DNA of 64,000 nucleotides. Source: Haloterrigena turkmenica DSM 5511. Lineage in GTDB: Archaea > Halobacteriota > Halobacteria > Halobacteriales > Natrialbaceae. The DNA is taken from positions 3,162,001 to 3,226,000 of the forward strand of contig NC_013743.1 of the NCBI RefSeq assembly GCF_000025325.1, written 5' to 3'. The notes beneath the pieces are model-generated. The model saw nothing but the letters and a program-made list of their open reading frames with translations. It was not told the origin of the DNA and did no database searches. The position numbers and the translations under genes were made by a program. How positions within the stretch are numbered: the stretch's first letter is position 1; every line of letters starts with the position of its first letter. Of the stretch, positions 1 to 64,000 are shown one piece after another.

Positions 1-2
1 CG

Positions 3-1088
3 GCCGAAATCGCCGACGATCCGGAGGTCGACCTCACGCAGGACGAGGCCGAAGCGTTCCTCGACGGCGTCTTCGGCGTCGAGATGAACACGATCGAACT
101 GAGTCACAGCCAGAGCGACACGGCGGTCGAGGGCGAGTGGCACGCCGACGTCAGCAACCTGACCCCGCTCGCAGAGAGCGCGGTCGACCTCTTCGAGAGC
201 GTCGACGACGAGGAGTTCCAGGAACTCGGCGTCACCGAGGATCTCCGAGCGCAGTTCGAGGCCCGGTCGGAAGCGGACCTCGTTCGGACCACCGAGTGGG
301 AAGCCGAACTCACGTCGAACGACGGCGATGAGACGGTGACGCTGACGGCCTCGATGAGCGCCGACAGCGAGAACTGGGACGCGTACGTCGACGAACTCGA
401 GGAACGCGAAATCGAGCGACAGGCCAATCTCACCTTCGAGGGGCACGGCGAAACGGTCGACGACGAGATCGAGTTCGAACTGGCGATCGACGTCAGCCAG
501 GACGACCTGTTCGACACCGGACTCGCGGCGCTGACCCAGCAACTCGAGAACGACTCGGCGGTCGGTGAGGACGATCTCGAACTCTGGCAGGCCCTCGAGG
601 ACGCCGACCTCCAGGTATCGGGTCTCGACGTCGACGCGAGCGACGGTACGACGACGGTGACTGCGGGCGCGAAGTTCGATAACTTCTCCGCGTTCGAGGA
701 GATCATCGAGGACGAGTTCCACGGCGTCTCCGTGAGCCACATTTACGCCGAAGCGGACGACGAGACCGAGACCCGGTACCTCTACGCCGACGGCCTCGTC
801 GACGCCGATCCGTCCGAGGACGACGTCAGGGAGACCGCGCTCGTCGACAGCGAGACGGAGATTCACCTCGACGCGTCGCTCGAGGAACATCCCCGACTCG
901 ACGTGGCGGAGGCAGGCGAGTTCCTCGGGGTCGAAACCGAGGGCGAGAACGAAACTGACGGAAACGAGACCGGCGGAAACGAGACCGATAGCGACGACGG
1001 GGAGGACGGCGACAGCATGCCGGGATTCGGCGTCACGGTCGCGCTCGCCGCCTTGCTCTCGATCGCACTGCTCCGGAGACGGAACTGA
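3..1088 (+). CDS. Secreted surface protein with PGF-CTERM anchor (5' partial)
   Basis: The reading frame is open from the first bases of the window, so the true start lies upstream. About 360 residues are visible. The protein is very acidic and rich in beta-prone stretches with no recognised enzymatic motif. A low-complexity linker with three N-E-T glycosylation sequons precedes the C-terminal signature: the PGF motif, a hydrophobic helix and a final R-R-R cluster. In haloarchaea this tripartite tail is the recognition signal for archaeosortase A (ArtA), which removes it and attaches the protein to membrane lipid. The protein is therefore expected on the outer cell surface. Its specific role is not recognised. 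Confidence 0.85.
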   Translation, partial: AEIADDPEVDLTQDEAEAFLDGVFGVEMNTIELSHSQSDTAVEGEWHADVSNLTPLAESAVDLFESVDDEEFQELGVTEDLRAQFEARSEADLVRTTEWEAELTSNDGDETVTLTASMSADSENWDAYVDELEEREIERQANLTFEGHGETVDDEIEFELAIDVSQDDLFDTGLAALTQQLENDSAVGEDDLELWQALEDADLQVSGLDVDASDGTTTVTAGAKFDNFSAFEEIIEDEFHGVSVSHIYAEADDETETRYLYADGLVDADPSEDDVRETALVDSETEIHLDASLEEHPRLDVAEAGEFLGVETEGENETDGNETGGNETDSDDGEDGDSMPGFGVTVALAALLSIALLRRRN

Positions 1089-1204
1089 ACGGCCGGCTCA
1101 CCGAGATAACGGCGTTTCGACGCATCGATGGGCGGTCGACGGACGACGATCCGTCGCCAATTGAAAATCGAGTTCGTCTTTTTCCGGCGAGAACGGACGG
1201 AGCC

Positions 1205-2446
1205 CTACAGGAACTGATCGAGTTTGAGGTGCTGTTTCGCGAAGCGGGCGAGCAGCGGCGCGTCGTCGATATCGAACAGCTTCGCGAGGGCGAGAATATT
1301 TCCGTTGTTCGCCGCCGCGAGCGTCTCCTCGTCGAGGCGGTGGAGATCGGCCATGAACTGATCGTAGCGCTCGTTCGGCGCGAGGTAGAGCAGTTGGGTC
1401 ATCAGCAGTCGCTTGCGCTGGTTGGGCGCGACGTCGCGGTGCCAGAGGGTGTCGTACACCTCGAGGTTCTCGGCGGTCGGCTCGAGGCCGTGTTTGAGAC
1501 AGCTGTCGACGGCGACGGCCGCGACGCGACCGGACTGCATGCACTTGTTGATCCCCTCGCCCCACAGCGGGTCGACCGTCGGGACGGTGTCGCCGATGGC
1601 CATGAACCGGTCGGTGTGCATCCGTTCCGGCAGCTGGAGGTGGGCCGAGCCTCGGTGTTGTTTCCCCTCGAGGCGCTCGGCGTTCGCGAAGCGGGGGTCC
1701 GTCTCGAGCCAGTGCTCGAGGTAGTCGTCGACCGTGTGGCCGTCCTTGGCGTACCGACTGTGGTGCTCGTTCTGGAGGTAACAGAGTCCGACCTTGGCGG
1801 TGTCCTCGCCGGTGTGGAAGACCCACGAGTAGCCGCCGGGGGCGATCTCGTGGTCCAGTCGGAGCATCATCGCGTCGTTCAGGTCGGCGAACCCGGGCCG
1901 GTCGATGTCGATCCCCTCGAATTCATACTCGATGCCGATCGCGTGGTTCTCGCGTTTCAGGTCGACGACGTCGAGTTTCTTCGCTAGCGGTGCGGACGGT
2001 CCCGTCGCGTCGATCACGATATCGCCGTAGACCTCCTCGTCGCCGTTGTACCGAACGCCGACGATCTCGCCGTTCTCCATGATCGGAGCAGTGACGCGGG
2101 CGTCAAACAGGTACTCCGCACCGCCGTCGCGACCGTCCTCGACGAGGAAGCGCTTGAAGTCGGCGAACTCAAGCACCGCGCCGGGCTGTTCCTGCACGTA
2201 GTGGTCGGTCGGCGACTCGAGGACGACGCTGTCGGTGTACTGCATGACGACGTCGTCCGGGATCCCGAAGGAGGCCATCATCGACGGGAACGTTCCCGCT
2301 GTCGACTTGTTGCTCTGGCGCGGGAACTCGTCTTCCGACTCGGTCTCGAGGACCACGACGTCGTAGCCCCTGGCAACGAGGTCGCGTGCGCACTGTCCCC
2401 CGGCGGGACCGGCACCAGCGATGACCACATCGTAGCGGTTGTTCAT
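1205..2446 (-). CDS. Geranylgeranyl reductase family FAD-dependent oxidoreductase
   Basis: This is a 413-residue flavoprotein. The N-terminal Rossmann motif (VIAGAGPAGGQCARDL) binds FAD, and a second FAD-contact motif (MAIGDTVPTVDPLWGEGI) lies near residue 290, as in the digeranylgeranylglycerophospholipid reductase / geranylgeranyl reductase family. These enzymes saturate isoprenoid chains of archaeal lipids or quinones. The substrate cannot be told from sequence, because haloarchaea carry several paralogues. The start at 2446 was chosen over an ATG nine codons earlier because the family begins just before the dinucleotide-binding strand. A TATA-like stretch lies about 35 bases upstream. It follows the universal stress gene in the same direction, but the 170-base gap suggests its own promoter. 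Confidence 0.85.
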   Translation of the reverse strand: MNNRYDVVIAGAGPAGGQCARDLVARGYDVVVLETESEDEFPRQSNKSTAGTFPSMMASFGIPDDVVMQYTDSVVLESPTDHYVQEQPGAVLEFADFKRFLVEDGRDGGAEYLFDARVTAPIMENGEIVGVRYNGDEEVYGDIVIDATGPSAPLAKKLDVVDLKRENHAIGIEYEFEGIDIDRPGFADLNDAMMLRLDHEIAPGGYSWVFHTGEDTAKVGLCYLQNEHHSRYAKDGHTVDDYLEHWLETDPRFANAERLEGKQHRGSAHLQLPERMHTDRFMAIGDTVPTVDPLWGEGINKCMQSGRVAAVAVDSCLKHGLEPTAENLEVYDTLWHRDVAPNQRKRLLMTQLLYLAPNERYDQFMADLHRLDEETLAAANNGNILALAKLFDIDDAPLLARFAKQHLKLDQFL

Positions 2447-2614
2447 ACCGCCGAAACTATTTCGAAGCCACATTAGTTTATTCAGTTACGGTGGAGTGTC
2501 CGTCCCCAGACAACGAGTTTCGAAGGAGGGGGAAGGGACGTCCCAGAGCCGATGCAGGCGCCTTCCGGACCTCTCGAACGGAGATGACGCGCTCCCCCCT
2601 TCGGTCGCCGGCCG

Positions 2615-3031
2615 TCAGCGAACGATCGTCACCGGAACGGACGATCGGCGGGCGATCCGTTCCGCGACGCTCCCGAGCAAGACCCGCGAGATGCCCGACC
2701 GGCCGTGACTGCCGACGACGATCCGGTCGACCGCGCGATCGGTCGCGTACTCGAGGACGGCGGCCGCGGGCTGACCGGTCAGGAGTGCCGTCTCGATCTC
2801 GCAGTCCCGCTCGGCCGCTGCCTCCAGGGCCGTCTCGAACAGCGCGGTCGCCCGCTCCCGGCGCTGTTTGCGGATCCCGTCGGCGCCGATGTGTGCGGCC
2901 TCGCCGTAGCCGCTCTCGTTCGGATCGATGACGTGGACGACGACGATATCGTCGTCGGCGTGGTTCTCGAGCGCGTACTCGAGGGCCGCCCGACCGGGAT
3001 CCGACTCGTCGAGAGCGACCAGAATCGTCAT
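2615..3031 (-). CDS. Universal stress protein, UspA family
   Basis: This 138-residue single-domain Usp begins MTILVALDES, the first strand and the Asp that contacts the nucleotide. It ends with the ATP-binding signature GSHGRSGISRVLLGSVAERI followed by the terminal strand VPVTIV. The full G-x2-G-x9-G-(S/T) pattern is present, so it belongs to the nucleotide-binding subgroup. Cytoplasmic stress or energy-state signalling is the usual inference; no specific partner is indicated. It is divergent from the NrfD-type gene across a 346-base spacer. Confidence 0.9.
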   Translation of the reverse strand: MTILVALDESDPGRAALEYALENHADDDIVVVHVIDPNESGYGEAAHIGADGIRKQRRERATALFETALEAAAERDCEIETALLTGQPAAAVLEYATDRAVDRIVVGSHGRSGISRVLLGSVAERIARRSSVPVTIVR

Positions 3032-3377
3032 GGACGACGGTTCGGCCCGCAGCCACTTGGAGGTGCCACACCGTTCACAGCCACTGCAGCGACGTTCCGA
3101 ACCCAGTCGGTCGTTGACGCCCCGATGGCGCTACCGAAACGTCCGAATACGGGCGACAACTCGTCGTTACTCGAGTCTCGGCGTTCACAGTCGGTCGCGG
3201 AGCAACGGCTTGCAGCGACTCGCGAACCCGCGACCGCGACTCGGCTCGTGGTGGGACGGGGGTTGAGCGGAACGACCGGTCGGGGACGAGAGTCCGTTTC
3301 GACTCGTTCGGTGGTGCTTGCAAAGCCAACGGATGCAATGACGGGAGTGGTACGCGTATGCTTGTGAAGGTCAACCA
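3032..3377. other. Intergenic spacer, divergent promoters
   Basis: This 346-base spacer separates the stress-protein gene from the NrfD-type gene. I see no convincing ORF or RNA gene. A weak TATA-like CGTATGCTT lies about 25 bases before the NrfD-type ATG, consistent with a leaderless transcript. No strong inverted repeat was noticed. Confidence 0.4.
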
Positions 3378-4724
3378 ATGAGTACGAAAACGCCACGGAA
3401 GGCCGACATCTTGCGTCCGATACAGAACACGTCGACGAAGTACTTCGCGCTGGCCGCCGTCGCGGGATTGGCGTTTACCCTGTTCCTGCTCGGCTGGTTC
3501 TACCAGCTCTACGAGGGAATGGTCGTCACCGGCCTCGCGGACTGGGGGTCGGGCGGCGGCGTCACGTGGGGCGTCTACATCGGTGCGTTCATCTGGTGGG
3601 TCGGGATCGCACACGGCGGCATCATCCTCTCAGCCGCCGTCCGGCTGCTCGGGATGGAACGGTACATGCCGGTCGCTCGCCTGGCGGAGCTGCTGACGAT
3701 CGCGGGACTCTCGGCGGCCGGCTTCTACATCATCGTCCACATGGGTCGGCCCGACCGGATGGTCACGAGCGTGCTGGGCCACTACCACATCACGGTCCAC
3801 AACTCGCCGCTGGTGTGGGACGTGACCGTCATCACCGCCTACCTCGTGTTGACGGCGACCTACCTCTCGCTGACGCTTCGCTACGACGTCAGCCGGCTTC
3901 GCGATCAGTTGCCGGATCGGTTCGGTCCGATCTATCGGTTCATGACGATCGGCTACACCGAGAAGGAAGACGAGATCATCGAGCGAATGGTCTGGTGGCT
4001 CGCGCTGGCGATCATCATCATGGCCCCGCTCTTGCTCCACGGCGGCGTCATCCCGTGGCTGTTCGCGGTGATCCCGACGATGCCGGGCTGGTTCGGCGCC
4101 GTTCAGGGCCCGCAGTTCCTCACTATCGCCCTCACCTCGGCGATCAGCGGCGTTATCCTGCTGTCCTACGCCTTCCGCTGGGCCTACGACTGGGATCACA
4201 TCATCACCGATGACATCTTCCGCGGCCTGCTGCTGTGGCTCGGCTTCTTCTGTCTGCTCTTCCTCTGGCTGCAGCTCCAGCAGCTCGTCACCGGCCTGTT
4301 CACGGCACCCGTGGACGTCACCCACGCGGCCGAGGGGCGGATTCACCAACCGCTGTACGTCCTCGCGATGGGGCTCGTCTTCACGGCGCTCGCGTTCATC
4401 TTCGCACAGACGATTCGCCCGGCGCTGTTCACCAAGAAGCGATCCGTCGCCGCCGGCCTCATGGTCCTCACCGGGACGCTGATCGAGAAGATTCTGTTCG
4501 TCGTCGAGGGATTCCTGCACCCGACGCTCGACATCTACGGCGCGGTGCCCGGCGAGTACTCCCCGAGTCTCATCGAAATCTCGTCGCTGACCGGCACGGT
4601 CGGGATGGTGACGCTGTTTTTCCTCACGGTGGCCAAACTGTTCCCGGTCGTCGAACTCCACGCGATCGAACACCTCCAGGAGAAACAGACGCCCCAGGAG
4701 GAACCGGTGACGCAAGACGACTAA
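3378..4724 (+). CDS. nrfD: NrfD/PsrC-family polytopic membrane subunit
   Basis: This 448-residue protein has about ten hydrophobic helices. After a short cytoplasmic N-terminus come helices near residues 25-50, 60-90, 110-130, 150-170, 205-230, 250-270, 285-310, 330-350, 360-380 and 405-425. The pattern and the conserved G-x-Y-I-x-F-I-W-W-V-G-I-A-H-G segment match the NrfD/PsrC/HybB family. These proteins exchange electrons between the quinone pool and a periplasmic-side iron-sulfur/molybdo-enzyme, sometimes coupled to proton movement. No iron-sulfur or molybdopterin partner is adjacent: neighbours are a stress protein and a small antitoxin-like gene. The assignment to the family is firm, but the electron partner is unknown. 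Confidence 0.85.
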   Translation: MSTKTPRKADILRPIQNTSTKYFALAAVAGLAFTLFLLGWFYQLYEGMVVTGLADWGSGGGVTWGVYIGAFIWWVGIAHGGIILSAAVRLLGMERYMPVARLAELLTIAGLSAAGFYIIVHMGRPDRMVTSVLGHYHITVHNSPLVWDVTVITAYLVLTATYLSLTLRYDVSRLRDQLPDRFGPIYRFMTIGYTEKEDEIIERMVWWLALAIIIMAPLLLHGGVIPWLFAVIPTMPGWFGAVQGPQFLTIALTSAISGVILLSYAFRWAYDWDHIITDDIFRGLLLWLGFFCLLFLWLQLQQLVTGLFTAPVDVTHAAEGRIHQPLYVLAMGLVFTALAFIFAQTIRPALFTKKRSVAAGLMVLTGTLIEKILFVVEGFLHPTLDIYGAVPGEYSPSLIEISSLTGTVGMVTLFFLTVAKLFPVVELHAIEHLQEKQTPQEEPVTQDD

Positions 4725-4876
4725 CGGTTCAGCCGTTATCTCCCAGTTTCGTCTACAGCCGCCTCCGTGAGCGATACCGTCCTAGCGGCGACGGGTCGGA
4801 GTCACGCCTCAACGATCGTTTCGCCGTCAGGTTCCGATCGAACGGGAAGGCCGGACACTCGAGGCCCACGCGGCCG

Positions 4877-5026
4877 TCACTCGGAGTAGCCTTCCTGCAG
4901 GAACGCGCCCTCGGTCTCGTAGATCGAGAGGAGCTCCTCGAGGAACTCCTCGTAGGACTCGCCCTCTTCGCAGTGGCTGTCGAGTCGTTCTTTCATGTCG
5001 TCGCTGAGTTCGATGGTGTGAGTCAT
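4877..5026 (-). CDS. Small antitoxin-like / ribbon-helix-helix-like protein
   Basis: This 49-residue acidic protein begins MTHTIELSDDMKERLDSH and continues with two predicted helices rich in Glu (SYEEFLEELLSIYETEG). The N-terminal beta strand followed by two helices resembles short ribbon-helix-helix or VapB-like antitoxins found throughout haloarchaea. No toxin gene is adjacent, so a toxin-antitoxin role is not supported here. The start at 5026 was preferred because the upstream extension is Arg-rich and unlike haloarchaeal protein. Confidence 0.7.
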   Translation of the reverse strand: MTHTIELSDDMKERLDSHCEEGESYEEFLEELLSIYETEGAFLQEGYSE

Positions 5027-5205
5027 AGCTGGACGGAAGCGGACGCTTCGACCGTACCGTCGTCGGCCGCCGTCAAATAGCTCGGGGGCGCGCTTGCAGC
5101 GAGACCGATCGCGTGACGGGCGACCGGTGCGGGCGACGGAGACGCCGTGTCGGGCTGGCACGGGACGGCCCCGGAGTTAACCCGGTCGTCGTGAAAGCAC
5201 CGGGT

Positions 5206-5445
5206 ATGACAGCAACACTGACTGACGACGAGGTCGGCAAGACGGTCGTCGACGCCGAAGGCAAGGAGCTCGGTATCGTCGCGAAAGTCGAGAACGGGCG
5301 CGCCTCCGTCGACCCGAACCCGTCGATCGCAGAGCAGCTCCTCGCCTCGCTGGGCGTCGAGGGCGAGGACGACGAGGACTACGTCGTCACCGAGGACATG
5401 CTCGACTCCGTCGGCGAGGAGATCGTGCTGCGCGGGAACCTCTGA
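5206..5445 (+). CDS. PRC-barrel-like small protein
   Basis: This 79-residue protein opens with TLTDDEVGKTVVDAEGKELG, a Gly-centred beta hairpin typical of PRC-barrel domains. A linker and a second half ending in EIVLRGNL follow. PRC-barrel proteins occur in RimM (RNA processing) and as stand-alone domains in archaea, where they are suspected to act in RNA metabolism or cell division. The start was placed at the ATG at 5206 because the longer frame upstream lacks haloarchaeal composition. The function is inferred only from the fold. Confidence 0.75.
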   Translation: MTATLTDDEVGKTVVDAEGKELGIVAKVENGRASVDPNPSIAEQLLASLGVEGEDDEDYVVTEDMLDSVGEEIVLRGNL

Positions 5446-5478
5446 GGCGGCGACGGCCGCCCGGAACGCCGTCTGCGG

Positions 5479-6255
5479 CTACTGCTCGAACGACTGTTCG
5501 CGCCACGTCGTCCAGTCGTACAGCCGCTCGAGTTCGCCGCCCTGCTGGCGGATGGCGACGGCGGTGTCGAACAGGAAGGCGGCGACCAGCGTCGTCCCGA
5601 CGATCCAGATCGCGTCGGTCAGCGCCTCGTATCCCGACAGGAAGCCGGTCACGAGATCGACGGAGACGACGGCGGCGAGACAGAGAATCGCCGGCAGCAG
5701 GTGGCGCGTCAGCGCCGCGAGCGTCGTTCCCTCGTGGACGCGGACCGTCTGGACGGCGTAGAGCACGGCCCACGCCGAGGTGACGATCCAGCCGACGGCG
5801 ATCACCGGGCGCGTCCAGTCGCTCTCGAGGAGGAAGGTCCCCCACCACGCGGCGACGAAGATCCCGATGACGGCGTAGTCGGCCCACGCGGGGACCAGTC
5901 GCGATCGCCCCTCGCCGGGCCGTTCGGCGTGGTACATCGCGCGGATCGCCAGCGCGAGAAAGAGGATGAAAAACAGCACCGCGCCCTCGGCGAACAGGGA
6001 GAGCGAGTCGGCCTCGAGCGCCACCGTCCCGATGTCGGTGACGGCGTACACGATCGCGGCGCCGATCGCGGCGAAGAGGTACCACTGCGCTTCGCGGACG
6101 TCGGCGACGAGGACGTCACGGACGAAGACGTACGTGTAGTACAGCAAAACGAGCGCGGCGACGCCGACCGCGAGGGAGGCGAACAGCTGCCCGATCGCGA
6201 CCGTCGCTTCCGGATCGCTGGCGTCGAACGCGAGTAGCGGTGCCGAGACGAGCAT
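5479..6255 (-). CDS. Hypothetical multi-spanning membrane protein
   Basis: This 258-residue protein has roughly seven hydrophobic helices beginning near residues 18, 57, 88, 125, 150, 185 and 215. It ends in a basic/aromatic cytoplasmic tail. No catalytic or transport motif is evident. A TATA-like CTTTTACATGG lies about 33 bases upstream on the coding strand. It is transcribed in the same direction as nirK upstream, with a 225-base gap that carries this promoter, so it is probably a separate unit. I do not recognise the family. Confidence 0.75.
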   Translation of the reverse strand: MLVSAPLLAFDASDPEATVAIGQLFASLAVGVAALVLLYYTYVFVRDVLVADVREAQWYLFAAIGAAIVYAVTDIGTVALEADSLSLFAEGAVLFFILFLALAIRAMYHAERPGEGRSRLVPAWADYAVIGIFVAAWWGTFLLESDWTRPVIAVGWIVTSAWAVLYAVQTVRVHEGTTLAALTRHLLPAILCLAAVVSVDLVTGFLSGYEALTDAIWIVGTTLVAAFLFDTAVAIRQQGGELERLYDWTTWREQSFEQ

Positions 6256-6480
6256 TATCGGGCGAGTGTTGCTCGGCGACCATGTAAAAGCCCGCCCTCA
6301 GTTACCGTAGGTCGGGAACACGACGCGAGGGCGCTCGATCAGCGTCGCGGCGGTCGCCGAACCGGGTTGCACGCGGACGTCGGGGGCGATATGTGGGTAC
6401 GGAGAAGGAAAAGTGGTCGCTCGAGGCGACCACGGACGGTCGATCGAGTCGATGCTGGTGAACCGCTGGGGCGATCCCGC

Positions 6481-7572
6481 TCACGGACTCTCGTCGTAGA
6501 GGTCGCGAGTGGGTTCGCCGTCGACGTGGATCGCGGCGAGAACGCCCTTGCGGGTCGCGCGGGTCAGCGCGTGGTCGACGAGCTTGACGGGGCCGGGGAC
6601 GGGGAACTCCATCTCGCCGGCGGTCGTCGTCCCGGGGGCGACGGGCGCGGTCTCGATGTTGCGGTCGGGGTCGGTCAGGAGGTCGCCGTCGCGGTAGTAG
6701 CGGCTCCAGACGTTCCCGATGGGGTGGACGGCGCTGGTGAGGTTGGGGCCGCCGTTGGCGAAGTACACCCGCGCGGTCTCGCCCGTGTTGGCCTGCATGG
6801 CGTGGTCCTCGGTGAGGCCGTAGGCCTGGCCGTTGAAGACGACATAGGTGGGCTGTTCGGCGAGCATGGCGTCGAAGTCGAAGGCGTGGTGGCCCTCCTC
6901 GCCGACCTCGCCGTCGGTGTAGAGCTCGTGCTGGCCGAGGTAGTACTCGCGGTCGACCTCCGGAAGCCCCTCCTCGGGTTCGACGAGGATCGCGCCGAAC
7001 ATACCCGAGCTGATGTGGTAGTCCATGTTCGGGATCGCGCAGTGGTAGATGAACACCCCGGGGTAGTCGGCGGTGAAGCTGATCTCGGCGGGATCGTCGC
7101 CGGGGCTGACCGTCGTCGCCTCGGCGCCCCCACCCGGCCCGTAGACAGCGTGGAAGTCCATGTTGTGCTGGGCCATGTTGAGCTCCTCGGGCACGTCGAA
7201 GGTGAGGTTCACGCGGTCGCCCTCGCGAACTCGGATCATCGGCCCGGGCACCTGGCCTTCGAAGGTCATGTACTCGAAGGTGACCCCCGGCTCGATCTCG
7301 GCGACCAGCCGCTCGGTGCGGACGGTCACGTCGTGGACGCGGGGCTCGCACCAGTCGACCGGCGGGGGCACGTCCGTCGGGTCCCGGGCGATCCGGTCGA
7401 CGTCGACAGCCTTCGCCGCCGACAGACCCTCCTCGTCGCCCGCCGGCTCCGTCTCGTTCGCCGCGCTGTCCGCCTGGGGCCGGTCGCCGCCGAGGCAGCC
7501 GGCCACCGCGATGGTGCCGGCCGCGCCCAGCGCCGCCATGAACTGCCGTCGGTTTGCTGCTGTCGTTGTCAT
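6481..7572 (-). CDS. nirK: Copper-containing nitrite reductase (NO-forming)
   Basis: This enzyme reduces nitrite to nitric oxide in denitrification, on the outer face of the membrane. The protein is 363 residues. It begins with a Tat signal (NRRQFMAALGAAG) ending in the lipobox AGC, so it is a predicted lipoprotein anchored at Cys26. Two cupredoxin domains follow. Type 1 copper ligands are His136, Cys178, His186 and Met191; type 2 ligands are His141, His177 and His283. The catalytic Asp139 (HNMDFH) and His257 (LTEDHAM) are both present, so it should be active. No nor or nar genes are in the window. An ATG five codons upstream is an alternative start. A CGAA/TTCG inverted repeat abuts the TATA box (7677-7701). 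Confidence 0.95.
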   Translation of the reverse strand: MTTTAANRRQFMAALGAAGTIAVAGCLGGDRPQADSAANETEPAGDEEGLSAAKAVDVDRIARDPTDVPPPVDWCEPRVHDVTVRTERLVAEIEPGVTFEYMTFEGQVPGPMIRVREGDRVNLTFDVPEELNMAQHNMDFHAVYGPGGGAEATTVSPGDDPAEISFTADYPGVFIYHCAIPNMDYHISSGMFGAILVEPEEGLPEVDREYYLGQHELYTDGEVGEEGHHAFDFDAMLAEQPTYVVFNGQAYGLTEDHAMQANTGETARVYFANGGPNLTSAVHPIGNVWSRYYRDGDLLTDPDRNIETAPVAPGTTTAGEMEFPVPGPVKLVDHALTRATRKGVLAAIHVDGEPTRDLYDESP

Positions 7573-7676
7573 TGGCCTTCTCCTCATCTCTACCTACGAG
7601 TGGACATACGGTCAATACCCGCGACAATTCTCGAGCGATAGTAATCTCGGCGGCGCTTCCCCTGATACACAGGGTG

Positions 7677-7701
7677 TTTAAATATACCCGAACATTGTTC
7701 G
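7677..7701 (-). promoter_or_regulatory. nirK promoter: TATA box with adjoining CGAA/TTCG inverted repeat
   Basis: On the nirK strand a perfect palindrome CGAACA-A-TGTTCG (7701-7689) is followed directly by a BRE/TATA-like GGTATATTTAAA (7688-7677). This places the palindrome just upstream of the basal elements, as expected for an activator site. Transcription would begin near 7655, giving a leader of about 80 bases. The repeat resembles the CGAA-TTCG motif I recall from denitrification promoters controlled by NarO in Haloferax, with one extra central base here. The TATA-like stretch could also serve the divergent aminotransferase gene. Confidence 0.6.
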
Positions 7702-7782
7702 ATTCACACAGTACGGTCGGCCCATCGTCGCGGCTCGAAACCGATCGCCAGAACGAACACGACGCCGACCGACGGACGGGGT

Positions 7783-8907
7783 ATGGACCCCATCGAGTTG
7801 CGCGAGACGATGCCGGCCCTCGAGTCCGGCGCGTATTTCAACTGGGGTGCGGGCGGTCCGAGCCCGCGCCGCGTCGTCGAGGCGGCCGAATCGGCTCTCG
7901 AGTCCCACGAGTTCGAGGCCCCGACGAGCGAGGGGCAGTATCCCGCGGCGTTCGACGCCTACGACGAGGCGCGAGACGCGATCGCGGACCTGCTGGGCGT
8001 GGCGCCCGCCGAGATCGCGCTCACGGAGAGCACGACCGACGGGATCAACCGCGTCGCAGGCGCGCTCGACTGGGACGACGACATCGTCGTTCGAACCGAC
8101 CTCGAGCACTCCGCGGGAATCCTGCCGTGGCAGCGCCTCGAGCGCGAGCGGGGGGTCGATGTGCGGGTTCTCGAGACCGAACGCGGACGATTGGACCTCG
8201 AGGACGTGACGGCGGCGGCCGAGGACGCGACGCTGTTCTGCGTGAGTTCGCTCACCTGGACCCACGGTACCCGACTGCCGGTGTCCGAAATCGTCGATAT
8301 CGCCCACGACGCCGGCGCGCTGGTCCTCGTCGACGCCGTGCAGGCGCCCGGCCAGCGACCGGTCGACGTCCGCGAGTGGGGCGCCGACTTCGTCGCCGCC
8401 GCGGGCCACAAGTGGCTCGTCGGCCCCTTCGGCTCCGGCTTCCTGTACGTTCGCGAGGGGCTCGAGCGCGAGCACGACCTCGTTCCCGCCGCGATCGGCT
8501 ATCGCAGCGTCGTCGACCCGAACGCCGCCGAGTACGAGTACGCGCCGGGAGCCGGACGGTTCGAAGTCGGCACGGCGAGCCCCGCGCCGCACGCGGGACT
8601 GGCGGAATCGATCCGGGCGCTCGAGGAGGTCGGTCTCGACGCGATCGAATCGCGGATCGAACGGCTCACCGATCGGCTCAAGGACGGCCTCTCGGACGAG
8701 CGACTGCTGAGTCCGCGCGGCTTCGAGTCCGGCCTCGTCACTATCGACGTCGAGGATCCCGAATCGACCGTCGAACGGCTTTCCGACGCCGGAATCGTCG
8801 TCAGGTCGCTGCCCGACCCCGACGCGATCCGGGCGTCGGTCCACGCGTTCAACACCCCTGAGGACGTCGATAAGTTGCTCGAGGCGCTCGAGGCGGCGGA
8901 ACCGTGA
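7783..8907 (+). CDS. Aminotransferase class V / cysteine desulfurase-like PLP enzyme
   Basis: This 374-residue fold-type I PLP enzyme has its Schiff-base lysine in the motif AAAGHKWLVGPFGSGFLYV near residue 210. The cofactor-phosphate and ring-stacking segments ALTESTTDGINRVA and VLVDAVQAPGQ are also present. Members of this group include cysteine desulfurases, isopenicillin epimerase-like proteins and kynureninase relatives. The catalytic Cys loop of SufS/IscS is not obvious, so desulfurase activity is not supported. The substrate is unknown. It is followed 79 bases later by a stress-protein gene in the same direction. Confidence 0.85.
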   Translation: MDPIELRETMPALESGAYFNWGAGGPSPRRVVEAAESALESHEFEAPTSEGQYPAAFDAYDEARDAIADLLGVAPAEIALTESTTDGINRVAGALDWDDDIVVRTDLEHSAGILPWQRLERERGVDVRVLETERGRLDLEDVTAAAEDATLFCVSSLTWTHGTRLPVSEIVDIAHDAGALVLVDAVQAPGQRPVDVREWGADFVAAAGHKWLVGPFGSGFLYVREGLEREHDLVPAAIGYRSVVDPNAAEYEYAPGAGRFEVGTASPAPHAGLAESIRALEEVGLDAIESRIERLTDRLKDGLSDERLLSPRGFESGLVTIDVEDPESTVERLSDAGIVVRSLPDPDAIRASVHAFNTPEDVDKLLEALEAAEP

Positions 8908-8986
8908 CCTCGACCGACGCGTCGACCGCACCCAGCCGCCGAGAACAGCGGTGTGGATGTAAGGTCCTCCGTGACGTCGATGGCGT

Positions 8987-9829
8987 ATGTTCGAACGGAT
9001 CCTCGTGCCGACGGACGGGAGTGGCCCGGCAAACGCAGCCCTCGAGTACGCCGGCGAGATCGCCGCCGAGGAGCAGGTGACCGTCCACGTCCTGCATGTC
9101 GTCGATCCGGACGAGGAGGACGACGCCGACGAATTGCTCGCCGAGAGCCGCGAGTGGGCCGGCGGTACCGACGCGACCGTTATCGACGAAAAGCGAACCG
9201 GCGAGCCGCGGAAGGCGATCCTCGAGTACGCCGCGAACAACGGAATCGACGCGATCGTGATGGGGACTCGCGGGCGCCGCGGCGTCGGCCGACTCCTGCT
9301 GGGCAGCGTGACCGAATCGGTCGTCCGCGACGCCACGGTCCCCGTTCTCGTCGTTCGGGGCGCGTCCGAGGTCAAACGCCGCTATCCGTTCGAGACGATC
9401 TTGGTTCCGACCGACGGCAGCGTCCACGCCGAGGTGGCCCTCGAACGCGCGTTGGCGATCGCGAGACACGACGACGCGACCGTGCACGTCCTCTCGGTGG
9501 TCGACGTGACGCCGGCGGCGATCGACGACCGAAATGATCTCCGCCTCGAGCGACTCGAGAACTACGCCCGCGATGTCGTCGATGACGCGATCGCAGCGGC
9601 CGAGAAGTCGTCCGTCGACACGGTGAGTACAGTGCAATACGGGTCGATCGACAAGCAAATTCGGACGTACGCGGACGAGATCGATGCCGACCTAATCGTG
9701 ATGGGAACGCACGGGCGCAGCGGCCTCGATCGACTGCTGTTAGGCAGCGCGACGGAACGGGTGCTGCGGACGGCGAAGACCCCCGTACTGACGGTCCGTG
9801 CGTCGACCGACGACCGGGCAGCAGACTGA
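8987..9829 (+). CDS. Tandem-domain universal stress protein
   Basis: This 280-residue protein carries two complete Usp domains. Domain 1 (about 1-138) begins MFERILVPTDGS and ends with the nucleotide signature GTRGRRGVGRLLLGSVTESV. Domain 2 (about 145-280) begins FETILVPTDGS and ends with GTHGRSGLDRLLLGSATERV. Both retain the ATP-contacting glycine pattern. Tandem Usps are usual in haloarchaea and can form an internal dimer. No particular partner or regulation is visible. Confidence 0.9.
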   Translation: MFERILVPTDGSGPANAALEYAGEIAAEEQVTVHVLHVVDPDEEDDADELLAESREWAGGTDATVIDEKRTGEPRKAILEYAANNGIDAIVMGTRGRRGVGRLLLGSVTESVVRDATVPVLVVRGASEVKRRYPFETILVPTDGSVHAEVALERALAIARHDDATVHVLSVVDVTPAAIDDRNDLRLERLENYARDVVDDAIAAAEKSSVDTVSTVQYGSIDKQIRTYADEIDADLIVMGTHGRSGLDRLLLGSATERVLRTAKTPVLTVRASTDDRAAD

Positions 9830-9865
9830 CCCGAGATACCGAGGCGAACACGTCCGTCTCATCGG

Positions 9866-10366
9866 TTACTCGCTCTCCGTCGATCCCGAACTGGTGGCGG
9901 CCTCGAGCATCGTCTCCCGCTCGTCGAAGTACGCCGGGGCGTCGCGGTCGGCCTCGAACTCGAGCAGGCGGGAGAGAGCGTCCTCGCCGTCGTCGACGTC
10001 CTCGGCCAACTCCTCGGCGAGGTCCGTGTACTCGCCGGCCAGCGTCTGGAAGACCTCCATTCGGGTCTGTTTGGCCTCGAGCAGCAGCTGTTTCTCCTTG
10101 ACGTTGCTCTCGAGTTCCTCGAATGCGTCGAGGTCCAGTTCGTCGCCGGGGCCGTCCGGCGTCGACGGGGCGTCGGTCCCCGTCGTCGCCGTCGAGTGGT
10201 CCTCGAGTTGCCCGCGGAGTTCGGCCATGTCCTCGTCGATCTCGGCGAGCAGGTCGTCGGCCTCGGAGCGCATGGTCTCGACGCGGCCGGAGAGGAGTCC
10301 CGCTTGCGTGTGGCAGTAGTCGACGAAGTCGTCGACCGCCAGGCCGGGGTCGGTGTCGTCGCTCAT
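9866..10366 (-). CDS. Haloarchaeal coiled-coil protein of unknown function
   Basis: This 166-residue, strongly acidic protein is almost wholly helical, with two predicted coiled-coil segments (about 20-55 and 75-145) separated by a Thr/Pro/Gly-rich linker. No enzymatic motif, signal peptide or membrane helix is visible. It is divergent from uvrA across a 214-base spacer. The family is not recognised. The length and organisation suggest a structural or adaptor role. Confidence 0.75.
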   Translation of the reverse strand: MSDDTDPGLAVDDFVDYCHTQAGLLSGRVETMRSEADDLLAEIDEDMAELRGQLEDHSTATTGTDAPSTPDGPGDELDLDAFEELESNVKEKQLLLEAKQTRMEVFQTLAGEYTDLAEELAEDVDDGEDALSRLLEFEADRDAPAYFDERETMLEAATSSGSTESE

Positions 10367-10453
10367 GACTTTCCGTTGGGGAGTCCGACCGAAGTCACTT
10401 TGGACTGGGGACTCGGATCGTCACGAGGTCGCGGCGACGGAGCGTTCGATCGG

Positions 10454-10466
10454 GCTAGCTGCTAGC
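10454..10466. promoter_or_regulatory. Palindrome in the uvrA divergent promoter region
   Basis: GCTAGC-T-GCTAGC is a perfect 6+1+6 inverted repeat between the coiled-coil gene and uvrA, 115 bases before the uvrA start. It is a possible operator. A TATA-like GCAATTACTC lies about 30 bases before the uvrA ATG, consistent with a leaderless uvrA mRNA. Confidence 0.3.
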
Positions 10467-10580
10467 AAATCCCAGGCTATCGGGCTTTCAGACCCGTTAA
10501 GTCCTTCCGGCCACTGACTCCATCACAGTGAATCGAGCAGCGAGTCGCGCAATTACTCAGTCACCGATCACCACGAAATT

Positions 10581-13544
10581 ATGAGCAAGGACTACATCGA
10601 GGTGCGGGGCGCGGAGGAACACAACCTCAAGGACCTCGACGTCACCATTCCGCGCGAGGAGTTCACCGTCGTCACCGGCCTGTCGGGGTCGGGCAAGTCC
10701 TCGCTGGCGTTCGAGACGATCTACGCCGAGGGCCAGCGGCGGTACATCGAGAGCCTCTCAGCGTACGCCCGGAACTTCCTCGGGCAGATGGACAAGCCGC
10801 AGGTCGAGACCGTCGAAGGGCTCTCCCCGGCGATCTCGATCGACCAGAAGAACGCCGCGAACAACCCCCGATCGACGGTGGGGACCGTCACGGAACTCCA
10901 CGACTATCTCCGTCTCCTCTACGCCCGCGTCGGCACCCCCCACTGTCCCGAGTGCGGCCGCGAAGTCGGCGAACAGTCGGCCCAGAACATGGTCGAACGC
11001 ATCCTCGAGCTCCCCGAGGGCACGAAGGTCAAGCTGGCGGCGCCGGTCGTCCGCGACCAGAAGGGGGCCTTCGAGGACCTCTTCGAGGAATTAGTGTCGG
11101 AGGGATACGCCCGCGTCGAGATCGACGGCGAGGAACACGACCTCACGCTGGACGATCCCGATCTGGACGAGAACTTCGATCACACCGTCGACGTCATCGT
11201 CGACCGCGTGAAGGTCTCCGCGGAGGACCGCCCGCGCATCATCGACAGCGTCGAAACCGCGCTCGACGAGGCCGAGGGCGTCCTGAAGGTCATCCTGCCG
11301 GACGCGCCCAAAGACGTCGCGAGCGACCTCGGCGAGGCGGCCCGTCGGACGGGCGCGCTGGGCGACGAGACCGAGGAGGACGACCGCTTCGTCGTCGAGT
11401 TCTCGAAGGACCTCGCCTGTACCCACTGCGGGATCGACGTCCCCGAGATCGAGACCCGCTCCTTTTCGTTCAACTCGCCCCACGGCGCCTGTCCCGAGTG
11501 CGAGGGGCTGGGCGAGACCAAGGAGGTCGACGAGGATCTGGTCGTCCAGGACGAGTCCAAGCCGCTCAAGCACGTCTTCGAGGCCTGGAGCTACAACCGG
11601 TCGTACTACCGGACCCGCCTCGACGCCGTCGCCGAGCACTTCGGCGTCTCGCTGTCGACGCCGTTCGAAGAGTTAGACGAGGACGTCCAGCGGGCGTTCC
11701 TCTACGGCACCGACGACGAGGTCGTGTTCAAGCGAAGCACGAAGAACGGTACCCGCCGGAAGCGAAAGCGCTTCGAGGGCGTCATTCCGAACCTCGAGCG
11801 CCGGTATATCGAGACCGACTCCGACTCGACCAGAGAGCACATCGAGGACTACATGTCCGCGACGGAGTGTCCGGCCTGTGACGGCACGCGGCTGAAGGCC
11901 GCGAGTCGGGCCGTGCTCGTCGACGGGACGGCGATCACTGAGATCAACGCGATGAGCATCGGCGACGCCCTCGAGCACTTCGAATCGATGGAGGCGAACT
12001 TCACCGAACGCGAGAAGGTGATCGCCGAGGAGATCTTAAAGGAGATCCGCGCGCGTCTGGGCTTCATGTGCGAGGTCGGCCTCGAGTACCTTACGCTCGA
12101 TCGGGAGGCCGCGACGCTGTCGGGCGGCGAGAGCCAGCGCATCCGCCTCGCCACGCAGATCGGTTCCGGCCTCGTCGGCGTCCTCTACGTGTTAGACGAG
12201 CCCTCGATCGGGCTCCACCAGCGGGACAACGACCGCCTGCTGGACACCTTGGAGGAACTGCGGGACCTCGGAAACACCCTCATCGTCGTCGAACACGACG
12301 AGGAGACGATGCGCCGAGCGGACCAGGTCATCGACATGGGGCCCGGTCCGGGCAAGCGCGGCGGCGAGGTCGTCGCCAACGGCCCCGTCGAAGAGGTCAA
12401 GGCGACCGAGGGCTCCGTGACGGGCGAGTACCTCTCCGGCCGCCGGCAGATTCCGGTCCCCGACGAACGCCGCGACGCCGACGGGGCACTCACGATCCGC
12501 GGCGCCCGCCAGCACAACTTGGACGACGTCGACGTCGACATCCCGCTCGGCAACTTCACGGCGATCACGGGCGTCTCCGGCTCCGGCAAATCGACGCTCA
12601 TGCACGAGGTGCTCTACAAGGGACTGGCCCGCGAGATGAACGACAACACGTCGGTCATTCCTGGCGACCACGACGCCCTCGAGGGCCTCGAGGACATCGA
12701 GACCGTGCGCCTGATCGACCAGTCGCCGATCGGCCGCACACCCCGCTCGAACCCGGCGACGTACACCAACGTCTTCGACTACATCCGCGAGCTGTTCGCT
12801 CAGACGAAGCTGGCGAAACAGCGCGGCTACGAGAAGGGACGGTTCTCCTTCAACGTCAAGGGCGGCCGCTGCGAGGAATGCGGCGGACAGGGCACCGTCA
12901 AGATCGAGATGAACTTCCTGAGCGACGTCTACGTCCCCTGTGAGGAGTGTGACGGCGCCCGTTACAACGACGCCACGCTCGACGTCACCTACAAGGGCAA
13001 GACCATCGCCGACGTCCTCGAGATGGAAGTCGAGGAGGCCTACGAGTTCTTCGAGTCCTCGAGCCAGATCCGACGGCGCCTGAAGCTGCTGAAGGACGTC
13101 GGCCTCGACTACATGAAGCTCGGCCAGCCCTCCACGACGCTGTCGGGCGGCGAGGCCCAGCGGATCAAGCTCGCCGAGGAGTTGGGGAAGAAGGACACGG
13201 GGGAGACGCTCTACCTGCTCGACGAGCCCACCACCGGGCTCCACAGCGAGGACGAGCGCAAGCTCATCGACGTCCTCCACCGGCTGACCGACAACGGCAA
13301 CACCGTCGTCGTCATCGAGCACGAGCTCGACCTCGTGAAGAACGCCGACCACATCATCGATCTCGGCCCCGAGGGCGGCGAGAACGGCGGCGAGATCGTC
13401 GCGACCGGTACGCCCGAGCAGGTCGCGCAACTCGAAGATTCCCACACCGGACGCTACCTGCGTGATCTGCTGCCGAAAGTGGATCTCGAGGGGCCGCGCG
13501 GCGAGCGCGTCGAGCCCGTGACGGCGCCGATGGACGACGACTGA
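10581..13544 (+). CDS. uvrA: Excinuclease ABC subunit A
   Basis: This is the damage-recognition ATPase of nucleotide excision repair, acting as a UvrA2-UvrB complex on DNA. At 987 residues it is near the family length. Each half carries a Walker A (GLSGSGKSSLAF near residue 33; GVSGSGKSTLMH near 665) and an ABC signature (LSGGESQRIRLA; LSGGEAQRIKLA) followed by Walker B (VLDEPSIGLHQRD; LLDEPTTGLHSED). Zinc-binding Cys pairs (CPECG, CTHCG, CPECEG, CPACDG, CEECGG, CEECDG) are all retained. The C-terminal tail is acidic, as is usual in haloarchaea. The uvrB and uvrC genes are not in the window. Confidence 0.98.
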   Translation: MSKDYIEVRGAEEHNLKDLDVTIPREEFTVVTGLSGSGKSSLAFETIYAEGQRRYIESLSAYARNFLGQMDKPQVETVEGLSPAISIDQKNAANNPRSTVGTVTELHDYLRLLYARVGTPHCPECGREVGEQSAQNMVERILELPEGTKVKLAAPVVRDQKGAFEDLFEELVSEGYARVEIDGEEHDLTLDDPDLDENFDHTVDVIVDRVKVSAEDRPRIIDSVETALDEAEGVLKVILPDAPKDVASDLGEAARRTGALGDETEEDDRFVVEFSKDLACTHCGIDVPEIETRSFSFNSPHGACPECEGLGETKEVDEDLVVQDESKPLKHVFEAWSYNRSYYRTRLDAVAEHFGVSLSTPFEELDEDVQRAFLYGTDDEVVFKRSTKNGTRRKRKRFEGVIPNLERRYIETDSDSTREHIEDYMSATECPACDGTRLKAASRAVLVDGTAITEINAMSIGDALEHFESMEANFTEREKVIAEEILKEIRARLGFMCEVGLEYLTLDREAATLSGGESQRIRLATQIGSGLVGVLYVLDEPSIGLHQRDNDRLLDTLEELRDLGNTLIVVEHDEETMRRADQVIDMGPGPGKRGGEVVANGPVEEVKATEGSVTGEYLSGRRQIPVPDERRDADGALTIRGARQHNLDDVDVDIPLGNFTAITGVSGSGKSTLMHEVLYKGLAREMNDNTSVIPGDHDALEGLEDIETVRLIDQSPIGRTPRSNPATYTNVFDYIRELFAQTKLAKQRGYEKGRFSFNVKGGRCEECGGQGTVKIEMNFLSDVYVPCEECDGARYNDATLDVTYKGKTIADVLEMEVEEAYEFFESSSQIRRRLKLLKDVGLDYMKLGQPSTTLSGGEAQRIKLAEELGKKDTGETLYLLDEPTTGLHSEDERKLIDVLHRLTDNGNTVVVIEHELDLVKNADHIIDLGPEGGENGGEIVATGTPEQVAQLEDSHTGRYLRDLLPKVDLEGPRGERVEPVTAPMDDD

Positions 13545-13663
13545 TCGCGACTCGACGACCGGTTTCTTGGTTTTCCGCGTTTTCCCGTTTCGCTCTCGTC
13601 TCGCCCAGCTCCGACGACCGCGATCCGAACGGGTAATGGCGGCCGCAGCCGAATCGGCGTCCG

Positions 13664-14092
13664 ATGAACGCTCGCAAGGCCGTCCTCCGCCGCGGGCTCG
13701 CGGGCGGTGGCGCCGTGACGCTCCTGCTGGCCGTCAGCTTCGTCGCCGCGCTGGGGATTCCGACGACGCCGTCGATGATCGCGATCGTCGCGTGGCTCGT
13801 CGCCGTCGGGTGCGGGATGCTCGCCGCCGGCCGCCGGGAGCGGGTCTCGCTCGGGTCGACGACCCTCGAGTGGCCCCGCGTCGCCGCCGCCGCGATCACC
13901 CTGCTGGCCGTCGGCTGGGCCGCGATCAGCCTCATCAGCCTCCTTCGGGGCGACGGTATCACCGGACTCGGACCGCTCGAGGGCGTGCTCACCGCTGGCC
14001 TCGTGAGCTACTTCGCGTGGTTCGCCCGCGAGTGCTGGGTCGGCGGCAGCGTGATCGGGACGGAAGCGTTCGTCGTCGAAGGAGGACGGTGA
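13664..14092 (+). CDS. Small four-helix membrane protein, hypothetical
   Basis: This 142-residue protein has about four hydrophobic helices (near 12-35, 38-52, 68-92 and 105-122). The N-terminus is basic and there are short loops. No motif is recognised. The ATG at 13664 is preceded by a short GC-rich leader after uvrA. It may be transcribed independently, because a 119-base gap separates it from uvrA. Confidence 0.65.
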   Translation: MNARKAVLRRGLAGGGAVTLLLAVSFVAALGIPTTPSMIAIVAWLVAVGCGMLAAGRRERVSLGSTTLEWPRVAAAAITLLAVGWAAISLISLLRGDGITGLGPLEGVLTAGLVSYFAWFARECWVGGSVIGTEAFVVEGGR

Positions 14093-14265
14093 CGCGGGAT
14101 CGGTCGGGGTCGATTCCCGTCTGACGGTCCGCCGACCGCCGGCGAACGTTTCAGACGGACCGACACCGCCGCGATCGAGACAGTCGGATATCGACGTATC
14201 AGGACCTGTATAACCGTTCAACGGCCGGCCACGAACTTTTAGTCGCTGAGTTGTTAGGACTTCGC

Positions 14266-14838
14266 GTGACTCGAGCCGTTCGGCCGGCGACCCGCGACGA
14301 CGCCTGGGCGATCCACGAGACGGCCCGCGAGAGCTGGCACGCCGCCTACGACGAGATCCTCGGGTCCGACCGGGTCGACGAGGTCGTCGACGACTGGTAC
14401 GCGATCGGCGACCTCGAGTCGTCGATCGCCGGCGCGAGCGAGCGGACGGACGTGGCCTTTCTCGTCGCCGAACCGACCGACAGCGAGTCTCGAGTGCGAT
14501 CGACGGGGGAGCGCAGCGGCGAGTTCGACCGCGAGTGTGCCGGGTTCGCCCACGCCGTCCCGTGGCCGGAGGACTCCGCGGTCGGCTACCTCGCGCGCCT
14601 GTACGTCAGCCCCGAGATCTGGGGCGAGGGGATCGGGACGCAGTTGTTGACGCGACTCGAGAGAGACCTCGAGCACGCGTTCGACCGCCTGCGACTGGCC
14701 GTCCTCGCGGCCAACGACGTCGGGATTGCGTTTTACGAGTCCGCGGGGTTCGAACGCGTCGCGACCCGTGAGAACGATCTGGCCGCGGGGCTCGAGGAGT
14801 ACGTCTACGAGCGACCGATAGCGACCGAGATGCGATAG
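14266..14838 (+). CDS. GNAT-family N-acetyltransferase
   Basis: This 190-residue acetyl-CoA-dependent acyltransferase has the acetyl-CoA pyrophosphate loop at about residue 125 (WGEGIGTQLL), preceded by the strand LARLYVSPE. The C-terminal motif B helix and strand are NDVGIAFYESAGFE. The substrate is unknown. I chose the GTG at 14266 because the TATA-like CTTTTA at 14237-14242 lies about 25 bases before it, the spacing of a leaderless haloarchaeal mRNA. A TTG at 14251 in the same frame is an alternative. Confidence 0.85.
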   Translation: MTRAVRPATRDDAWAIHETARESWHAAYDEILGSDRVDEVVDDWYAIGDLESSIAGASERTDVAFLVAEPTDSESRVRSTGERSGEFDRECAGFAHAVPWPEDSAVGYLARLYVSPEIWGEGIGTQLLTRLERDLEHAFDRLRLAVLAANDVGIAFYESAGFERVATRENDLAAGLEEYVYERPIATEMR

Positions 14839-14952
14839 CCCGAGGCGGTCGCCGATTCGGGCGACGTTTCTGATCCCTCGGCGAGCGGTTCCGGACCTTC
14901 GCCGCGCCGAACGACAATCGAGAAACAGGGGAAATCGGACGACTACCGGCCG

Positions 14953-16251
14953 CTACAGCGTCTTGTCGGCTTCGTCGTCGTCCACGATTTCGATCCCGCG
15001 GTTGTTGACCGCCATCGGGTCGAGGCCGACCTCCTGGAGGAAGTTCTTGTACTCCCGTTCGCACTGCTCGGCGTCCTTCTGCTTGTCGCTGGCGCGGTCG
15101 CAGAGTTCGATCAGGTTCTCGGGGACGTCGTTCTGGTAGACGATCCAGTGGTTGATCAGGTCGCTGAGCCGGCGGATGGGGCTGGTGAAGTGGCCGTAGA
15201 TCTCGAAGTTCAGCGCGTGGTGGCCGCCGAAGGGGTCGTTCATGTACTTCGCGCGGGGCATCACCTTCATCACCGCCCACTGGATCTTGTCGAGTTGCCG
15301 GCCGGGCGCCTCCTCGAGCGTCGCGTTGACCGCCTTTCGCGGGTCGTCCCACGTGTCGCCGGGGATCGAGACGCCGTCTAAGTCCTGAATTTCGCGGAGG
15401 GCTTCGGACCACTCGTCGGGGCTGGGCTGGGGGTGGACCCGGTACATCGCCTCGACACCGCGATTCCACATCAGCTCGTGCGTGACGGCCTTGTTGGCCT
15501 TCAGCATGCACTCCTCGATGATCGTGTGGGCCCGGTCGCGGCTCGGGTTCAGGACGAGCGAGCCGTCCTCCTTGCGCTGTTCGTGCATTCGATTCGCGAC
15601 CTCGTAGACCAGTGTGTTCTCCTCGTGGAGGTCGGCATCGGGGTCCTCGAGTCGATTTTCGGCCTGCGAATAGGTCAGGCGCTCGTCGGACTGGATGACC
15701 GACTTATAGATCTCGATGTTCTCGTAGGAGAGGTTCTCCTTGTCGAGGTGCATCTCGACGGTGTGGGCGAGTCGGTCCTCGTTAGCGACCAGCGAACAGA
15801 CCGTCTCGGCGAGCACCGGCGGCAGCATGTGGACTGTGTAGCCGGGCAGGTAGACCGTGTTGCCCCGTTCGACGGCCTCGTCCCACATCGCCGTGTCGGG
15901 ATTAACGTAGTGGGTGACGTCGGCGATGTGGACCCAGAGGACGTACTCGTCGTCGCGCTCCTCGATCGAGAGCGCGTCGTCGAAGTCCTGGGCGTCGATC
16001 GGGTCCGTCGTCCAGGTCGTCAGATCTCGCAGATCCTTCCGTTCGTCGATCTCGTCGCTGATCTCGGCCGTCACGCCCTCTGTTCGGGCTTCGGCCTCCT
16101 CGAGGACCTCGGCGGGGAACTCGTCGCGGAGTTCGAACTTCTCGAAGAGTTCCTCGCGTTTGTTCTCGAGGTGGCGCGCGAGGTCCTCCGAGACTTCGAC
16201 CGGGCCCTGGGCCTCGGCCGTCCCGGCCTCGGCCTGTGCGTCGTTACTCAT
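14953..16251 (-). CDS. rnr: RNB-domain exoribonuclease (RNase R/II family)
   Basis: This 432-residue 3'-5' exoribonuclease consists of the RNB catalytic domain preceded only by an acidic, helical N-terminus. It lacks the cold-shock domains of bacterial RNase R. The metal-binding motif DPIDAQDFDDALSI (about residues 83-96) supplies the conserved Asp residues. The typical ADVTHYV segment and C-terminal HFTSPIRRLSDLINH motif are present. Haloarchaea are known to rely on RNase R-type enzymes where other archaea use an exosome or RNase J. No clear S1 domain follows the catalytic core, so substrate contacts may differ from bacterial enzymes. Confidence 0.92.
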   Translation of the reverse strand: MSNDAQAEAGTAEAQGPVEVSEDLARHLENKREELFEKFELRDEFPAEVLEEAEARTEGVTAEISDEIDERKDLRDLTTWTTDPIDAQDFDDALSIEERDDEYVLWVHIADVTHYVNPDTAMWDEAVERGNTVYLPGYTVHMLPPVLAETVCSLVANEDRLAHTVEMHLDKENLSYENIEIYKSVIQSDERLTYSQAENRLEDPDADLHEENTLVYEVANRMHEQRKEDGSLVLNPSRDRAHTIIEECMLKANKAVTHELMWNRGVEAMYRVHPQPSPDEWSEALREIQDLDGVSIPGDTWDDPRKAVNATLEEAPGRQLDKIQWAVMKVMPRAKYMNDPFGGHHALNFEIYGHFTSPIRRLSDLINHWIVYQNDVPENLIELCDRASDKQKDAEQCEREYKNFLQEVGLDPMAVNNRGIEIVDDDEADKTL

Positions 16252-16370
16252 ATCGGGGCCTACGGACGTGAAGGTGAAAGTCGTGTCGGGATGGGCAGGC
16301 GACCGCTGGAGCGGTCGAAGCCCGAATTGGCGCCGCTCGAGGGACGCTGTGAACTCGACGCGGTTCGCCG

Positions 16371-16664
16371 TCAGGACTCCTCTTCGAGCGTCCCGTAGCG
16401 CTCCTCGACGGTCTCGAGGTAGTCGGCGAGAAAGGCGTCCCGATCCGTTTCGCCGGCCTCGCTCTCGACGAGTAAGGCCTCGAGTTCGTCCCGCGGATAG
16501 TGACAGAGCTCGTCGTGACAGGATTTACAGAGGTGTTCGAACTCCTTGTCCTCGCGATCCCAGCGGTCGCCGTGTTTGTCGTACTCGCGCGCCATCGACC
16601 GGGTGACCTGGTCGCCGCAGGCGAGACACGTGACCGTCTCAGTGCGCGTCCGGGAGGGCCACAT
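16371..16664 (-). CDS. Small zinc-finger protein, haloarchaeal
   Basis: This 97-residue protein has two Cys pairs (CLACG at about 13-17 and CKSCHDELC at about 46-54), a treble-clef or HNH-like zinc arrangement. An acidic helical C-terminus follows. The classical HNH nuclease His-Asn-His triad is not complete, so nuclease activity is not supported. A TATA-like TAATTGCTAAG lies about 30 bases upstream on the coding strand. The function is unknown. Confidence 0.7.
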   Translation of the reverse strand: MWPSRTRTETVTCLACGDQVTRSMAREYDKHGDRWDREDKEFEHLCKSCHDELCHYPRDELEALLVESEAGETDRDAFLADYLETVEERYGTLEEES

Positions 16665-16786
16665 AGCTAACCGGACACCGTGCTAGTACTTAGCAATTAT
16701 CACACTCGTAATCGGCGGCGACTCTCAGGGCCTCCGATCGGTCGCCGAACGGGCCTTTTATCTCCCGTTCGGTCGTTGGACCGGGT

Positions 16787-17266
16787 ATGCAGGTCAAGTC
16801 CCGACACCACCTCCGCAGCGATGCCGTCTCGGACGTCGAGACGGCCCTCGAGGAGCAACTCGGCGTCTCACCCGACGGGGATGCTTACGAGCGCGTCGAG
16901 TTCGAGGACACCGACTGGGAGGTCGTTCTCATCGACGGCGAGCCACGGGTTGCATACTTCGACGAAGAGCCGTTCCTGACCGTCAGAGGTGCCAACGCCT
17001 ACGAACCCGAGAAGCGGCTGGTCACGGTCGATGCCGGCGCGATCTCGTTCGTCAGCGACGGCGCGGACGTGATGCGGCCGGGGATCACGGAGGCCACCGA
17101 CGACATCTCGCCCGACGATCTGGTCGTCATCGCCGAGGAGTCCCACGGGAAGGTGCTGGCGGTCGGCCGCGCCCGCGTCGACGGCGACGATATGACCGGC
17201 AACGAGGGGAAGGTCATCGACTCGCTGCACCACGTCGGCGACGAACTCTACGAGTTCTCCGGCTAA
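16787..17266 (+). CDS. PUA-domain RNA-binding protein
   Basis: This 159-residue protein has an N-terminal alpha/beta part (about 1-75). A C-terminal PUA domain (about 78-158) has the motif RLVTVDAGAISFVSDGADVMRPGI and the later strand DLVVIAEESHGKVLAVGRA. The layout matches the MCT-1/Tma20-like archaeal proteins that contact rRNA or tRNA during translation. A TATA-like CTTTTATC at about 16756 is 30 bases before the ATG, fitting a leaderless mRNA. The array of hairpins begins 13 bases after its stop. Confidence 0.85.
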   Translation: MQVKSRHHLRSDAVSDVETALEEQLGVSPDGDAYERVEFEDTDWEVVLIDGEPRVAYFDEEPFLTVRGANAYEPEKRLVTVDAGAISFVSDGADVMRPGITEATDDISPDDLVVIAEESHGKVLAVGRARVDGDDMTGNEGKVIDSLHHVGDELYEFSG

Positions 17267-17278
17267 CGACGCTAGCAT

Positions 17279-17465
17279 CCGCTCGCGAAGCGAGCGGTTC
17301 CCCGCCGGAGCGGGGCGAAGCCCCGTAACGACGGCCTTTTTTCATCAACGGTCGCAAGAGCGAAGCTCTTGCTACGCCCATCAGAAATCTTCGATTTCTG
17401 AGGACGTTTTTTGGCAGCGTGGGACCGGAGGTCCCACGTGACGTGCGAACGGGCCTTCGGCCCGT
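17279..17465. repeat. Array of perfect triloop hairpins
   Basis: Six perfect inverted repeats follow one another in 187 bases, each with a three-base loop: 17279-17297 (8-base stem, loop GAA), 17311-17325 (6, GAA), 17354-17372 (8, GAA), 17381-17401 (9, TTC), 17418-17438 (9, GGA) and 17449-17465 (7, TTC). T-rich stretches at 17337-17342 and 17407-17412 follow some stems, so parts could end transcription of the PUA gene. A direct repeat of GCGAGC around 17482-17500 completes the block. On the reverse strand the last part resembles the hairpins in the repeat at 33679-33974. Confidence 0.85.
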
Positions 17466-17559
17466 GAGCAGACGGGGTTCGAGCGAGCGAAGCGAGCGAG
17501 GATCCCGTTAAAAAGGTTGGTGGGGAACCGTTACGGTCCTTCCGCTGGAGTGGTGTGGT

Positions 17560-18693
17560 ATGACACGACTCCCCGATTCGGACCGCGAGCGGATCGCCGC
17601 CCTCTTCGACCGCCACCTCGAGGTCGGGCTCCACCACGGCGCGCAACTGGCCGTCTACGTCGACGGCGAGCGGGTGCTCGACCTCGCGGGCGGCCGCGAA
17701 GGGCCCGACGGCGACCGGGAGACGCCCGAGACGCGACACGTGCTGTTCTCGTGTACGAAGCCCTACGCCGCCGTGACGCTGCACACGCTGGTCGACGAGG
17801 GGGAACTCGACTACGACGACCGCGTCGTCGACCACTGGCCGGAGTTCGCCGACGAGGGCACCGAGAAGGCCGAAATCACCGTTCGGCAGGTGCTCAGCCA
17901 CACCGCGGGGCTCAACACGGGTGAGATCGACGACCGGCCCGACCTCTGGACCGACTGGGAGGCCGCGGTCGCGCAGATCGAAGCGATGGAGCCGAACTTC
18001 CCGCCGGGCGAGACGCCGGCCTACCACGCGCTCACGTTCGGCTGGCTGGTCGGCGAACTCGTCCGTCGGGTGTCCGGATCGTCGATCGAGGAGGCCGCAA
18101 AAGAGCGCGTGTTCGAGCCGCTGGGAATGGACGACACCGGGATCGGCCTCCGGGAGGGCGAGGACGACGACGTGGCGACGCTGGTCGGCTTCGAGGCGTT
18201 CGATCGCTGTCGGGACCCGGGCGAGGGGCTCGGGGACAACACCGAGGTCGCGGCGCCGTTCAACGCCGAAGAGATCCACCGCGCCGTGATTCCGGCGGCC
18301 AACGGGATCGGAACCGCCGGCGACATGGCGCGCTTCTACGCCTGCCTCGCCAACGGCGGCGAGCTCGAGGGCACCCGGTTCCTTTCGGCGGAGACCGTCG
18401 AGCGGATGACGGCCCTTGAGGCCGAGACCGACGCGGACGGTACGCTCGGGCGGGAGGGACGGTTCGCGCTCGGTTTCTGGAAGGGCGGGACGACGGTCGC
18501 CCCCTACGGAACGCTCTCGCCGGAACGAACGTTCGGCCACGCGGGGCTGGGGAGCAGCGTCGGCTGGGCCGACCCCGAGGAGAATATCGCCTTCTCGTAC
18601 GTCACGAACGGGGTTCGGGACGGCTCCTACGAGCACGTCGCTCGCGTGAACGCGCTCGCGGACGCGGTTCGGCTCGCGATACTGTCGGAGTGA
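17560..18693 (+). CDS. Serine hydrolase, beta-lactamase/EstB-like family
   Basis: This 377-residue protein has the class C beta-lactamase / penicillin-binding fold. The nucleophile motif S-x-x-K is SCTK near residue 66, the second-element Tyr lies in the AYHALTFGW segment near residue 150, and the third element is FGHAGLGSSVGW near residue 330. This set is typical of EstB-type esterases and D-aminopeptidase-like hydrolases rather than true beta-lactamases, which end in K-T-G. No signal peptide is present, so it is cytoplasmic. The substrate is unknown. Confidence 0.88.
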   Translation: MTRLPDSDRERIAALFDRHLEVGLHHGAQLAVYVDGERVLDLAGGREGPDGDRETPETRHVLFSCTKPYAAVTLHTLVDEGELDYDDRVVDHWPEFADEGTEKAEITVRQVLSHTAGLNTGEIDDRPDLWTDWEAAVAQIEAMEPNFPPGETPAYHALTFGWLVGELVRRVSGSSIEEAAKERVFEPLGMDDTGIGLREGEDDDVATLVGFEAFDRCRDPGEGLGDNTEVAAPFNAEEIHRAVIPAANGIGTAGDMARFYACLANGGELEGTRFLSAETVERMTALEAETDADGTLGREGRFALGFWKGGTTVAPYGTLSPERTFGHAGLGSSVGWADPEENIAFSYVTNGVRDGSYEHVARVNALADAVRLAILSE

Positions 18694-18708
18694 GCCCGGT
18701 GAGAGGGG

Positions 18709-18852
18709 CTAGTTGACCAGGTTGTAGAAGACGTCGCTGAACATGATCAGGATCAGCGCCGCGATGACGATGAGCACCAGAAAGGTGAAGAACACGATCG
18801 CGGCCTGCCGTCCGTCCAGCGTTTCCCCCTCGAGGAATTCGTTCAGTTCCAT
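18709..18852 (-). CDS. 47-residue single-helix membrane protein
   Basis: A short reading frame on the reverse strand encodes an acidic N-terminus (MELNEFLEGETLDGRQ) and one long hydrophobic helix (residues about 17-40) ending FYNLVN. Third codon positions are GC-rich and the sequence ends immediately after the helix, as in real microproteins. It lies between the serine hydrolase (convergent) and moeA (same strand upstream, 54 bases apart). It could be a small accessory subunit or membrane anchor; the partner is unknown. Confidence 0.65.
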   Translation of the reverse strand: MELNEFLEGETLDGRQAAIVFFTFLVLIVIAALILIMFSDVFYNLVN

Positions 18853-18906
18853 GACTGTGCGTACGATCGTCACGGTAAAAACAGTGTCGAGATGAACCGC
18901 TGCGGG

Positions 18907-20256
18907 TTACGTGTTCGGCTCCCAGTCCTGCACGGCGACGGTCTCGCCCGCGGGGATCCCCTCGCGGTCGTCGTCGACGACCACCCACCCGTCGGCCAGC
19001 GCGACGCTCGAGAGCACGCCGGAACCGCTCGCTCGAGTCGGCGTCGCCGCGAATCGCGGCTCGCCGGCCCCGAAGTCGTCGCCGTCGTCCGGGTCGCGAT
19101 CCTCGAGTCGGACCCGCGCGAAGGTCCGCGTCCCGGGCTCGCTGGGGATCTTGCGCTCGAGGCGGGCGTGCGTGGTCGGATGCGGGTCGGGCTCAGTCCC
19201 CTCGAGCCAGCGCATTACGGGCCGGAGGAACTGGACGGCGTTGACGATACAGGCGACGGGATAGCCCGGCAACGCGAGGACGGGCGTCTCCTCGACGATT
19301 CCGAGACAGACGGGGTGGCCGGGCTTGAGCCCGACGCCGTGGACGACCACCTCGCCCAGTTCGTCGATCACCTCGGGTAAGAGGTCGCGTTCGCCGACGC
19401 TCGAGCCGCCGGTGGTGACGATGACGTCCTTCGTCAGGTCCCGCTGGATCGCCACGCGAAGCGACTCGAAGTCGTCGGTGACGACGTCACGATAGGTCGC
19501 GCGACCGCCCCAGCGCTCGACGAGTCGGGAGACGGTGAGCCCGTTGGTCTCGATCACTTCGCCCGGCCCCGGCTCGCCCTCGACGAGTTCCTCGCCGGTC
19601 GGGATCACGCCGACCGTCGGGGGCTCGGCGACCGCGACGCGGGCGTAGCCCGCCGACCGCAACAGACCCAGGTCCGACGGCCGCAGCCGGTGGCCCGCGT
19701 CGTAGAGGTGCTGGCCTTCCTCGACATCCTCGCCGACCGGCGCGACGTTCTCGCCTTCGGCGACCGCGTCCTCGATCTCGACCTCACCGGCCGACTCGAG
19801 TTCGGTCACCCGTTCGATCATGACGACGGCGTCGGCGCCCTCGGGGAGGGCACTGCCGGTGTGAACGCGGGCCGCCGTGTCGGGCCCGACGTCGGCGTCG
19901 GTGCCGACGCCCTCGGCGATCCGCAACACTTCGGGAGAGCGGTCGCTGGCGCCGAACGTGTCCGCCGCACGGACAGCGTAGCCGTCCATCGCGGCCCGCT
20001 CGTAGTGGGGCACGCTCCGGGCCGAGGTGACGGGGGCGGCCAGCACGCGGCTGTCCGCGCGCTCGACGTCGATCCGCTCGGTGCCCGTCAGCGGCGAGAG
20101 CGCGTCGCCGGCGTCGGCCGCGTCGCCGTCCCCACCGGTCCCGTCGCCGGTATCGCTTTTCCTCACGACGGCCTCCTTGAGTATCCGTCGCGCCTCGTCG
20201 ACCGGCGTCCGTTCCTTGAACCCGGCCCGCTTGCGCTCGCTGTCGGCTCCGTCCAT
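18907..20256 (-). CDS. moeA: Molybdopterin molybdotransferase MoeA
   Basis: This enzyme inserts molybdate into molybdopterin-adenylate to finish molybdenum cofactor. It has 449 residues. Recognisable parts are the domain II/III segment RAAMDGYAVRAADT, HTGSALPEGADAVVMIERV, the MoCF-binding domain with IPTGEELV and VTTGGSSVGERDLL, and KPGHPV with ALPGYPVACIVNA. The N-terminal Asp/Gly-rich insertion near residues 34-50 is usual for haloarchaeal versions. The cofactor would serve molybdoenzymes such as nitrate or DMSO reductases, which are not in the window. Confidence 0.95.
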   Translation of the reverse strand: MDGADSERKRAGFKERTPVDEARRILKEAVVRKSDTGDGTGGDGDAADAGDALSPLTGTERIDVERADSRVLAAPVTSARSVPHYERAAMDGYAVRAADTFGASDRSPEVLRIAEGVGTDADVGPDTAARVHTGSALPEGADAVVMIERVTELESAGEVEIEDAVAEGENVAPVGEDVEEGQHLYDAGHRLRPSDLGLLRSAGYARVAVAEPPTVGVIPTGEELVEGEPGPGEVIETNGLTVSRLVERWGGRATYRDVVTDDFESLRVAIQRDLTKDVIVTTGGSSVGERDLLPEVIDELGEVVVHGVGLKPGHPVCLGIVEETPVLALPGYPVACIVNAVQFLRPVMRWLEGTEPDPHPTTHARLERKIPSEPGTRTFARVRLEDRDPDDGDDFGAGEPRFAATPTRASGSGVLSSVALADGWVVVDDDREGIPAGETVAVQDWEPNT

Positions 20257-20435
20257 ACCCTCACTCGGGTCGCCGGGCGCCTAAAACGTGGGGGACCGGT
20301 CCGGTCGGCGGTGCCAGCCGCCGTAGTCGAGTGGGGCCAGCGCGTGGCGCGTCCCGCGTCGCACGGGACAGGCAGCTGGCCGCCGAATCGACCGCTACCG
20401 CGGCCTTTTTCGTATCGGCGTTCGAACCTGTAGTC

Positions 20436-20798
20436 ATGTCAGCGCTTCGCGCCGCACTGCAGGATCTCTCCGAAGACGTCTTCTTCGATCTGCTCGAGAG
20501 CGAGGACGCCTACCTGCTCGTCCTCGACGTTCCGGGCGTCTCCGCCGACTCCCTCGAGGCGGCGGTCGACGACGGCCGGCTCTCCATCGAGGCCCACCGC
20601 GAGAAGGACCCCGCGGACGACTACCAGTACCTCGAGGAGAACCGCTCGCTCTTTCTGGATATCGAGCTCCCCCTCCCCGCCGACGCGGTCGGCACGGAGA
20701 CGGAAGCGGTCGTCGAACGCGGCGTCCTCGAGCTGACCCTCCCCAAAACGTCGGCGACGGGCGAGACGACGATCGACGTCGTCGAGGAAGACTCCTAA
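20436..20798 (+). CDS. hsp20: Hsp20/alpha-crystallin family small heat-shock protein
   Basis: This 120-residue protein has an alpha-crystallin domain (about 22-115): YLLVLDVPGVSADSLEAAVD, a basic/acidic loop, and the closing strand motif GVLELTLPK. The I-x-I tail motif is replaced by TIDVVEED. It is an ATP-independent holdase in the cytoplasm. It lies 16 bases before the presumed start of the UbiB-family gene, with a strong Shine-Dalgarno between them, so the two are probably cotranscribed. Confidence 0.85.
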   Translation: MSALRAALQDLSEDVFFDLLESEDAYLLVLDVPGVSADSLEAAVDDGRLSIEAHREKDPADDYQYLEENRSLFLDIELPLPADAVGTETEAVVERGVLELTLPKTSATGETTIDVVEEDS

Positions 20799-20801
20799 CC
20801 T

Positions 20802-20808
20802 GAGGTGA
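20802..20808 (+). promoter_or_regulatory. Shine-Dalgarno site of the UbiB-family gene
   Basis: GAGGTGA matches the anti-Shine-Dalgarno of haloarchaeal 16S rRNA. Its last three bases are the stop codon that bounds the UbiB frame upstream. The first possible initiator after it in that frame is CTG at 20815, six bases away; no ATG or GTG occurs before the conserved part of the protein. Confidence 0.6.
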
Positions 20809-20814
20809 CACAGA

Positions 20815-22569
20815 CTGGGCTCCCTCCGTGCGTACAAGCGGTTCGTCCTCGTCGCGTGGCAGTTCCTCCCGCTCTTGCTCGCGTACGCCCGTGACCGCCA
20901 TCGATTCCTGCTGTTCGGGCGGCCGCGATCGGTCGACGCCGAGACCCACCGCCACCGCGCGGAGGTCCTCCTCGAGTCGCTGCTGACGCTCGGGCCGACG
21001 TTCATCAAACTCGGCCAGCTGCTCTCGACCCGTCCCGACGTGCTCCCGCCGGCGTACCTCGACGTCCTCGCGGCGCTGCAAGACGAGGTGCCTCCGGCCG
21101 ACTGGGCCGATGCGAAACGGGTCCTCGAGGAAGAGATCGGTCCCGTCGACGAGCGATTCGTCGGGTTCGAGACCGAGGCGATCAGCGGCGCGAGCCTCGG
21201 GCAGGTGTATCACGCGCGGGTCGATCCCGAGGCCGTCGACGCCGTCGGGACGGCGGACCTGACGGCTGAACCTGGTGACACTCGAGCGGACGGCACCGGA
21301 GGACGCGACCCCGCCGGCCGCGAGGTCGCGGTGAAGATCCGACGGCCGGAGATCGAGGAACTGGTCAACGCCGACCTGCGGGTCATCAAGTGGTCGCTAC
21401 CGATCCTGCTGTACTTCGTCGACGAGTCCCGAGCGTTCTCGCTGCGAAACCTCGCCGACGAGTTCGCGAAGACGATCCGCGAGGAGATGAACTACGAGCG
21501 CGAGGCCGAGATGCTCCGGGAGATCCGAGGCAACTTCGCCGACGACGATCGCTTCGTCATCCCCGACGTGATCGAGAGCCACTCCGGTCGGCGCGTGCTC
21601 ACGATGGAGTACATCAAGGGAACGAAGATCAACGATCTCGAGGAACTCGAGCGAAAGGGGATCGACCGCACGCGACTCGCCGAGAACTTGGAACGGGCGT
21701 ACCTGCAGATGATCATGGACGACGGCGTCTTCCACGCCGATCCGCACCCGGGGAACCTCGCGGTGACCGACGACGGTCGGATCGTCTTCTACGACTTCGG
21801 GATGTCGGGGCGGGTCGACTCGTTCGTCCAGGAGAAGATCATCGACTTCTACGTCGCCGTCGCCAACCAGGACATCGACGGCATCCTCGACGCCTTGATC
21901 GAGATCGGCACCTTGAGCCCCGACGCCGACCGGGGCGTGATGGCCGAGGTGATGGAGATCGCCATCCAGGACGCCCGCGGTGAAGACGTCGAACAGTACC
22001 GGGTCAATCAGATCGTCGGCCAGATCGAGGACTCGATCTACGTCTTCCCGTTCCGACTCCCGAAAAATCTCGCGCTCGTTTTGCGGGTCGCGACCGTCGT
22101 CGAGGGAGTCTGCGTCACGCTCGATTCCGACTTCGACTTCATCTCGGTCGCGACCGACTACCTCACCGAGGAGGGGTATCGCGAGGAGTCCATCCGACAG
22201 TACGCCCGGGAGACCGGCGAGAACATCCGCAGAACCGGTGAGTCGCTAACTCGACTCGCGCCGAAGGCCGAGCGCGCCCTCGACCGACTCGACCGGGACG
22301 ACCTCTACGTCCGCATCGGTCTCGAGGACGAGGAGAACGTCTTCGACCAGTTCGCGAAGCGGCTGATCTACGGTATGTTGCTCACGATGTCGCTGTTCTC
22401 GACAGGGGTCCTCTACGCCCTCGAGGCGCCCCGGGCGTCGATCGTCGCGGCCGTCTTCTCGCTGGTCGTGACGGTCCTGCTCTACCGCTCGTTCCGCGAA
22501 CGGAGGGGCATCGGCGCCAAACCGCAGTTCACGCGACAGAACATGCGCCAGCGCCGCGGCGAGGAGTAG
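20815..22569 (+). CDS. ABC1/UbiB-family atypical kinase
   Basis: This UbiB/ABC1/ADCK-type protein kinase-like ATPase is linked in other organisms to quinone biosynthesis. The 584-residue frame shows the family marks: KxGQ motif TFIKLGQLLSTRPDVLP, the Ala-rich nucleotide loop SGASLGQVYHA, the catalytic Lys in VAVKIRRP, the HADPHPGN catalytic loop, and DFGMSG. Two hydrophobic helices lie at the C-terminus (about 525-565). Residues from 20818 on (GSLRAYKRF) look conserved but are preceded only by CTG. A TTG at 20875 is the first conventional start but would remove about 20 family-like residues. A non-AUG start or an upstream base error are both possible. Confidence 0.88.
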   Translation: MGSLRAYKRFVLVAWQFLPLLLAYARDRHRFLLFGRPRSVDAETHRHRAEVLLESLLTLGPTFIKLGQLLSTRPDVLPPAYLDVLAALQDEVPPADWADAKRVLEEEIGPVDERFVGFETEAISGASLGQVYHARVDPEAVDAVGTADLTAEPGDTRADGTGGRDPAGREVAVKIRRPEIEELVNADLRVIKWSLPILLYFVDESRAFSLRNLADEFAKTIREEMNYEREAEMLREIRGNFADDDRFVIPDVIESHSGRRVLTMEYIKGTKINDLEELERKGIDRTRLAENLERAYLQMIMDDGVFHADPHPGNLAVTDDGRIVFYDFGMSGRVDSFVQEKIIDFYVAVANQDIDGILDALIEIGTLSPDADRGVMAEVMEIAIQDARGEDVEQYRVNQIVGQIEDSIYVFPFRLPKNLALVLRVATVVEGVCVTLDSDFDFISVATDYLTEEGYREESIRQYARETGENIRRTGESLTRLAPKAERALDRLDRDDLYVRIGLEDEENVFDQFAKRLIYGMLLTMSLFSTGVLYALEAPRASIVAAVFSLVVTVLLYRSFRERRGIGAKPQFTRQNMRQRRGEE

Positions 22570-22611
22570 GCAGGGTCAAACGTTCTTTTCGCTGGCGCTC
22601 GAGTGTCCGGT

Positions 22612-23682
22612 ATGGACTACGAGCGAATCGCCGACCTGTCGGTGACGATCGACGAGGTGTCGACCGACCGCCTCGAGCGCGAGACCTCGAGCGAGTTCAC
22701 GCGCGTCACGACCGAGTTCGCGCTGTCGGGACCGGGGCCGGACGGCGAGCCGGTCGTCGGCCGCGGTGAGGACGTTACCTACGAGACCGACGAGCACGAC
22801 GCGCTGGCCGAATCGGGACTGCCCGATCTCGCCGGCGAGTACACGATCGACTCCTTTTCCGCCCACCTCGAGTCGGTCGATCTCTTCCCGGCGGGGCCGC
22901 CCGACCGCGAGGTCTTCCGCAACTACCGGCGCTGGGGGCTCGAGAGCGCGGCGCTGGACCTCGCCTTGCGGCAGGCCGACACCGACGTCGCGAGCGCGCT
23001 CGGCCGGTCGCTCGACCCCGTCCGGTTCGTCGCCAGCACGCGGCTGGGCGAGCCACCGACGACCGATCGCCTCGAGACCCTGCGCGAACGGGTCCCGGGC
23101 CTCGAGTTCAAACTCGATCCGATTCCGGCCTGGGACGACGACCTCGTAGCGGCGATCGACGATACCGTCGGAGCCGATGCGATCCGCATCCTAGACCTCA
23201 AGGGCCAGTACAAGGGGACCGACGTCGACGTGCCTGCCGATCCCGAACTGTACGAGCGAGTGCTCGAGGCCTTCCCCGACGCGGTGGTCGAGGATCCCGC
23301 CCTGACCGCTCGGACGCGGCCGCTGTTCGACGATTCCGACGTCCGCGGCCGGGTGTCGTGGGACGCCCCGATCCACAGCGTCGAGGACGTCGAGGACCTG
23401 CCGTGGGAGTCCGACTGGCTCAATATCAAGCCCTCGCGCTTTGGCTCGCTCGAGTCGCTGCTCGAGACGCTGGCCTACTGCGAGGCGAACGAGATTCGGC
23501 TGTACGGCGGCGGGCAGTTCGAACTCGGTGTCGGCCGGGGGCAGATCCAGACGCTCGCCGCGCTGTACTACCCCGACGGACCCAACGACGTCGCGCCGCG
23601 AGCGTACAACGATCCGACCGTCGGGGACGGGCTGCCTGCGAGCCCGCTCGAGCCGTCGACCGACCCCCGCGGGTTCCGCTGA
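22612..23682 (+). CDS. Enolase-superfamily (mandelate racemase/MLE-like) protein
   Basis: This 356-residue protein shows the superfamily pattern: a capping-domain N-terminus, then TIM-barrel strands with Lys167 (FKLD), a first metal-ligand candidate Asp195 (LDLKG), a second at Glu227/Asp228 (VVEDPA), a third at Asp251 (SWDAP) and a second Lys at 273 (NIKPSR). These positions match the K...D...E...D...K order of muconate-lactonizing enzymes and dipeptide epimerases. The reaction cannot be read from the sequence. The ATG at 22612 is preferred over a GTG three codons before. No neighbouring catabolic genes give a clue. Confidence 0.8.
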   Translation: MDYERIADLSVTIDEVSTDRLERETSSEFTRVTTEFALSGPGPDGEPVVGRGEDVTYETDEHDALAESGLPDLAGEYTIDSFSAHLESVDLFPAGPPDREVFRNYRRWGLESAALDLALRQADTDVASALGRSLDPVRFVASTRLGEPPTTDRLETLRERVPGLEFKLDPIPAWDDDLVAAIDDTVGADAIRILDLKGQYKGTDVDVPADPELYERVLEAFPDAVVEDPALTARTRPLFDDSDVRGRVSWDAPIHSVEDVEDLPWESDWLNIKPSRFGSLESLLETLAYCEANEIRLYGGGQFELGVGRGQIQTLAALYYPDGPNDVAPRAYNDPTVGDGLPASPLEPSTDPRGFR

Positions 23683-23851
23683 GACGGGACGTGAGCGGCG
23701 ACTCGAGACGGGTTCGGTTTCGCATCGTCGGGTTCGAATCGCGGGGCGGGCCGGCGTCGGCCTCGCGAGCCGCGTCCGCCGTGTCACCGACTGACTCGGT
23801 GCCAGCGGCCATTCCAAACGGTTTATGCACGTCGATTGATTACGCCGGGAC

Positions 23852-24226
23852 ATGGCGAAACAGCAGACCGAAGTTCGCGACCTCCAGGAAGGAAGCTACG
23901 TGATGATCGAGGACACGCCGTGTAAGATCAACGCCTACTCGACGGCGAAGCCGGGCAAACACGGCAGCGCCAAGGCGCGCGTCGAGGCCGAGGGCGTCTT
24001 CGACGGCAAGAAGCGATCGCTCTCCCAGCCGGTCGACGCGAAGATCTGGGTCCCGATCATCGAGCGCAAACAGGGCCAGATCGTCTCCGTCGACGGCGAC
24101 GACATGCAGGTCATGGACCTCGAAACGTACGAGACGATCACGATGCGCGTCCCCGACGACGCCGACGTCTCCCCCGACGAGAACATCGAGTACCTCGAGA
24201 TGGAAGACCAGCGAAAGATCGTCTGA
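23852..24226 (+). CDS. eif5a: Translation factor aIF-5A
   Basis: This 124-residue homologue of eIF5A promotes peptide-bond formation at difficult sequences on the ribosome. The N-terminal SH3-like domain carries the modification loop [15 protein letters not shown] with Lys36 as the (deoxy)hypusine site; the C-terminal OB domain follows. A TATA-like TTTATG about 27 bases before the ATG suggests a leaderless mRNA. Its stop overlaps the start of the agmatinase-like gene by one base (TGATG), so the two are an operon and probably translationally coupled. Confidence 0.97.
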
Positions 24227-25074
24227 TGTTTCCCGGGGCGACCGACGACGGCGAGGGGAGCCACACGGCGGGCGAGACCGACCGTGACGGCGCGAACTTC
24301 GTGGTCGTCGGTGCGCCCCTGGACGTATCGACGACCTTTCAGCCGGGGACCCGATTCGGTCCCCGACGCATTCGAACTTTTGCCGAACCGTTCGACGACT
24401 ACGACCACCGGAGGGACCAGTACTTCTCCGACCTCGGCGTCGAGGACCACGGCGACGTCCGCGCGTGGGACAATGCCAAAGAGTACCTCGAGTACCTCGA
24501 GGGGACGCTGCGCGGTGTCGTCTGGGACGACGCCGTCCCGCTGACGCTCGGCGGGGAACACACCGTCTCGCTGGCGGGCGTTCGCGCCGTCGAACCCGAG
24601 GTAGTCGTCGTGCTCGACGCCCACCTCGACCTCTACGAGGCCTACGACGGCAACGCGCTCTCTCACGCCTCCGTCACCCGACGGATCCTCGAGGTCGATT
24701 CCGTCGACGACGTGTTCGTCCTCGGCGCTCGGACCGGCAGCGAGGCGGAGTGGGAGCGGGCCCGAGAACCGGACGTGACGGTCGTCCCACCCGAAGACGT
24801 CGCCGACTGGCCGTTAGCGGATCGACTGGACGGTCGCGACGCCTACCTGAGCGTCGACATCGACGCCGCCGACCCAGCCTACGCGCCGGGGACCGGAACC
24901 AGAGAGCCGTTCGGCCTCGAGTCCCGCGAGCTGCGCGACGTCGTCCGCGCGGTCGCACCGCAGGCGAACGGCTTCGACGTCGTCGAGGTCAACGACCGCG
25001 ACGAGGGACAGACCGCGGCGCTGGCCGGGAAACTCGTCCGTGAGTTCGTCTTCTCACACGCCGACGGCTGGTAG
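24226..25074 (+). CDS. speB: Agmatinase-like ureohydrolase, likely aIF-5A modification enzyme
   Basis: This 282-residue ureohydrolase retains the Mn-binding motifs: GGEHTVS (Glu in place of the more common Asp), DAHLDLYE, and SVDIDAADPAYAPGTGT. Classical agmatinase makes putrescine from agmatine. From established work in Haloferax volcanii, an agmatinase-like gene next to aIF-5A is needed for deoxyhypusine formation by an agmatine-based route, and this gene has the same neighbour. Overlap with the aIF-5A stop codon indicates tight co-expression. Whether it acts on free agmatine or on the modified protein cannot be decided from sequence. Confidence 0.9.
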   Translation: MFPGATDDGEGSHTAGETDRDGANFVVVGAPLDVSTTFQPGTRFGPRRIRTFAEPFDDYDHRRDQYFSDLGVEDHGDVRAWDNAKEYLEYLEGTLRGVVWDDAVPLTLGGEHTVSLAGVRAVEPEVVVVLDAHLDLYEAYDGNALSHASVTRRILEVDSVDDVFVLGARTGSEAEWERAREPDVTVVPPEDVADWPLADRLDGRDAYLSVDIDAADPAYAPGTGTREPFGLESRELRDVVRAVAPQANGFDVVEVNDRDEGQTAALAGKLVREFVFSHADGW

Positions 25075-25280
25075 GACCGTCGAACCGCCGGTCCCATCGC
25101 GCTCGTGTGTGTGCCGACTCGTGATTTTCGAGCGAACGCTGGAAAGATTGGATACCTTGCAACTGCATCGCACATATTGATAGCCGGAATCGGTGGAGAG
25201 ATCCGATGGTTATGGTGTCCCGCGTTCGTCTACCTGGGGAAGAGAGGGGAGACCGGATCGAAACACGAGCGCGGTGTCCA

Positions 25281-25287
25281 GAGGTGA
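25281..25287 (+). promoter_or_regulatory. Shine-Dalgarno deciding the coxAC start
   Basis: GAGGTGA lies four bases before the ATG at 25292 and complements the 3' end of haloarchaeal 16S rRNA. It favours that start over ATG codons further upstream in the same frame, whose encoded residues are Arg/Gly-rich and unlike an oxidase N-terminus. Confidence 0.7.
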
Positions 25288-25291
25288 GGGC

Positions 25292-27751
25292 ATGAGCGAC
25301 CTCCCTCCGCGGACGACCGTCAAACGGTGGCTAGTGACGACCAACCACAAGGATATCGGGATCCTCTATCTGGCGACGGCGCTGTTTTTCCTCCTGTTGG
25401 GGGGCGTACTTGCGCTCCTGTTCCGTGCACACATGTGGGTGCCCGGCGGGACGGGGCTACTCGAGAACGTCGAGTTCAACCAGGCGGTCACCAACCACGG
25501 CCTGATCATGGTGTTCCTGTTTCTCTCGCCCTTCGCGGCCGGCTTCGCGAACTACTTCGTCCCGCTCCAGATCGGCGCGAAGGATCTGGCGTTCCCGCGA
25601 CTGAACGCCCTGAGTTACTGGTTCTATCTGTTCTCGGGAATCCTTTTCGCCGTCGCGTTCTTCCAGGAGCGGGCGTTCGCCGGCGGCTGGTACATGTACG
25701 CGCCGCTGAACGTGCCGATGTACCATCCCGCGATGCAGGCGACGACGGGCGGCAACGGAACGATTCTCGGGCTAATTCTGTTCGTCATGTCGATTACGCT
25801 CGGCTCGGTGAACTTCCTCACGACGATCCACCGCTCGCGGGCGGAGGGCCTCGGCCTGTGGAACATGCCCCTGTTCACCTGGTCGTGGCTGCTGACGATC
25901 TGGATGATGCTGTTCGCGTTCGCGGCGCTGCTGGCCGCACTCCTGTTGCTCGCGAGCGATCGACTCCTCCTGACCCAGTACTTCGCGACCGACGAGGGCT
26001 CGAGTCTGTTATGGGCGCACCTGTTCTGGTTCTTCGGGCATCCGGAGGTGTACATCGTCTTCTTCCCGGCGTTGGGAATCATGTTCGAGACGTTCCAGAC
26101 CTTTACGGGACGGCGACTCGTCGGCCGCAAGTGGGTCATCATCGCGATGGTCCTCGTCGCGGTCCAGTCGTTCCTCGTCTGGGCCCATCACATGTTCCTG
26201 ACGACGATCAACTTGGAGATCAAGACGCTGTTCATGGCGACGACGATCGGGATCTCGCTGCCCTTCGATCTGATGATCTTCTCGCTGATCTACACGATGG
26301 TCAAGGGACGCGTGCGGTTTACCACGCCGTTCCTCTTCTCGCTGGGAGCGCTCGTCCTGTTCATCCTCGGCGGCATCACGGGAGTGTTCCTCGGCGCCGT
26401 CGTGCTGGACTACGAGTTCCGGGGCACCTACTGGGTCGTCGCCCACTTCCACTACGTGATGGTCTCGGGGGTGACCGCCCTGATCGGCGGCCTCTACTAC
26501 TGGTGGCCGAAGATCACCGGGAAGATGTACTCCGAGACGCTCGGAAAGCTCAACTTCGCGGTCTACTTCGTCGGCTTCAACCTGCTGTACTTCCCGATGT
26601 TCCTCGCCTGGGAGACGCCGCGACGCGTCTTCCACTACGGCGAGGCGGTTCACATCTATCATCAGGCGGCGACCGTCGGCGCGTTCGTCTTCGGCGCGTC
26701 GTTCCTGATCACGTTCTACACGCTCGTGAAGAGCCTACTCTCGGGACCCGACGCTCCGGATAACCCCTGGGAGTACTCTCGTACCGCCGAGTGGGCGACC
26801 CCCTCGCCGCCGCCGCTCGACAACTGGGACGGACGCCCGAGTTACGCCAGCGGCCGCCTCGAGTTCGTCGAGGACACGGCGGCGACGACCGACGGCGGCG
26901 TGACGACCGCGGTGGAGAGTCAAGCGGAACACGCCGACCACGCCAGCATCTGGCCGGTGGGAATCGGCTTCGGTACCTTCGTGTTCTTCCTCGGGCTGAC
27001 CGGGCTGACGCCGTACACGGTCGAATTCGCACGGGGAACCGGCGAGGTCAGCCAGGAAATCGTCGGAACGAGCGCCGAGCAGACCATCGTCTACCCGATT
27101 CTGATCCTCCTCGGCGTCGGGATCCTCGGTTACACGCTCTTCGAGTACGGCCGCGAGGAGTTCAACGCGCCGGAGATGGCGATCGCCAGCCGCTGGCCGT
27201 TCGAAGGGATCGGCACCACGAAACTCGGCGTCTGGTTCTTCCTGGCCTCCGACGTCGTCGTCTTCGGCGCCGCCATCGGGAGCTACGTCTTCGCGCGGCT
27301 CCACGCCGGCTGGGGGACCTGGGGCACCGTCCCGCCGTCGGCGATGGTCGGCCTCTTCAACACGTACGTCCTCTTGACCTCGAGTTTCACGGTGATCCTG
27401 GCGCTCGTCTTCGCCGAGCGCGGGAACAAGCGAGGGCTGCTCGCCACGATGGGCGCGACGCTGGTGCTCGGGCTGACGTTCCTTGGGGTCAAGGGCTGGG
27501 AGTGGAGCCAGGAGTTCGCCCACGGCATCTACTGGTTCACCGACATCCACTACTCGACGTACTTCGTCACGACCGGGCTGCACGCGCTCCACGTGATCCT
27601 CGGGATGTTGATCGCCGCGTTCATGCTCTACCGGATCGTCACCGTCGACGCCTACCTGACCGATCACCGGCCGGTCGAGTTCTTCGGGCTCTACTGGCAC
27701 TTCGTCGACATCGTCTGGGTGATCCTCTTCCCGCTGTTCTACCTGATGTAG
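25292..27751 (+). CDS. coxAC: Cytochrome c oxidase subunit I/III fusion
   Basis: This heme-copper oxygen reductase catalytic subunit of 819 residues is fused to subunit III. In the subunit I part (about 1-490) the low-spin heme ligands are His69 and His387, the high-spin heme ligand is His385, and the CuB ligands are His250, His299 and His300. The cross-linked Tyr254 is in HPEVY. A poorly conserved linker (about 490-575) precedes extra helices and the subunit III domain (about 635-819), which ends ALHVILGML...GLYWHFVDIVWVILFPLFY. The fusion is known in haloarchaea and some bacteria. Subunit II and cofactor-assembly genes are not adjacent, so they must lie elsewhere. Confidence 0.95.
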   Translation: MSDLPPRTTVKRWLVTTNHKDIGILYLATALFFLLLGGVLALLFRAHMWVPGGTGLLENVEFNQAVTNHGLIMVFLFLSPFAAGFANYFVPLQIGAKDLAFPRLNALSYWFYLFSGILFAVAFFQERAFAGGWYMYAPLNVPMYHPAMQATTGGNGTILGLILFVMSITLGSVNFLTTIHRSRAEGLGLWNMPLFTWSWLLTIWMMLFAFAALLAALLLLASDRLLLTQYFATDEGSSLLWAHLFWFFGHPEVYIVFFPALGIMFETFQTFTGRRLVGRKWVIIAMVLVAVQSFLVWAHHMFLTTINLEIKTLFMATTIGISLPFDLMIFSLIYTMVKGRVRFTTPFLFSLGALVLFILGGITGVFLGAVVLDYEFRGTYWVVAHFHYVMVSGVTALIGGLYYWWPKITGKMYSETLGKLNFAVYFVGFNLLYFPMFLAWETPRRVFHYGEAVHIYHQAATVGAFVFGASFLITFYTLVKSLLSGPDAPDNPWEYSRTAEWATPSPPPLDNWDGRPSYASGRLEFVEDTAATTDGGVTTAVESQAEHADHASIWPVGIGFGTFVFFLGLTGLTPYTVEFARGTGEVSQEIVGTSAEQTIVYPILILLGVGILGYTLFEYGREEFNAPEMAIASRWPFEGIGTTKLGVWFFLASDVVVFGAAIGSYVFARLHAGWGTWGTVPPSAMVGLFNTYVLLTSSFTVILALVFAERGNKRGLLATMGATLVLGLTFLGVKGWEWSQEFAHGIYWFTDIHYSTYFVTTGLHALHVILGMLIAAFMLYRIVTVDAYLTDHRPVEFFGLYWHFVDIVWVILFPLFYLM

Positions 27752-27856
27752 AACCCGCCTCTTCGCTGGCGTCCCCGTTTCTACCGTGTTCGCTACTGGC
27801 CGGACGGGAGACCGGAATCAGCCGGATACAAGGCGACCGCTGCCGAACGGCCGATC

Positions 27857-28624
27857 ATGAACCTCTCGACGGTCGTCGACCGACTCGACGAGGAGCTGCG
27901 AATCGCCGACTACGCCGACCTCGACGCCAGCGCGAACGGGCTGCAGGTCGGACCGGACGAGGCCGAGATCGAGCGCGTCGCGTTCGCCGTTGACGGCGTC
28001 CGCGAGACGTTCGATCGCGCGATCGAGGCCGACGCGGACCTGCTGGTCGTTCACCACGGGCTCTCGTGGGGCGGCTTCGACCGCGTGACGGGACGGACCT
28101 ACGATCGGATCACCCCCCTGATCGAGAACGACCTCGCGCTGTACGTCGCCCACCTCCCGCTGGACGGCCACCAGGAACTGGGCAACGCCGCCGGCGTCGC
28201 CGACGTCCTCGAGCTCGAGGACCGCGCGCCGTTCGGCGAACTCGGCCCCGAGTACATCGGCCAGCGCGGGACGGCGGCGGATTCCTACGCGCCCGACGAG
28301 TTGCGCGAGCGCCTCGAGAGCGAACTCGAGACCGATGGACAGCCCGTCCAGCACCTCGCGTTCGGTCCCGACGAGATCGAGGACGTGGCGATCGTCACCG
28401 GCAGCGGCGTCGACTGGCTCGACGAGGCCGTCGAGTCGGGGGCGGATGCGCTCGTGACTGGCGAGGGGAAAGGGAAGGCCTACCACGAGGCGAAGGAGGC
28501 GGGAATCCACGTCTTCCTCGCGGGCCACTACGCGACGGAGACGTTCGGCGTCCGATCGCTGCAGGAGTTGGTCGAGGACTGGGGTCTCGAGACGACGTAT
28601 CTCGAGGTACCGACCGGGCTGTGA
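27857..28624 (+). CDS. NIF3/DUF34 family dinuclear-metal protein
   Basis: This 255-residue NIF3-like protein has metal-binding residues in VVHHGLSWGG (His pair near 63-64), the AHLPLDGH segment (Asp/His near 100), and the C-terminal GHYATETFG with a final E. Members form hexameric toroids with two metal ions per subunit. The true reaction is unsettled; a GTP cyclohydrolase I type 2 label exists but is not proven. It starts 105 bases after the oxidase gene and is not obviously linked to it. Confidence 0.9.
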   Translation: MNLSTVVDRLDEELRIADYADLDASANGLQVGPDEAEIERVAFAVDGVRETFDRAIEADADLLVVHHGLSWGGFDRVTGRTYDRITPLIENDLALYVAHLPLDGHQELGNAAGVADVLELEDRAPFGELGPEYIGQRGTAADSYAPDELRERLESELETDGQPVQHLAFGPDEIEDVAIVTGSGVDWLDEAVESGADALVTGEGKGKAYHEAKEAGIHVFLAGHYATETFGVRSLQELVEDWGLETTYLEVPTGL

Positions 28625-28861
28625 GGGCGACGGGAATGGAACCGGTTTCGAGGCAGTCCGGTGTACTCCGCAGCGGGAACGCGGTTATCTCGGCGATCGA
28701 GGGGAAATATCCGCGGGTCGGTTCGAAGGACGGATACCGAACGAGTGCGTCGCCGTCGGTCATCGACGACGAGTCACCGTTCGATGGTGCAGCCACGGAG
28801 TGGCTCGAGTGACGTTCGACGGAAGAAAACGGCCTCCGAGATCCGGTCCGCGATCGTTGAG

Positions 28862-29479
28862 TTAGCCGCCGCCGGGAGTAGTATTATTACCGCCGGTGGT
28901 CACGTTGCCGCCGTTTCCGTCGGTGACGGCCGCGCCTCGGTACTCTTCCCACCAGCGATCCGTCTCGAGAATCTGATCTTCGGTTTCCTCTTCTGCGGGA
29001 CCGAAATTGATCGTGGCCAACCGGGGATCGTCCTCGAACAGCGACCACTCCGGACTCACCTCGTACACCTGCGGCTGGTTCCGGTCTTCATCGTCCACGA
29101 CGAATCCGAAGTTTTCGTCGTACTGCCCGACTTCGGCGTCGTTCGCGACGAACAACTGAACGTGTTCGCCGGTGTTGAGCCACCGGATCATGCGCGTGTT
29201 GTAGTCCGTGAACCAGCTATCGTCGATCCCCCCGTAATTGGGGTTCCACTCGATGACTCCCGAGACGAACGTGAACCGCGCCTCCGGGTGGAAGTTGTTC
29301 TGGAAGATCAACGCTTTCCACGGCCCTTCACCGATATCGCCGTCTCCATCCTGTGCGCTCGCGACGCCCGACGCCGCGGCACTCACGCCAACGGTCGTGA
29401 TGGCGCTCTTCTTGAGGAATGATCGGCGCGATTCATCGCTAACGAGTCTGTCAGGCAGGCGTGTGTCGTTATCGGTCAT
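28862..29479 (-). CDS. Tat-exported protein of unknown function
   Basis: This 205-residue protein has a Tat signal (SRRSFLKKSAITTVG) and a likely cleavage after ASAQ near residue 43. The mature part is acidic, with many aromatic residues (NYGGIDDSWFTDYNTRMIRW), and appears beta-rich. It ends in a Gly/Asn/Thr low-complexity tail with potential N-glycosylation sites. No lipobox is present, so it should be released to the outside. I do not recognise the family. Confidence 0.75.
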   Translation of the reverse strand: MTDNDTRLPDRLVSDESRRSFLKKSAITTVGVSAAASGVASAQDGDGDIGEGPWKALIFQNNFHPEARFTFVSGVIEWNPNYGGIDDSWFTDYNTRMIRWLNTGEHVQLFVANDAEVGQYDENFGFVVDDEDRNQPQVYEVSPEWSLFEDDPRLATINFGPAEEETEDQILETDRWWEEYRGAAVTDGNGGNVTTGGNNTTPGGG

Positions 29480-29624
29480 GGTCTTCTCGCCCCGCTAGCG
29501 TTCTCAAACCGAACCGGAAGCCGAGAAAAGGGGGACGTTCGTTCACGGCCGTAATCGCCCGATGTCTCACTGTTTTCGATCTCGTCACCGCCGTTACGGT
29601 ACGGGAAAGACGCCGTCGCTAGCA

Positions 29625-29641
29625 GATAACAGCGTGTTATC
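29625..29641. promoter_or_regulatory. Perfect 17-base palindrome between divergent genes
   Basis: GATAACA-GCG-TGTTATC is a 7+3+7 inverted repeat, flanked by AGC/GCT that nearly extends it. It lies 146 bases before the Tat-protein gene (reverse) and 191 bases before deoxyhypusine synthase (forward). It could be an operator or a small hairpin; no T-tract follows, so a terminator is less likely. Confidence 0.4.
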
Positions 29642-29832
29642 GCTCAGGTAATTTACAATTCGGAGAACGTTCGCGGTGTGTTCGCCTCGATCGTGGGTGG
29701 GCGGTCTGCGACTGGAATCGTCCACGGACCGGGGCGTCAACGGAGCCCACCGAGGCGCAGTCGCGGACATCTCGAGGCGTCGGAGCGACGCGAACCGCGG
29801 CGTTCAAACCGCTGGCTCGCGGATGCGAAGAC

Positions 29833-30906
29833 ATGAGTGACGAGCACGAGCACGGGAGCGACGACGGCGACAGCGAGGCGGACGGGGACAGCCACCACGA
29901 ACCCGAGCGCGAGACGTTCTCGCACGATCCGGTCGGCCACGCCGAGGTCCGGGCGGGGATGACCGTCGGCGAACTCGCCGACCAGTACGGGAACGCCGGC
30001 GTCGGCGCGGCGGACCTCCACGAGGCCGTCGACGTGACCGAGTCGATGTTCGACGACGACGTGACGGTCTTCTTCGGCCTCGCGGGCGCGATGGTCCCCA
30101 CGGGGATGCGACGGATCGTCGCCGACCTCATCCGCGAGGGCCACATCGACGTCCTCGTGACGACCGGCGCGAACCTCACCCACGACGCCATCGAGGCCAT
30201 CGGTGGCAAACACCACCACGGCGAGGTCCACGCCGAGGGGAAGACCGAGCGCGAACACGACGAGACGCTGCGCGACGAGGGCGTCGACCGCATCTACAAC
30301 GTCTATCTGCCTCAGGAGTTCTTCGCCGACTTCGAGAGCCACCTCCGCGAGGAGGTCTTCCCGGTGCTCGAGGCCGAATGCGAAGAGGAGGGAGCGGTCT
30401 CCATTCAGCGGCTCACCGAGGAGCTGGGACGGGCGAACCTCGAGGTCAACGACCGCGACGACGTCGACGAGGGCCCCGGGATCGCCGCCGCGGCCTACGA
30501 GAACGACGTGCCGATCTACTGCCCCGCGGTCCAGGACTCCGTGCTCGGCCTCCAGGCCTGGATGTACTCCCAGACGGGCGCGTTCACGCTGGACGCGCTG
30601 GCCGACATGACGCCGCTGACCGACATCGCCTTCCACGCCGATGAGGCCGGTGCGTTCGTCGTCGGCGGCGGCGTTCCGAAGAACTTCACCCTCCAGACGA
30701 TGCTCGTCGCCCCCGACGCCTACGACTACGCCGTCCAGTTGACCATGGATCCCAAGCAGACCGGCGGTCTCTCCGGCGCCACCTTAGACGAGGCCCGCTC
30801 GTGGGGCAAACTCGAGAAGGACGCCGACAACGTCTCCGTCTACGCCGACGCGACGATCACGTTCCCGCTGGTAGTGGCCGCCGCGCTCGAGCGACTCGAG
30901 AACTAG
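29833..30906 (+). CDS. dys: Deoxyhypusine synthase
   Basis: This enzyme transfers an aminobutyl (or agmatine-derived) group to aIF-5A with NAD. The 357-residue protein has an acidic His-rich N-terminal extension of about 28 residues, unlike shorter homologues. Core motifs include FFGLAGAMVPTGMRRIV, VTTGANLTHD, the NAD-binding GGGVPKNF and the active-site segment SWGKLEKDADNVSVYADAT, whose Lys326 corresponds to the catalytic lysine that forms the enzyme-imine intermediate. The substrate aIF-5A and the agmatinase-like gene lie about 5 kb upstream. Confidence 0.95.
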   Translation: MSDEHEHGSDDGDSEADGDSHHEPERETFSHDPVGHAEVRAGMTVGELADQYGNAGVGAADLHEAVDVTESMFDDDVTVFFGLAGAMVPTGMRRIVADLIREGHIDVLVTTGANLTHDAIEAIGGKHHHGEVHAEGKTEREHDETLRDEGVDRIYNVYLPQEFFADFESHLREEVFPVLEAECEEEGAVSIQRLTEELGRANLEVNDRDDVDEGPGIAAAAYENDVPIYCPAVQDSVLGLQAWMYSQTGAFTLDALADMTPLTDIAFHADEAGAFVVGGGVPKNFTLQTMLVAPDAYDYAVQLTMDPKQTGGLSGATLDEARSWGKLEKDADNVSVYADATITFPLVVAAALERLEN

Positions 30907-30948
30907 TCGGACAGCGCTCGAGAACGTTCGGATACCGATCGTTTCACG

Positions 30949-31069
30949 TGCGGTGGCGCGCGCTGAACCGTAGTGAGCGACTAGCGAACTGCGGTTCGAT
31001 ACTGCGCGAGGGATGAGTGAGCGATCGAAGGGAGCGAACGAATCGGTTGGGGAGGGAGTGGCAATTCCC
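30949..31069 (-). repeat. Non-coding repeat element, copy A (reverse)
   Basis: Read on the reverse strand this 121-base unit starts with TTGCCACTCCCTCCCCAACC and ends with GCGCGCGCCACCGCA. The same two ends bound copies B and C. It is placed head to head with copy B, so the outer ends of the pair (30949 and 31294) form a long inverted repeat. It lies just after the deoxyhypusine synthase stop in a convergent gene end. No protein is encoded. Confidence 0.75.
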
Positions 31070-31173
31070 TGTTGCCACGATAGCAGAGCCACCATGTTTC
31101 TCTCAGTTGTCCCGGTTCTACCACTGCGTGATGGAAGCGAAGACGAAGAGCATCCAACTCATGCTGGCGACAA

Positions 31174-31294
31174 GGATTGCCACATCCTCCCCAACCGATT
31201 CGCTCAGTCGCTTCACTCCATCGCTCATCCCTCGCGCGATAGTAATCGGTAGCCCTCACTGTCGTTCGGTCGACCGACAGCGCGCGCCACCGCA
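31174..31294 (+). repeat. Non-coding repeat element, copy B
   Basis: This 121-base unit runs from ATTGCCAC and CCTCCCCAACCGATTCG to GACAGCGCGCGCCACCGCA. It is the same length as copy A and inverted relative to it, separated by about 105 bases without a gene. An internal TCGGTCGACCGA palindrome is present. The 31295-31354 remainder up to the next stop codon shows nothing further. Confidence 0.75.
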
Positions 31295-31354
31295 GACCGA
31301 ATACTCGAGCCAGCGTGAGACAACGAACCGCTATCCTGTCTGTTCGCCGAACGC

Positions 31355-32242
31355 CTAGCCGCGACGATCCGACGACGGTTCGAACTCGAACGTCTCGCCG
31401 TGCTCGAGGTACTCGACCCGATCCTCGAGTCCCGCTTTCCGGATCGCCTGCTTGAAGTTCGACAGCGGCGACCGGAACACCTCGTAGTCGTTGTAGTGGA
31501 TCGGGATCGCCGTGTCGGCGTCGATCAGGTCGACCGCCTCGACGCCCTGGGCGGCGTCCATCGTCAGGAGCACGCCCAGAATTCGCGTCCCGCCCAGATG
31601 GAGCAGGGCGAGATCGATGTCGGGGTAGCGCTCGGGGATCTCCTCGAGCGCGTCGTAGACGAGCGTATCGCCCGAGACGTAGAGCCGCATGAGCGGCGGG
31701 TCGTCAGGTCTCGCGTCCCCGTCGGCGGGCCGGAACTCGAGCATGCTCCCCATCACCGGCGGCAGCCCCTTCGAGACGACCGGCGGGCCGTGTCGACCCG
31801 GCATCGCGGTGATCGTCAGTTCGGCCTCGCCCTTGCGGATCCGGAACACGTCCCACGTCTCGAGCGGATACGTCTCGAGAAAGCCCTTCTCGGCGAGTTC
31901 GACGGCCGCGTGCGGAGTCGTGACGATCGGGAGGTCGGAATCGAGTTTCGCCTCGGCGACGCGGTCGAAGTGATCGCCATGGTAGTGGGAGAGCAGGACG
32001 AAGTCGATCGGCGGGAGGTCCTCGATCTCGAGGGCGGGATCGGTCCGCCGGCGCGATTTGATCCCGTAGCCGAGATGGACGTGATCGCCGCTGTGGAGGA
32101 AGTTGGGATCCGTGAGGATCGTGAAGCCGGCATACTCGATGATGACGGTCGCGGTCCCGACGAAGAAGATCGACCCCTGCTCGAGGTCGTCGTCGGTCTC
32201 CGCGGTCGGCAACTCGAGGTCGGCGGCGTGATCCAGACTCAT
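31355..32242 (-). CDS. Metallo-beta-lactamase-fold hydrolase, UlaG-like
   Basis: This 295-residue protein has the metal-binding signature SHYHGDHFD (H-x-H-x-D-H) near residue 83. Later ligands are GRHGPP (His), VSGDTLVYD (Asp) and IPIHYNDYE (His). This pattern fits the UlaG/RNase-Z-like branch that hydrolyses lactones or phosphodiesters. The start at 32242 was chosen because the preceding residues are Gly/Arg-rich. It converges on the repeat pair at its 3' end. The substrate is not known. Confidence 0.85.
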   Translation of the reverse strand: MSLDHAADLELPTAETDDDLEQGSIFFVGTATVIIEYAGFTILTDPNFLHSGDHVHLGYGIKSRRRTDPALEIEDLPPIDFVLLSHYHGDHFDRVAEAKLDSDLPIVTTPHAAVELAEKGFLETYPLETWDVFRIRKGEAELTITAMPGRHGPPVVSKGLPPVMGSMLEFRPADGDARPDDPPLMRLYVSGDTLVYDALEEIPERYPDIDLALLHLGGTRILGVLLTMDAAQGVEAVDLIDADTAIPIHYNDYEVFRSPLSNFKQAIRKAGLEDRVEYLEHGETFEFEPSSDRRG

Positions 32243-32391
32243 GGACGGCCCTCCACCGCGGCCACGTTTCAATCCCATTCGGAACGCGTGGGACTGACAC
32301 GGCGCGTGATACGAGTCGCGGCGATCGATTCGGCGTCCCCGGCCGCATATTCACGGCCCAGCCTCAACCCGCTGGGCGACCTCCGACGCGT

Positions 32392-33552
32392 ATGACCGAG
32401 CCACTCGAGTACGAAGTCGTCGTGATCGGCGGTGGTCCCGCCGGGCTGACGACGGCGATCTACACCACGCGACTTGGCCACCGCACGGCCGTCTTCGAGA
32501 AGGAAGGCGGCCGCCACGCGGCGGTATCCCACGTCCACAACCTGCTGGGCGTCTCCGAGAACGTCTCCGGCGAGCAGCTGGCGACCCACGCCGTCGACCA
32601 GCTCGAGCACTACGGCGGGGACTTCTTCCCAGGCGCGGTCGAGTCCGTCGCTCGGTTGGATTCCGGCGACGGCGGTGACGACGACACCGACTGCACGGAC
32701 GCCGGCGGACCGCGCTTTCGGCTCGAGTCCACCCACGCCACCGTCGACGCCCGGCGGGTCGTCTTCGCGACGGGATTTCGGGATCGGAGCCCGGACGTCC
32801 CGGAACTCGAGCGCTTCACGGGCCGCGGGCTGCACTACTGTCTGCACTGTGACGCGTACACGCTGAGCGACGGGTCGGTGTTCGTGCTCGGTCACACGGA
32901 GAGTGCGGCCCACGTCGCGATGTCGATGCTCAACTTCACCGCCGACGTGGACCTCCTGCTCGACGACCGCGAACCCGAGTGGGACGATGAGACCGACGCG
33001 CAACTCCGGGCCCACCCGCTCGAGGTGATCGACACGGCCGTCGTCTCCGCCGACGCGGACGAGACGATCCCCGAGGACGAGCCGCCGTGGCTCGGCGGTC
33101 TCTCCTTCGCCGACGGGACCGAACGGGACTATCTGGGCGGCTTCGCGATGTACGGCTCCACGTACAACGCCGATCTGGCCGCGGATCTCGGCTGCGACCT
33201 GCGCGAGGACGGCGCCATCGCGGTCGACGAGAACCGAGAGGCCAGCGTCGACGGCGTCTACGCCGTCGGCGACGTCACCCATGGCCAGAACCAGACCACC
33301 ATCGCCGTCGGCGATGGCGCCTATGCGGGGCTGGCGATCCACAAGGACCTCCGGCCGTTTCCGAAGTCCGTCGCGGAACTCGAGGCCCTCGAGGGCGAGG
33401 GCGAGGGCGGGAGTGACGGGGAGGGCTGGGGCGAGGGAACGCTCGAGGACGGGGTGCCGGGAGCCGCGGCGGATCTGCGCGCCCGGATGCGACGCGTTCG
33501 CGATCTCGAGACGCATCCCGGGCTTCGCGGGCCGTCGCCCGGTCGCGAGTGA
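32392..33552 (+). CDS. Thioredoxin-reductase-like FAD/NAD(P) oxidoreductase
   Basis: This 386-residue flavoprotein has an FAD motif IGGGPAGLTTAIY, a CxxC active site (YCLHCDAYT, near residue 153) of thioredoxin-reductase type, and a second FAD motif (VDGVYAVGDVTHGQNQT). The usual NADPH GxGxxA motif is altered to VLGHTESAAH, so nucleotide specificity may differ. A Gly/Glu-rich linker and basic C-terminal helix (about 330-386) extend it beyond the family length. Its electron acceptor is unknown. Confidence 0.85.
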   Translation: MTEPLEYEVVVIGGGPAGLTTAIYTTRLGHRTAVFEKEGGRHAAVSHVHNLLGVSENVSGEQLATHAVDQLEHYGGDFFPGAVESVARLDSGDGGDDDTDCTDAGGPRFRLESTHATVDARRVVFATGFRDRSPDVPELERFTGRGLHYCLHCDAYTLSDGSVFVLGHTESAAHVAMSMLNFTADVDLLLDDREPEWDDETDAQLRAHPLEVIDTAVVSADADETIPEDEPPWLGGLSFADGTERDYLGGFAMYGSTYNADLAADLGCDLREDGAIAVDENREASVDGVYAVGDVTHGQNQTTIAVGDGAYAGLAIHKDLRPFPKSVAELEALEGEGEGGSDGEGWGEGTLEDGVPGAAADLRARMRRVRDLETHPGLRGPSPGRE

Positions 33553-33678
33553 CCGGTGGGTTCGGAACTCGCCGTTCCCGTGATCGATATGCGATGATCT
33601 ACTCCTGTTCGCGTGGATAGCGATGTCCGCGAGCGGAACTGGACCCGAACGAAGCGTTCTGTTCACGCTGGCAGCTGT

Positions 33679-33974
33679 GAGTGCCACACCCTCCCCAACC
33701 GATTCGCTCAGTCACTGCGTTCCATCGCTCATCCACTGGAAGACGCGCAGCGTCTTCCAAGCCTATGTTCGCTACGCTCACAGAGACCTCGCACGACGTT
33801 CTCGGTTGCCCTCACTGCCGTTCGGTCGACCTCGCTCACGGGTCACTTCGTTCCCCGTCTACTCACGGGCGCTCCGCGCCCGTTCGTATGGTTCGCGGGA
33901 CCGTCGGTCCCGCGCGATTCGCGTTTCGAGGCGCTCCCTTCGGTTGCGCCTCGCCGACAGCGCGCGCCACCGCA
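33679..33974 (+). repeat. Non-coding repeat element, copy C, with triloop hairpins
   Basis: It shares the left end (GTGCCAC then CCTCCCCAACCGATTCG) and right end (GACAGCGCGCGCCACCGCA) of copies A and B but is 296 bases, because its centre carries hairpins: 33737-33759 (10-base stem, loop GCA), 33865-33883 (8, TCC), 33894-33914 (9, GTC) and a longer-looped one at 33927-33953 (8). It fills the convergent gap between the thioredoxin-reductase-like gene and the flavin-binding gene. The rest of the gap (33553-33678) shows no feature. Confidence 0.8.
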
Positions 33975-33996
33975 CGACGGTTCTCGAATCTCGAGC

Positions 33997-34416
33997 TCAG
34001 TACGTCCGATAGCTCGCCGACCCGACCGCGATCCGAACAAGTGTATTCTCGGCATAGGCCGCGGGCTCCGCGCCGTACTTCTCGTTGATCCGCCGGCGCG
34101 CCGCGGCCGTTTCGTCGGGGTCGTCGACGACCGTCGCGGTGCCGAGCAGCGACACCATCCAGCGCGTCTGGCCCGCCTCGTCTTTCTGAATCGAGAGCGA
34201 GACGCGAGGGTTCTCCCGGATATTCGCCAGCTTTCGACCCGTCGTGACGATCTCGACGACCTCCTCGTCGGCGACGTACCGGTACCACACCGGGGCGACG
34301 TGCGGTCGGCCCTCGACGCAGGTGCCCAGATGGGCCATCACTGGCTCGCTCTCGAGTAAGCGCTCGGCTTCGGGCGGAACGGTCGACACGGCCGTCTCGA
34401 CCACGGGGTTCGGCAA
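33997..34416 (-). CDS. PNPOx-like flavin-binding protein
   Basis: This 139-residue protein has the split-barrel fold of pyridoxamine 5'-phosphate oxidase relatives. Marks are MAHLGTCVEGRPHVAPVWYRYV, the FMN-phosphate-binding segment TTGRKLANIRENPRVSLSI and GTATVVDD. Proteins of this small type bind FMN or F420 and reduce varied substrates. Nothing nearby identifies the substrate. Its 3' end comes within 22 bases of repeat copy C. Confidence 0.85.
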   Translation of the reverse strand: MPNPVVETAVSTVPPEAERLLESEPVMAHLGTCVEGRPHVAPVWYRYVADEEVVEIVTTGRKLANIRENPRVSLSIQKDEAGQTRWMVSLLGTATVVDDPDETAAARRRINEKYGAEPAAYAENTLVRIAVGSASYRTY

Positions 34417-34561
34417 AAGCGGACGCCATGAGGGTGCCAGCCGCGGCGACGACCAGCGAAGAACCCGCGAGTAGCGCTTCGAACCGCGGTCCGGCCGTTA
34501 GCTTGCTGATGCAGCCCGAGTAGTGAACTGAACGCCTGCTCGAGTCTGGGATAGAGTCACG

Positions 34562-34846
34562 ATGGCATCACCACAACGACGACCGGACTCCTCGAGTCTC
34601 GCAGAGGTACTGGATCGCATCCTCGACAAGGGCGTCGTCATCGACGTCTGGGCGCGGATCTCGGTCGTCGGGATCGAGCTCCTGACGATCGAGGCCCGCG
34701 TCGTCGTGGCCTCCGTCGACACCTTCCTCCACTACGCGGAGGAGATCGCGAAAATCGAGCAGGCGACGGCCGAGGGCAATATGGAGGACCTCGAGGAACT
34801 CGAGGTCGAGACGCGGGCGGAGTCGTCGCCCGAGTCGGCGGCCTAG
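34562..34846 (+). CDS. gvpA: Gas vesicle structural protein GvpA
   Basis: GvpA is the hydrophobic subunit that polymerises into the ribbed wall of gas vesicles. The 94-residue protein keeps the almost invariant core [35 protein letters not shown] and [17 protein letters not shown]. It has a slightly longer N-terminus and an acidic C-terminal extension (about 75-94), where typical haloarchaeal GvpA ends near residue 76-78. No gvpC, gvpN, gvpO or gvpF-M genes lie beside it: neighbours are a flavin-binding protein and a glycosyltransferase. It is therefore an isolated copy, and vesicle formation would depend on a cluster elsewhere. Confidence 0.92.
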
Positions 34847-34915
34847 CACCGCTCCGTATTCGCCGGACTACCGTCTCGAGAGCGGCGGTTCAGCCGCCCC
34901 TCCACCGACGGATGC

Positions 34916-35623
34916 TCAGTAGCCGGCACGGAGTCGGCCGACGTCGAGTCGAGCGTAGTGCCAGAGCGTCCCCGTCAGTCCGCAGTCGGCGATCCGGCGA
35001 CCCGAACTCTCGACTACCACCGCGGGACAGTAACCCGTCGGATACCGGCGGCCGAGTAGCCGGCTGAACGCCGTATCCTCGTTAGGTACCTCTGGGAACC
35101 CGCCGACGTCGTCGAACGCTCGTCGGTGGACGACGCAGTTGAACCCCGGCAGGATGGGCCGCTCGAGTCGCGAGAAGACGCAGTTGATCGTCGCCTCCAT
35201 CAGCTTCGCCCGGAGCGGGCCGGTGATCCGACAGTAGGAGCTGCCGGCCGCCAACCCGTTCGCCTCGAGGTAGCCAAGCAGTTCGGTGAGGTAGTTCGCC
35301 CGCAGTTCCGTGTCGGCGTCGACGAACGCCAGCCACTCGCCGCGGGCGCGGGCCGCGCCGAGGTTGCGGGCCGCCGCGATGCTCTTTCCTCCCTCGTTGA
35401 GGACGGTCGCGCCGTACTCGCGGGCGATCGCCCGCGTCTCGTCGCTCGAGTCGCCGTCGACGACGATCACCTCGGTCGCGTACTCCGTGTCGAGTCCGGC
35501 GATGCTCGCGAGCGCGCCGCGGAGGTAGTCGGCCTCGTTTCGCGCCGGGATCACGAAGCTCACGTCCGGTCGGTCGTCGGGTCCCTCAGCCGTCTGTACT
35601 CGGGTCGTGTACCCCTCGTCCAT
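34916..35623 (-). CDS. Family 2 glycosyltransferase
   Basis: This 235-residue GT-A protein begins its catalytic domain with VSFVIPARNEADYL. VVDGDSSDETRAIA (nucleotide contact) and the metal-binding FVDADTELRANYL follow. An acceptor-side segment with GFPEVPNEDTAFSRLLG lies near residue 185. No membrane helix is evident, so it is cytosolic or membrane-peripheral. The start at 35623 was chosen because the preceding residues are atypical. A role in glycolipid or N-glycan assembly is only an inference. Confidence 0.85.
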   Translation of the reverse strand: MDEGYTTRVQTAEGPDDRPDVSFVIPARNEADYLRGALASIAGLDTEYATEVIVVDGDSSDETRAIAREYGATVLNEGGKSIAAARNLGAARARGEWLAFVDADTELRANYLTELLGYLEANGLAAGSSYCRITGPLRAKLMEATINCVFSRLERPILPGFNCVVHRRAFDDVGGFPEVPNEDTAFSRLLGRRYPTGYCPAVVVESSGRRIADCGLTGTLWHYARLDVGRLRAGY

Positions 35624-35883
35624 CGAGATTCCTACTCGAGGGTCTCTCACGGACGGGCATAACGTCTCGGCGCTCGACTGCGCCGGTAACGTGAGAGGGA
35701 CTCGAGACGGACTGGCGAGTGGGCATGACACTCACTACCAAACCCATTATCTATCATGAACTTTTATTACCCCGGAGCCGTTACGGGTGAGTACAGATGT
35801 CGGTCGTACACGTAGCAGCGTAAACTCGCCTCTCCTCCGACGAGATTCCGTATCGTTCGACGACCTCACTGACACCGACCGAC

Positions 35884-36105
35884 ATGAGCACACAACGCCT
35901 GCAGACCCGACCCGAGACAGAACCGCAGCCCAACCACATCGACGCGCGAACCCGACCGGCCTCGAGCGAGCGAGCCGACTCGCGGACGGCCGTCGAGCGC
36001 TCGCCGCAAACGTTCTCCCACCGGAACACGGCCCAGCTCCAGAACCTGATGGACGAGTTCAACACCGCCTTCGCGGCGACGGGCGATTCGGCGAGCGGTT
36101 CGTAG
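35884..36105 (+). CDS. Small hypothetical protein, Gln/Arg-rich
   Basis: This 73-residue frame has strongly GC-biased third positions, like true genes around it. The N-terminal half is disordered (Thr, Pro, Arg, Glu); the C-terminal half may form a helix (NTAQLQNLMDEFNTAFAA). No family is recognised. It lies at the border of the less GC-rich section of the window. Confidence 0.55.
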   Translation: MSTQRLQTRPETEPQPNHIDARTRPASSERADSRTAVERSPQTFSHRNTAQLQNLMDEFNTAFAATGDSASGS

Positions 36106-36223
36106 ACGACTCGCTTTTCGCGGAATCCAAACCGTCTTTGGAGTACCTCCCGTACGCTCGAGTGGCCGATGACGATTCACTCGCTCCGAGCCGGACTCGG
36201 CACCCGGTCGTGACGAGCCCTAT

Positions 36224-36240
36224 GAGTGCCGAGGCCTCGT
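36224..36240 (-). repeat. Dispersed start-like motif, copy a (degenerate)
   Basis: The sequence GAGTGCCGAGGCC matches the core of the motif seen best at 42024-42064 and 40217-40257. On the reverse strand it reads GCCTCGGCACTCATA, as in copy b, without a usable start codon. It lies about 55 bases beyond the truncated end of the SnoaL-like pseudogene. Confidence 0.5.
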
Positions 36241-36295
36241 AATTAACCTTAGATCTTTCGTGAGAAACGCCGATTCGGACAAAGCACGGTGCAAA

Positions 36296-36622
36296 TTACC
36301 TGTTTCGTGCCCGTTTGAATTCGTGCGTCGGTGGCATCTCGTCGAGTTCTCCCTCATGAGTTCCCGACAGAGTACTCTCTGCCATCACCAGATTTTCGTC
36401 TGCGAGTACTTTATGGACGGTTATCTGGAAGCCCGGAAATGCGTCCGCGATTTCTCGAGCGTCTGCTTCGAAGTTCTCACGACCCTCGACCGTACCGCTC
36501 GTTGGAGACGTGAACGTAAACGATTCAGCAACAAGGTCCGAGAACCGAGAGAACTCTCGATTGTTTCAGATCTCTACGTACTCGTTCGCGAGTTGTTTTG
36601 TATCTACTGTGGTTTCTTCCAT
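36296..36622 (-). pseudogene. SnoaL-like ester cyclase remnant
   Basis: The reverse strand encodes an NTF2/SnoaL-fold protein: about 18 residues ending in ANEYVEI, a TGA at 36566-36568, then NNREFSRFSDLVAESFTFTS and FPGFQITVHKV, with the late segment ESTLSGTHEGEL and MPPTH. Relatives have Trp before the N-N-R/H pair, so TGG has most likely become TGA. The frame also stops early after the PPT motif, losing the last strands. Both defects make it a pseudogene. The rest of 36106-36769 holds only motif copy a and no other recognisable gene. Confidence 0.75.
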
Positions 36623-36769
36623 TGTCTCCCCCTCATTGCCGCAGTTGCTATGTGATAGCACAATACATATCTGTAGGAGTTCGTGCCAGTGCTGAATGAC
36701 ACGTACTTCATCTCAATGTAGCGTCAGGAAGTTTGTCGGAGAGAAAGCGTATCTTCACCAGCGGACTAC

Positions 36770-37603
36770 TTATTTCGTGGCCAACATTGCTGGGTCAAGC
36801 AATTTTCCTTCGTCTTGATAGTCTTCATATAGGTCCTCGGCCCACGATATAATAGCAGGTTCTTCAGCAACTAACAATCCCCGAACGACCCGTTCATCGT
36901 CTCGTTCTTCACCTAACCAAATCGCCACAGAATCATCAAAGAGATGCATATTAAGCGGGATCTCCCCATCGTAGGTCCAGATGCTGTCCCGCTCTGCACG
37001 GGCCCGCAACAGCGGCAGTTGCTCTGACTCTGCAGAGAGGGTCTCGATCCAGTTCGCTTCGATCACAAGTTCGGTATCCAACTGCTGCTCGTTGACCTGC
37101 TCAGAGATAAGCGTCACATATCGAGGCAGCGTGACCTGAACAAGTGAGCGGACCTCGTCCGTAGCGCGAATCTTCTCCGCCACGTGATCGTATGGCCGGG
37201 ACGGGGTCGGCGTTTTCGGCGTTATGATATCGGCGGTGCGGAAATGGCGGTAATCGAGCGAGTGAACAGGTGCTGGGAGCCACTCGATAGCGTCACCGAG
37301 ATGTTGGACTCCCTCCACAGTCTGCAGATAGGCGCGAAACTCAGCGATCATGATTTCCCCCACCTCTGTGAGTTGATATTCACTCCCTTCGGAAGCGATC
37401 CACCCGCGTGATTCGCCGGTATCGAGGATCCGTGCGACGGTAGACCGTGAGGCGCCGGTTTGTTCTGCGAGGTCGCGGCTTGTCGTCGGTCCGGCAGTGA
37501 GCGCCTCGAACACGCGCACGCTGTTCGTTGAATCTGCGAAGAACTGAATCGCGTCCAGTGCCGATTTCGTGTTGGCCGTTAGCGCGTGACGATGACTGGC
37601 CAT
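36770..37603 (-). CDS. Transcriptional regulator, winged helix plus FilR1-type domain
   Basis: This 277-residue protein has an N-terminal winged helix (about 15-75) with recognition segment TTSRDLAEQTGASRSTVARIL. A C-terminal domain (about 130-260) is like that of the methanogenesis regulator FilR1, probably a ligand or filament-signal sensor. It resembles the second regulator at 60749-61546 throughout. The start at 37603 is supported by a TATA-like stretch and a palindrome 24 bases upstream; an ATG at 37681 is the alternative. It faces the DUF1330 gene divergently, which may be its target. Confidence 0.82.
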   Translation of the reverse strand: MASHRHALTANTKSALDAIQFFADSTNSVRVFEALTAGPTTSRDLAEQTGASRSTVARILDTGESRGWIASEGSEYQLTEVGEIMIAEFRAYLQTVEGVQHLGDAIEWLPAPVHSLDYRHFRTADIITPKTPTPSRPYDHVAEKIRATDEVRSLVQVTLPRYVTLISEQVNEQQLDTELVIEANWIETLSAESEQLPLLRARAERDSIWTYDGEIPLNMHLFDDSVAIWLGEERDDERVVRGLLVAEEPAIISWAEDLYEDYQDEGKLLDPAMLATK

Positions 37604-37626
37604 ATCGTACGCTACGTCCGAGTAGT

Positions 37627-37642
37627 CGCAAATACCTTTGCG
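37627..37642. promoter_or_regulatory. Palindrome before the FilR1-type regulator
   Basis: CGCAAA-TACC-TTTGCG is a perfect 6+4+6 inverted repeat 24 bases before the regulator's ATG, overlapping where the basal promoter of a leaderless gene should lie. Autoregulation is a reasonable inference. Confidence 0.45.
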
Positions 37643-37881
37643 GGGGATGGGAAGATTGGCAGGGTCTCGGAATCGTCCCATCGAGTAGGACTATGAATCA
37701 CGTACTGGTATGTGTCACCAAGGAACAGGAGGTGAGAATGAACGATCGAATACGAGGAATACTGAGACGAAGGACAGCCGAGAGACAAGTAATCAGGAGT
37801 ATGCCAACGAAAAGTTGGACAAATAGATGATAAGAAAGACGGACAGAAACCGACGTACGGTGGCAAGAATCAGTGGTGACC

Positions 37882-38355
37882 ATGACCAATGAACCGAATC
37901 CAGACAGCATCGTACGCCGAAAGCTGTTAAAAGCGGGCGCAGTCATAGCAGGCGCACTCGGGATGCTCCCGTCTGCAACTGCTAGCGGCCGTGAGAACGA
38001 GACCCAGACTAACGAAACAACCCAAAGCGAACCTGCTCAATCCCAGAAGGGATACGTGATTGCTGTCGATGGGATAACCGACAGGGACCGGTTTATGAAC
38101 GAATATTTCCCTGTTGCTGCAGAGACAACTGTCGCGCATGACGGAGAGGCGCTCGTTATCTCGTTTGATCCGACTGTGCTTGACGGCGAGTGGGGGCATG
38201 ATCTGACGGTCGCCTTGGAATTCCCATCTGTTCGAGCAGCGAAGGAGTGGTATGCGGATGACGCCTTACAAGAAGTCCGGGAGATTCGCCACGAGACCAC
38301 CGCCTACTCCAATCTGATCGTCACCTCTCAATACTCTCCTGAAGACCGCGCGTAA
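37882..38355 (+). CDS. Tat-exported DUF1330 domain protein
   Basis: This 157-residue protein has a Tat signal (IVRRKLLKAGAVIAGALG) and a probable cleavage after TASG. A Thr/Glu/Gln linker leads to a DUF1330 domain (about 57-155) with GYVIAVDGITD, a central beta sheet and EFPSVRAAKEWYADDALQEV. DUF1330 has a ferredoxin-like dimeric fold of uncertain enzymatic role and is usually cytoplasmic, so export is unusual. Codon use is less GC-biased than in the core genes. Confidence 0.8.
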   Translation: MTNEPNPDSIVRRKLLKAGAVIAGALGMLPSATASGRENETQTNETTQSEPAQSQKGYVIAVDGITDRDRFMNEYFPVAAETTVAHDGEALVISFDPTVLDGEWGHDLTVALEFPSVRAAKEWYADDALQEVREIRHETTAYSNLIVTSQYSPEDRA

Positions 38356-38764
38356 GGAATTTCATCATCTTTTCCTCTAAGACATTCATCTTCTCAGCAC
38401 AATATTCTTCACCTGTATTTCTTAAAGGAGACATCAGACCTATTATCCCCTGAGGACTCAACCGATCCCTCGCCGTTTTTCTCCACCACGTCTCTAGCGA
38501 TCGACCATATCTATATTTCGCTGCCAACTATCCGAAACCGTTGATCGACCGCTGGATGCCGATCCGCCACGGGTGTGGTAATCTGCCACGAGCGTGTCGT
38601 CTACTGTTAATTTCGCGCGGTATGAGTGCCGAGGCCTTCGATTTACTCGTTACGCTTGTACCACCGCCGTTTCTCGATTGGTTCCGCCACTTGAGAACGG
38701 CCGGTCGCCAACGTCACTAACTGCCGATGTATCCGTAGTAAGAATGCGTCGGAAGCAGCTGGGA
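38356..38764. other. Gene-poor spacer with motif copy b
   Basis: This 409-base, comparatively AT-rich spacer shows no convincing gene. At 38621-38640 it carries TATGAGTGCCGAGGCC, a degenerate copy of the dispersed motif; its reverse strand has AAG where copy d has the ATG. A short reverse frame (38321-38527) lacks codon bias and overlaps the DUF1330 end. Confidence 0.5.
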
Positions 38765-39760
38765 TTAGCCCGATCGAGCCGGGACACCGAGAAACTCGAA
38801 CGGCTCAGTCTCGACAAGTTCGTCGGCGACATCGCCGGCGAAGACGTTCGCCTGGTTCTCACCGAGCGATAGCGATCGAACTTCGGCATCGGCTTCGAAG
38901 TCGATCCCGTCGAGGTCCAGCCAGAAAACGTTCGGTGAGAGCGCCGACTCGAAGTAGTAGCGTCGGTCGCGGTGATCGGCGACCGTGCGCCAACGCGTCG
39001 AGGAGATATGCGGTGCGTCCGGCGTACTGATCCCGTACGGCACGGAGACGTTGCGGATCGCGCCGAAGACGCTCGCCGTTGCGGTTCGACGGTTCTGGGT
39101 CTGCGGGATCGCGTCCACGTAGAAACTCGCGCGGGCGAATCGGTCAGCTGGACGATTCGTCCCCGGTAACATGACTGTTCCGCCGATCTCCGACCAATAC
39201 TCGTCGAGTGCGAGTTGTTGGTCGAACGACGGGGAATTCGTCATCACCTGATACTTACGACCGTGGTGGATCGTCAACTCGCCGTCGACGTACTCGAGGA
39301 TGGCACTGTCACCCGTGACGTCCGAGATGGACAGGTGTAGGGTGGCCAACCGGCCTTCGTCCGGGATCTCGTCGGAAACGACCACGAATTCTTTGTTCCG
39401 GTGGTTCTCGACTGCCTCGGCCACCGTCGCGAAGTTGTCGAGGACATACTGCGCCCACAGCGAGATCGACAGTCCAGGTCTGTCGCCATTCCACTCAGGA
39501 TAGTCGGATTCGGTGAGCCACAGGACGTTCGCGACCAGACCTGCCTCGTTCATCCCGTCGGTCGTCGCGATGTCGTACGCGGATGCGACGACACTGCCGT
39601 ACTCGGCGGTCCACGATATCGAGGACGGACCGACTTCGCCCGTTCGCTCCATTCCGCGTGGGAAGGCCCAAATGTTCGTTCCGATCTCGCCGTGCCAGTC
39701 CATCGACCGGCCAGTGAGCACGATATTCTCGGGTCCGAGATACACTAATCGCGTACACAT
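38765..39760 (-). CDS. Choloylglycine hydrolase-family Ntn amidase
   Basis: This 331-residue linear-amide C-N hydrolase is of the bile-salt hydrolase / penicillin V acylase family. The mature nucleophile is Cys2, exposed by Met removal. Supporting residues are Arg18 and Asp21 (GRSMDW), Asn78 (VANVLWL), Asn175 (VMTNSP) and Arg207 (ADRFARA), so the active site looks complete. There is no signal peptide. In archaea the substrate is unknown; N-acyl amides such as acyl-homoserine lactones are possible. A GGAGGGAG Shine-Dalgarno-like run precedes the ATG. Confidence 0.9.
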   Translation of the reverse strand: MCTRLVYLGPENIVLTGRSMDWHGEIGTNIWAFPRGMERTGEVGPSSISWTAEYGSVVASAYDIATTDGMNEAGLVANVLWLTESDYPEWNGDRPGLSISLWAQYVLDNFATVAEAVENHRNKEFVVVSDEIPDEGRLATLHLSISDVTGDSAILEYVDGELTIHHGRKYQVMTNSPSFDQQLALDEYWSEIGGTVMLPGTNRPADRFARASFYVDAIPQTQNRRTATASVFGAIRNVSVPYGISTPDAPHISSTRWRTVADHRDRRYYFESALSPNVFWLDLDGIDFEADAEVRSLSLGENQANVFAGDVADELVETEPFEFLGVPARSG

Positions 39761-40216
39761 CTACGATCTCCCTCCGGTCTCTCGGCCGTTGTGTGCCATA
39801 GGCCAGAACATAATTCTTCCCTACTTCGATCAGGAACATAAGTTGCATTCGGTCAGAACTGATACGTTCTGGCTGGGAAGACGACAGTCTCTCGAGTTCG
39901 GAAACGAGCGCGACGGTCGGATGGGCGACGTGTCCGATGTGGCTCTCTTGGTCCGCAATCACACACGGAACTGACTCGGCCATCGGCAGCAGGTCTGCGT
40001 GCGCGGTGCTGGTACCGAGAGTTCGATAAATCGACCTGGTCGTGTCATCTCCAATATCAACCGTGCTGTCAGACAGTGAAATCAGTCGGCGTATGACGAT
40101 TCACCTGGCCCAGAAACTTGTCCGAGAAGGCGCACGTAGCCGTCCTCGTTCTCGAGTGGTCCTGTCGGCTAACGTCTTCAGATCAACATCTGATTCACTT
40201 CAAGAATACATGTAAG

Positions 40217-40257
40217 TCGTTCCTGTTCGAGTGCCGAGGACACCGATTTACGCGTAC
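40217..40257 (-). repeat. Dispersed start-like motif, copy c
   Basis: It matches copy d at nearly every base over about 40 positions around CCTGTTCGAGTGCCGAGG. On the reverse strand GTG TCC TCG GCA CTC GAA replaces the ATG GCC start of copy d, and the frame ends 22 codons later. The surrounding spacer 39761-40446 contains no other gene I can support. Confidence 0.7.
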
Positions 40258-40446
40258 CAGTTCGGGATCTGTATCGAAATATGCGACTACAACCGACACA
40301 TCGTGCTGGATAGAGAGGCCTATATTGCACAGCGATTCATATTGGCTGAAATATTACCACGCTGAAGGGTAAAGATCCGACTGCTACTCCCTGTAGCAGC
40401 GCGTAGCAAAGCGCAACGCGAACCTCGTTACGTCCCCGCTTTCGCT

Positions 40447-41571
40447 TCACTGGGGCCGGTTCGGAATGTCCTTATCCTCGTATCCTGCCGCACGAAAGAA
40501 GCGCCGTTCGATGATTCTAGCGGTGATGTCGATGAGGTCTTCGTCCTCTTCGGAGACGTCCGCAAAGAGCCCGAGTGGGATTTGTGCCGCCGCCATGTCT
40601 TCGTGGCCGCCGGCAGACCCGACGTCGCCGAACACTTCCTCGAGGAGATTGCCGAGATCGACCCGCGAGTCCGTCGATCGGCCGCTGATGTGTATCTCGT
40701 TTCCGCTGATGCCGAAGACGACGACCGTCTCGACGCCTTCCAGGTCCAGAAGGTAATCGGCTGCCTGCGGGAGTACGTCTCGTTCGGAGCTCCGGCCGAC
40801 GGTGGCGACGAGATATGCCGACTGGACAGTCCGGGTCCGAATGGCTTCCGCGATCGCGTCGACAGTAATCTCTGACAGGGGCGGATCGTTCATCTTCTTG
40901 AGGAGATTGAGGTCAACGAAGGGATGAAGATACAGCGCCGCCTCGTACTCCTTTTCCGTGACATTTCGGAGAAAGTCGAGGGTCTCGCGTCGAATAGCGA
41001 ACAGCAACGCCGTGGCGAGTTCCGCGTCGAGTGGAAGGTCGAGCGCGCGGTGATACTCGACGATGATCGTCGTCGTGCTGCTGTACTCCCCGCGTACGTC
41101 GACGAATTCCGCCGGCGGTTCGTCGCCCGGATGGTGGTCGATTACGATATCGACCTCGGTATCGGGCTTGAGACCGTTGTTTCGTCCGGGGATTGAACAG
41201 TCCACGAGCGCGATACGGTCGTATCCTTCGACGGCATCGGCGGTGAACTCCCGAAGGTCGATGTCGAGCAAGTTCACGAACACTCGGTTCTGCGGATGAG
41301 TGACCTCGCCGCCGTAAAAGAACTCGATGTCCCAGACGCTGGCGTACTCGGCGACGCGTTTCAACGCCAGCGCGCTCGCTAAGCAGTCAGGGTCCGGGTT
41401 GTCGTGACAGACGACCGCGAGCGATTCCGTCTCTTCTAATAGTTCGACCAGCCGATCGGCGCGCGACCGTTCGATGGATTCGGACTCGGCCGGTTCGGAG
41501 TCTTCGAGTTCAGTGTCGAACGACTCCGACTGCGGTTCTGATCCGGAGGACGTTTGATTATTGTCAGCCAT
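40447..41571 (-). CDS. DHH-family phosphoesterase (NrnA/RecJ-like)
   Basis: This 374-residue protein has an acidic disordered N-terminus of about 45 residues and a DHH domain with HDNPDPDCLAS (motif I), VDCS (motif II) and IDHHPGD (DHH motif III). A DHHA1 domain with GSAGGHEDMAAAQIPLG binds the substrate. Proteins of this set degrade short RNAs or cyclic dinucleotide products, or act on 3'-phosphoadenosine phosphate. The precise substrate cannot be chosen. No membrane segment is present. Confidence 0.9.
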   Translation of the reverse strand: MADNNQTSSGSEPQSESFDTELEDSEPAESESIERSRADRLVELLEETESLAVVCHDNPDPDCLASALALKRVAEYASVWDIEFFYGGEVTHPQNRVFVNLLDIDLREFTADAVEGYDRIALVDCSIPGRNNGLKPDTEVDIVIDHHPGDEPPAEFVDVRGEYSSTTTIIVEYHRALDLPLDAELATALLFAIRRETLDFLRNVTEKEYEAALYLHPFVDLNLLKKMNDPPLSEITVDAIAEAIRTRTVQSAYLVATVGRSSERDVLPQAADYLLDLEGVETVVVFGISGNEIHISGRSTDSRVDLGNLLEEVFGDVGSAGGHEDMAAAQIPLGLFADVSEEDEDLIDITARIIERRFFRAAGYEDKDIPNRPQ

Positions 41572-41813
41572 GGTCTGTTACGCCGAATCTGATCCGATGC
41601 AGGTCGATATCTTCGGTCAGCGACTCTCTTAGACCCTGAATCAGGAAAAAGACTCAGTCGTGGTCTAAGTTATGTCATATATTGGTAGGGCCCGGAAGAG
41701 GATAAGCTAGTTGCATGAACGGAGACCCGTCTCACTGAGACAAGAACGGTAATTTTGACGAGTTGCTTAGTCAACTCCGGTCAATCAAGATTAAGTAATG
41801 AACGTTACAGTAC

Positions 41814-42050
41814 TTATCGTTCGATCGATCGCTCCGTAAACCTCTTCAACATCTGCTCCGACCCGACGATTCGCACGCTCGAAATGGCCGATTCGGCGGC
41901 GATCCTGCGCGCCCGAAACAGTTTCTGGAATGTATGCTCCCCATCGTGTTCGAAACTACTGACGGGGCCAGCAGGTATCTCTGCGGCCGACTTCTCTGGA
42001 CAGGATACGTTGGTACATGCACATCGTTCCTGTTCGAGTGCCGAGGCCAT
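41814..42050 (-). CDS. Hypothetical short protein beginning in motif copy d
   Basis: This 78-residue reverse frame has its first codons (MASALEQER) inside dispersed-motif copy d. Codon bias is weak in the first half and better in the second (FRARRIAAESAISSV). Four Cys in the first 20 residues could bind metal but form no known motif. It may be a decayed gene or a chance frame. Nothing else is supported in 41572-42170. Confidence 0.35.
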   Translation of the reverse strand: MASALEQERCACTNVSCPEKSAAEIPAGPVSSFEHDGEHTFQKLFRARRIAAESAISSVRIVGSEQMLKRFTERSIER

Positions 42051-42064
42051 CGATTTACGTGTAT
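42024..42064 (-). repeat. Dispersed start-like motif, copy d (best preserved)
   Basis: The forward strand contains CCTGTTCGAGTGCCGAGG followed by CCATCGATTTACG. The reverse strand therefore reads CGTAAATCG and then ATGGCCTCGGCACTCGAAC, that is, an initiation codon after a short AT-rich leader. It is the copy to use as reference for copies a, b, c and e. Confidence 0.7.
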
Positions 42065-42170
42065 CTCTCCACCTCTTTCACGGTATCTAAGACATTCCGA
42101 GAAGTCACAGCGAGGAGGGGAGAGGAATCAATAAATCGAGGAATGTCACGGGTTCCTGTCACCTCGAGAT

Positions 42171-42320
42171 TTAGGGGTTATCTCGAGAGCGCAACTGCTG
42201 CGGGTCATCGAGGTGGTATCCGCCACCACCTCCATCGTCATCGTCGTCTGGACCACTACATCCAGCAACCACAACCGTCGTGGCGGTCACAGACGTTGTG
42301 AGAAAGCGCCTCCGTTTCAT
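42171..42320 (-). pseudogene. Truncated Tat lipoprotein (signal peptide stub)
   Basis: Only 49 residues: a Tat lipoprotein signal (MKRRRFLTTSVTATT, lipobox VAGC), an Asp/Gly linker and 15 residues of unrelated composition before the stop. Intact haloarchaeal lipoproteins continue for hundreds of residues after such a linker, so the body is missing through frameshift or deletion. The spacer 42321-42661 beyond it shows no gene. Confidence 0.6.
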
Positions 42321-42661
42321 GTTTGATGCTTGGTAACGTGGAACAATAAACATATGGGAGACGTATACCGAGAATTTTCCCTACCCCAAATGAGATCAGC
42401 TGCTACCTGTCACTCGACTCCAGAACCGAGATGGACCCGTTTCGAGGACGGAACGCCAGCGGAACCATCGTGGTGACGACGGTGAGCGGTGCGGATTCGG
42501 AACTCGTGGCGGACTGCCGCCCTCTATTCGGAGCGCACCACTCCGCATTCCTCCTCGTTCGAACCCCATCGATCGGACGCTCCTCGAAACGGTACTCGCC
42601 GTTCGATCGCCGGTCGGAGTCGGTCGACCTGATCGCCGGCGTCCGGTGCACGACAGCGGCC

Positions 42662-44443
42662 TTATCCGCCGTCGGGCGGCCCCAACTCGAGGACGTAGTA
42701 CCTCTCGTCCTCGTCGCGGAGCGTGGCGACGACGCGGCGCTCCCGATCGAGGTCGGCTGCCGCTTCCTGGTGGACGAACAGGTACCTGATGCGATCGTTC
42801 GATTCGACCCGCGTCTCCTCGACTGGCTCGATCGACCGATCGGAGTAGAACACCAGCGAGTGAAACCCGCCGGCCCGCGTGGATTCGGGGACGACGAAGA
42901 CCGTCGCGTCCGGGGGCGTCTGGTGGTCGATCAGCGTCCCCGCGGCCTCCTGTTGCTCGTCCAACGCCGAGCCGCCCATTTCGACCGGTGCGGCGGTCGT
43001 AGATACGAGAAGGAGCGCGAGGGCTACGAACGCGACGGTCCGGAGCCGCGAGACGTCGACGTCGCGCCATCGTCGCCGCAGCGTCGAGTCGAGCGGCCGC
43101 TCGGCGATAACCGCGATCGCAGCGGCGACGAGGACGAGCGCGAACGCGACGCCGCCGGGAACGTGGTCCTGCAGTCGGTACCGAACGAGCGAGGTCACGT
43201 CGAGTCGAAACGTAAAGACCAGCGCGAGGACGCAGCCCGTGACGACGCCGCCGACCGCGAGCGAGCGGTCGATCGATCGGGGCGACGCGACCAGCGAGAC
43301 CATGCGACCGACCAGCAGCCCCGCCGGAACGTACAGCGGCAGGATGTACCAGGCCTGGTTCCCGGTGACCGAAAAGAAGGTGAAGACGCTCGCGGCCCAC
43401 CACAGCAGGAACGTCGTATCGCGCAGCGGTTGCGAGCGCCCCTCCGTAACCCGAACGCGAACCGCGACGACGGCGACGACGCCGACCGCCGGGAGCAGGA
43501 AGTACAGCCACGGATCGAAGTACGAGGGAAGGTGACGGAAGTACGGATACGACATGAATCCGAACGTCGTCTCGTGGTACGGCGGGAACGAGCCGCTCGC
43601 CCGAGCGATCACGTGCTTGAAAACGAGTTCCTCGAGGAACAGGTCACCGTGGCGGAGCCAGGCGAGGATCGGCCACGGCAACGCCAGTACGAGCGTTACC
43701 GCCGCGCCGATCACCGCCTCTCGCGAGAGGAGTCGCCGACGCCCGAGCAGATCAAAGGGGACGAGCGCGAGGAGCGCCAGCGGGAACGTGCCGGCCGCCA
43801 GTCCCTTGACGAGGAGTGCGCCCGCCGCCGGGAACCCCGCGTACGCGAGGTATCGTCGATCGTCGGCGACGCCCTTCCAGACGAGGTAGACGAACAGGGT
43901 GCCGAAGAACACGAGCGCGGTGTCGGTTCCGCCGTTCCGACCGCCGTTCATCCCCGCGAACACGTACGGCGTCGTCAGCCAGACCAGCCCGGCCACGAAC
44001 CCCGCCCTGCGGTCGAAGAGGTCCCGACCGAAAACGTAGGCGAGCACGCCGGTCGTGATTGCGAACGTCGCGGACGGAAAGCGGGCGCCGAACGCGGTGG
44101 CACCGAAGACGCGCATCGAGATCGCTTGCAGCCAGAACGCACCCGGAGGCTTCTGCAGGAAGAGCATCTCGGCGACGACGGCCCCGTCGGCGGCCCAATC
44201 GACGCGAGGGACGATCCACGATCCGCCGCGGCTCAGCCGCCGCGCGATCGACGCGTAGATCGCTTCGTCGAAGGACTGGAGCGTCGACCCGCCGAGGTCG
44301 ACGTAGTAGACGTACACGCCGGCGGCGAGGAGGACGGCGATCGGGGTTCGGTCCCGATCGGTCGGGCAGAGGGTTCTGACCGAGTCGATCAGCATCGCTG
44401 CGGCGGTTCGAGGTCCGGTCCGCGCTCGAGACGGGATCCCCAT
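42662..44443 (-). CDS. GT39/ArnT-like membrane glycosyltransferase
   Basis: This 593-residue protein has about 12 membrane helices and the catalytic acidic pair in the first outer loop (TLQSFDEAIYASIARRL, near residue 60), as in ArnT/PMT enzymes. These enzymes transfer a sugar from a polyprenyl-phosphate carrier. A second loop has FLQKPPGAFWLQA, another family mark. A soluble C-terminal part (about 500-593) faces outward. Its role could be in S-layer glycosylation or polysaccharide assembly. It faces the GH2 gene divergently. Confidence 0.88.
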   Translation of the reverse strand: MGIPSRARTGPRTAAAMLIDSVRTLCPTDRDRTPIAVLLAAGVYVYYVDLGGSTLQSFDEAIYASIARRLSRGGSWIVPRVDWAADGAVVAEMLFLQKPPGAFWLQAISMRVFGATAFGARFPSATFAITTGVLAYVFGRDLFDRRAGFVAGLVWLTTPYVFAGMNGGRNGGTDTALVFFGTLFVYLVWKGVADDRRYLAYAGFPAAGALLVKGLAAGTFPLALLALVPFDLLGRRRLLSREAVIGAAVTLVLALPWPILAWLRHGDLFLEELVFKHVIARASGSFPPYHETTFGFMSYPYFRHLPSYFDPWLYFLLPAVGVVAVVAVRVRVTEGRSQPLRDTTFLLWWAASVFTFFSVTGNQAWYILPLYVPAGLLVGRMVSLVASPRSIDRSLAVGGVVTGCVLALVFTFRLDVTSLVRYRLQDHVPGGVAFALVLVAAAIAVIAERPLDSTLRRRWRDVDVSRLRTVAFVALALLLVSTTAAPVEMGGSALDEQQEAAGTLIDHQTPPDATVFVVPESTRAGGFHSLVFYSDRSIEPVEETRVESNDRIRYLFVHQEAAADLDRERRVVATLRDEDERYYVLELGPPDGG

Positions 44444-44685
44444 TCGCCGATAACCGCGATCCGATCCGAAAGATCCTGTCCCTGCCTATTCTCGGTCGTA
44501 TCCCACGCACCAACGAGTACCGGGACTCGAGAACCGCACGTCGATTGTGGCGTTCACGAGGCAGCTCGGATGGACGCCAGAGGCGATTCCCGTGTCCTCA
44601 CGGGAGTCAGTTGCTACCGACCTCTAGAGGACTTCGCGACACGGCCAAGATGTGCCTGTCGTCGCGACCTATACATCAATATTTC

Positions 44686-44716
44686 AGTTTTCAAAACTAG
44701 AGGATATATTTATTAA
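44686..44716 (+). promoter_or_regulatory. AT-rich promoter and palindrome of the GH2 gene
   Basis: AGTTTT-C-AAAACT (44686-44698) is a perfect 6+1+6 inverted repeat immediately upstream of a TATA stretch (TATATTTATTAA, 44705-44716). Transcription would begin near 44735, ten bases before the ATG. The position upstream of TATA fits an activator or a repressor that blocks TBP/TFB. Confidence 0.55.
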
Positions 44717-44744
44717 TAATTATTCTGATTGTATTGGCGAAGTT

Positions 44745-47663
44745 ATGGATAGAGACAGCCATGAGGAAGATCGGAGAACGGTGCCTATCAGCAGACGGAC
44801 CCTCCTCTCGAGCGTCCCTGGAGCCGCGATCGGCGCTGCGCTCCCGATCGGGACCGCAAGTGCACGAGATGACGGCGACGACGAGTCACTGGGTCGGCTC
44901 ACGCCCCGGCCCGCGACGACGGGCGACGGTGACGTACGATCGCTGAACGGAACGTGGGAGTTCGCGCTCTCGACAACCATCGACGACCAAGGCGCCGAGT
45001 GGCGCGAGGCGGAGGTGCCAGGCCAGTGGGGATACAGCGAGTCCGCCATCCCAGAGGGACCAGCGGAGTGGTATCCCCCGGAGGGGCAACTGGGGTGGTA
45101 TCGCCGAGAGTTCGAGGCCCCCAAGAGCGACCGTGAACGACTTCTCCTCCGGTTCGACGCGGTGTACAGCGAAGCGAGGGTGTACCTCAACGGAGCCGAG
45201 ATCGGCCATCACGTCGGCGGCTACACCCCCTTCGAGATCGACGTCACCGACCACGTCGAGGCGGGGACGAACGTGCTCTCGGTCGGCGTCGCCCAGGCGT
45301 CGCCGGCGGACGATATGGCCTGGCAGAACGTCACCGGTGGGATCACGCGGGACGTGACGCTCGTCTCGGTTCCCGAGATTCACATCGCCGATTACGACGT
45401 TCGTACCCACCTACAGGGGTCGTCAGCGACAGTCGACGTCGAGACGAGAATCGAAAACGCGAGTGGAGCGGACGCCGATGCGACGCTGGAGGTGACGCTT
45501 TCGGACCCGAACGGTGAGACGGTCGCGACCACAGAACGCTCGCTTTCCTCGCGGGAAGGTGGCTCTTGTGACCCCTCGACGACCCTCGAGGTGGCCGACC
45601 CGAACACGTGGAATCCGGAGGAGCCACAGCTCTATACCCTCGAGATCGACCTCAACGCCGGGGATTCGACCGAGCGGGTGACCCAGCGCCTCGGGATTCG
45701 AGAGATCGAAGTCGTGGGGGACGAACTCCGGCTCAACGGCGAGGCAGTGACGCTGCGGGGTGTCAACTGGGAGGAGATTCACATCCCCGATCACGGTCAC
45801 GCGGTCCCGCCGGAACTCACTCGTGAGGACGCTCGCCGACTAAAGGAGGCGAACGTCAACTACGTGCGGACGGCCCATCATCCGACCTCGGAGGCGTTTC
45901 TCGACGCCTGCGACGAGCTCGGGCTCGTCGTTGAAGTCGAAGCGCCCCACACGTTCGTCGGCCGCGGCCGGGGAGACCCCTATCCGGAGATAGTCGTTTC
46001 ACAGACCGTAGAGATGGTCGAGCGTGACAAGAACCGGACGTCGGTCTGTCTCTGGTCGATCGCGAACGAGTCGGAGTGGTACGATGCCTTCGAGACCGCC
46101 GGCCGGCTAACCAAGGCAATCGATCCGACGCGGCCGACGATTTTCAACTACGACAACTACGATCCCGACGACCCCTGGCACGACGTCTACGACGTCCGTT
46201 CGCAACACTACCCCGCGTTTCGCGCGGACTCGACGATCGAAGAGTACCTCGGTCTCGACGATCCGATCCTGTTCGATGAGTACGCTCACACCTACTGTTA
46301 CAACGGCCGGGAGTTGGTGACCGATCCCGGACTCCGCGACCAATGGGGGATTCCCTTCGAGCGGATCTGGGAGCGCTGTCGGGCCGGCGACTCGGTCGCC
46401 GGCGGCGCGATCTGGGCCGGCGGTGACCACCTGGAGCGGTGGAGAGGGTACCTCTGGGGGCTACTCGACCGCCACCGCCGGCCACGACCCGAATACTGGC
46501 ACGTCAAGAAAATCTACTCGCCGGTTCGAGTCGTCGAGACGGAGTGGCTCGGCAACGGCAACGTTCTCCGATTGACTATCGAGAACCGTCACGAGTTCGT
46601 CGACCTCGCCGACCGCTCGATCGAGTTCGAGGGGGCCCGAAACTCCGGAAACCGCCCGATCGAGGCGGCGCCGGGCGAGCGCGTGACAGTGACGGTCCCG
46701 GTGGCCGAGGACCGGCTGGAACTCAGGGTCACCCATCCACACGGCCACACGATCGAGCAGGCCGTTTTCACCGTTGACTCGCCGGGGTGCGAAAGCTACC
46801 CGGTACCGACGGGGACGCCACTCGAAATCGACGAGGAATCGGTGCGGACGACCGAGGGTCCACCGATGTCGGTCGACCGGAATACCGGGCGCGTTGAGGT
46901 CCAACCAGAGGACGGGCAGGGAACGCCGGTCGTGGTCGGCGGACCGGAGTTGGTCCTGACACCGACCGAGGCGGAAGCGAGTCAGGAGGGCTCGGGGGCG
47001 ATCGACCACCGTCCCGACGGGCGAACGGTTACCGACGTGAGGGTCGTCGAGGACGGTGCGGCCGTCGCCATCGACGTCGAGTACGCGGTCGCGACCGGAA
47101 CGTTCGTCCTTCGACCCGTCGACGGCGGCGTCGAAGTCGAGTACGAGTTCGAGATCGAGGAGGCACTCGACGTCCGCGAGGTCGGCGTTGCACTCCCGCT
47201 CACACGCGACCTGACGACGCTGTCGTGGCGTCGAGAGGGCCAGTGGAGCACCTACCCCGACGACCACATCGGGCGGACTGAAGGGACGGCCGTGGCGTTC
47301 CCCGAGGGAACCCGGCCGGACCACGAGGAGATCCGCCTCGGTAGCGACCGGCCCTGGAAGGACGACGCGACGAGCCACGGCTCCAATGACTTTCGGGGAA
47401 CGAAGCGAAACGTCTACACCGCGGCCCTGGTGAACGACCATGGTGCCGGCGTTCAGCTCCGCTCTGAGGGCGACCACCACGTCCGTGCCCAGGTTCGTTC
47501 GGAGTCGGTCGATCTGCTCGCGCTCGAGCGCTCGCTGTCGGGGACCAACCCCTTCGGGTGGATGAACCGCCAGCCGGTCCTGAATGAGGACCCCACGATC
47601 GAGGCGGATGAGATCGTCCGCGGAAACGCAGCGTTCGAGATCAGAGGGTCTCCATCGGTGTAA
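44745..47663 (+). CDS. Tat-exported GH2 beta-galactosidase-like glycosidase
   Basis: This 972-residue protein has a Tat signal (SRRTLLSSVPGAAIG, cleavage near residue 41) without a lipobox, so it is secreted. Domains follow LacZ order: sugar-binding jelly roll (about 65-210), immunoglobulin-like (215-320), TIM barrel (325-620) and a C-terminal Bgal-small-like beta domain (about 770-970). The acid/base Glu442 is in SIANESEW and the nucleophile Glu512 is in FDEYAH. It is shorter than LacZ, and its middle Ig domain is reduced. The substrate could be a beta-galactoside or another beta-glycoside. Confidence 0.9.
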   Translation: MDRDSHEEDRRTVPISRRTLLSSVPGAAIGAALPIGTASARDDGDDESLGRLTPRPATTGDGDVRSLNGTWEFALSTTIDDQGAEWREAEVPGQWGYSESAIPEGPAEWYPPEGQLGWYRREFEAPKSDRERLLLRFDAVYSEARVYLNGAEIGHHVGGYTPFEIDVTDHVEAGTNVLSVGVAQASPADDMAWQNVTGGITRDVTLVSVPEIHIADYDVRTHLQGSSATVDVETRIENASGADADATLEVTLSDPNGETVATTERSLSSREGGSCDPSTTLEVADPNTWNPEEPQLYTLEIDLNAGDSTERVTQRLGIREIEVVGDELRLNGEAVTLRGVNWEEIHIPDHGHAVPPELTREDARRLKEANVNYVRTAHHPTSEAFLDACDELGLVVEVEAPHTFVGRGRGDPYPEIVVSQTVEMVERDKNRTSVCLWSIANESEWYDAFETAGRLTKAIDPTRPTIFNYDNYDPDDPWHDVYDVRSQHYPAFRADSTIEEYLGLDDPILFDEYAHTYCYNGRELVTDPGLRDQWGIPFERIWERCRAGDSVAGGAIWAGGDHLERWRGYLWGLLDRHRRPRPEYWHVKKIYSPVRVVETEWLGNGNVLRLTIENRHEFVDLADRSIEFEGARNSGNRPIEAAPGERVTVTVPVAEDRLELRVTHPHGHTIEQAVFTVDSPGCESYPVPTGTPLEIDEESVRTTEGPPMSVDRNTGRVEVQPEDGQGTPVVVGGPELVLTPTEAEASQEGSGAIDHRPDGRTVTDVRVVEDGAAVAIDVEYAVATGTFVLRPVDGGVEVEYEFEIEEALDVREVGVALPLTRDLTTLSWRREGQWSTYPDDHIGRTEGTAVAFPEGTRPDHEEIRLGSDRPWKDDATSHGSNDFRGTKRNVYTAALVNDHGAGVQLRSEGDHHVRAQVRSESVDLLALERSLSGTNPFGWMNRQPVLNEDPTIEADEIVRGNAAFEIRGSPSV

Positions 47664-47817
47664 TCCCGAGAATTTCTCCGGATGACGGTATTTCGAGTCG
47701 GAGCGGACCTGGCAGACTATCGCTCGAGACTGTCTTCCGGGGCGAACTATTCGAAGAGTAACTATTTCGTCATCCGCTTCCATGAGTATCGTAGGGCCAG
47801 CAGTGGCTCGAGAAACC

Positions 47818-48483
47818 ATGAATATCGACGAATTCGTCACCAATAACGAGCCCAAAGAGGGTGGAGAGACGTTTCAACTCGAGAATAGCAAACTGCTCGA
47901 CGTCGACCTCGACGGAGCGGTGATCGCGAAAGCGGGGTCGATGATCGCCTACAGCGGCGACATCTCGTTCAAAGGGAAGTCCTCGGCCGAGGGCGGACTC
48001 AAGGGGTTCCTGAAAGAGAAGGCGACGAGCGAAGGAACGTCGGTGATGGAAGCGACCGGTAACGGGCACCTCTACCTCGCCGACGACGAGAAGAAGATCC
48101 AGATCCTCGAACTCGATGCGGGCGAGGAGATCTCGGTCAACGGGAACGACGTCCTCGCGTTCGAGTCGAGCGTGAACTACGAGATCCGGACTATCAAGAG
48201 CATCGCGGGATTCTCGGCGGGTGGCTTGACCAACGTCTCCCTCGTGGGACCGGGGAGCGTCGCGATCACGACCCACGGCGAACCGCTGGTGTTGCGCCCG
48301 CCGGTCCGGACCGATCCCGGCGCGACCGTCGCCTGGAGCGGCACCACGCCGGGCAGCCACGTCGACAGGTCGCTCTCTAACATGATCGGACAGTCTTCGG
48401 AGGAGACGTACCAACTCGATTTCACCGGGACGGAGGGATTCGTCGTCGTCCAACCCTACGAGGAGCGTCAACTCCAGGAGTAG
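47818..48483 (+). CDS. AIM24 family protein
   Basis: This 221-residue protein is made almost wholly of beta strands with Gly-rich turns: SKLLDVDLDGAVIAKAGSM, VMEATGNGHLYLADD, NDVLAFESSVNYEI and GGLTNVSLVGPG. It matches the AIM24/TrpB-like double-psi family named from a yeast mitochondrial protein. The prokaryotic role is unknown. The ATG at 47818 was chosen over one 12 codons upstream because the core begins there. It is preceded by the GH2 gene, with a 154-base gap. Confidence 0.85.
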   Translation: MNIDEFVTNNEPKEGGETFQLENSKLLDVDLDGAVIAKAGSMIAYSGDISFKGKSSAEGGLKGFLKEKATSEGTSVMEATGNGHLYLADDEKKIQILELDAGEEISVNGNDVLAFESSVNYEIRTIKSIAGFSAGGLTNVSLVGPGSVAITTHGEPLVLRPPVRTDPGATVAWSGTTPGSHVDRSLSNMIGQSSEETYQLDFTGTEGFVVVQPYEERQLQE

Positions 48484-48742
48484 CGACCGGTGTGGCCGTG
48501 GGGTTCTCGGCACGCCGCCAATGCGACACGTGTGGAAAAAAGCCGGGACACGGATTCGCATGGAGTGCTTGTCGAGGCTGGTGTCTTCCGTTCGACGACA
48601 GGCGGCCGATACGAAGATCCGTCCATGAGCGAAATCCGTCGTTCTGTGGGAGTATTTGTGCTGTGGACTGAGGGACGGTATACTCGAGTTCGGCTGCTAC
48701 CGTCGAGCTAGCGCTCCCCACTCCGCAAGGTTCATTATCCAT

Positions 48743-48755
48743 ATAGGTAACCTAT
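48743..48755. promoter_or_regulatory. Perfect palindrome before the nuclease-like gene
   Basis: ATAGGT-A-ACCTAT ends five bases before the ATG at 48761 and lies just after a TATA-like TTCATTATCC. A protein bound here would cover the start site, which is typical of a repressor operator. Confidence 0.5.
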
Positions 48756-48760
48756 CTGTA

Positions 48761-49801
48761 ATGTATCTCTATACGCCGGACGAAATCGATAGAGAGCGCG
48801 CCCATCACCAGGCGGTTATTCAGGGAGCGGGCGATTTGGACGTCAAACGGATCGGGAACCTGGGCGAGCTCGCGTTCGAACAGTTCTGTCGGGAGTATCT
48901 TCCCGTCGAGATGTGGGAGTGGGAGAACGAGGAAGCGGTCCGGCGTTGCAACCCGGAAAGTTTCTCCGGTCACGACTTCGAGGTCTTCGGCTACGAGATC
49001 GACGTAAAAACCTCGAGGGACGTCTCTGCCTTCCGTCCTGCAAATCTCTTGGAAAACGATCCAGACGACGATATCATCGTCATGGTCTGGCATCGAGACA
49101 ACGAGGACGCACTCATCCTCCTTGGCTGGGAACGCACTGAAACGCTCGAATCGAAGGTCAAAACCCAGGAGGCGTATTCCGGCGAAGAACCCGAGAAACT
49201 CGCGCACTTGGCGGCCCGTCCGATGAACGAGTTGCACGATATCGGACCGAACACGGCTCACCTCAACCAGAAACCGGAGAACCCGTTCTCTTCCGGCGAT
49301 CGCGTGGCGAAGAACGGAGACGGTGATGGCTCGGTCGCAGTCGTCGTTGAGGTGTTGCCACCGGAGAAAAACACCACCGCTTACGGGCAAGAGATGGACG
49401 GCGAAGCAGTGAACGTAGCGTTTCCGAATATGCTCGACGATGGCCCCGGAAACTGGCGAGAGATCCATCCCGCGAAACTAGCTTCCTACTGTGACGATCA
49501 GAATATCAAACTCTACACCTACAAACACACGAATCTCGAGTACCCCGAAAATCCCTTCACTCCGGGCGACTACGTCATCAAACCCGATTACGAAGATCCG
49601 GATTTAGCAGTGGTTCTCGAGGTCACAGGGGATAGCGACGAGGACCGAGAGATTTCCATTGCCTTCTGCAAGCACCTCGAGGAGGAATGGGGCGAGCAGC
49701 CGTACGTACTACCAGCTGATCTCCGTTCACGTTGTGACGAGGCCGGTATCAAATCGTACTCCTACGATTACGACGAACTCAGCTTTGAGCATCAATTCTA
49801 A
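48761..49801 (+). CDS. PD-(D/E)XK-like nuclease domain with two tandem C-terminal repeats
   Basis: This 346-residue, acidic protein has an N-terminal domain (about 25-125) resembling a PD-(D/E)XK nuclease: Glu36 in helix NLGELAFEQFC, Asp72 in GHDFEVFG, then the strand EIDVKTS with Asp81 and Lys83, followed by IIVMVWHR and ALILLGW strands. Two similar segments follow (about 173-260 and 263-346), each starting NPF-x2-GD-x-V and ending with Pro-Ala-(K/D)-L, Cys-Asp and a Tyr-rich strand; they may bind a ligand or nucleic acid. No methylase or helicase is near. Function is inferred from motifs only. Confidence 0.6.
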   Translation: MYLYTPDEIDRERAHHQAVIQGAGDLDVKRIGNLGELAFEQFCREYLPVEMWEWENEEAVRRCNPESFSGHDFEVFGYEIDVKTSRDVSAFRPANLLENDPDDDIIVMVWHRDNEDALILLGWERTETLESKVKTQEAYSGEEPEKLAHLAARPMNELHDIGPNTAHLNQKPENPFSSGDRVAKNGDGDGSVAVVVEVLPPEKNTTAYGQEMDGEAVNVAFPNMLDDGPGNWREIHPAKLASYCDDQNIKLYTYKHTNLEYPENPFTPGDYVIKPDYEDPDLAVVLEVTGDSDEDREISIAFCKHLEEEWGEQPYVLPADLRSRCDEAGIKSYSYDYDELSFEHQF

Positions 49802-50007
49802 GCGACCGACGCCCCGCCAGAAATGCGGGGGATTGCGCTGTGCAACTCCTCTAAACCTGCTCTCGAATGGTCTGTGCCCATCGAAGTATCTCGATAGAAC
49901 TCGTCGAGCCCACGATACGGGGTCGAGAGCTGACATGAGTTTCCTAACTCGAGGAGATTTGGAACTTAGACAGGCCTTTTTGTAGATACTGTTAGGGCCC
50001 TGGTGCG

Positions 50008-50033
50008 TCGTTCCTGCTCAAGTACCGAGGCCA
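50008..50033 (-). repeat. Dispersed start-like motif, copy e
   Basis: TCGTTCCTGCTCAAGTACCG and the following AGGCC match copies c and d with a few changes. On the reverse strand CTG stands where copy d has ATG; the following codons encode LASVLEQER, close to copy d. The frame ends soon after. The spacer 49802-50085 holds no other feature except a T-run near 49977 that may end transcription of the nuclease-like gene. Confidence 0.6.
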
Positions 50034-50085
50034 GACAGCTATAAGCGGGACCGCCCGCAATGGCACATCCACAGTTATCGACCTC

Positions 50086-50256
50086 TCAGCGGGCGATGTA
50101 TCGAGCGACCAGGACGATCGGAACGACCGGGATCACCAACCCCGTTACGATGAGGACGACAGCGACGATCGCCTTCTGGAACTGGCTCGAGTCGTCCCAG
50201 ACCGATCGCGACAGTCCGTCGATCGCTTCCGCGGTCTGCTGTACGAGTCCGGACAT
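50086..50256 (-). CDS. 56-residue membrane microprotein
   Basis: The reverse strand encodes a polar helix (MSGLVQQTAEAIDGL...) followed by one or two hydrophobic segments (KAIVAVVLIVTGLVIPVVPI) and a short basic end (ARYIAR). Third positions are GC-rich. It was found by translation and matches no family known to me. It lies downstream of the arylsulfotransferase-like gene on the same strand, 190 bases apart. Confidence 0.6.
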   Translation of the reverse strand: MSGLVQQTAEAIDGLSRSVWDDSSQFQKAIVAVVLIVTGLVIPVVPIVLVARYIAR

Positions 50257-50445
50257 ACAGAGTACGTAACGCCGTAGACGGTCGTAAAGGTACTTCGCAC
50301 GGAACGGAGAGTCAGCCGAATTGAAACGATACCGTACGCGAGGATGCGACGGCGAACCCGCAGGCTCGTCGTCCGTCGACCGACGTGAACGCCTCGAGAT
50401 AGATACCGGGTTCAGAGCGGTCCCAACCCGGTGGTCCGGATCGGA

Positions 50446-51750
50446 TCATCGACTGCCAGTGAACCGACGCCAGCCGAAGACGCCCCCCTCCGCACAGAGC
50501 CACAGGACCCCGAGGGCGATGCCGACGACGTGCAGTATCTGCGGGAGGTGCATCCACGTCGGGAAGACGTACTGGGCCATGGCCTCCCACTCGCGAATCG
50601 TCGCCGTGATGGCGCCGGGTTCGTCCTCGACCGCGGTCAGTTCGCTCCCCGGCGGGACATCCGACTGTTCGCCGGCGCCGATGCGATCGGCTTCGTACGC
50701 CAGCGGAATGACCGTCCCGTCGGGATCGCCGAACTGCCAGACGATCTCGCCGTCGGAATCGACCTCGAGCACGCGGTTGTTTCGGGAGTCGGTGATGAGC
50801 GTGTTGCCGTTGGGCAGTCGGTCGGCGTCTCGAGGCCACTGGAGGGGATCGGTCGCGGGACCGGTGTAGCGCCAGATGCGTTCCTCGGACTCGACGTCGA
50901 GTTCGACCACGCGGCCGTTCTCGCTGTCGGCGACGACCATCGTCCCCTGATCTTCGATGCGGTGGGGGTTGTGCTGTTTGTCCAGTACGTCGTGGTTTCC
51001 GGGCTCGCCGATGACGTCGACCACCTCGTCGGTCTCCGGATCGACCTCGATGATCACGTCGAAGTTGCGGATGCTCAGCTGGAAGTTGCCGTTCTCGAGG
51101 CGGTCGATGTCGTTCATGTGGGTCCAGTCGTCGTGTTCCCCTTCTTTTTCGGGGCCGCCGTACTCCTCGTAGAACGGCGTGCCGGGCGTCAGGTGGTCTT
51201 CGGCGTGCCACTCCCAGGTGATCTCGCCGTCGCGGTCGACGGTGAACGCGCGATCGTTCCCCATATCGACGATCGCTGTCTCGCCGTTCTCGAGTCGCTC
51301 GACGTCGTGGACCTCGTGCCAGGCGATGAACTCGTCGTACCAGTCGTACTCCCAGACGACCTCGCCCGACTCTTTGTCGATCTCGACGACTCGATTGTGG
51401 ACGCAGTGGCCGTCTTTCTCCTCGTACTCGAGGTATTCCTCGTCGCAGTCTTCGGCGAGCCGCTTGACGGCGACGGCTGCCAGCACCGTCTCCTCGTCGA
51501 GCTGTTCGACCCCGAACACTCTCGATTCCGGTACCGACCACTCCCAGGCGACCTCACCGTCGGGCGTCAGTTCGACGATCCGCCCGGTCTCGTCGTACGA
51601 ATGGACGCCGACGAGCGTGTTCCCGGGATACCGCCCGTCGTCGTTGACGACTCTGTGTTCTCGTTCGATAACGACCGCCTGGACCCCGAGCGATGCGATC
51701 AGAAGGGCGATAACTACAGCGGCGACGGTGACGCGGGTTCGCTGGTTCAT
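50446..51750 (-). CDS. Arylsulfotransferase-like (ASST) membrane protein
   Basis: This 434-residue protein has an N-terminal membrane anchor (about 8-28), a six-bladed propeller-like domain of ASST type and a C-terminal membrane helix (about 400-420). Conserved His residues occur in AWHEVHDVERL, DWTHMNDIDRL and KQHNPHRIED, as in PQQ-free arylsulfate sulfotransferases, whose catalytic His accepts the sulfate. The repeated blade motif is R-L-x-N-G-N/E-T. The sulfate acceptor is unknown. Palindromes lie before its start (51782-51811). Confidence 0.82.
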   Translation of the reverse strand: MNQRTRVTVAAVVIALLIASLGVQAVVIEREHRVVNDDGRYPGNTLVGVHSYDETGRIVELTPDGEVAWEWSVPESRVFGVEQLDEETVLAAVAVKRLAEDCDEEYLEYEEKDGHCVHNRVVEIDKESGEVVWEYDWYDEFIAWHEVHDVERLENGETAIVDMGNDRAFTVDRDGEITWEWHAEDHLTPGTPFYEEYGGPEKEGEHDDWTHMNDIDRLENGNFQLSIRNFDVIIEVDPETDEVVDVIGEPGNHDVLDKQHNPHRIEDQGTMVVADSENGRVVELDVESEERIWRYTGPATDPLQWPRDADRLPNGNTLITDSRNNRVLEVDSDGEIVWQFGDPDGTVIPLAYEADRIGAGEQSDVPPGSELTAVEDEPGAITATIREWEAMAQYVFPTWMHLPQILHVVGIALGVLWLCAEGGVFGWRRFTGSR

Positions 51751-51781
51751 ACGATTCGATCCACGGAGGGAGTCGTACGGA

Positions 51782-51811
51782 ACTGTACAGTGAAGAGACC
51801 CTTAGCGCTAA
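51782..51811. promoter_or_regulatory. Two short palindromes before the ASST-like gene
   Basis: ACTGTACAGT (51782-51791) and TTAGCGCTAA (51802-51811) are perfect ten-base palindromes at 32-41 and 52-61 bases upstream of the start, in the region of the promoter. The rest of 51751-52212 has no gene I can support; a TATA-like GTTAGTAAAT near 52185 serves the DUF389 gene. Confidence 0.35.
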
Positions 51812-52212
51812 TCGGCGTCTCCGTTGGAAGTCAGGATTTCTATAACGTCGGAGCGGCGAGGGCGTTCGAATACGATTGTCCACCGGCGACGATCCTCGAC
51901 CAGTGACTCGCGACGATCGATCTACACGCCTGCAACGTGATCCAACCGGTCTCGACGACCCGCTCGACGTGTACGGTCCGGATACCCGACGCCGGCCTTC
52001 TATCCGTCCGGTCGAAGGGCGTGACTGACCGTGGAGGAAGACGAGTGCCGACCGTTCGTCCCCACGTCCGGTCCGTCGAACGATATCGGTCCGGACGTCA
52101 CGCGATCCTTCCTGACGTAGAAATGGCACGAACCGGCCTCCAGCACCCCATATGCTCGCGTTACAGTCAGTAGTAGGCTGTTAGTAAATGGCGTGTCCAC
52201 CGACCGGTCGGT

Positions 52213-53643
52213 ATGCAACTCGTTCAGGTCTTCGTCCCCAGCGAGGATCACGATACGGTGCGGGAGACGCTCTCCGAGATGGAGGTGGAGTTCGTTTTCA
52301 GCGACGTGGACGAGCACCGGGACGGGAGCCTGGCGAACATCCCGGTCCCGGCGGGCGCCGTGGACACGGTCCTCGAGCGCCTGTACGACGCCGGACTCGA
52401 CGAGGACACGTACACCGTCGTCACCGAAGTCGATCGGGCGACCGTCCCGAACGCCGACGAGTTGACGGACCGGTACGTCGAGGGGCCGAAGGGCGAGCGC
52501 GGCGCCTCGCACGTCGAGATTCGAGAGCGTGCGGAGGACCTGACGCCCGATACGGCGACGTACCTCGCGTTCGCGATCGCGAGCGCGGTCGTCGCCGTCG
52601 GCGGGCTCTTGCTGGATTCGGCCATCGTCATCGTCGGTGCGATGGTGATCGCGCCGTTCGCGGGGTCGACGCTCTCCGCGAGCGCCGGCGCCGTCATCAG
52701 CGACCGCGAGATGGTCGTCGACAGCGCCACGTCGCAGGTGACTGGGCTCGTCGTCGCGTACGTCGGCGCGGTCGTGATGAGCGTGTTCCTCCAACAGACC
52801 GGGTTCGTGCCGTCGACGCTGGACGTCGGTCTCGTCGGGCAGGTGAGCGGGTTCGCCACGCCGAACCTCCTGACGCTCGTCATCGCCATCGCGGCCGGGT
52901 TCGCCGGGGCGCTCGCGCTCGCGACCGACCTCCCCGTTTCCCTCGCCGGCGTCGCCGTCGCCGCGGCGATCGTCCCCGCCGCCGCCGCGGCCGGCATCGG
53001 GACGGCCTGGGGTGAGCCGCTCATTATCGCGGGCGGGATCGTGTTGCTCCTGATGAACATCGTGTTCATCAACCTCACTGCGTACCTCACGCTCATCGCG
53101 CTCGGCTACCGCTCGTCGGTGATCCACAACGTCCGCGAGAACGCCGAGGTCTCGCTGCGGACGGGCGCCTACGCCGTCATCGTCCTGTTGTTCCTCGTCG
53201 TCGTCGCGCTGACGGCCTTCGGAACGTACCAGCACCTCGTCTTCGAACAGCAGGCGAACGACGAGGTCCAGACCGTGCTCGACGACCCCGAGTACGCGAC
53301 GCTGGAACTCGCCGGCGTCGAGACTGAGTACAACGACGGGAGCGTGTTCAGCGACGAGGTCTCGGTGACGGTGACCGTGGGGCGCTCGAGCGGCCTCGAG
53401 CACGAGGGACTGGCCGAGGAGCTACGGACCGAGATCGATGCCCAGACGAGTCGGTCCGTCAGCGTCGACGTTCGGTTCGTGGACTACCAGCGTGCGGCGG
53501 CGATCGGCGACGACGGGCAGAGCGCGTGGTGGCCCCTCGACGAGTGGCCACCGCTCTCGGCGGGTTCCTCAGCCCCGCAGTCGGCGCCACAGGCTGTGAC
53601 ATTTCCGTCGCACCTTGTTGAGGAACGAGCCGATCCGGCGTGA
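52213..53643 (+). CDS. DUF389 family membrane protein
   Basis: This 476-residue protein has an N-terminal alpha/beta domain of about 100 residues with paired ACT-like features. A DUF389 membrane core of seven to eight helices (about 110-340) follows, carrying AIVIVGAMVIAPFAGSTLSA and a Pro/Ala/Gly-rich segment. An outer-face beta domain (about 345-440) comes last. Members may be transporters, but no substrate is established. A TATA-like box 28 bases upstream suggests a leaderless mRNA. The last 75 bases overlap the convergent voltage-sensor-like gene. Confidence 0.88.
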   Translation: MQLVQVFVPSEDHDTVRETLSEMEVEFVFSDVDEHRDGSLANIPVPAGAVDTVLERLYDAGLDEDTYTVVTEVDRATVPNADELTDRYVEGPKGERGASHVEIRERAEDLTPDTATYLAFAIASAVVAVGGLLLDSAIVIVGAMVIAPFAGSTLSASAGAVISDREMVVDSATSQVTGLVVAYVGAVVMSVFLQQTGFVPSTLDVGLVGQVSGFATPNLLTLVIAIAAGFAGALALATDLPVSLAGVAVAAAIVPAAAAAGIGTAWGEPLIIAGGIVLLLMNIVFINLTAYLTLIALGYRSSVIHNVRENAEVSLRTGAYAVIVLLFLVVVALTAFGTYQHLVFEQQANDEVQTVLDDPEYATLELAGVETEYNDGSVFSDEVSVTVTVGRSSGLEHEGLAEELRTEIDAQTSRSVSVDVRFVDYQRAAAIGDDGQSAWWPLDEWPPLSAGSSAPQSAPQAVTFPSHLVEERADPA

Positions 53644-53964
53644 TCCGGTGAGGAGCCGCAGCGCCCGGACCGACCGGCCGATGCGGAGCAGTCGAAACGG
53701 TCGGAACCACGGAACGACGGTGAGGACGAGAAACCAGTTCGACCGGACGAACTCCCGCGGGCCGCTGTCAGACCAGCGATAGAGGAGCGCGAGGTCGAGG
53801 AGGAAGACGACGAGGAGCCACTGGAGGACGCCGCGAACCGTCGCCGCGAGCGACTCGGAGACGACGAGCAGGTCGAAGCTGATCGCGACGTCGACGACGA
53901 ACAGCACGATCCACAGGAGCGCCGCGACCTCGACGAACGGCGGCCACCAGCGTTCGGCGTCCAT
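53569..53964 (-). CDS. Small voltage-sensor-like membrane protein
   Basis: This 131-residue protein has four membrane segments: about 8-30, 42-60, 75-88 and a last helix (about 88-108), FRPFRLLRIGRSVRALRLL, with Arg at every third position, the pattern of an S4 voltage-sensing helix. Asp residues in the second and third helices (VDVAISFD, LLDLAL) could act as gating counter-charges. No pore helix or selectivity filter follows; the chain ends in a basic tail. It may be an isolated voltage-sensor domain or a decayed channel. It overlaps the end of the DUF389 gene by 75 bases. Confidence 0.65.
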   Translation of the reverse strand: MDAERWWPPFVEVAALLWIVLFVVDVAISFDLLVVSESLAATVRGVLQWLLVVFLLDLALLYRWSDSGPREFVRSNWFLVLTVVPWFRPFRLLRIGRSVRALRLLTGSRRIGSFLNKVRRKCHSLWRRLRG

Positions 53965-54021
53965 CTACCGGCACGTAGGACACCGCGAGTCAAAACGGTA
54001 CGTCCGCTCGAGCACGGTCAT

Positions 54022-54079
54022 CGGCGCCCTCGCGTTCAGTGAAATATCGGCGGCGCCCTCGCGTTCAGTGAAATATCGG
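54022..54079. repeat. Perfect 29-base tandem duplication
   Basis: Two identical 29-base units (54022-54050 and 54051-54079) each contain GTTCAGTGAAATATCGG. They lie 58-115 bases upstream of the voltage-sensor-like gene. Each carries a TATA-like ATATTTC on the reverse strand, so the duplication may double a promoter element. Confidence 0.8.
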
Positions 54080-54121
54080 CGGCGAGAGACCGGTTCGCGA
54101 GGTGTGCTCGAGTGGAAGGGA

Positions 54122-54688
54122 CTAGCGGTTATCCGTGCGCAGAAACTGCGCGACGCCGGGTGCTCCGTCGACGATCCAGAGCAAGAATACCAGCAGGTAC
54201 GGTATCGAGTAGATGGCGAGAAAGACGAGGTGCTCTCCGGTCAGCATCTCGCCCGAGAGTTCGCCGAGGATCGCAGTGACGCGTCCGATCAGCGTCACCT
54301 CGGAGTCGTACGGCGGCAGCGTAACGACCGGCCAGAGGAGCCTGTCGCCCGGCGACACTCCGAGCTTCGGAACCGCCAGAATCGCGTCGCCGAGGAGATG
54401 CGACCAGTAGCCGACGGTGAACGCGATGCCGATATCGCGGCGTCCGGACGCCATCGCCCCGAGGACGAGGAGGCCGACCGGGACGGCGACGAATATGGAG
54501 TGTGCGACCGAATACCCCTGCGGAAAGAGGTGGAGCCCCCACGAGAGCGTCTTGTCAACGAGATCCGGAAGCTGCGTGCCGAACAGGAGCGCCAGGACGA
54601 CGAGCGGACCGTTCGGCGACTCGCGCGTCACGAGTCGGTGACCGAGTGAGTACAGGAGGTAGCCGAAGGCGGCGTGACCCCACGGCAT
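54122..54688 (-). CDS. YdjM-type membrane-bound metal-dependent hydrolase
   Basis: This 188-residue protein has about five membrane helices and the signature MPWGHAAFGYLLYSLGHRL at the start. LFGTQLPDLVDKTLSW (Asp), VAHSIFVAVP and GYWSHLLGDAIL follow, forming a His/Asp metal-binding set as in the LexA-regulated YdjM family. The substrate is unknown. The ATG at 54688 was chosen because the longer frame before it has Cys/Arg-rich residues unlike the family. It is divergent from the bat-type regulator, sharing a 224-base promoter region. Confidence 0.82.
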   Translation of the reverse strand: MPWGHAAFGYLLYSLGHRLVTRESPNGPLVVLALLFGTQLPDLVDKTLSWGLHLFPQGYSVAHSIFVAVPVGLLVLGAMASGRRDIGIAFTVGYWSHLLGDAILAVPKLGVSPGDRLLWPVVTLPPYDSEVTLIGRVTAILGELSGEMLTGEHLVFLAIYSIPYLLVFLLWIVDGAPGVAQFLRTDNR

Positions 54689-54912
54689 CACGACGGCCTC
54701 ACCACCACAATCGAATTGAACTCGCTTTCCACACGATGGAAATAGGCACAGGCGATTAAAGTTCTTTACCGACAGAAGGCACCCGGAGGCAGAACACGTT
54801 CGGTATGTCGCGCCACGGACGCCGAATGGCGGACGTGCCTCGAGGGCAAATAAACCCCTTCCCGGACGCATGGGCTGAAAAAATTATACGCGCGATCGTC
54901 GTCCGTCGTACC

Positions 54913-55551
54913 ATGCGCGAAGCCATCGTGACCCTCAGCGACGCGGCGCTCGAGGCGATGGGCTTCGAGGGGCTCGTCGCGCTCCTCCGAGAGGCGGGGA
55001 TCCGCGACGTGGAGATGCTCGAGGACCACGGGACCACCTGCGTTCCGCAGATCGACGTCGCGGACCGGCTCGATCCGGAGGGCCTCGAGGACCTCGAATG
55101 CGTCAGCGACTGGGAACTGCTCGCCGAGACGGAGACCGGCTATCGGTACCTGCTGGAACTCTCCGCCGCGGAACTGCCCGCGGACGCGACCGAAGACTAC
55201 GACGCGCTGCTCGGCAACTGCGAGACCTCGGTGACGGATCGCGGTGTCCTGATCTCGCTGGTCGGCTCGCAGGCGGCCATTCGGGAGATGCTCCGGAACT
55301 ACGAGGCCGCCGGCGCCGTCCCCGACCTCTGTAAGCTCGCTGAGTACGACGGCGAGGCGAACCCGCTGGAATCGCTGACGGGCCGCCAGCGAGAGGTCAT
55401 CGAGACGGCCTACGAGATGGGGTTCTACGAGGTCCCCCGACGGGCGTCGACGGCGGAGATTGCCGGCGAACTCGGGCTCGAGGACGCGACGGTCTCCGAA
55501 CACCTCCAGCGGGCCGAGCGGAACCTGCTCACGACGCAACTCCCGACGTAG
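54913..55551 (+). CDS. Bat-type HTH-10 transcriptional regulator
   Basis: This 212-residue protein has an N-terminal ligand-sensing region (about 1-150, with YLLEL and VTDRGVLISLVG strands). The bacterioopsin-activator-type HTH follows (about 155-212): LTGRQREVIETAYEMGFYEV...STAEIAGELGLEDATVSEHLQRAERNL. Such regulators respond to oxygen or other signals in haloarchaea. A TATA-like AATTATACGC about 27 bases before the ATG indicates a leaderless mRNA. Confidence 0.88.
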   Translation: MREAIVTLSDAALEAMGFEGLVALLREAGIRDVEMLEDHGTTCVPQIDVADRLDPEGLEDLECVSDWELLAETETGYRYLLELSAAELPADATEDYDALLGNCETSVTDRGVLISLVGSQAAIREMLRNYEAAGAVPDLCKLAEYDGEANPLESLTGRQREVIETAYEMGFYEVPRRASTAEIAGELGLEDATVSEHLQRAERNLLTTQLPT

Positions 55552-55734
55552 CGACCGGAACGAACGGTTCGAATCGCTGCGTCGGTTCGCGTTCGCGCTC
55601 GAAGTCCAATGGCGACATCACGGCAGATCGACGACTGCGCCGGCCTCGAGCGATCGACGTCCGAGACTGACATAAACCCGCCTAGCAGGCCCGCAAGAAT
55701 CGGGATGTGATCGCGGCGCGATAGCCGTTCGTGT

Positions 55735-56298
55735 ATGGCAGAACCGACCGCACTCGATGGCGAACGGCGCACCGAATCGACGATCGAAAACGCAACCCGT
55801 CCGACGGCCAGTCGGAGCCTGCGCTGGGGCGCGTACCTGCTCGCGCTGTCGGGAGTCGGGCTCATCGCGAACGGAGCGGCGATGCTGTACCGGGTCGTCT
55901 TCGAACCCGGTTTCGAGTCGGGTGTCGAGACGCTGGGCGGCGTCACGCGGAGCGAACTCGCGACCACCCACCACGAGGTGGTCCATTACATCGACCACCT
56001 CCACGTCAACGTCGCCGGACTCATGGTGGCCGTCGGTATCGCCGTAATCGCGCTCGCCTGGTTCGGGGTTCGGCGCGGCCAGCGGTGGGCGTGGGCGACC
56101 GCAGTCGCGCTGCCCGCGGTCTTCCTCGTCCACAGTCTTCCGATCCACCAGACCGCCGGGTTCACGTTCGACGCGCTGGCCCATCTCGGCCCCGGAATCC
56201 TGTGGCTACCCGCGTTGCTCGTCGGCACAGTGCTGGCCGACCGCGGGCTGCGATCGATCGACGAACCGGCGGACCGCGACGAGGCCCCCACCGGCTGA
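55735..56298 (+). CDS. Four-helix membrane protein, hypothetical
   Basis: This 187-residue protein has an acidic cytoplasmic N-terminus and four hydrophobic helices (about 32-52, 90-110, 120-138 and 148-168). A His-rich loop (TTHHEVVHYIDHLHVN, about 77-92) lies before helix two and could bind metal or heme. A further His (LPIHQTAG, AHLGPG) sits in the last loop. No family is recognised. Confidence 0.65.
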   Translation: MAEPTALDGERRTESTIENATRPTASRSLRWGAYLLALSGVGLIANGAAMLYRVVFEPGFESGVETLGGVTRSELATTHHEVVHYIDHLHVNVAGLMVAVGIAVIALAWFGVRRGQRWAWATAVALPAVFLVHSLPIHQTAGFTFDALAHLGPGILWLPALLVGTVLADRGLRSIDEPADRDEAPTG

Positions 56299-56397
56299 CC
56301 GACGGTCGTCGCGTCTCGAGCGACGACGCTCCGACGGCGATGCGGCTCGAATCCGGCGTCCGAACCGGTAGGTAGCCGGGTGTCGGCCCGGCCGCCG

Positions 56398-56793
56398 TTA
56401 TCGGCCCCGTAGCACGGTCTGGACCCTGCTCGAGATCCGTTCCAGCAGCGACGGCTCGGCGTCGGTCGACTCGCTCGCCTCGGCCGTCGTCGGTGGTCCT
56501 TCGCGAGCTCTCGGTTCGGGTTCGGGCTCGGACGCCGGCTCGACGGACCGCGACCGATCGTCGGTCGCTGCGGTCTCGCAGTAGGGACAGTCGTCGTTCT
56601 CGTCGGCGTAGTACGGTAACCGGCACTCGTCGCACGTCGCTCGCGATCGCGACGCCGATCGGGCGTTCGAGCGGGGCGATTCGTCTCCGGACGCTGATCC
56701 GCAGTACGGACAGGCACCGTTGTCGACGTAATACGGGAGCCCACACTCCTCGCACGTCGTCCGCTCCCCGGGCGCAGTAGTATCAGTACTCAT
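56398..56793 (-). CDS. Double zinc-ribbon protein
   Basis: This 131-residue protein has two near-identical zinc ribbons, CEECGLPYYVDNGACPYCG (about 14-32) and CDECRLPYYADENDDCPYC (about 54-72). An acidic Pro/Glu/Ser linker and a basic C-terminal helix (LLERISSRVQTVLRG) follow. The tandem ribbons suggest protein or nucleic-acid binding, or a scaffold. Its start codon touches a possible forward frame. Confidence 0.75.
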   Translation of the reverse strand: MSTDTTAPGERTTCEECGLPYYVDNGACPYCGSASGDESPRSNARSASRSRATCDECRLPYYADENDDCPYCETAATDDRSRSVEPASEPEPEPRAREGPPTTAEASESTDAEPSLLERISSRVQTVLRGR

Positions 56794-56863
56794 GGCCCAC
56801 TCGAATGTTGCTCGAGAAGCACAATATAGCCACAGTTCACCGCGACTGAACAGACGCGTTTCG

Positions 56864-56962
56864 GTGAACGTCGACCGGTTCGCCGAGGCCGACGCGTTTG
56901 CCGAGGCGTTCCCGACGGAGAACCGCCAGACGATCGAGCGGCGACTCGATAGCGAGGCGTAG
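56864..56962 (+). CDS. Possible 32-residue microprotein (GTG start)
   Basis: The frame reads VNVDRFAEADAFAEAFPTEN and then a basic-acidic helix (RQTIERRLDSEA). It is acidic with GC-biased third positions, unlike the overlapping reverse frame, which is Arg-rich. A TATA-like ACAATATAG lies about 38 bases upstream. It may be a genuine leaderless microprotein or the end of a lost gene. The following spacer to 57349 holds a TATA-like AAAAAATATG near 57290 for the next gene and nothing else clear. Confidence 0.3.
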   Translation: MNVDRFAEADAFAEAFPTENRQTIERRLDSEA

Positions 56963-57349
56963 ACCGATCCGATCGCTCCGGACGCAGTCGGCGACCGCCG
57001 TATCGTCCGATCGAGCGCCGATCACACGCGCAGTAAGTTTCGAACCGCGTGATGTGAAACCCCCATAAAAAGCCTCCGAGCACACGGATCCATCGCCTGT
57101 CGACAGCTGCCGAACTACAACCGGGATGATAGATAATCGACGACCGTCTGGGACACGTTGAGTGCCCGAACCGCTCAGAACGATCGTAGAGACGACGTAT
57201 ACGTCGAGCTGATCCGTCGAAACGCGCCTCCCTGTTCGATTCTCGAGTCGTCGAGAGAGGGTTCGTCGATCGACGAACCTCCGTTCGAAAAAATATGAGT
57301 TATCTGTTCGGAGTACAGCGGTCGAAACGGGTACCTACCGAAATCAACC

Positions 57350-58690
57350 ATGTCTGGCAAATATGACCTCGTTATCGTCGGGGGTGGGATCAGCGGTGCA
57401 TCGCTCCTGTACACCACCGCGAAGTTCTCCGACGTCGACTCCATCGCACTGATCGAGAAGGAACGGGAAATCGCGGCGATCAACACGAACCACACGAACA
57501 ACTCCCAGACGCTCCACTTCGGCGATATCGAGACCAACTACACCCTCGAGAAGGCCGAAGAAGTCAAAGAGGGGGCGGAGCTCCTCGCGGGCTATCTCGA
57601 GAACCACGACGACGACCGCGAGATGCACGACAAGCGCAGCAAGATGGTGCTGGGCGTCGGCAAAGAGGAAGTCGCCGAACTCGAGCAGCGCTACGAGGGC
57701 GAGGGATTCGGCGATCTCTTCCCGAAACTCCAGATGATCGAGCGCGAGGAGATCGCCGACTACGAGCCGAAGGTCGTGGAGGGTCGGGACCCCTCGAAGG
57801 AGATGCGCGCGTTACAGACGCCGGACGGCTACGTCGTCGACTACGGTGCGGTGACACAGTCGCTGGTCCGACAGGTCGAGGATGAATCCAACGTCGACGT
57901 CTTCACCGGGACGAAAGTCGAGGACATCACGCCGACGCTCGACGGCTACACGATCGAGACGACCGACGGCCGGTTCGACTGTGAGGCCACCGTCGTCGCG
58001 GCCGGCTCGCACAGCCTCCAGATCGCCAAGGAGCTCGGCTACGGCGAGGGCAAGGTATTGCTCCCCATCGCGGGGAGTTTCTTCCTCGCGGACGATCTGC
58101 TCAACGGGAAGGTCTATACACTCCAAATGAAGAAGCTCCCGTTCGCCGCGGTCCACGGCGACGCGGACGTCCACGACGACTCCATCACGCGGTTCGGTCC
58201 GACCGCGAAGCTCGTCCCGACCCTCGAGCGCGGTCGCATCTCGACCGTGAAAGACTTCCTCGACGTGTTCGGACTGAACGCGGCGGCGTTCCTCAGTTAC
58301 GCGAACATCCTTTCCGACCGAATCCTCCTGCCGTACGTCCTCCGGAACCTCGTCTACGACGTCCCCGAGGTCGGCCCGCGACAGTTCCTCCCGCACGTCC
58401 AGAAGGTCGTCCCGAGCGTCGAACTCGAGGACATCGAGCGCGCGAAGGGGTACGGCGGCGTTCGGCCGCAGATCGTCGACACGACCAAGAAATCCCTCGA
58501 CATGGGAGAGGCGAAGATCGTCGGCGACGACATCATCTTCAACATCACGCCGTCGCCGGGCGCCTCGACCTGTCTGAAAAACGCCGTGCAGGACACCCAG
58601 CAGGTCCTCGAGTTCCTCGACGACGACTACGAGTTCGACGAGGAGGCGTTCCGCGCGGAGACGATCGACAACTTCCCGCGCGCGAACTGA
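57350..58690 (+). CDS. mqo: Malate:quinone oxidoreductase
   Basis: This 446-residue FAD enzyme oxidises malate to oxaloacetate and passes electrons to the membrane quinone pool. It has the dinucleotide motif VIVGGGISGASLL and the Mqo marks NSQTLHFGDIETNYTLEKA, IAGSFFLADDLLNGKVYTLQ, KLPFAAVHGDAD and ITPSPGASTCLKNA. The pattern resembles the shorter Helicobacter-type Mqo rather than the long E. coli type. It lacks membrane helices, so it is peripheral. It would feed the fused oxidase and other quinol oxidases. Confidence 0.85.
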   Translation: MSGKYDLVIVGGGISGASLLYTTAKFSDVDSIALIEKEREIAAINTNHTNNSQTLHFGDIETNYTLEKAEEVKEGAELLAGYLENHDDDREMHDKRSKMVLGVGKEEVAELEQRYEGEGFGDLFPKLQMIEREEIADYEPKVVEGRDPSKEMRALQTPDGYVVDYGAVTQSLVRQVEDESNVDVFTGTKVEDITPTLDGYTIETTDGRFDCEATVVAAGSHSLQIAKELGYGEGKVLLPIAGSFFLADDLLNGKVYTLQMKKLPFAAVHGDADVHDDSITRFGPTAKLVPTLERGRISTVKDFLDVFGLNAAAFLSYANILSDRILLPYVLRNLVYDVPEVGPRQFLPHVQKVVPSVELEDIERAKGYGGVRPQIVDTTKKSLDMGEAKIVGDDIIFNITPSPGASTCLKNAVQDTQQVLEFLDDDYEFDEEAFRAETIDNFPRAN

Positions 58691-58883
58691 CGAACGCATC
58701 GATCGCTGTCGCTCGGACCTCTTTTCGATCCCGTTCGCGGTTTCGTGCTCGAAGCGTGATGCAGGTCGACCCTCCGCGTCGCCGGCTCATACCGACCACG
58801 AAACGTCGTCCTACACTCGTCACACCGAGCCCGCCCGACCGATCCGGCCGATACGTCTGAGCCGAGTGACCGCCCGTCGAGAA

Positions 58884-60416
58884 TCAATCCCACCAGTACG
58901 ACGGCGTCAGCACGACCAGCACCGTGAGGATCTCGAGGCGGCCGATCCACATCAGGAACACCATGTAGAGTTTGGCCGCGTCGGTAAACGGTAGGAAGCT
59001 GTTCATCGGCCCGACGATGCCGAAGCCCGGGCCGACGTTCCCGAGCGTGGCAATGGTCGCACTCATCGCCTCGAGCGCGGTCAGGTCCGCTTCGATCCGA
59101 TGGGTATCGAAGTAGATAAGCAGCGTCGAGACGGCAAAGAGGACGAGAAACAGCAGCGTGAAGGCGAGCAGCCCGTAGATCGTCTCCTCGTCGAGGACCT
59201 CGTCGGAGACGCGGATCGGGATCACCGCGTTGGGGTGGACGTCGGTGAGTAGCTCGCGGCGGACGACCCGTTGGATGACGTACCAGCGGACGATCTTGAT
59301 CGAGCCCGCGGCGGAGCCGACGGAGCCGCCGAGAAACATCGCGAACAGGAGGACGGTCTGGGTCGGCTCGCTCCACGTGTTGAAGTCCATGCTGGCGTAG
59401 CCGGTCGTCGTGATGAACGCCAGCGACTGGAACAGCGCGTGCCGGGCCGATGCCTCGAGGTTACCGGGGATGGTGCCGACGAACTCGGGGGTCTCCGCCA
59501 ATCCGAGGCCGGTCACCAGAAAAGCGGTTAGAATCGCCCCGACGAACCCGACCGTCCCGACGTACGAGCGGAACTCGGCGTTCTCGAACAGGCGGTCCGA
59601 TCGCCCGTTGAACGCGTGCCAGAAGAGCGCGAAGTTGGTGCCGGCGATCAGCATGAACGGCATCACCGCCCACTGGATGAACGGACTGAACGCCTCGACG
59701 CTGCGCGCTTCGGGCGAGAACCCGCCCGTCGGCATCGTCGTGAGCGCGTGGGCGACGGCGTTGTAGAGGTCCATGTTCGGTGCGAGACCGACCAGATGGA
59801 GCGCGTAGTAGAGGCCGAACGCGAGTAGCGTGAACCCGATGTAGATCCGCCACAGCGCACGCGCGGTCTCCCGGATACCCGGCGTGAGCCGTTCGAAACT
59901 GAATCCCGGAGCCTCCTCCTCCATCAGCTGTGCGCCGCCGACGGACAGCTTCGGGAGGATCGCGACCATCAGGACGATGATTCCCATCCCACCGAGCCAC
60001 TGGGTGAGCTGGCGCCACATGAGGATCGATCGAGAGTGTCGCTCGACGGAGATCTCACCGAGGACGGTCGATCCCGTCGTCGTGAACCCGGACATCGACT
60101 CGAAGAGCGCGTTCACGGGCGAGGCGATCGTCCCCTGACCGGCGACGAGGTAGGGGAGCATACCGACCAGCGGCACGGCGAGCCACGTCAGGGAGACGAA
60201 CAGGAACCCCTCGCGGCGACCGAGCTCCGGCTCCGGATGGAGCTCTTCGAGACCGATGCCGACGGCGAGCGCGACGACGATCGTAACGACGAACGGGAGG
60301 ACGGATTCCCCGTAGATGACCGCGATCGCCAGCGGGAGAAACAGCGGGACGGTCGTATACTTTAGAACGGTTCCGACGAGACTCAGCGAGATTCGATAGT
60401 CGACGTGGAGATCCAT
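58884..60416 (-). CDS. trkH: TrkH/KtrB-type potassium transporter
   Basis: This 510-residue membrane protein has four pseudo-repeats of helix-pore-helix. Selectivity segments are SGFTTTGSTVLG (about 105), MPTGGFSPEA (about 220), TTTGYASMD (about 335) and ATLGNVGPGFG (about 465), each with the conserved Gly that lines K+ transport. It is the pore subunit of a Trk system; the NAD-binding TrkA partner is not adjacent. K+ uptake is central to haloarchaeal osmotic balance. The start at 60416 follows the family N-terminus; an upstream frame extension is not conserved. Confidence 0.95.
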   Translation of the reverse strand: MDLHVDYRISLSLVGTVLKYTTVPLFLPLAIAVIYGESVLPFVVTIVVALAVGIGLEELHPEPELGRREGFLFVSLTWLAVPLVGMLPYLVAGQGTIASPVNALFESMSGFTTTGSTVLGEISVERHSRSILMWRQLTQWLGGMGIIVLMVAILPKLSVGGAQLMEEEAPGFSFERLTPGIRETARALWRIYIGFTLLAFGLYYALHLVGLAPNMDLYNAVAHALTTMPTGGFSPEARSVEAFSPFIQWAVMPFMLIAGTNFALFWHAFNGRSDRLFENAEFRSYVGTVGFVGAILTAFLVTGLGLAETPEFVGTIPGNLEASARHALFQSLAFITTTGYASMDFNTWSEPTQTVLLFAMFLGGSVGSAAGSIKIVRWYVIQRVVRRELLTDVHPNAVIPIRVSDEVLDEETIYGLLAFTLLFLVLFAVSTLLIYFDTHRIEADLTALEAMSATIATLGNVGPGFGIVGPMNSFLPFTDAAKLYMVFLMWIGRLEILTVLVVLTPSYWWD

Positions 60417-60567
60417 CGTTGTCGAGTGTGATACTGCGAACTGCCATGAATCGACGGCCCGCGAGTCGAAGCAGGGACCTGACGGCCGTCGAAAGACGCT
60501 GCCGGCTGTCGAGACGCGTTCGCGATTCGCTTTCGATTCGCTCACAGTGGACCGGATCGGCGCCGAA

Positions 60568-60690
60568 TTACGCCTCGCACGGGGAGTCCCGGAACTGATC
60601 GAGACACGCGTAGCTGGCACCGCAATCCTCACAGACCCATTCGTCGGACACCGTGTGATCGCCGATCTCTCGAGGCCACTCCGAGCTCAT
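60568..60690 (-). CDS. 40-residue zinc-binding microprotein
   Basis: A short reverse frame encodes MSSEWPREIGDHTVSDEWV followed by CEDCGASYACLDQFRDSPCE, a compact Cys4 arrangement (C-x2-C...C...C) typical of haloarchaeal zinc microproteins. The sequence is acidic and GC-biased. It lies between trkH and the FilR1-type regulator, on the same strand as both. The function is unknown. Confidence 0.6.
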   Translation of the reverse strand: MSSEWPREIGDHTVSDEWVCEDCGASYACLDQFRDSPCEA

Positions 60691-60748
60691 AGTCGACGCT
60701 GCCACGGGCGGAACCGTAAGCGTACCGCCATCGTCGCTCGAGTGTCGG

Positions 60749-61546
60749 TCACTCGAGCGAAAAACCAGCGTCCGCCAGCGAGTCGGCGTTCGTCCAGTAC
60801 TCCGCGATGGTTTCTTCGGCCCACGACCGGACCGCCTCGTCGTCGGTGTCGATCGACGCCCGCAGAACGCCCTGCTCGTCGCGTAGGAGCAGGTAGACGA
60901 CGTCGTCGAGGAGCATCACCGCGAGCGGAACCGACCCGTCGCGGACCCGGATCGCAGTCCCGTCGGTCGCCAGCAGCGCCTCGAGTCGGTCCCGGAGCGC
61001 CGCGTCGTCGACGAGGGCCTCGATCGCGCTTCGGGAGAAGACGCCCCGAAACGTCTGCTCACTCGTTTCCGCCCGGTCCTGGACGAGCGATAGCGTCTGT
61101 TCGTTGAAGGCGTGGGAGACCGTCCGAACGTCGTCGGCGCCCTCGAGCAACTCGAGCAGCCGCGACAGCGGCGCGTTCGGTCGGGTCTGGCTGGGCGTGG
61201 TGATCGTCGCGTCGGCCAGCCGCCGGAGGTCGAAGGTCAGTTCCGTACGCGGCAGGTAGTCGACGACCTCGCGGAGTCGCCGTTCGGTCTCGATGATTCG
61301 CTGGAGGTCGGTGATCCCCGACGCGACGAGCCGCCCTGTCGCCGTCGCAACGTACTCGCTGCCCTCGCGGCGGATCCACGACCGCTCCCGAAAATCGCCG
61401 AGAATGCGCCCCAGCGTCGCCTGCGAGGCCCCGGTCGCCGCGGCCAGTTCGTTGCGGGTGTGGCCCTCCTCGGCGAGAGACTCGAGCACCTCGACGCGGT
61501 TGGCCGAGAGCGCGAGGAACTCGATCTCCTCGAGTGCCGATTCCAT
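60749..61546 (-). CDS. FilR1-type transcriptional regulator
   Basis: This 265-residue protein has a winged helix (about 5-65) with recognition segment HTRNELAAATGASQATLGRIL and a FilR1-type sensor domain (about 120-250). It is a paralogue of the regulator at 36770-37603, with matching segment order including the YLPRTELTFDLRRLADATIT stretch. The start at 61546 is supported by composition. A palindrome 42 bases upstream overlaps its likely promoter, and it faces the EamA gene, a probable target. Confidence 0.85.
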   Translation of the reverse strand: MESALEEIEFLALSANRVEVLESLAEEGHTRNELAAATGASQATLGRILGDFRERSWIRREGSEYVATATGRLVASGITDLQRIIETERRLREVVDYLPRTELTFDLRRLADATITTPSQTRPNAPLSRLLELLEGADDVRTVSHAFNEQTLSLVQDRAETSEQTFRGVFSRSAIEALVDDAALRDRLEALLATDGTAIRVRDGSVPLAVMLLDDVVYLLLRDEQGVLRASIDTDDEAVRSWAEETIAEYWTNADSLADAGFSLE

Positions 61547-61587
61547 ACGCTTCGTTCGACCCCGTACGGGAAAGCCGTTTCGCACCG

Positions 61588-61600
61588 TGAAATCATTTCA
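61588..61600. promoter_or_regulatory. Palindromic operator candidate between regulator and EamA gene
   Basis: TGAAAT-C-ATTTCA is a perfect 6+1+6 inverted repeat 42 bases before the regulator's start, overlapping TATA-like bases on that strand. A degenerate copy follows at 61680-61692. Together they suggest binding by the adjacent regulator. Confidence 0.55.
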
Positions 61601-61679
61601 TACCCTGATCGAGTGCATCGAGGATGCACGGCTTTCCCCCGTCGTCAGTCCGCTCTCACCGGCGCAGCCTTTCTTGTCG

Positions 61680-61692
61680 TGAAATATTTTCT
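61680..61692. promoter_or_regulatory. Degenerate second operator copy
   Basis: TGAAATATTTTCT matches TGAAATCATTTCA at 10 of 13 positions. It lies about 15 bases upstream of a TATA-like ACTATATG for the EamA gene, a place suited to control that promoter. Confidence 0.4.
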
Positions 61693-61815
61693 GAACGAAA
61701 CTATATGACCTGGCCACCTACGTAGATGTATAATGATCCTCGAAGAATTTCTGCCGGCCGACGATCCGTCGGCGACTTCGCTGTCCGATCGTACGGGTGC
61801 GGTGGTGATCGACCA

Positions 61816-62811
61816 GTGATCGACCGTCGAACGCTCGCGTTCTTCGTCCTCTCGAGCGTCTTCTTCGGGGGAACGTTCGTCGCGGCGAAGGCCGGCCTCG
61901 AGTACTTCCCGCCGCTGCTGTTCGTCGCGATCCGGTTCGACGTGGCCGCGCTGGTCATGCTGGGATACGTCGCGCTCACCGTCTCGGGCGACGACCTCAG
62001 ACCCGAAACGCGGGGCGACGTCGTCGGAATCCTCGCGACCGGCGGCCTCGTGATCGGACTGGCCAACGCCCTCCTATTCGTCGGCCAGCAGTACGCGACC
62101 AGCGCCGTCGGCGCGATCGTCTTCAGCCTCAACCCGATCCTGACGCCGGTGTTCGCGGCCGTCCTCCTCTCCGACGAACGGCTCTCGCGTCGCGGTGCGG
62201 TCGGGATGGGGCTCGGCCTGCTCGGCGTCGCGCTCGTGGTCAGCCCCGATCCCGCGGCCCTGCTGGGCGGCGACGCGTTCGGTCGGGCGATCCTCTTCGC
62301 CGGCGCGATCTGTGCCGCACTGGGCGCGGTCCTCATTCGCCGGGCCGGCTCGACGGCCACGCTCTCGAGTACGGTCCGGATCGCGTGGGGGCTCCCGATC
62401 GCGGCGGCCCTCTGTCACGGCTTCGCCTACTCGACCGGCGAGTCGATGGCGTCGATCTCGTGGACGACCGACGCGCTCCTCGCGCTGGGCTACGTCAGCA
62501 TCGTCGCCGGCGTCCTCGCGTACATCGCCTACTTCGGACTGCTCGAGGCGACCGAGGCGACGACGGCGAACCTGATCTTCTACGTCGTACCCGTCGTCTC
62601 GACGCTGGGCGGCTGGGCGATCTTAGACGAGGCCGTCGCGACGTCGGCGGTCGTCGGCTTCCTGACGATCTTCGCCGGCTTCGCCGTCATCGGCAGCGAC
62701 TCCGTCGATATCGACCTCCGCTCGCGGCTGCCCGGCCTGACGATCAATGGGCCGGTCCACGAGGAAGGCTCGTCCGTCACCGAGGAACCGTGCGGCTACC
62801 GCTCGGACTGA
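61816..62811 (+). CDS. EamA/DMT-superfamily transporter
   Basis: This 331-residue exporter-like protein has ten membrane helices in two EamA halves (about 5-140 and 150-285). The first half ends with SAVGAIVFSLNPILTPVFAA, the second with TTANLIFYVVPVVSTLGGWAILDE, the usual DMT marks. A soluble tail of about 45 residues follows. The GTG start at 61816 matches the family N-terminus (VIDRRTLAFFVLSSVFFGG). ATG codons up to 61726 would add Arg-rich residues. Substrates of this family include amino acids and metabolites. Confidence 0.88.
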   Translation: MIDRRTLAFFVLSSVFFGGTFVAAKAGLEYFPPLLFVAIRFDVAALVMLGYVALTVSGDDLRPETRGDVVGILATGGLVIGLANALLFVGQQYATSAVGAIVFSLNPILTPVFAAVLLSDERLSRRGAVGMGLGLLGVALVVSPDPAALLGGDAFGRAILFAGAICAALGAVLIRRAGSTATLSSTVRIAWGLPIAAALCHGFAYSTGESMASISWTTDALLALGYVSIVAGVLAYIAYFGLLEATEATTANLIFYVVPVVSTLGGWAILDEAVATSAVVGFLTIFAGFAVIGSDSVDIDLRSRLPGLTINGPVHEEGSSVTEEPCGYRSD

Positions 62812-63033
62812 GCCGGCCGTACACAGCCGTCTTCTCGACCGAGACTGTTCGTTGAAACGTGGCGATGCCGAGATGAACCGAGCCGCTCGAGCGGCGCCGT
62901 CCTCGAGACTCGAACGACTGATCTGCATGAGAACGCCGGCAGGTCGCTCAACCCCGCGGTTCTCGTAGCGTGGATACTCGCCGCCCCTGCGACCGCTCCC
63001 GGTTTCGCGTTCGGAGGCGTCGGCACCCTATCC

Positions 63034-64000
63034 ATGTCACTTGCATCCTACGAACTCCACGAACGGCTCGACCGACTCTCGTCTGCAAGCGCCGACCGCG
63101 ACATTCTCGTCAGTCTCGCCGTCCCGCCCGAGGAGACGATCGGCGAGGCCCGCCAACCCGTCGAGACCGACTACGCGGAGGCGAGCCAACTCGACGAGCA
63201 GTCGTTTCCGAAGCCGCTCACCGACGCGCTCGAGACCGTCCGGAGCGAACTGACCGAGTACGACGAGATCCCCGACAGCGGGCTGGCGATCTACGCCGGC
63301 GTTCCCGACGGCGACCTCGTGACGGTCGTCTTCGACGATCTACCGGTCCCCATCGACGACTCGATCTACCGCCACGCCAACGAGTTCGACCTCGAGCCAC
63401 TCGAGGACGTCACCGAGCCCGAGTCGACCCACGGCCTGCTGGTCGTCGAACGCGGCGGCGCCGCGCTGGGCGTGCTCGACGACGAGGGCGTCGAGCCCCT
63501 CGAGAGCTTCGAGAGCGAGGTTCCCGGGAAGTCGAGCGCCGGCGGCCAGTCCGCCGAGCGGTTCGAACGCGACCGCGAGCGCCAGAAGCGGGAGTTCTTC
63601 GACGAGGTCGCCGACCGTGCCGAACGGACGTTCCTCGGCGACGACGCCGTCGACAGCGTCCTGCTGGGCGGGACGACGGGCACCGTCGAGACGTTCCGAG
63701 ATGAGGCCGACCTCGACCACCGCCTCGAGGACCGTCTCGCCGGCGAGTTCGCCGTCGAGTACGCGACTCAGCAGGGCCTCGAACAACTCGCGGAGAAGGG
63801 TCAGGAAGCCCTCGAGGAACGCGACCGGGACGACGTTCGCGAGACACTCGGCGAGTTCCTCGATCGGGTCGGCGACGACGACCCCGTCGCCTACGGCCGC
63901 GAAGCGGTCGACGACGCCCTCGAGTTCGACGCGGTCGAGACGCTGCTGCTCTCGACGGGGCTGGAGGGCGAGGACCTGCAGGAACTCGGCGAACGGACTG
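63034..64000 (+). CDS. Vms1/aRF1-like peptidyl-tRNA hydrolase (3' partial)
   Basis: About 322 residues are visible before the window ends. The N-terminal domain contains LAIYAGVPDG and a central eRF1-like domain. The loop SSAGGQSAERFERDR (near residue 170) has the GGQ that releases peptides from tRNA in release factors and Vms1. A C-terminal helical region (LLLSTGLEGEDLQELGE) continues beyond the window. It may rescue stalled ribosomes or serve as a release-factor paralogue. Confidence 0.82.
   Translation, partial: MSLASYELHERLDRLSSASADRDILVSLAVPPEETIGEARQPVETDYAEASQLDEQSFPKPLTDALETVRSELTEYDEIPDSGLAIYAGVPDGDLVTVVFDDLPVPIDDSIYRHANEFDLEPLEDVTEPESTHGLLVVERGGAALGVLDDEGVEPLESFESEVPGKSSAGGQSAERFERDRERQKREFFDEVADRAERTFLGDDAVDSVLLGGTTGTVETFRDEADLDHRLEDRLAGEFAVEYATQQGLEQLAEKGQEALEERDRDDVRETLGEFLDRVGDDDPVAYGREAVDDALEFDAVETLLLSTGLEGEDLQELGERT

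Follow-up and report, generated by a model that had tools for sequence, protein, structure and literature searches.

Stand-alone PD-(D/E)XK nucleases without a methyltransferase are found in the BisI family, which includes NhoI and Eco15I, and among type IV enzymes of the Mrr and PADLOC mREase_IV kind, and in this respect both resemble the haloarchaeal protein analysed here. I-Ssp6803I, which gives the highest structural score for the nuclease core of this protein, is an intron-encoded, site-specific homing endonuclease without reader repeats. The predicted fold of the two C-terminal repeats is shared with AGDP3, ADCP1, the UHRF1 TTD and SETDB1, and Tudor and Agenet folds are best known as eukaryotic readers of methyl-lysine. 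The BisI enzymes read methylcytosine through the catalytic domain itself, and the extra C-terminal domain of Eco15I, which was expected to be the reader, has no effect on methyl sensing (PMC11347163). The m6A-dependent endonuclease HHPV4I of pleolipovirus HHPV4 (PMC10101028) provides a further parallel, being likewise a lone nuclease that travels as cargo in a pleolipovirus of haloarchaea.

The protein is encoded within a window of 64,000 nucleotides from Haloterrigena turkmenica DSM 5511 and departs from each of these systems. The BisI enzymes are among the best structural matches to the core of both models that were built (Z 5.9-7.3), and Eco15I likewise bears an additional domain at its C-terminus, but a profile search of PDB sequences gave no match between the families at E<=10, the C-terminal part here is a tandem SH3/Tudor-like repeat, and the QxK of the BisI enzymes is replaced by DVK, whereas NhoI and Eco15I carry QVK and QIK (PMC11347163). 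HHPV4I is unrelated in make-up, with an SRA-wH-HNH arrangement in contrast to PD-(D/E)XK and Tudor-like repeats, and neither Mrr_cat nor any of the PADLOC models matches the family protein. The tandem Tudor and Agenet readers are eukaryotic methyl-lysine readers with no sequence relation to the repeats. The reading favoured here, with a probability of about 50%, is that of a single-gene restriction nuclease, probably modification-dependent (type IV-like), which is moved between genomes as defence or superinfection-exclusion cargo.

Table 1. Features of the gene and its upstream region, in window positions
Feature	Position	Strand	Basis
TATA-like element, probable leaderless promoter	48731..48738	+	AT-rich element, equal distance from start in homologues
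Palindrome ATAGGT-A-ACCTAT	48743..48755		Exists but is not kept in homologues; taken as chance
Whole gene, 346 aa, ATG start	48761..49801	+	Open reading frame
Predicted nuclease domain, residues 1-165, PD-(D/E)XK core	48761..49255	+	AF2 model, PDB matches
Codon of Glu36, helix acidic residue of putative active site	48866..48868	+	Invariant
Codon of Asp72, 'PD' position	48974..48976	+	Invariant
Codons of Asp81-Val-Lys83, (D/E)XK motif	49001..49009	+	D81 and K83 invariant, even in 23-36% identical relatives
Repeat 1, residues 166-262, predicted SH3/Tudor-like barrel	49256..49546	+	BLAST and hhalign; tandem Agenet/Tudor match
Repeat 2, residues 263-346, predicted SH3/Tudor-like barrel	49547..49798	+	BLAST and hhalign; barrel matches at 262-345

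The features of the gene are listed in Table 1. A preliminary description of this DNA began the gene at 48743, which marks the left end of the palindrome, the ATG being at 48761; start and length are the same in the homologues. It also placed the gene in a gene-poor section with broken genes. Both flanks are indeed intergenic, with 277 nt upstream and approximately 640 nt downstream that include one small membrane ORF, but the neighbouring genes, named by eye as GH2, AIM24-like and PQQ-like, have open reading frames, which leaves this claim weak. The genome holds one copy of the family gene. Elsewhere in the window, the only RNA family match is the Rfam C/D-box RNA sR-tMet (36164-36236, +; 66 bits, gathering 50), and the region 36000-42000 has a low GC content of 0.54-0.57 compared with about 0.65. 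By eye, this low-GC stretch contains a winged-helix regulator (36770-37681, -), a choloylglycine-hydrolase-like protein (38765-39760, -) and a DHH-like phosphoesterase (40447-41571, -).

As first described, the palindrome is separated from the ATG by five bases; it had been taken for the gene's own operator, suited to tight repression. When the 60 nt that hold it are shuffled, 7% of the resulting sequences contain an equally good palindrome. Unrelated palindromes of some kind occur in 14 of 83 homologue upstream regions, and ATAGGT-A-ACCTAT is absent upstream of every homologue, including the one with 91% identity, so it is private to the copy in the window. Because it is unconserved and shuffling yields its equal at this rate, the palindrome is treated as a chance feature, and the operator reading was dropped. 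The conserved upstream element is a putative TATA box, not the palindrome: homologues carry an AT-rich TATA-like box approximately 23-31 nt before the start. A TATA-like box at such a distance is the expectation for a leaderless haloarchaeal promoter.

The PD-(D/E)XK pattern recognised at the outset (Glu36, Asp72, Asp81, Lys83) lies at the residues named and is invariant in 62 relatives. The four residues do not vary across 66 sequences, in which identity falls as low as 23%; four distant relatives (23-36% identity), whose C-termini are unrelated or missing, are among those that keep the catalytic set. Loss of the Asp and Lys residues in the family had been named as an outcome that would speak against a nuclease; the opposite is seen, with D72, D81 and K83 invariant. 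The structure prediction proposed as a check gives a PD-(D/E)XK core for residues 1-165 and SH3/Tudor-like barrels for the repeats. In this AlphaFold model of the 346-aa protein (mean pLDDT 85.6, pTM 0.83), a long helix at residues 26-46 bears E36, and strands at 73-75 and 78-85 bear D72, D81 and K83.

The best PDB match to the modelled core is I-Ssp6803I (Z 8.1, rmsd 4.5, 114 aligned), followed by SPARDA (Z 7.5, rmsd 3.3, 115 aligned), Eco15I-Ntd (Z 7.3, rmsd 4.0, 110 aligned) and NhoI (Z 6.7, rmsd 3.7, 108 aligned), a Z of 7-8 not being decisive by itself. Further matches in the structure comparison are DXO1 and the influenza PA endonuclease; that a family is missing from these fold matches is given no weight as a sign of unrelatedness. 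A separate model of a relative with 25% identity has a core pLDDT of about 80 and an unreliable C-terminal half (pLDDT approximately 30), and its core matches PD-(D/E)XK enzymes only, with I-Ssp6803I at Z 7.3 and NhoI and Eco15I at ranks 2-5. As the fold matches of the two models agree with the invariant catalytic residues, the protein is assigned to the PD-(D/E)XK superfamily as a predicted nuclease. The tailed haloviruses HHTV-2 and HCTV-2 have small uncharacterised proteins (BFVD R4TKP5 and R4TA73) that also match the core structurally (E 1e-4 to 6e-4, 18-22% identity) and are possibly virus-encoded PD-(D/E)XK nucleases. Among the distant relatives, three share the nuclease core and differ in the C-terminal half (L082:905-1882, -; L083:6956-8020, +; L084:6751-7815, +), and one is the nuclease alone, with 203 aa (L085:6975-7583, +).

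The scores of I-Ssp6803I in both models, together with patchy spread and decay, would fit a selfish mobile gene akin to those of homing endonucleases. This reading is very improbable, as the shared target site that such an element would have was not found: the flanks have no common 14-mer outside one syntenic Halorubrum context, and a homing element with a common insertion site was accordingly rejected. The gene is free-standing between other genes, at varied sites and with its own probable promoter, and two C-terminal barrels are unnecessary for homing.

The duplicated C-terminal segments of the preliminary description are a true repeat, with 34% identity and a BLAST E of 1e-15 for the pair, and hhalign profile-profile comparison of repeat 1 with repeat 2 gives a probability of 99.6% (E 5e-25). 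The Cys-Asp...Tyr-rich end that was described with them is present, but it is not a separate feature and closes each repeat (SYCDDQNIKLYTYKH and SRCDEAGIKSYSYDY). The best PDB match of the repeat pair is the tandem Agenet protein AGDP3 (E 2e-4, probability 1.00), with the match to 7yta extending over 179 alignment columns at E 2e-4, and the next matches are the tandem Tudors of SETDB1, UHRF1 and ADCP1. Repeat 2 (residues 262-345) matches Tudor, chromo, KOW and other SH3-like domains by VIA-align, and no Pfam match at E<=10 was obtained for the known reader domains SRA, EVE, YTH, wH and NEco. The repeats are modelled as tandem Tudor/Agenet-like SH3 barrels whose fold and tandem arrangement fit the Royal domains. 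In a prokaryotic nuclease, the ligand of such predicted barrels is more likely to be DNA than methyl-lysine.

Two repeats are present in most members of the family, and one in short forms of approximately 264 aa from Haloferax, Halobaculum, Halolamina and some others, which are without repeat 2. This variation in repeat number and in the C-terminus suggests a core with exchangeable recognition modules that are swapped. The dN/dS of the whole gene is 0.02-0.14 against homologues with 84-91% identity, and where dS is unsaturated the repeats (0.04-0.14) evolve faster than the core (0.02-0.05); from the values for both parts it follows that the gene is kept functional by purifying selection. Faster change in the repeats is what a sensor might show, and this bears on the main rival to the favoured reading, a conditional effector nuclease as in SPARDA. 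Such a protein would be inactive at first; binding of an infection signal (a protein, an RNA or a DNA structure) by the repeats would release it to cut DNA or RNA indiscriminately, resulting in abortive infection. SPARDA is among the best structural matches, and the gene is solitary and has no antitoxin, but it has no linked sensor partner or signal synthase, and single-repeat and repeat-free relatives exist; this rival is considered unlikely.

Searches of Pfam, NCBIfam, PADLOC and PDB sequences with the protein returned nothing usable; the profile search of PDB sequences gave two weak matches that look spurious and none to the BisI enzymes at E<=10. The sole catalogued family to match is PHROG 18072 (E 1e-166 to 1e-176), which is the family itself and is listed just as 'unknown function', so in the libraries searched the suggestion of a system not yet described holds.

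A search of haloarchaeal genomes, also proposed in advance, found the family across the Halobacteria. Matches occur in 125 of the 391 genomes of the class, and by the analyst's reading of the match table these comprise a near-complete copy in 98 (about 25%), fragments only in 23 (approximately 6%) and distant relatives only in 4. The family is confined to Halobacteria, and no member outside the order was found in a wider sample of the phylum. The family members include 46 loci from named GTDB genomes, 12 plasmid records and one virus, Haloferax virus Halfgib1, which is the sole carrier in the phage collection; scans of IMG/VR viral metagenomes returned no relatives.

The protein in the window shares 91% identity with its counterpart in another genus and 85-87% with those of Haladaptatus and Halogeometricum, which belong to other families, but only 72% with the copy of a congener, located one megabase from the window's locus. 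The remnant of a decayed copy lies close to the same flanking genes in another congener. Families are mixed in the gene tree, which together with the high identity across families and the low identity to the congener indicates that the gene moves horizontally. No clean empty site was found in congeners, where the neighbourhood is rearranged; two genomes (G254 and G356) lack the family gene there and have the AIM24-like gene adjoining genes from further along. A gene split by apparent inserted DNA, as in decay in progress, is seen in Halopiger and Haloterrigena H1 (L071:8001-9614, +; L072), one example having 182 residues of the family and then a foreign reading frame. A housekeeping nuclease, for example one of DNA repair, with no part in defence would suit the strong purifying selection and the ordinary neighbours at half of the loci, but is quite unlikely for a gene that is limited to about a quarter of the genomes, is transferred between families, is carried by a virus and decays frequently.

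The neighbours within about 8 kb were charted at 81 distinct loci. Pleolipovirus hallmark genes lie beside 16 of the 81, where the family gene occupies one slot with an NTPase gene on one side and wHTH and integrase genes on the other, and recognisable defence genes are found at 20. These defence neighbours are Mrr, D12 methylase, McrB-type AAA_5, PDC-S11, PDC-S27, PDC-S37 and UvrD/PD-(D/E)XK pairs, with Mrr_cat and D12 methylase at seven loci and McrB-type AAA_5 at five. Pleolipovirus, defence or integrase genes are found at 40 of the 81 loci, and the other half, including that of the window, have ordinary neighbours. The nearest neighbours match 125 PADLOC families compared with 12 for 137 random genes taken mostly from carrier genomes (E 1e-8), a ratio of families, not genes, that overstates the number of genes. 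The window's locus was considered as a provirus remnant and rejected, as no other Halfgib1 protein has a match in the window.

Two neighbourhoods recur. At seven loci (L044, L046, L048, L050, L052, L055 and L079; six Halorubrum and one Halobellus), Mrr_cat lies 78-87 nt downstream, accompanied by DUF7226 and a convergent D12 adenine methylase, and this could be a composite defence cassette. At five others (L036, L042, L045, L047 and L087), a large McrB-type AAA_5 ATPase recurs near the gene with a partner of approximately 450 aa that has no Pfam match and may be an undescribed McrC-like component.

Halfgib1 is an induced provirus recovered from an archival virus stock (PMC7911831), and this pleolipovirus carries the family gene as cargo, adjoining a Dcm (C5) methylase. 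In the type strain of Halorubrum lacusprofundi, a family member is located on plasmid pHLAC01, which strain ACAM34_UNSW has lost; virus sensitivity went along with the loss of this plasmid and of part of CHR2, and the authors favour CRISPR as the explanation (PMC10544981); as regards the family gene this is only a correlation. The defence role proposed for the gene is supported indirectly, by virus cargo, defence-island neighbours, patchiness, horizontal transfer and decay. Of the stand-alone, repressed nuclease with duplicated repeats that had been put forward as a defence system, conservation and the models bear out the nuclease and the repeats, and the operator falls away.

The gene had been called solitary, and this solitude is general in the family, with no constant companion in the form of a methyltransferase or an antitoxin. 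By the analyst's reading of the tables for 40 carriers and 40 non-carriers, the C5-methyltransferase PF00145 is found in 18 carriers compared with 21 non-carriers, the N6/N4-methyltransferase PF01555 in 37 compared with 35, and the D12 methylase PF02086 in 11 of each, and none of the three is constantly adjacent to the gene or co-occurs with it. A type II enzyme that cuts unmodified sites, with host protection coming from an orphan methyltransferase that is unlinked or nearly universal (e.g. the CTAG enzyme) or from the Halfgib1 Dcm, is an unlikely alternative given these counts. In its favour are the Dcm gene directly upstream in Halfgib1 and one Haloferax-like genome, the 37 carriers with an N6/N4-methyltransferase, and the widespread CTAG orphan methylase (PMC6471742). 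The C5-methyltransferase is missing from 22 of the 40 carriers and is not commoner than in non-carriers, so the Halfgib1 Dcm cannot be a general partner; PF01555 is absent from three carriers and PF02086 from G000. Constant type II pairing is thereby excluded for the three methyltransferase families, with the Dcm pair of Halfgib1 and the Haloferax-like genome as the exception.

Without a methyltransferase to protect the host, selection of the target is most likely by a mark on foreign DNA, and the structural nearness of the BisI enzymes and the precedent of HHPV4I point in the same direction, to modification dependence. Among the established means by which a nuclease lacking a protective methylase can distinguish self from foreign DNA, such dependence is the simplest. 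The family would work most like a type IV enzyme without a cognate methyltransferase. From the domain make-up, the invariant residues, the purifying selection, the horizontal spread, the provirus and defence setting and the lack of methyltransferase co-occurrence, all of which are observed, we infer the cleavage of DNA, its target mark, an antiviral effect and what the repeats read. The N-terminal PD-(D/E)XK domain would cut DNA, and the paired Tudor/Agenet-like SH3 barrels would help to bind and select the target. Selection would be based on a mark present on foreign DNA and missing in the host, and either the barrels or the nuclease core itself would read it. As cargo of pleolipoviruses and plasmids, the gene would allow its carrier to exclude competing viruses or plasmids. 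Against the modification-dependent reading count the half of the loci without a virus or defence neighbour and the extra domain of Eco15I, which is not a reader. The position of the Halfgib1 gene beside a C5-methyltransferase also counts against it, as the nuclease would be suicidal if it cut the product of that enzyme. A more specific proposal, which we put forward tentatively as possible but doubtful, is a one-gene restriction class in which the tandem Tudor/Agenet-like reader, of a fold that reads methyl marks in eukaryotic chromatin, recognises the target DNA or its mark and which pleolipoviruses spread as a superinfection-exclusion weapon.

The family is common, being found in about a quarter of the sampled haloarchaeal genomes, strongly selected and virus-borne, yet it is absent from functional libraries. 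If it is a restriction nuclease, a widespread DNA-defence gene would be added to the haloarchaea, whose RM genes have a patchy, poorly explained distribution, and the family would be the second case after HHPV4I of a pleolipovirus nuclease directed against competitors. If the Tudor-like barrels read modified DNA, they would represent a reader module beyond the PUA-type (SRA/EVE/YTH) and winged-helix readers.
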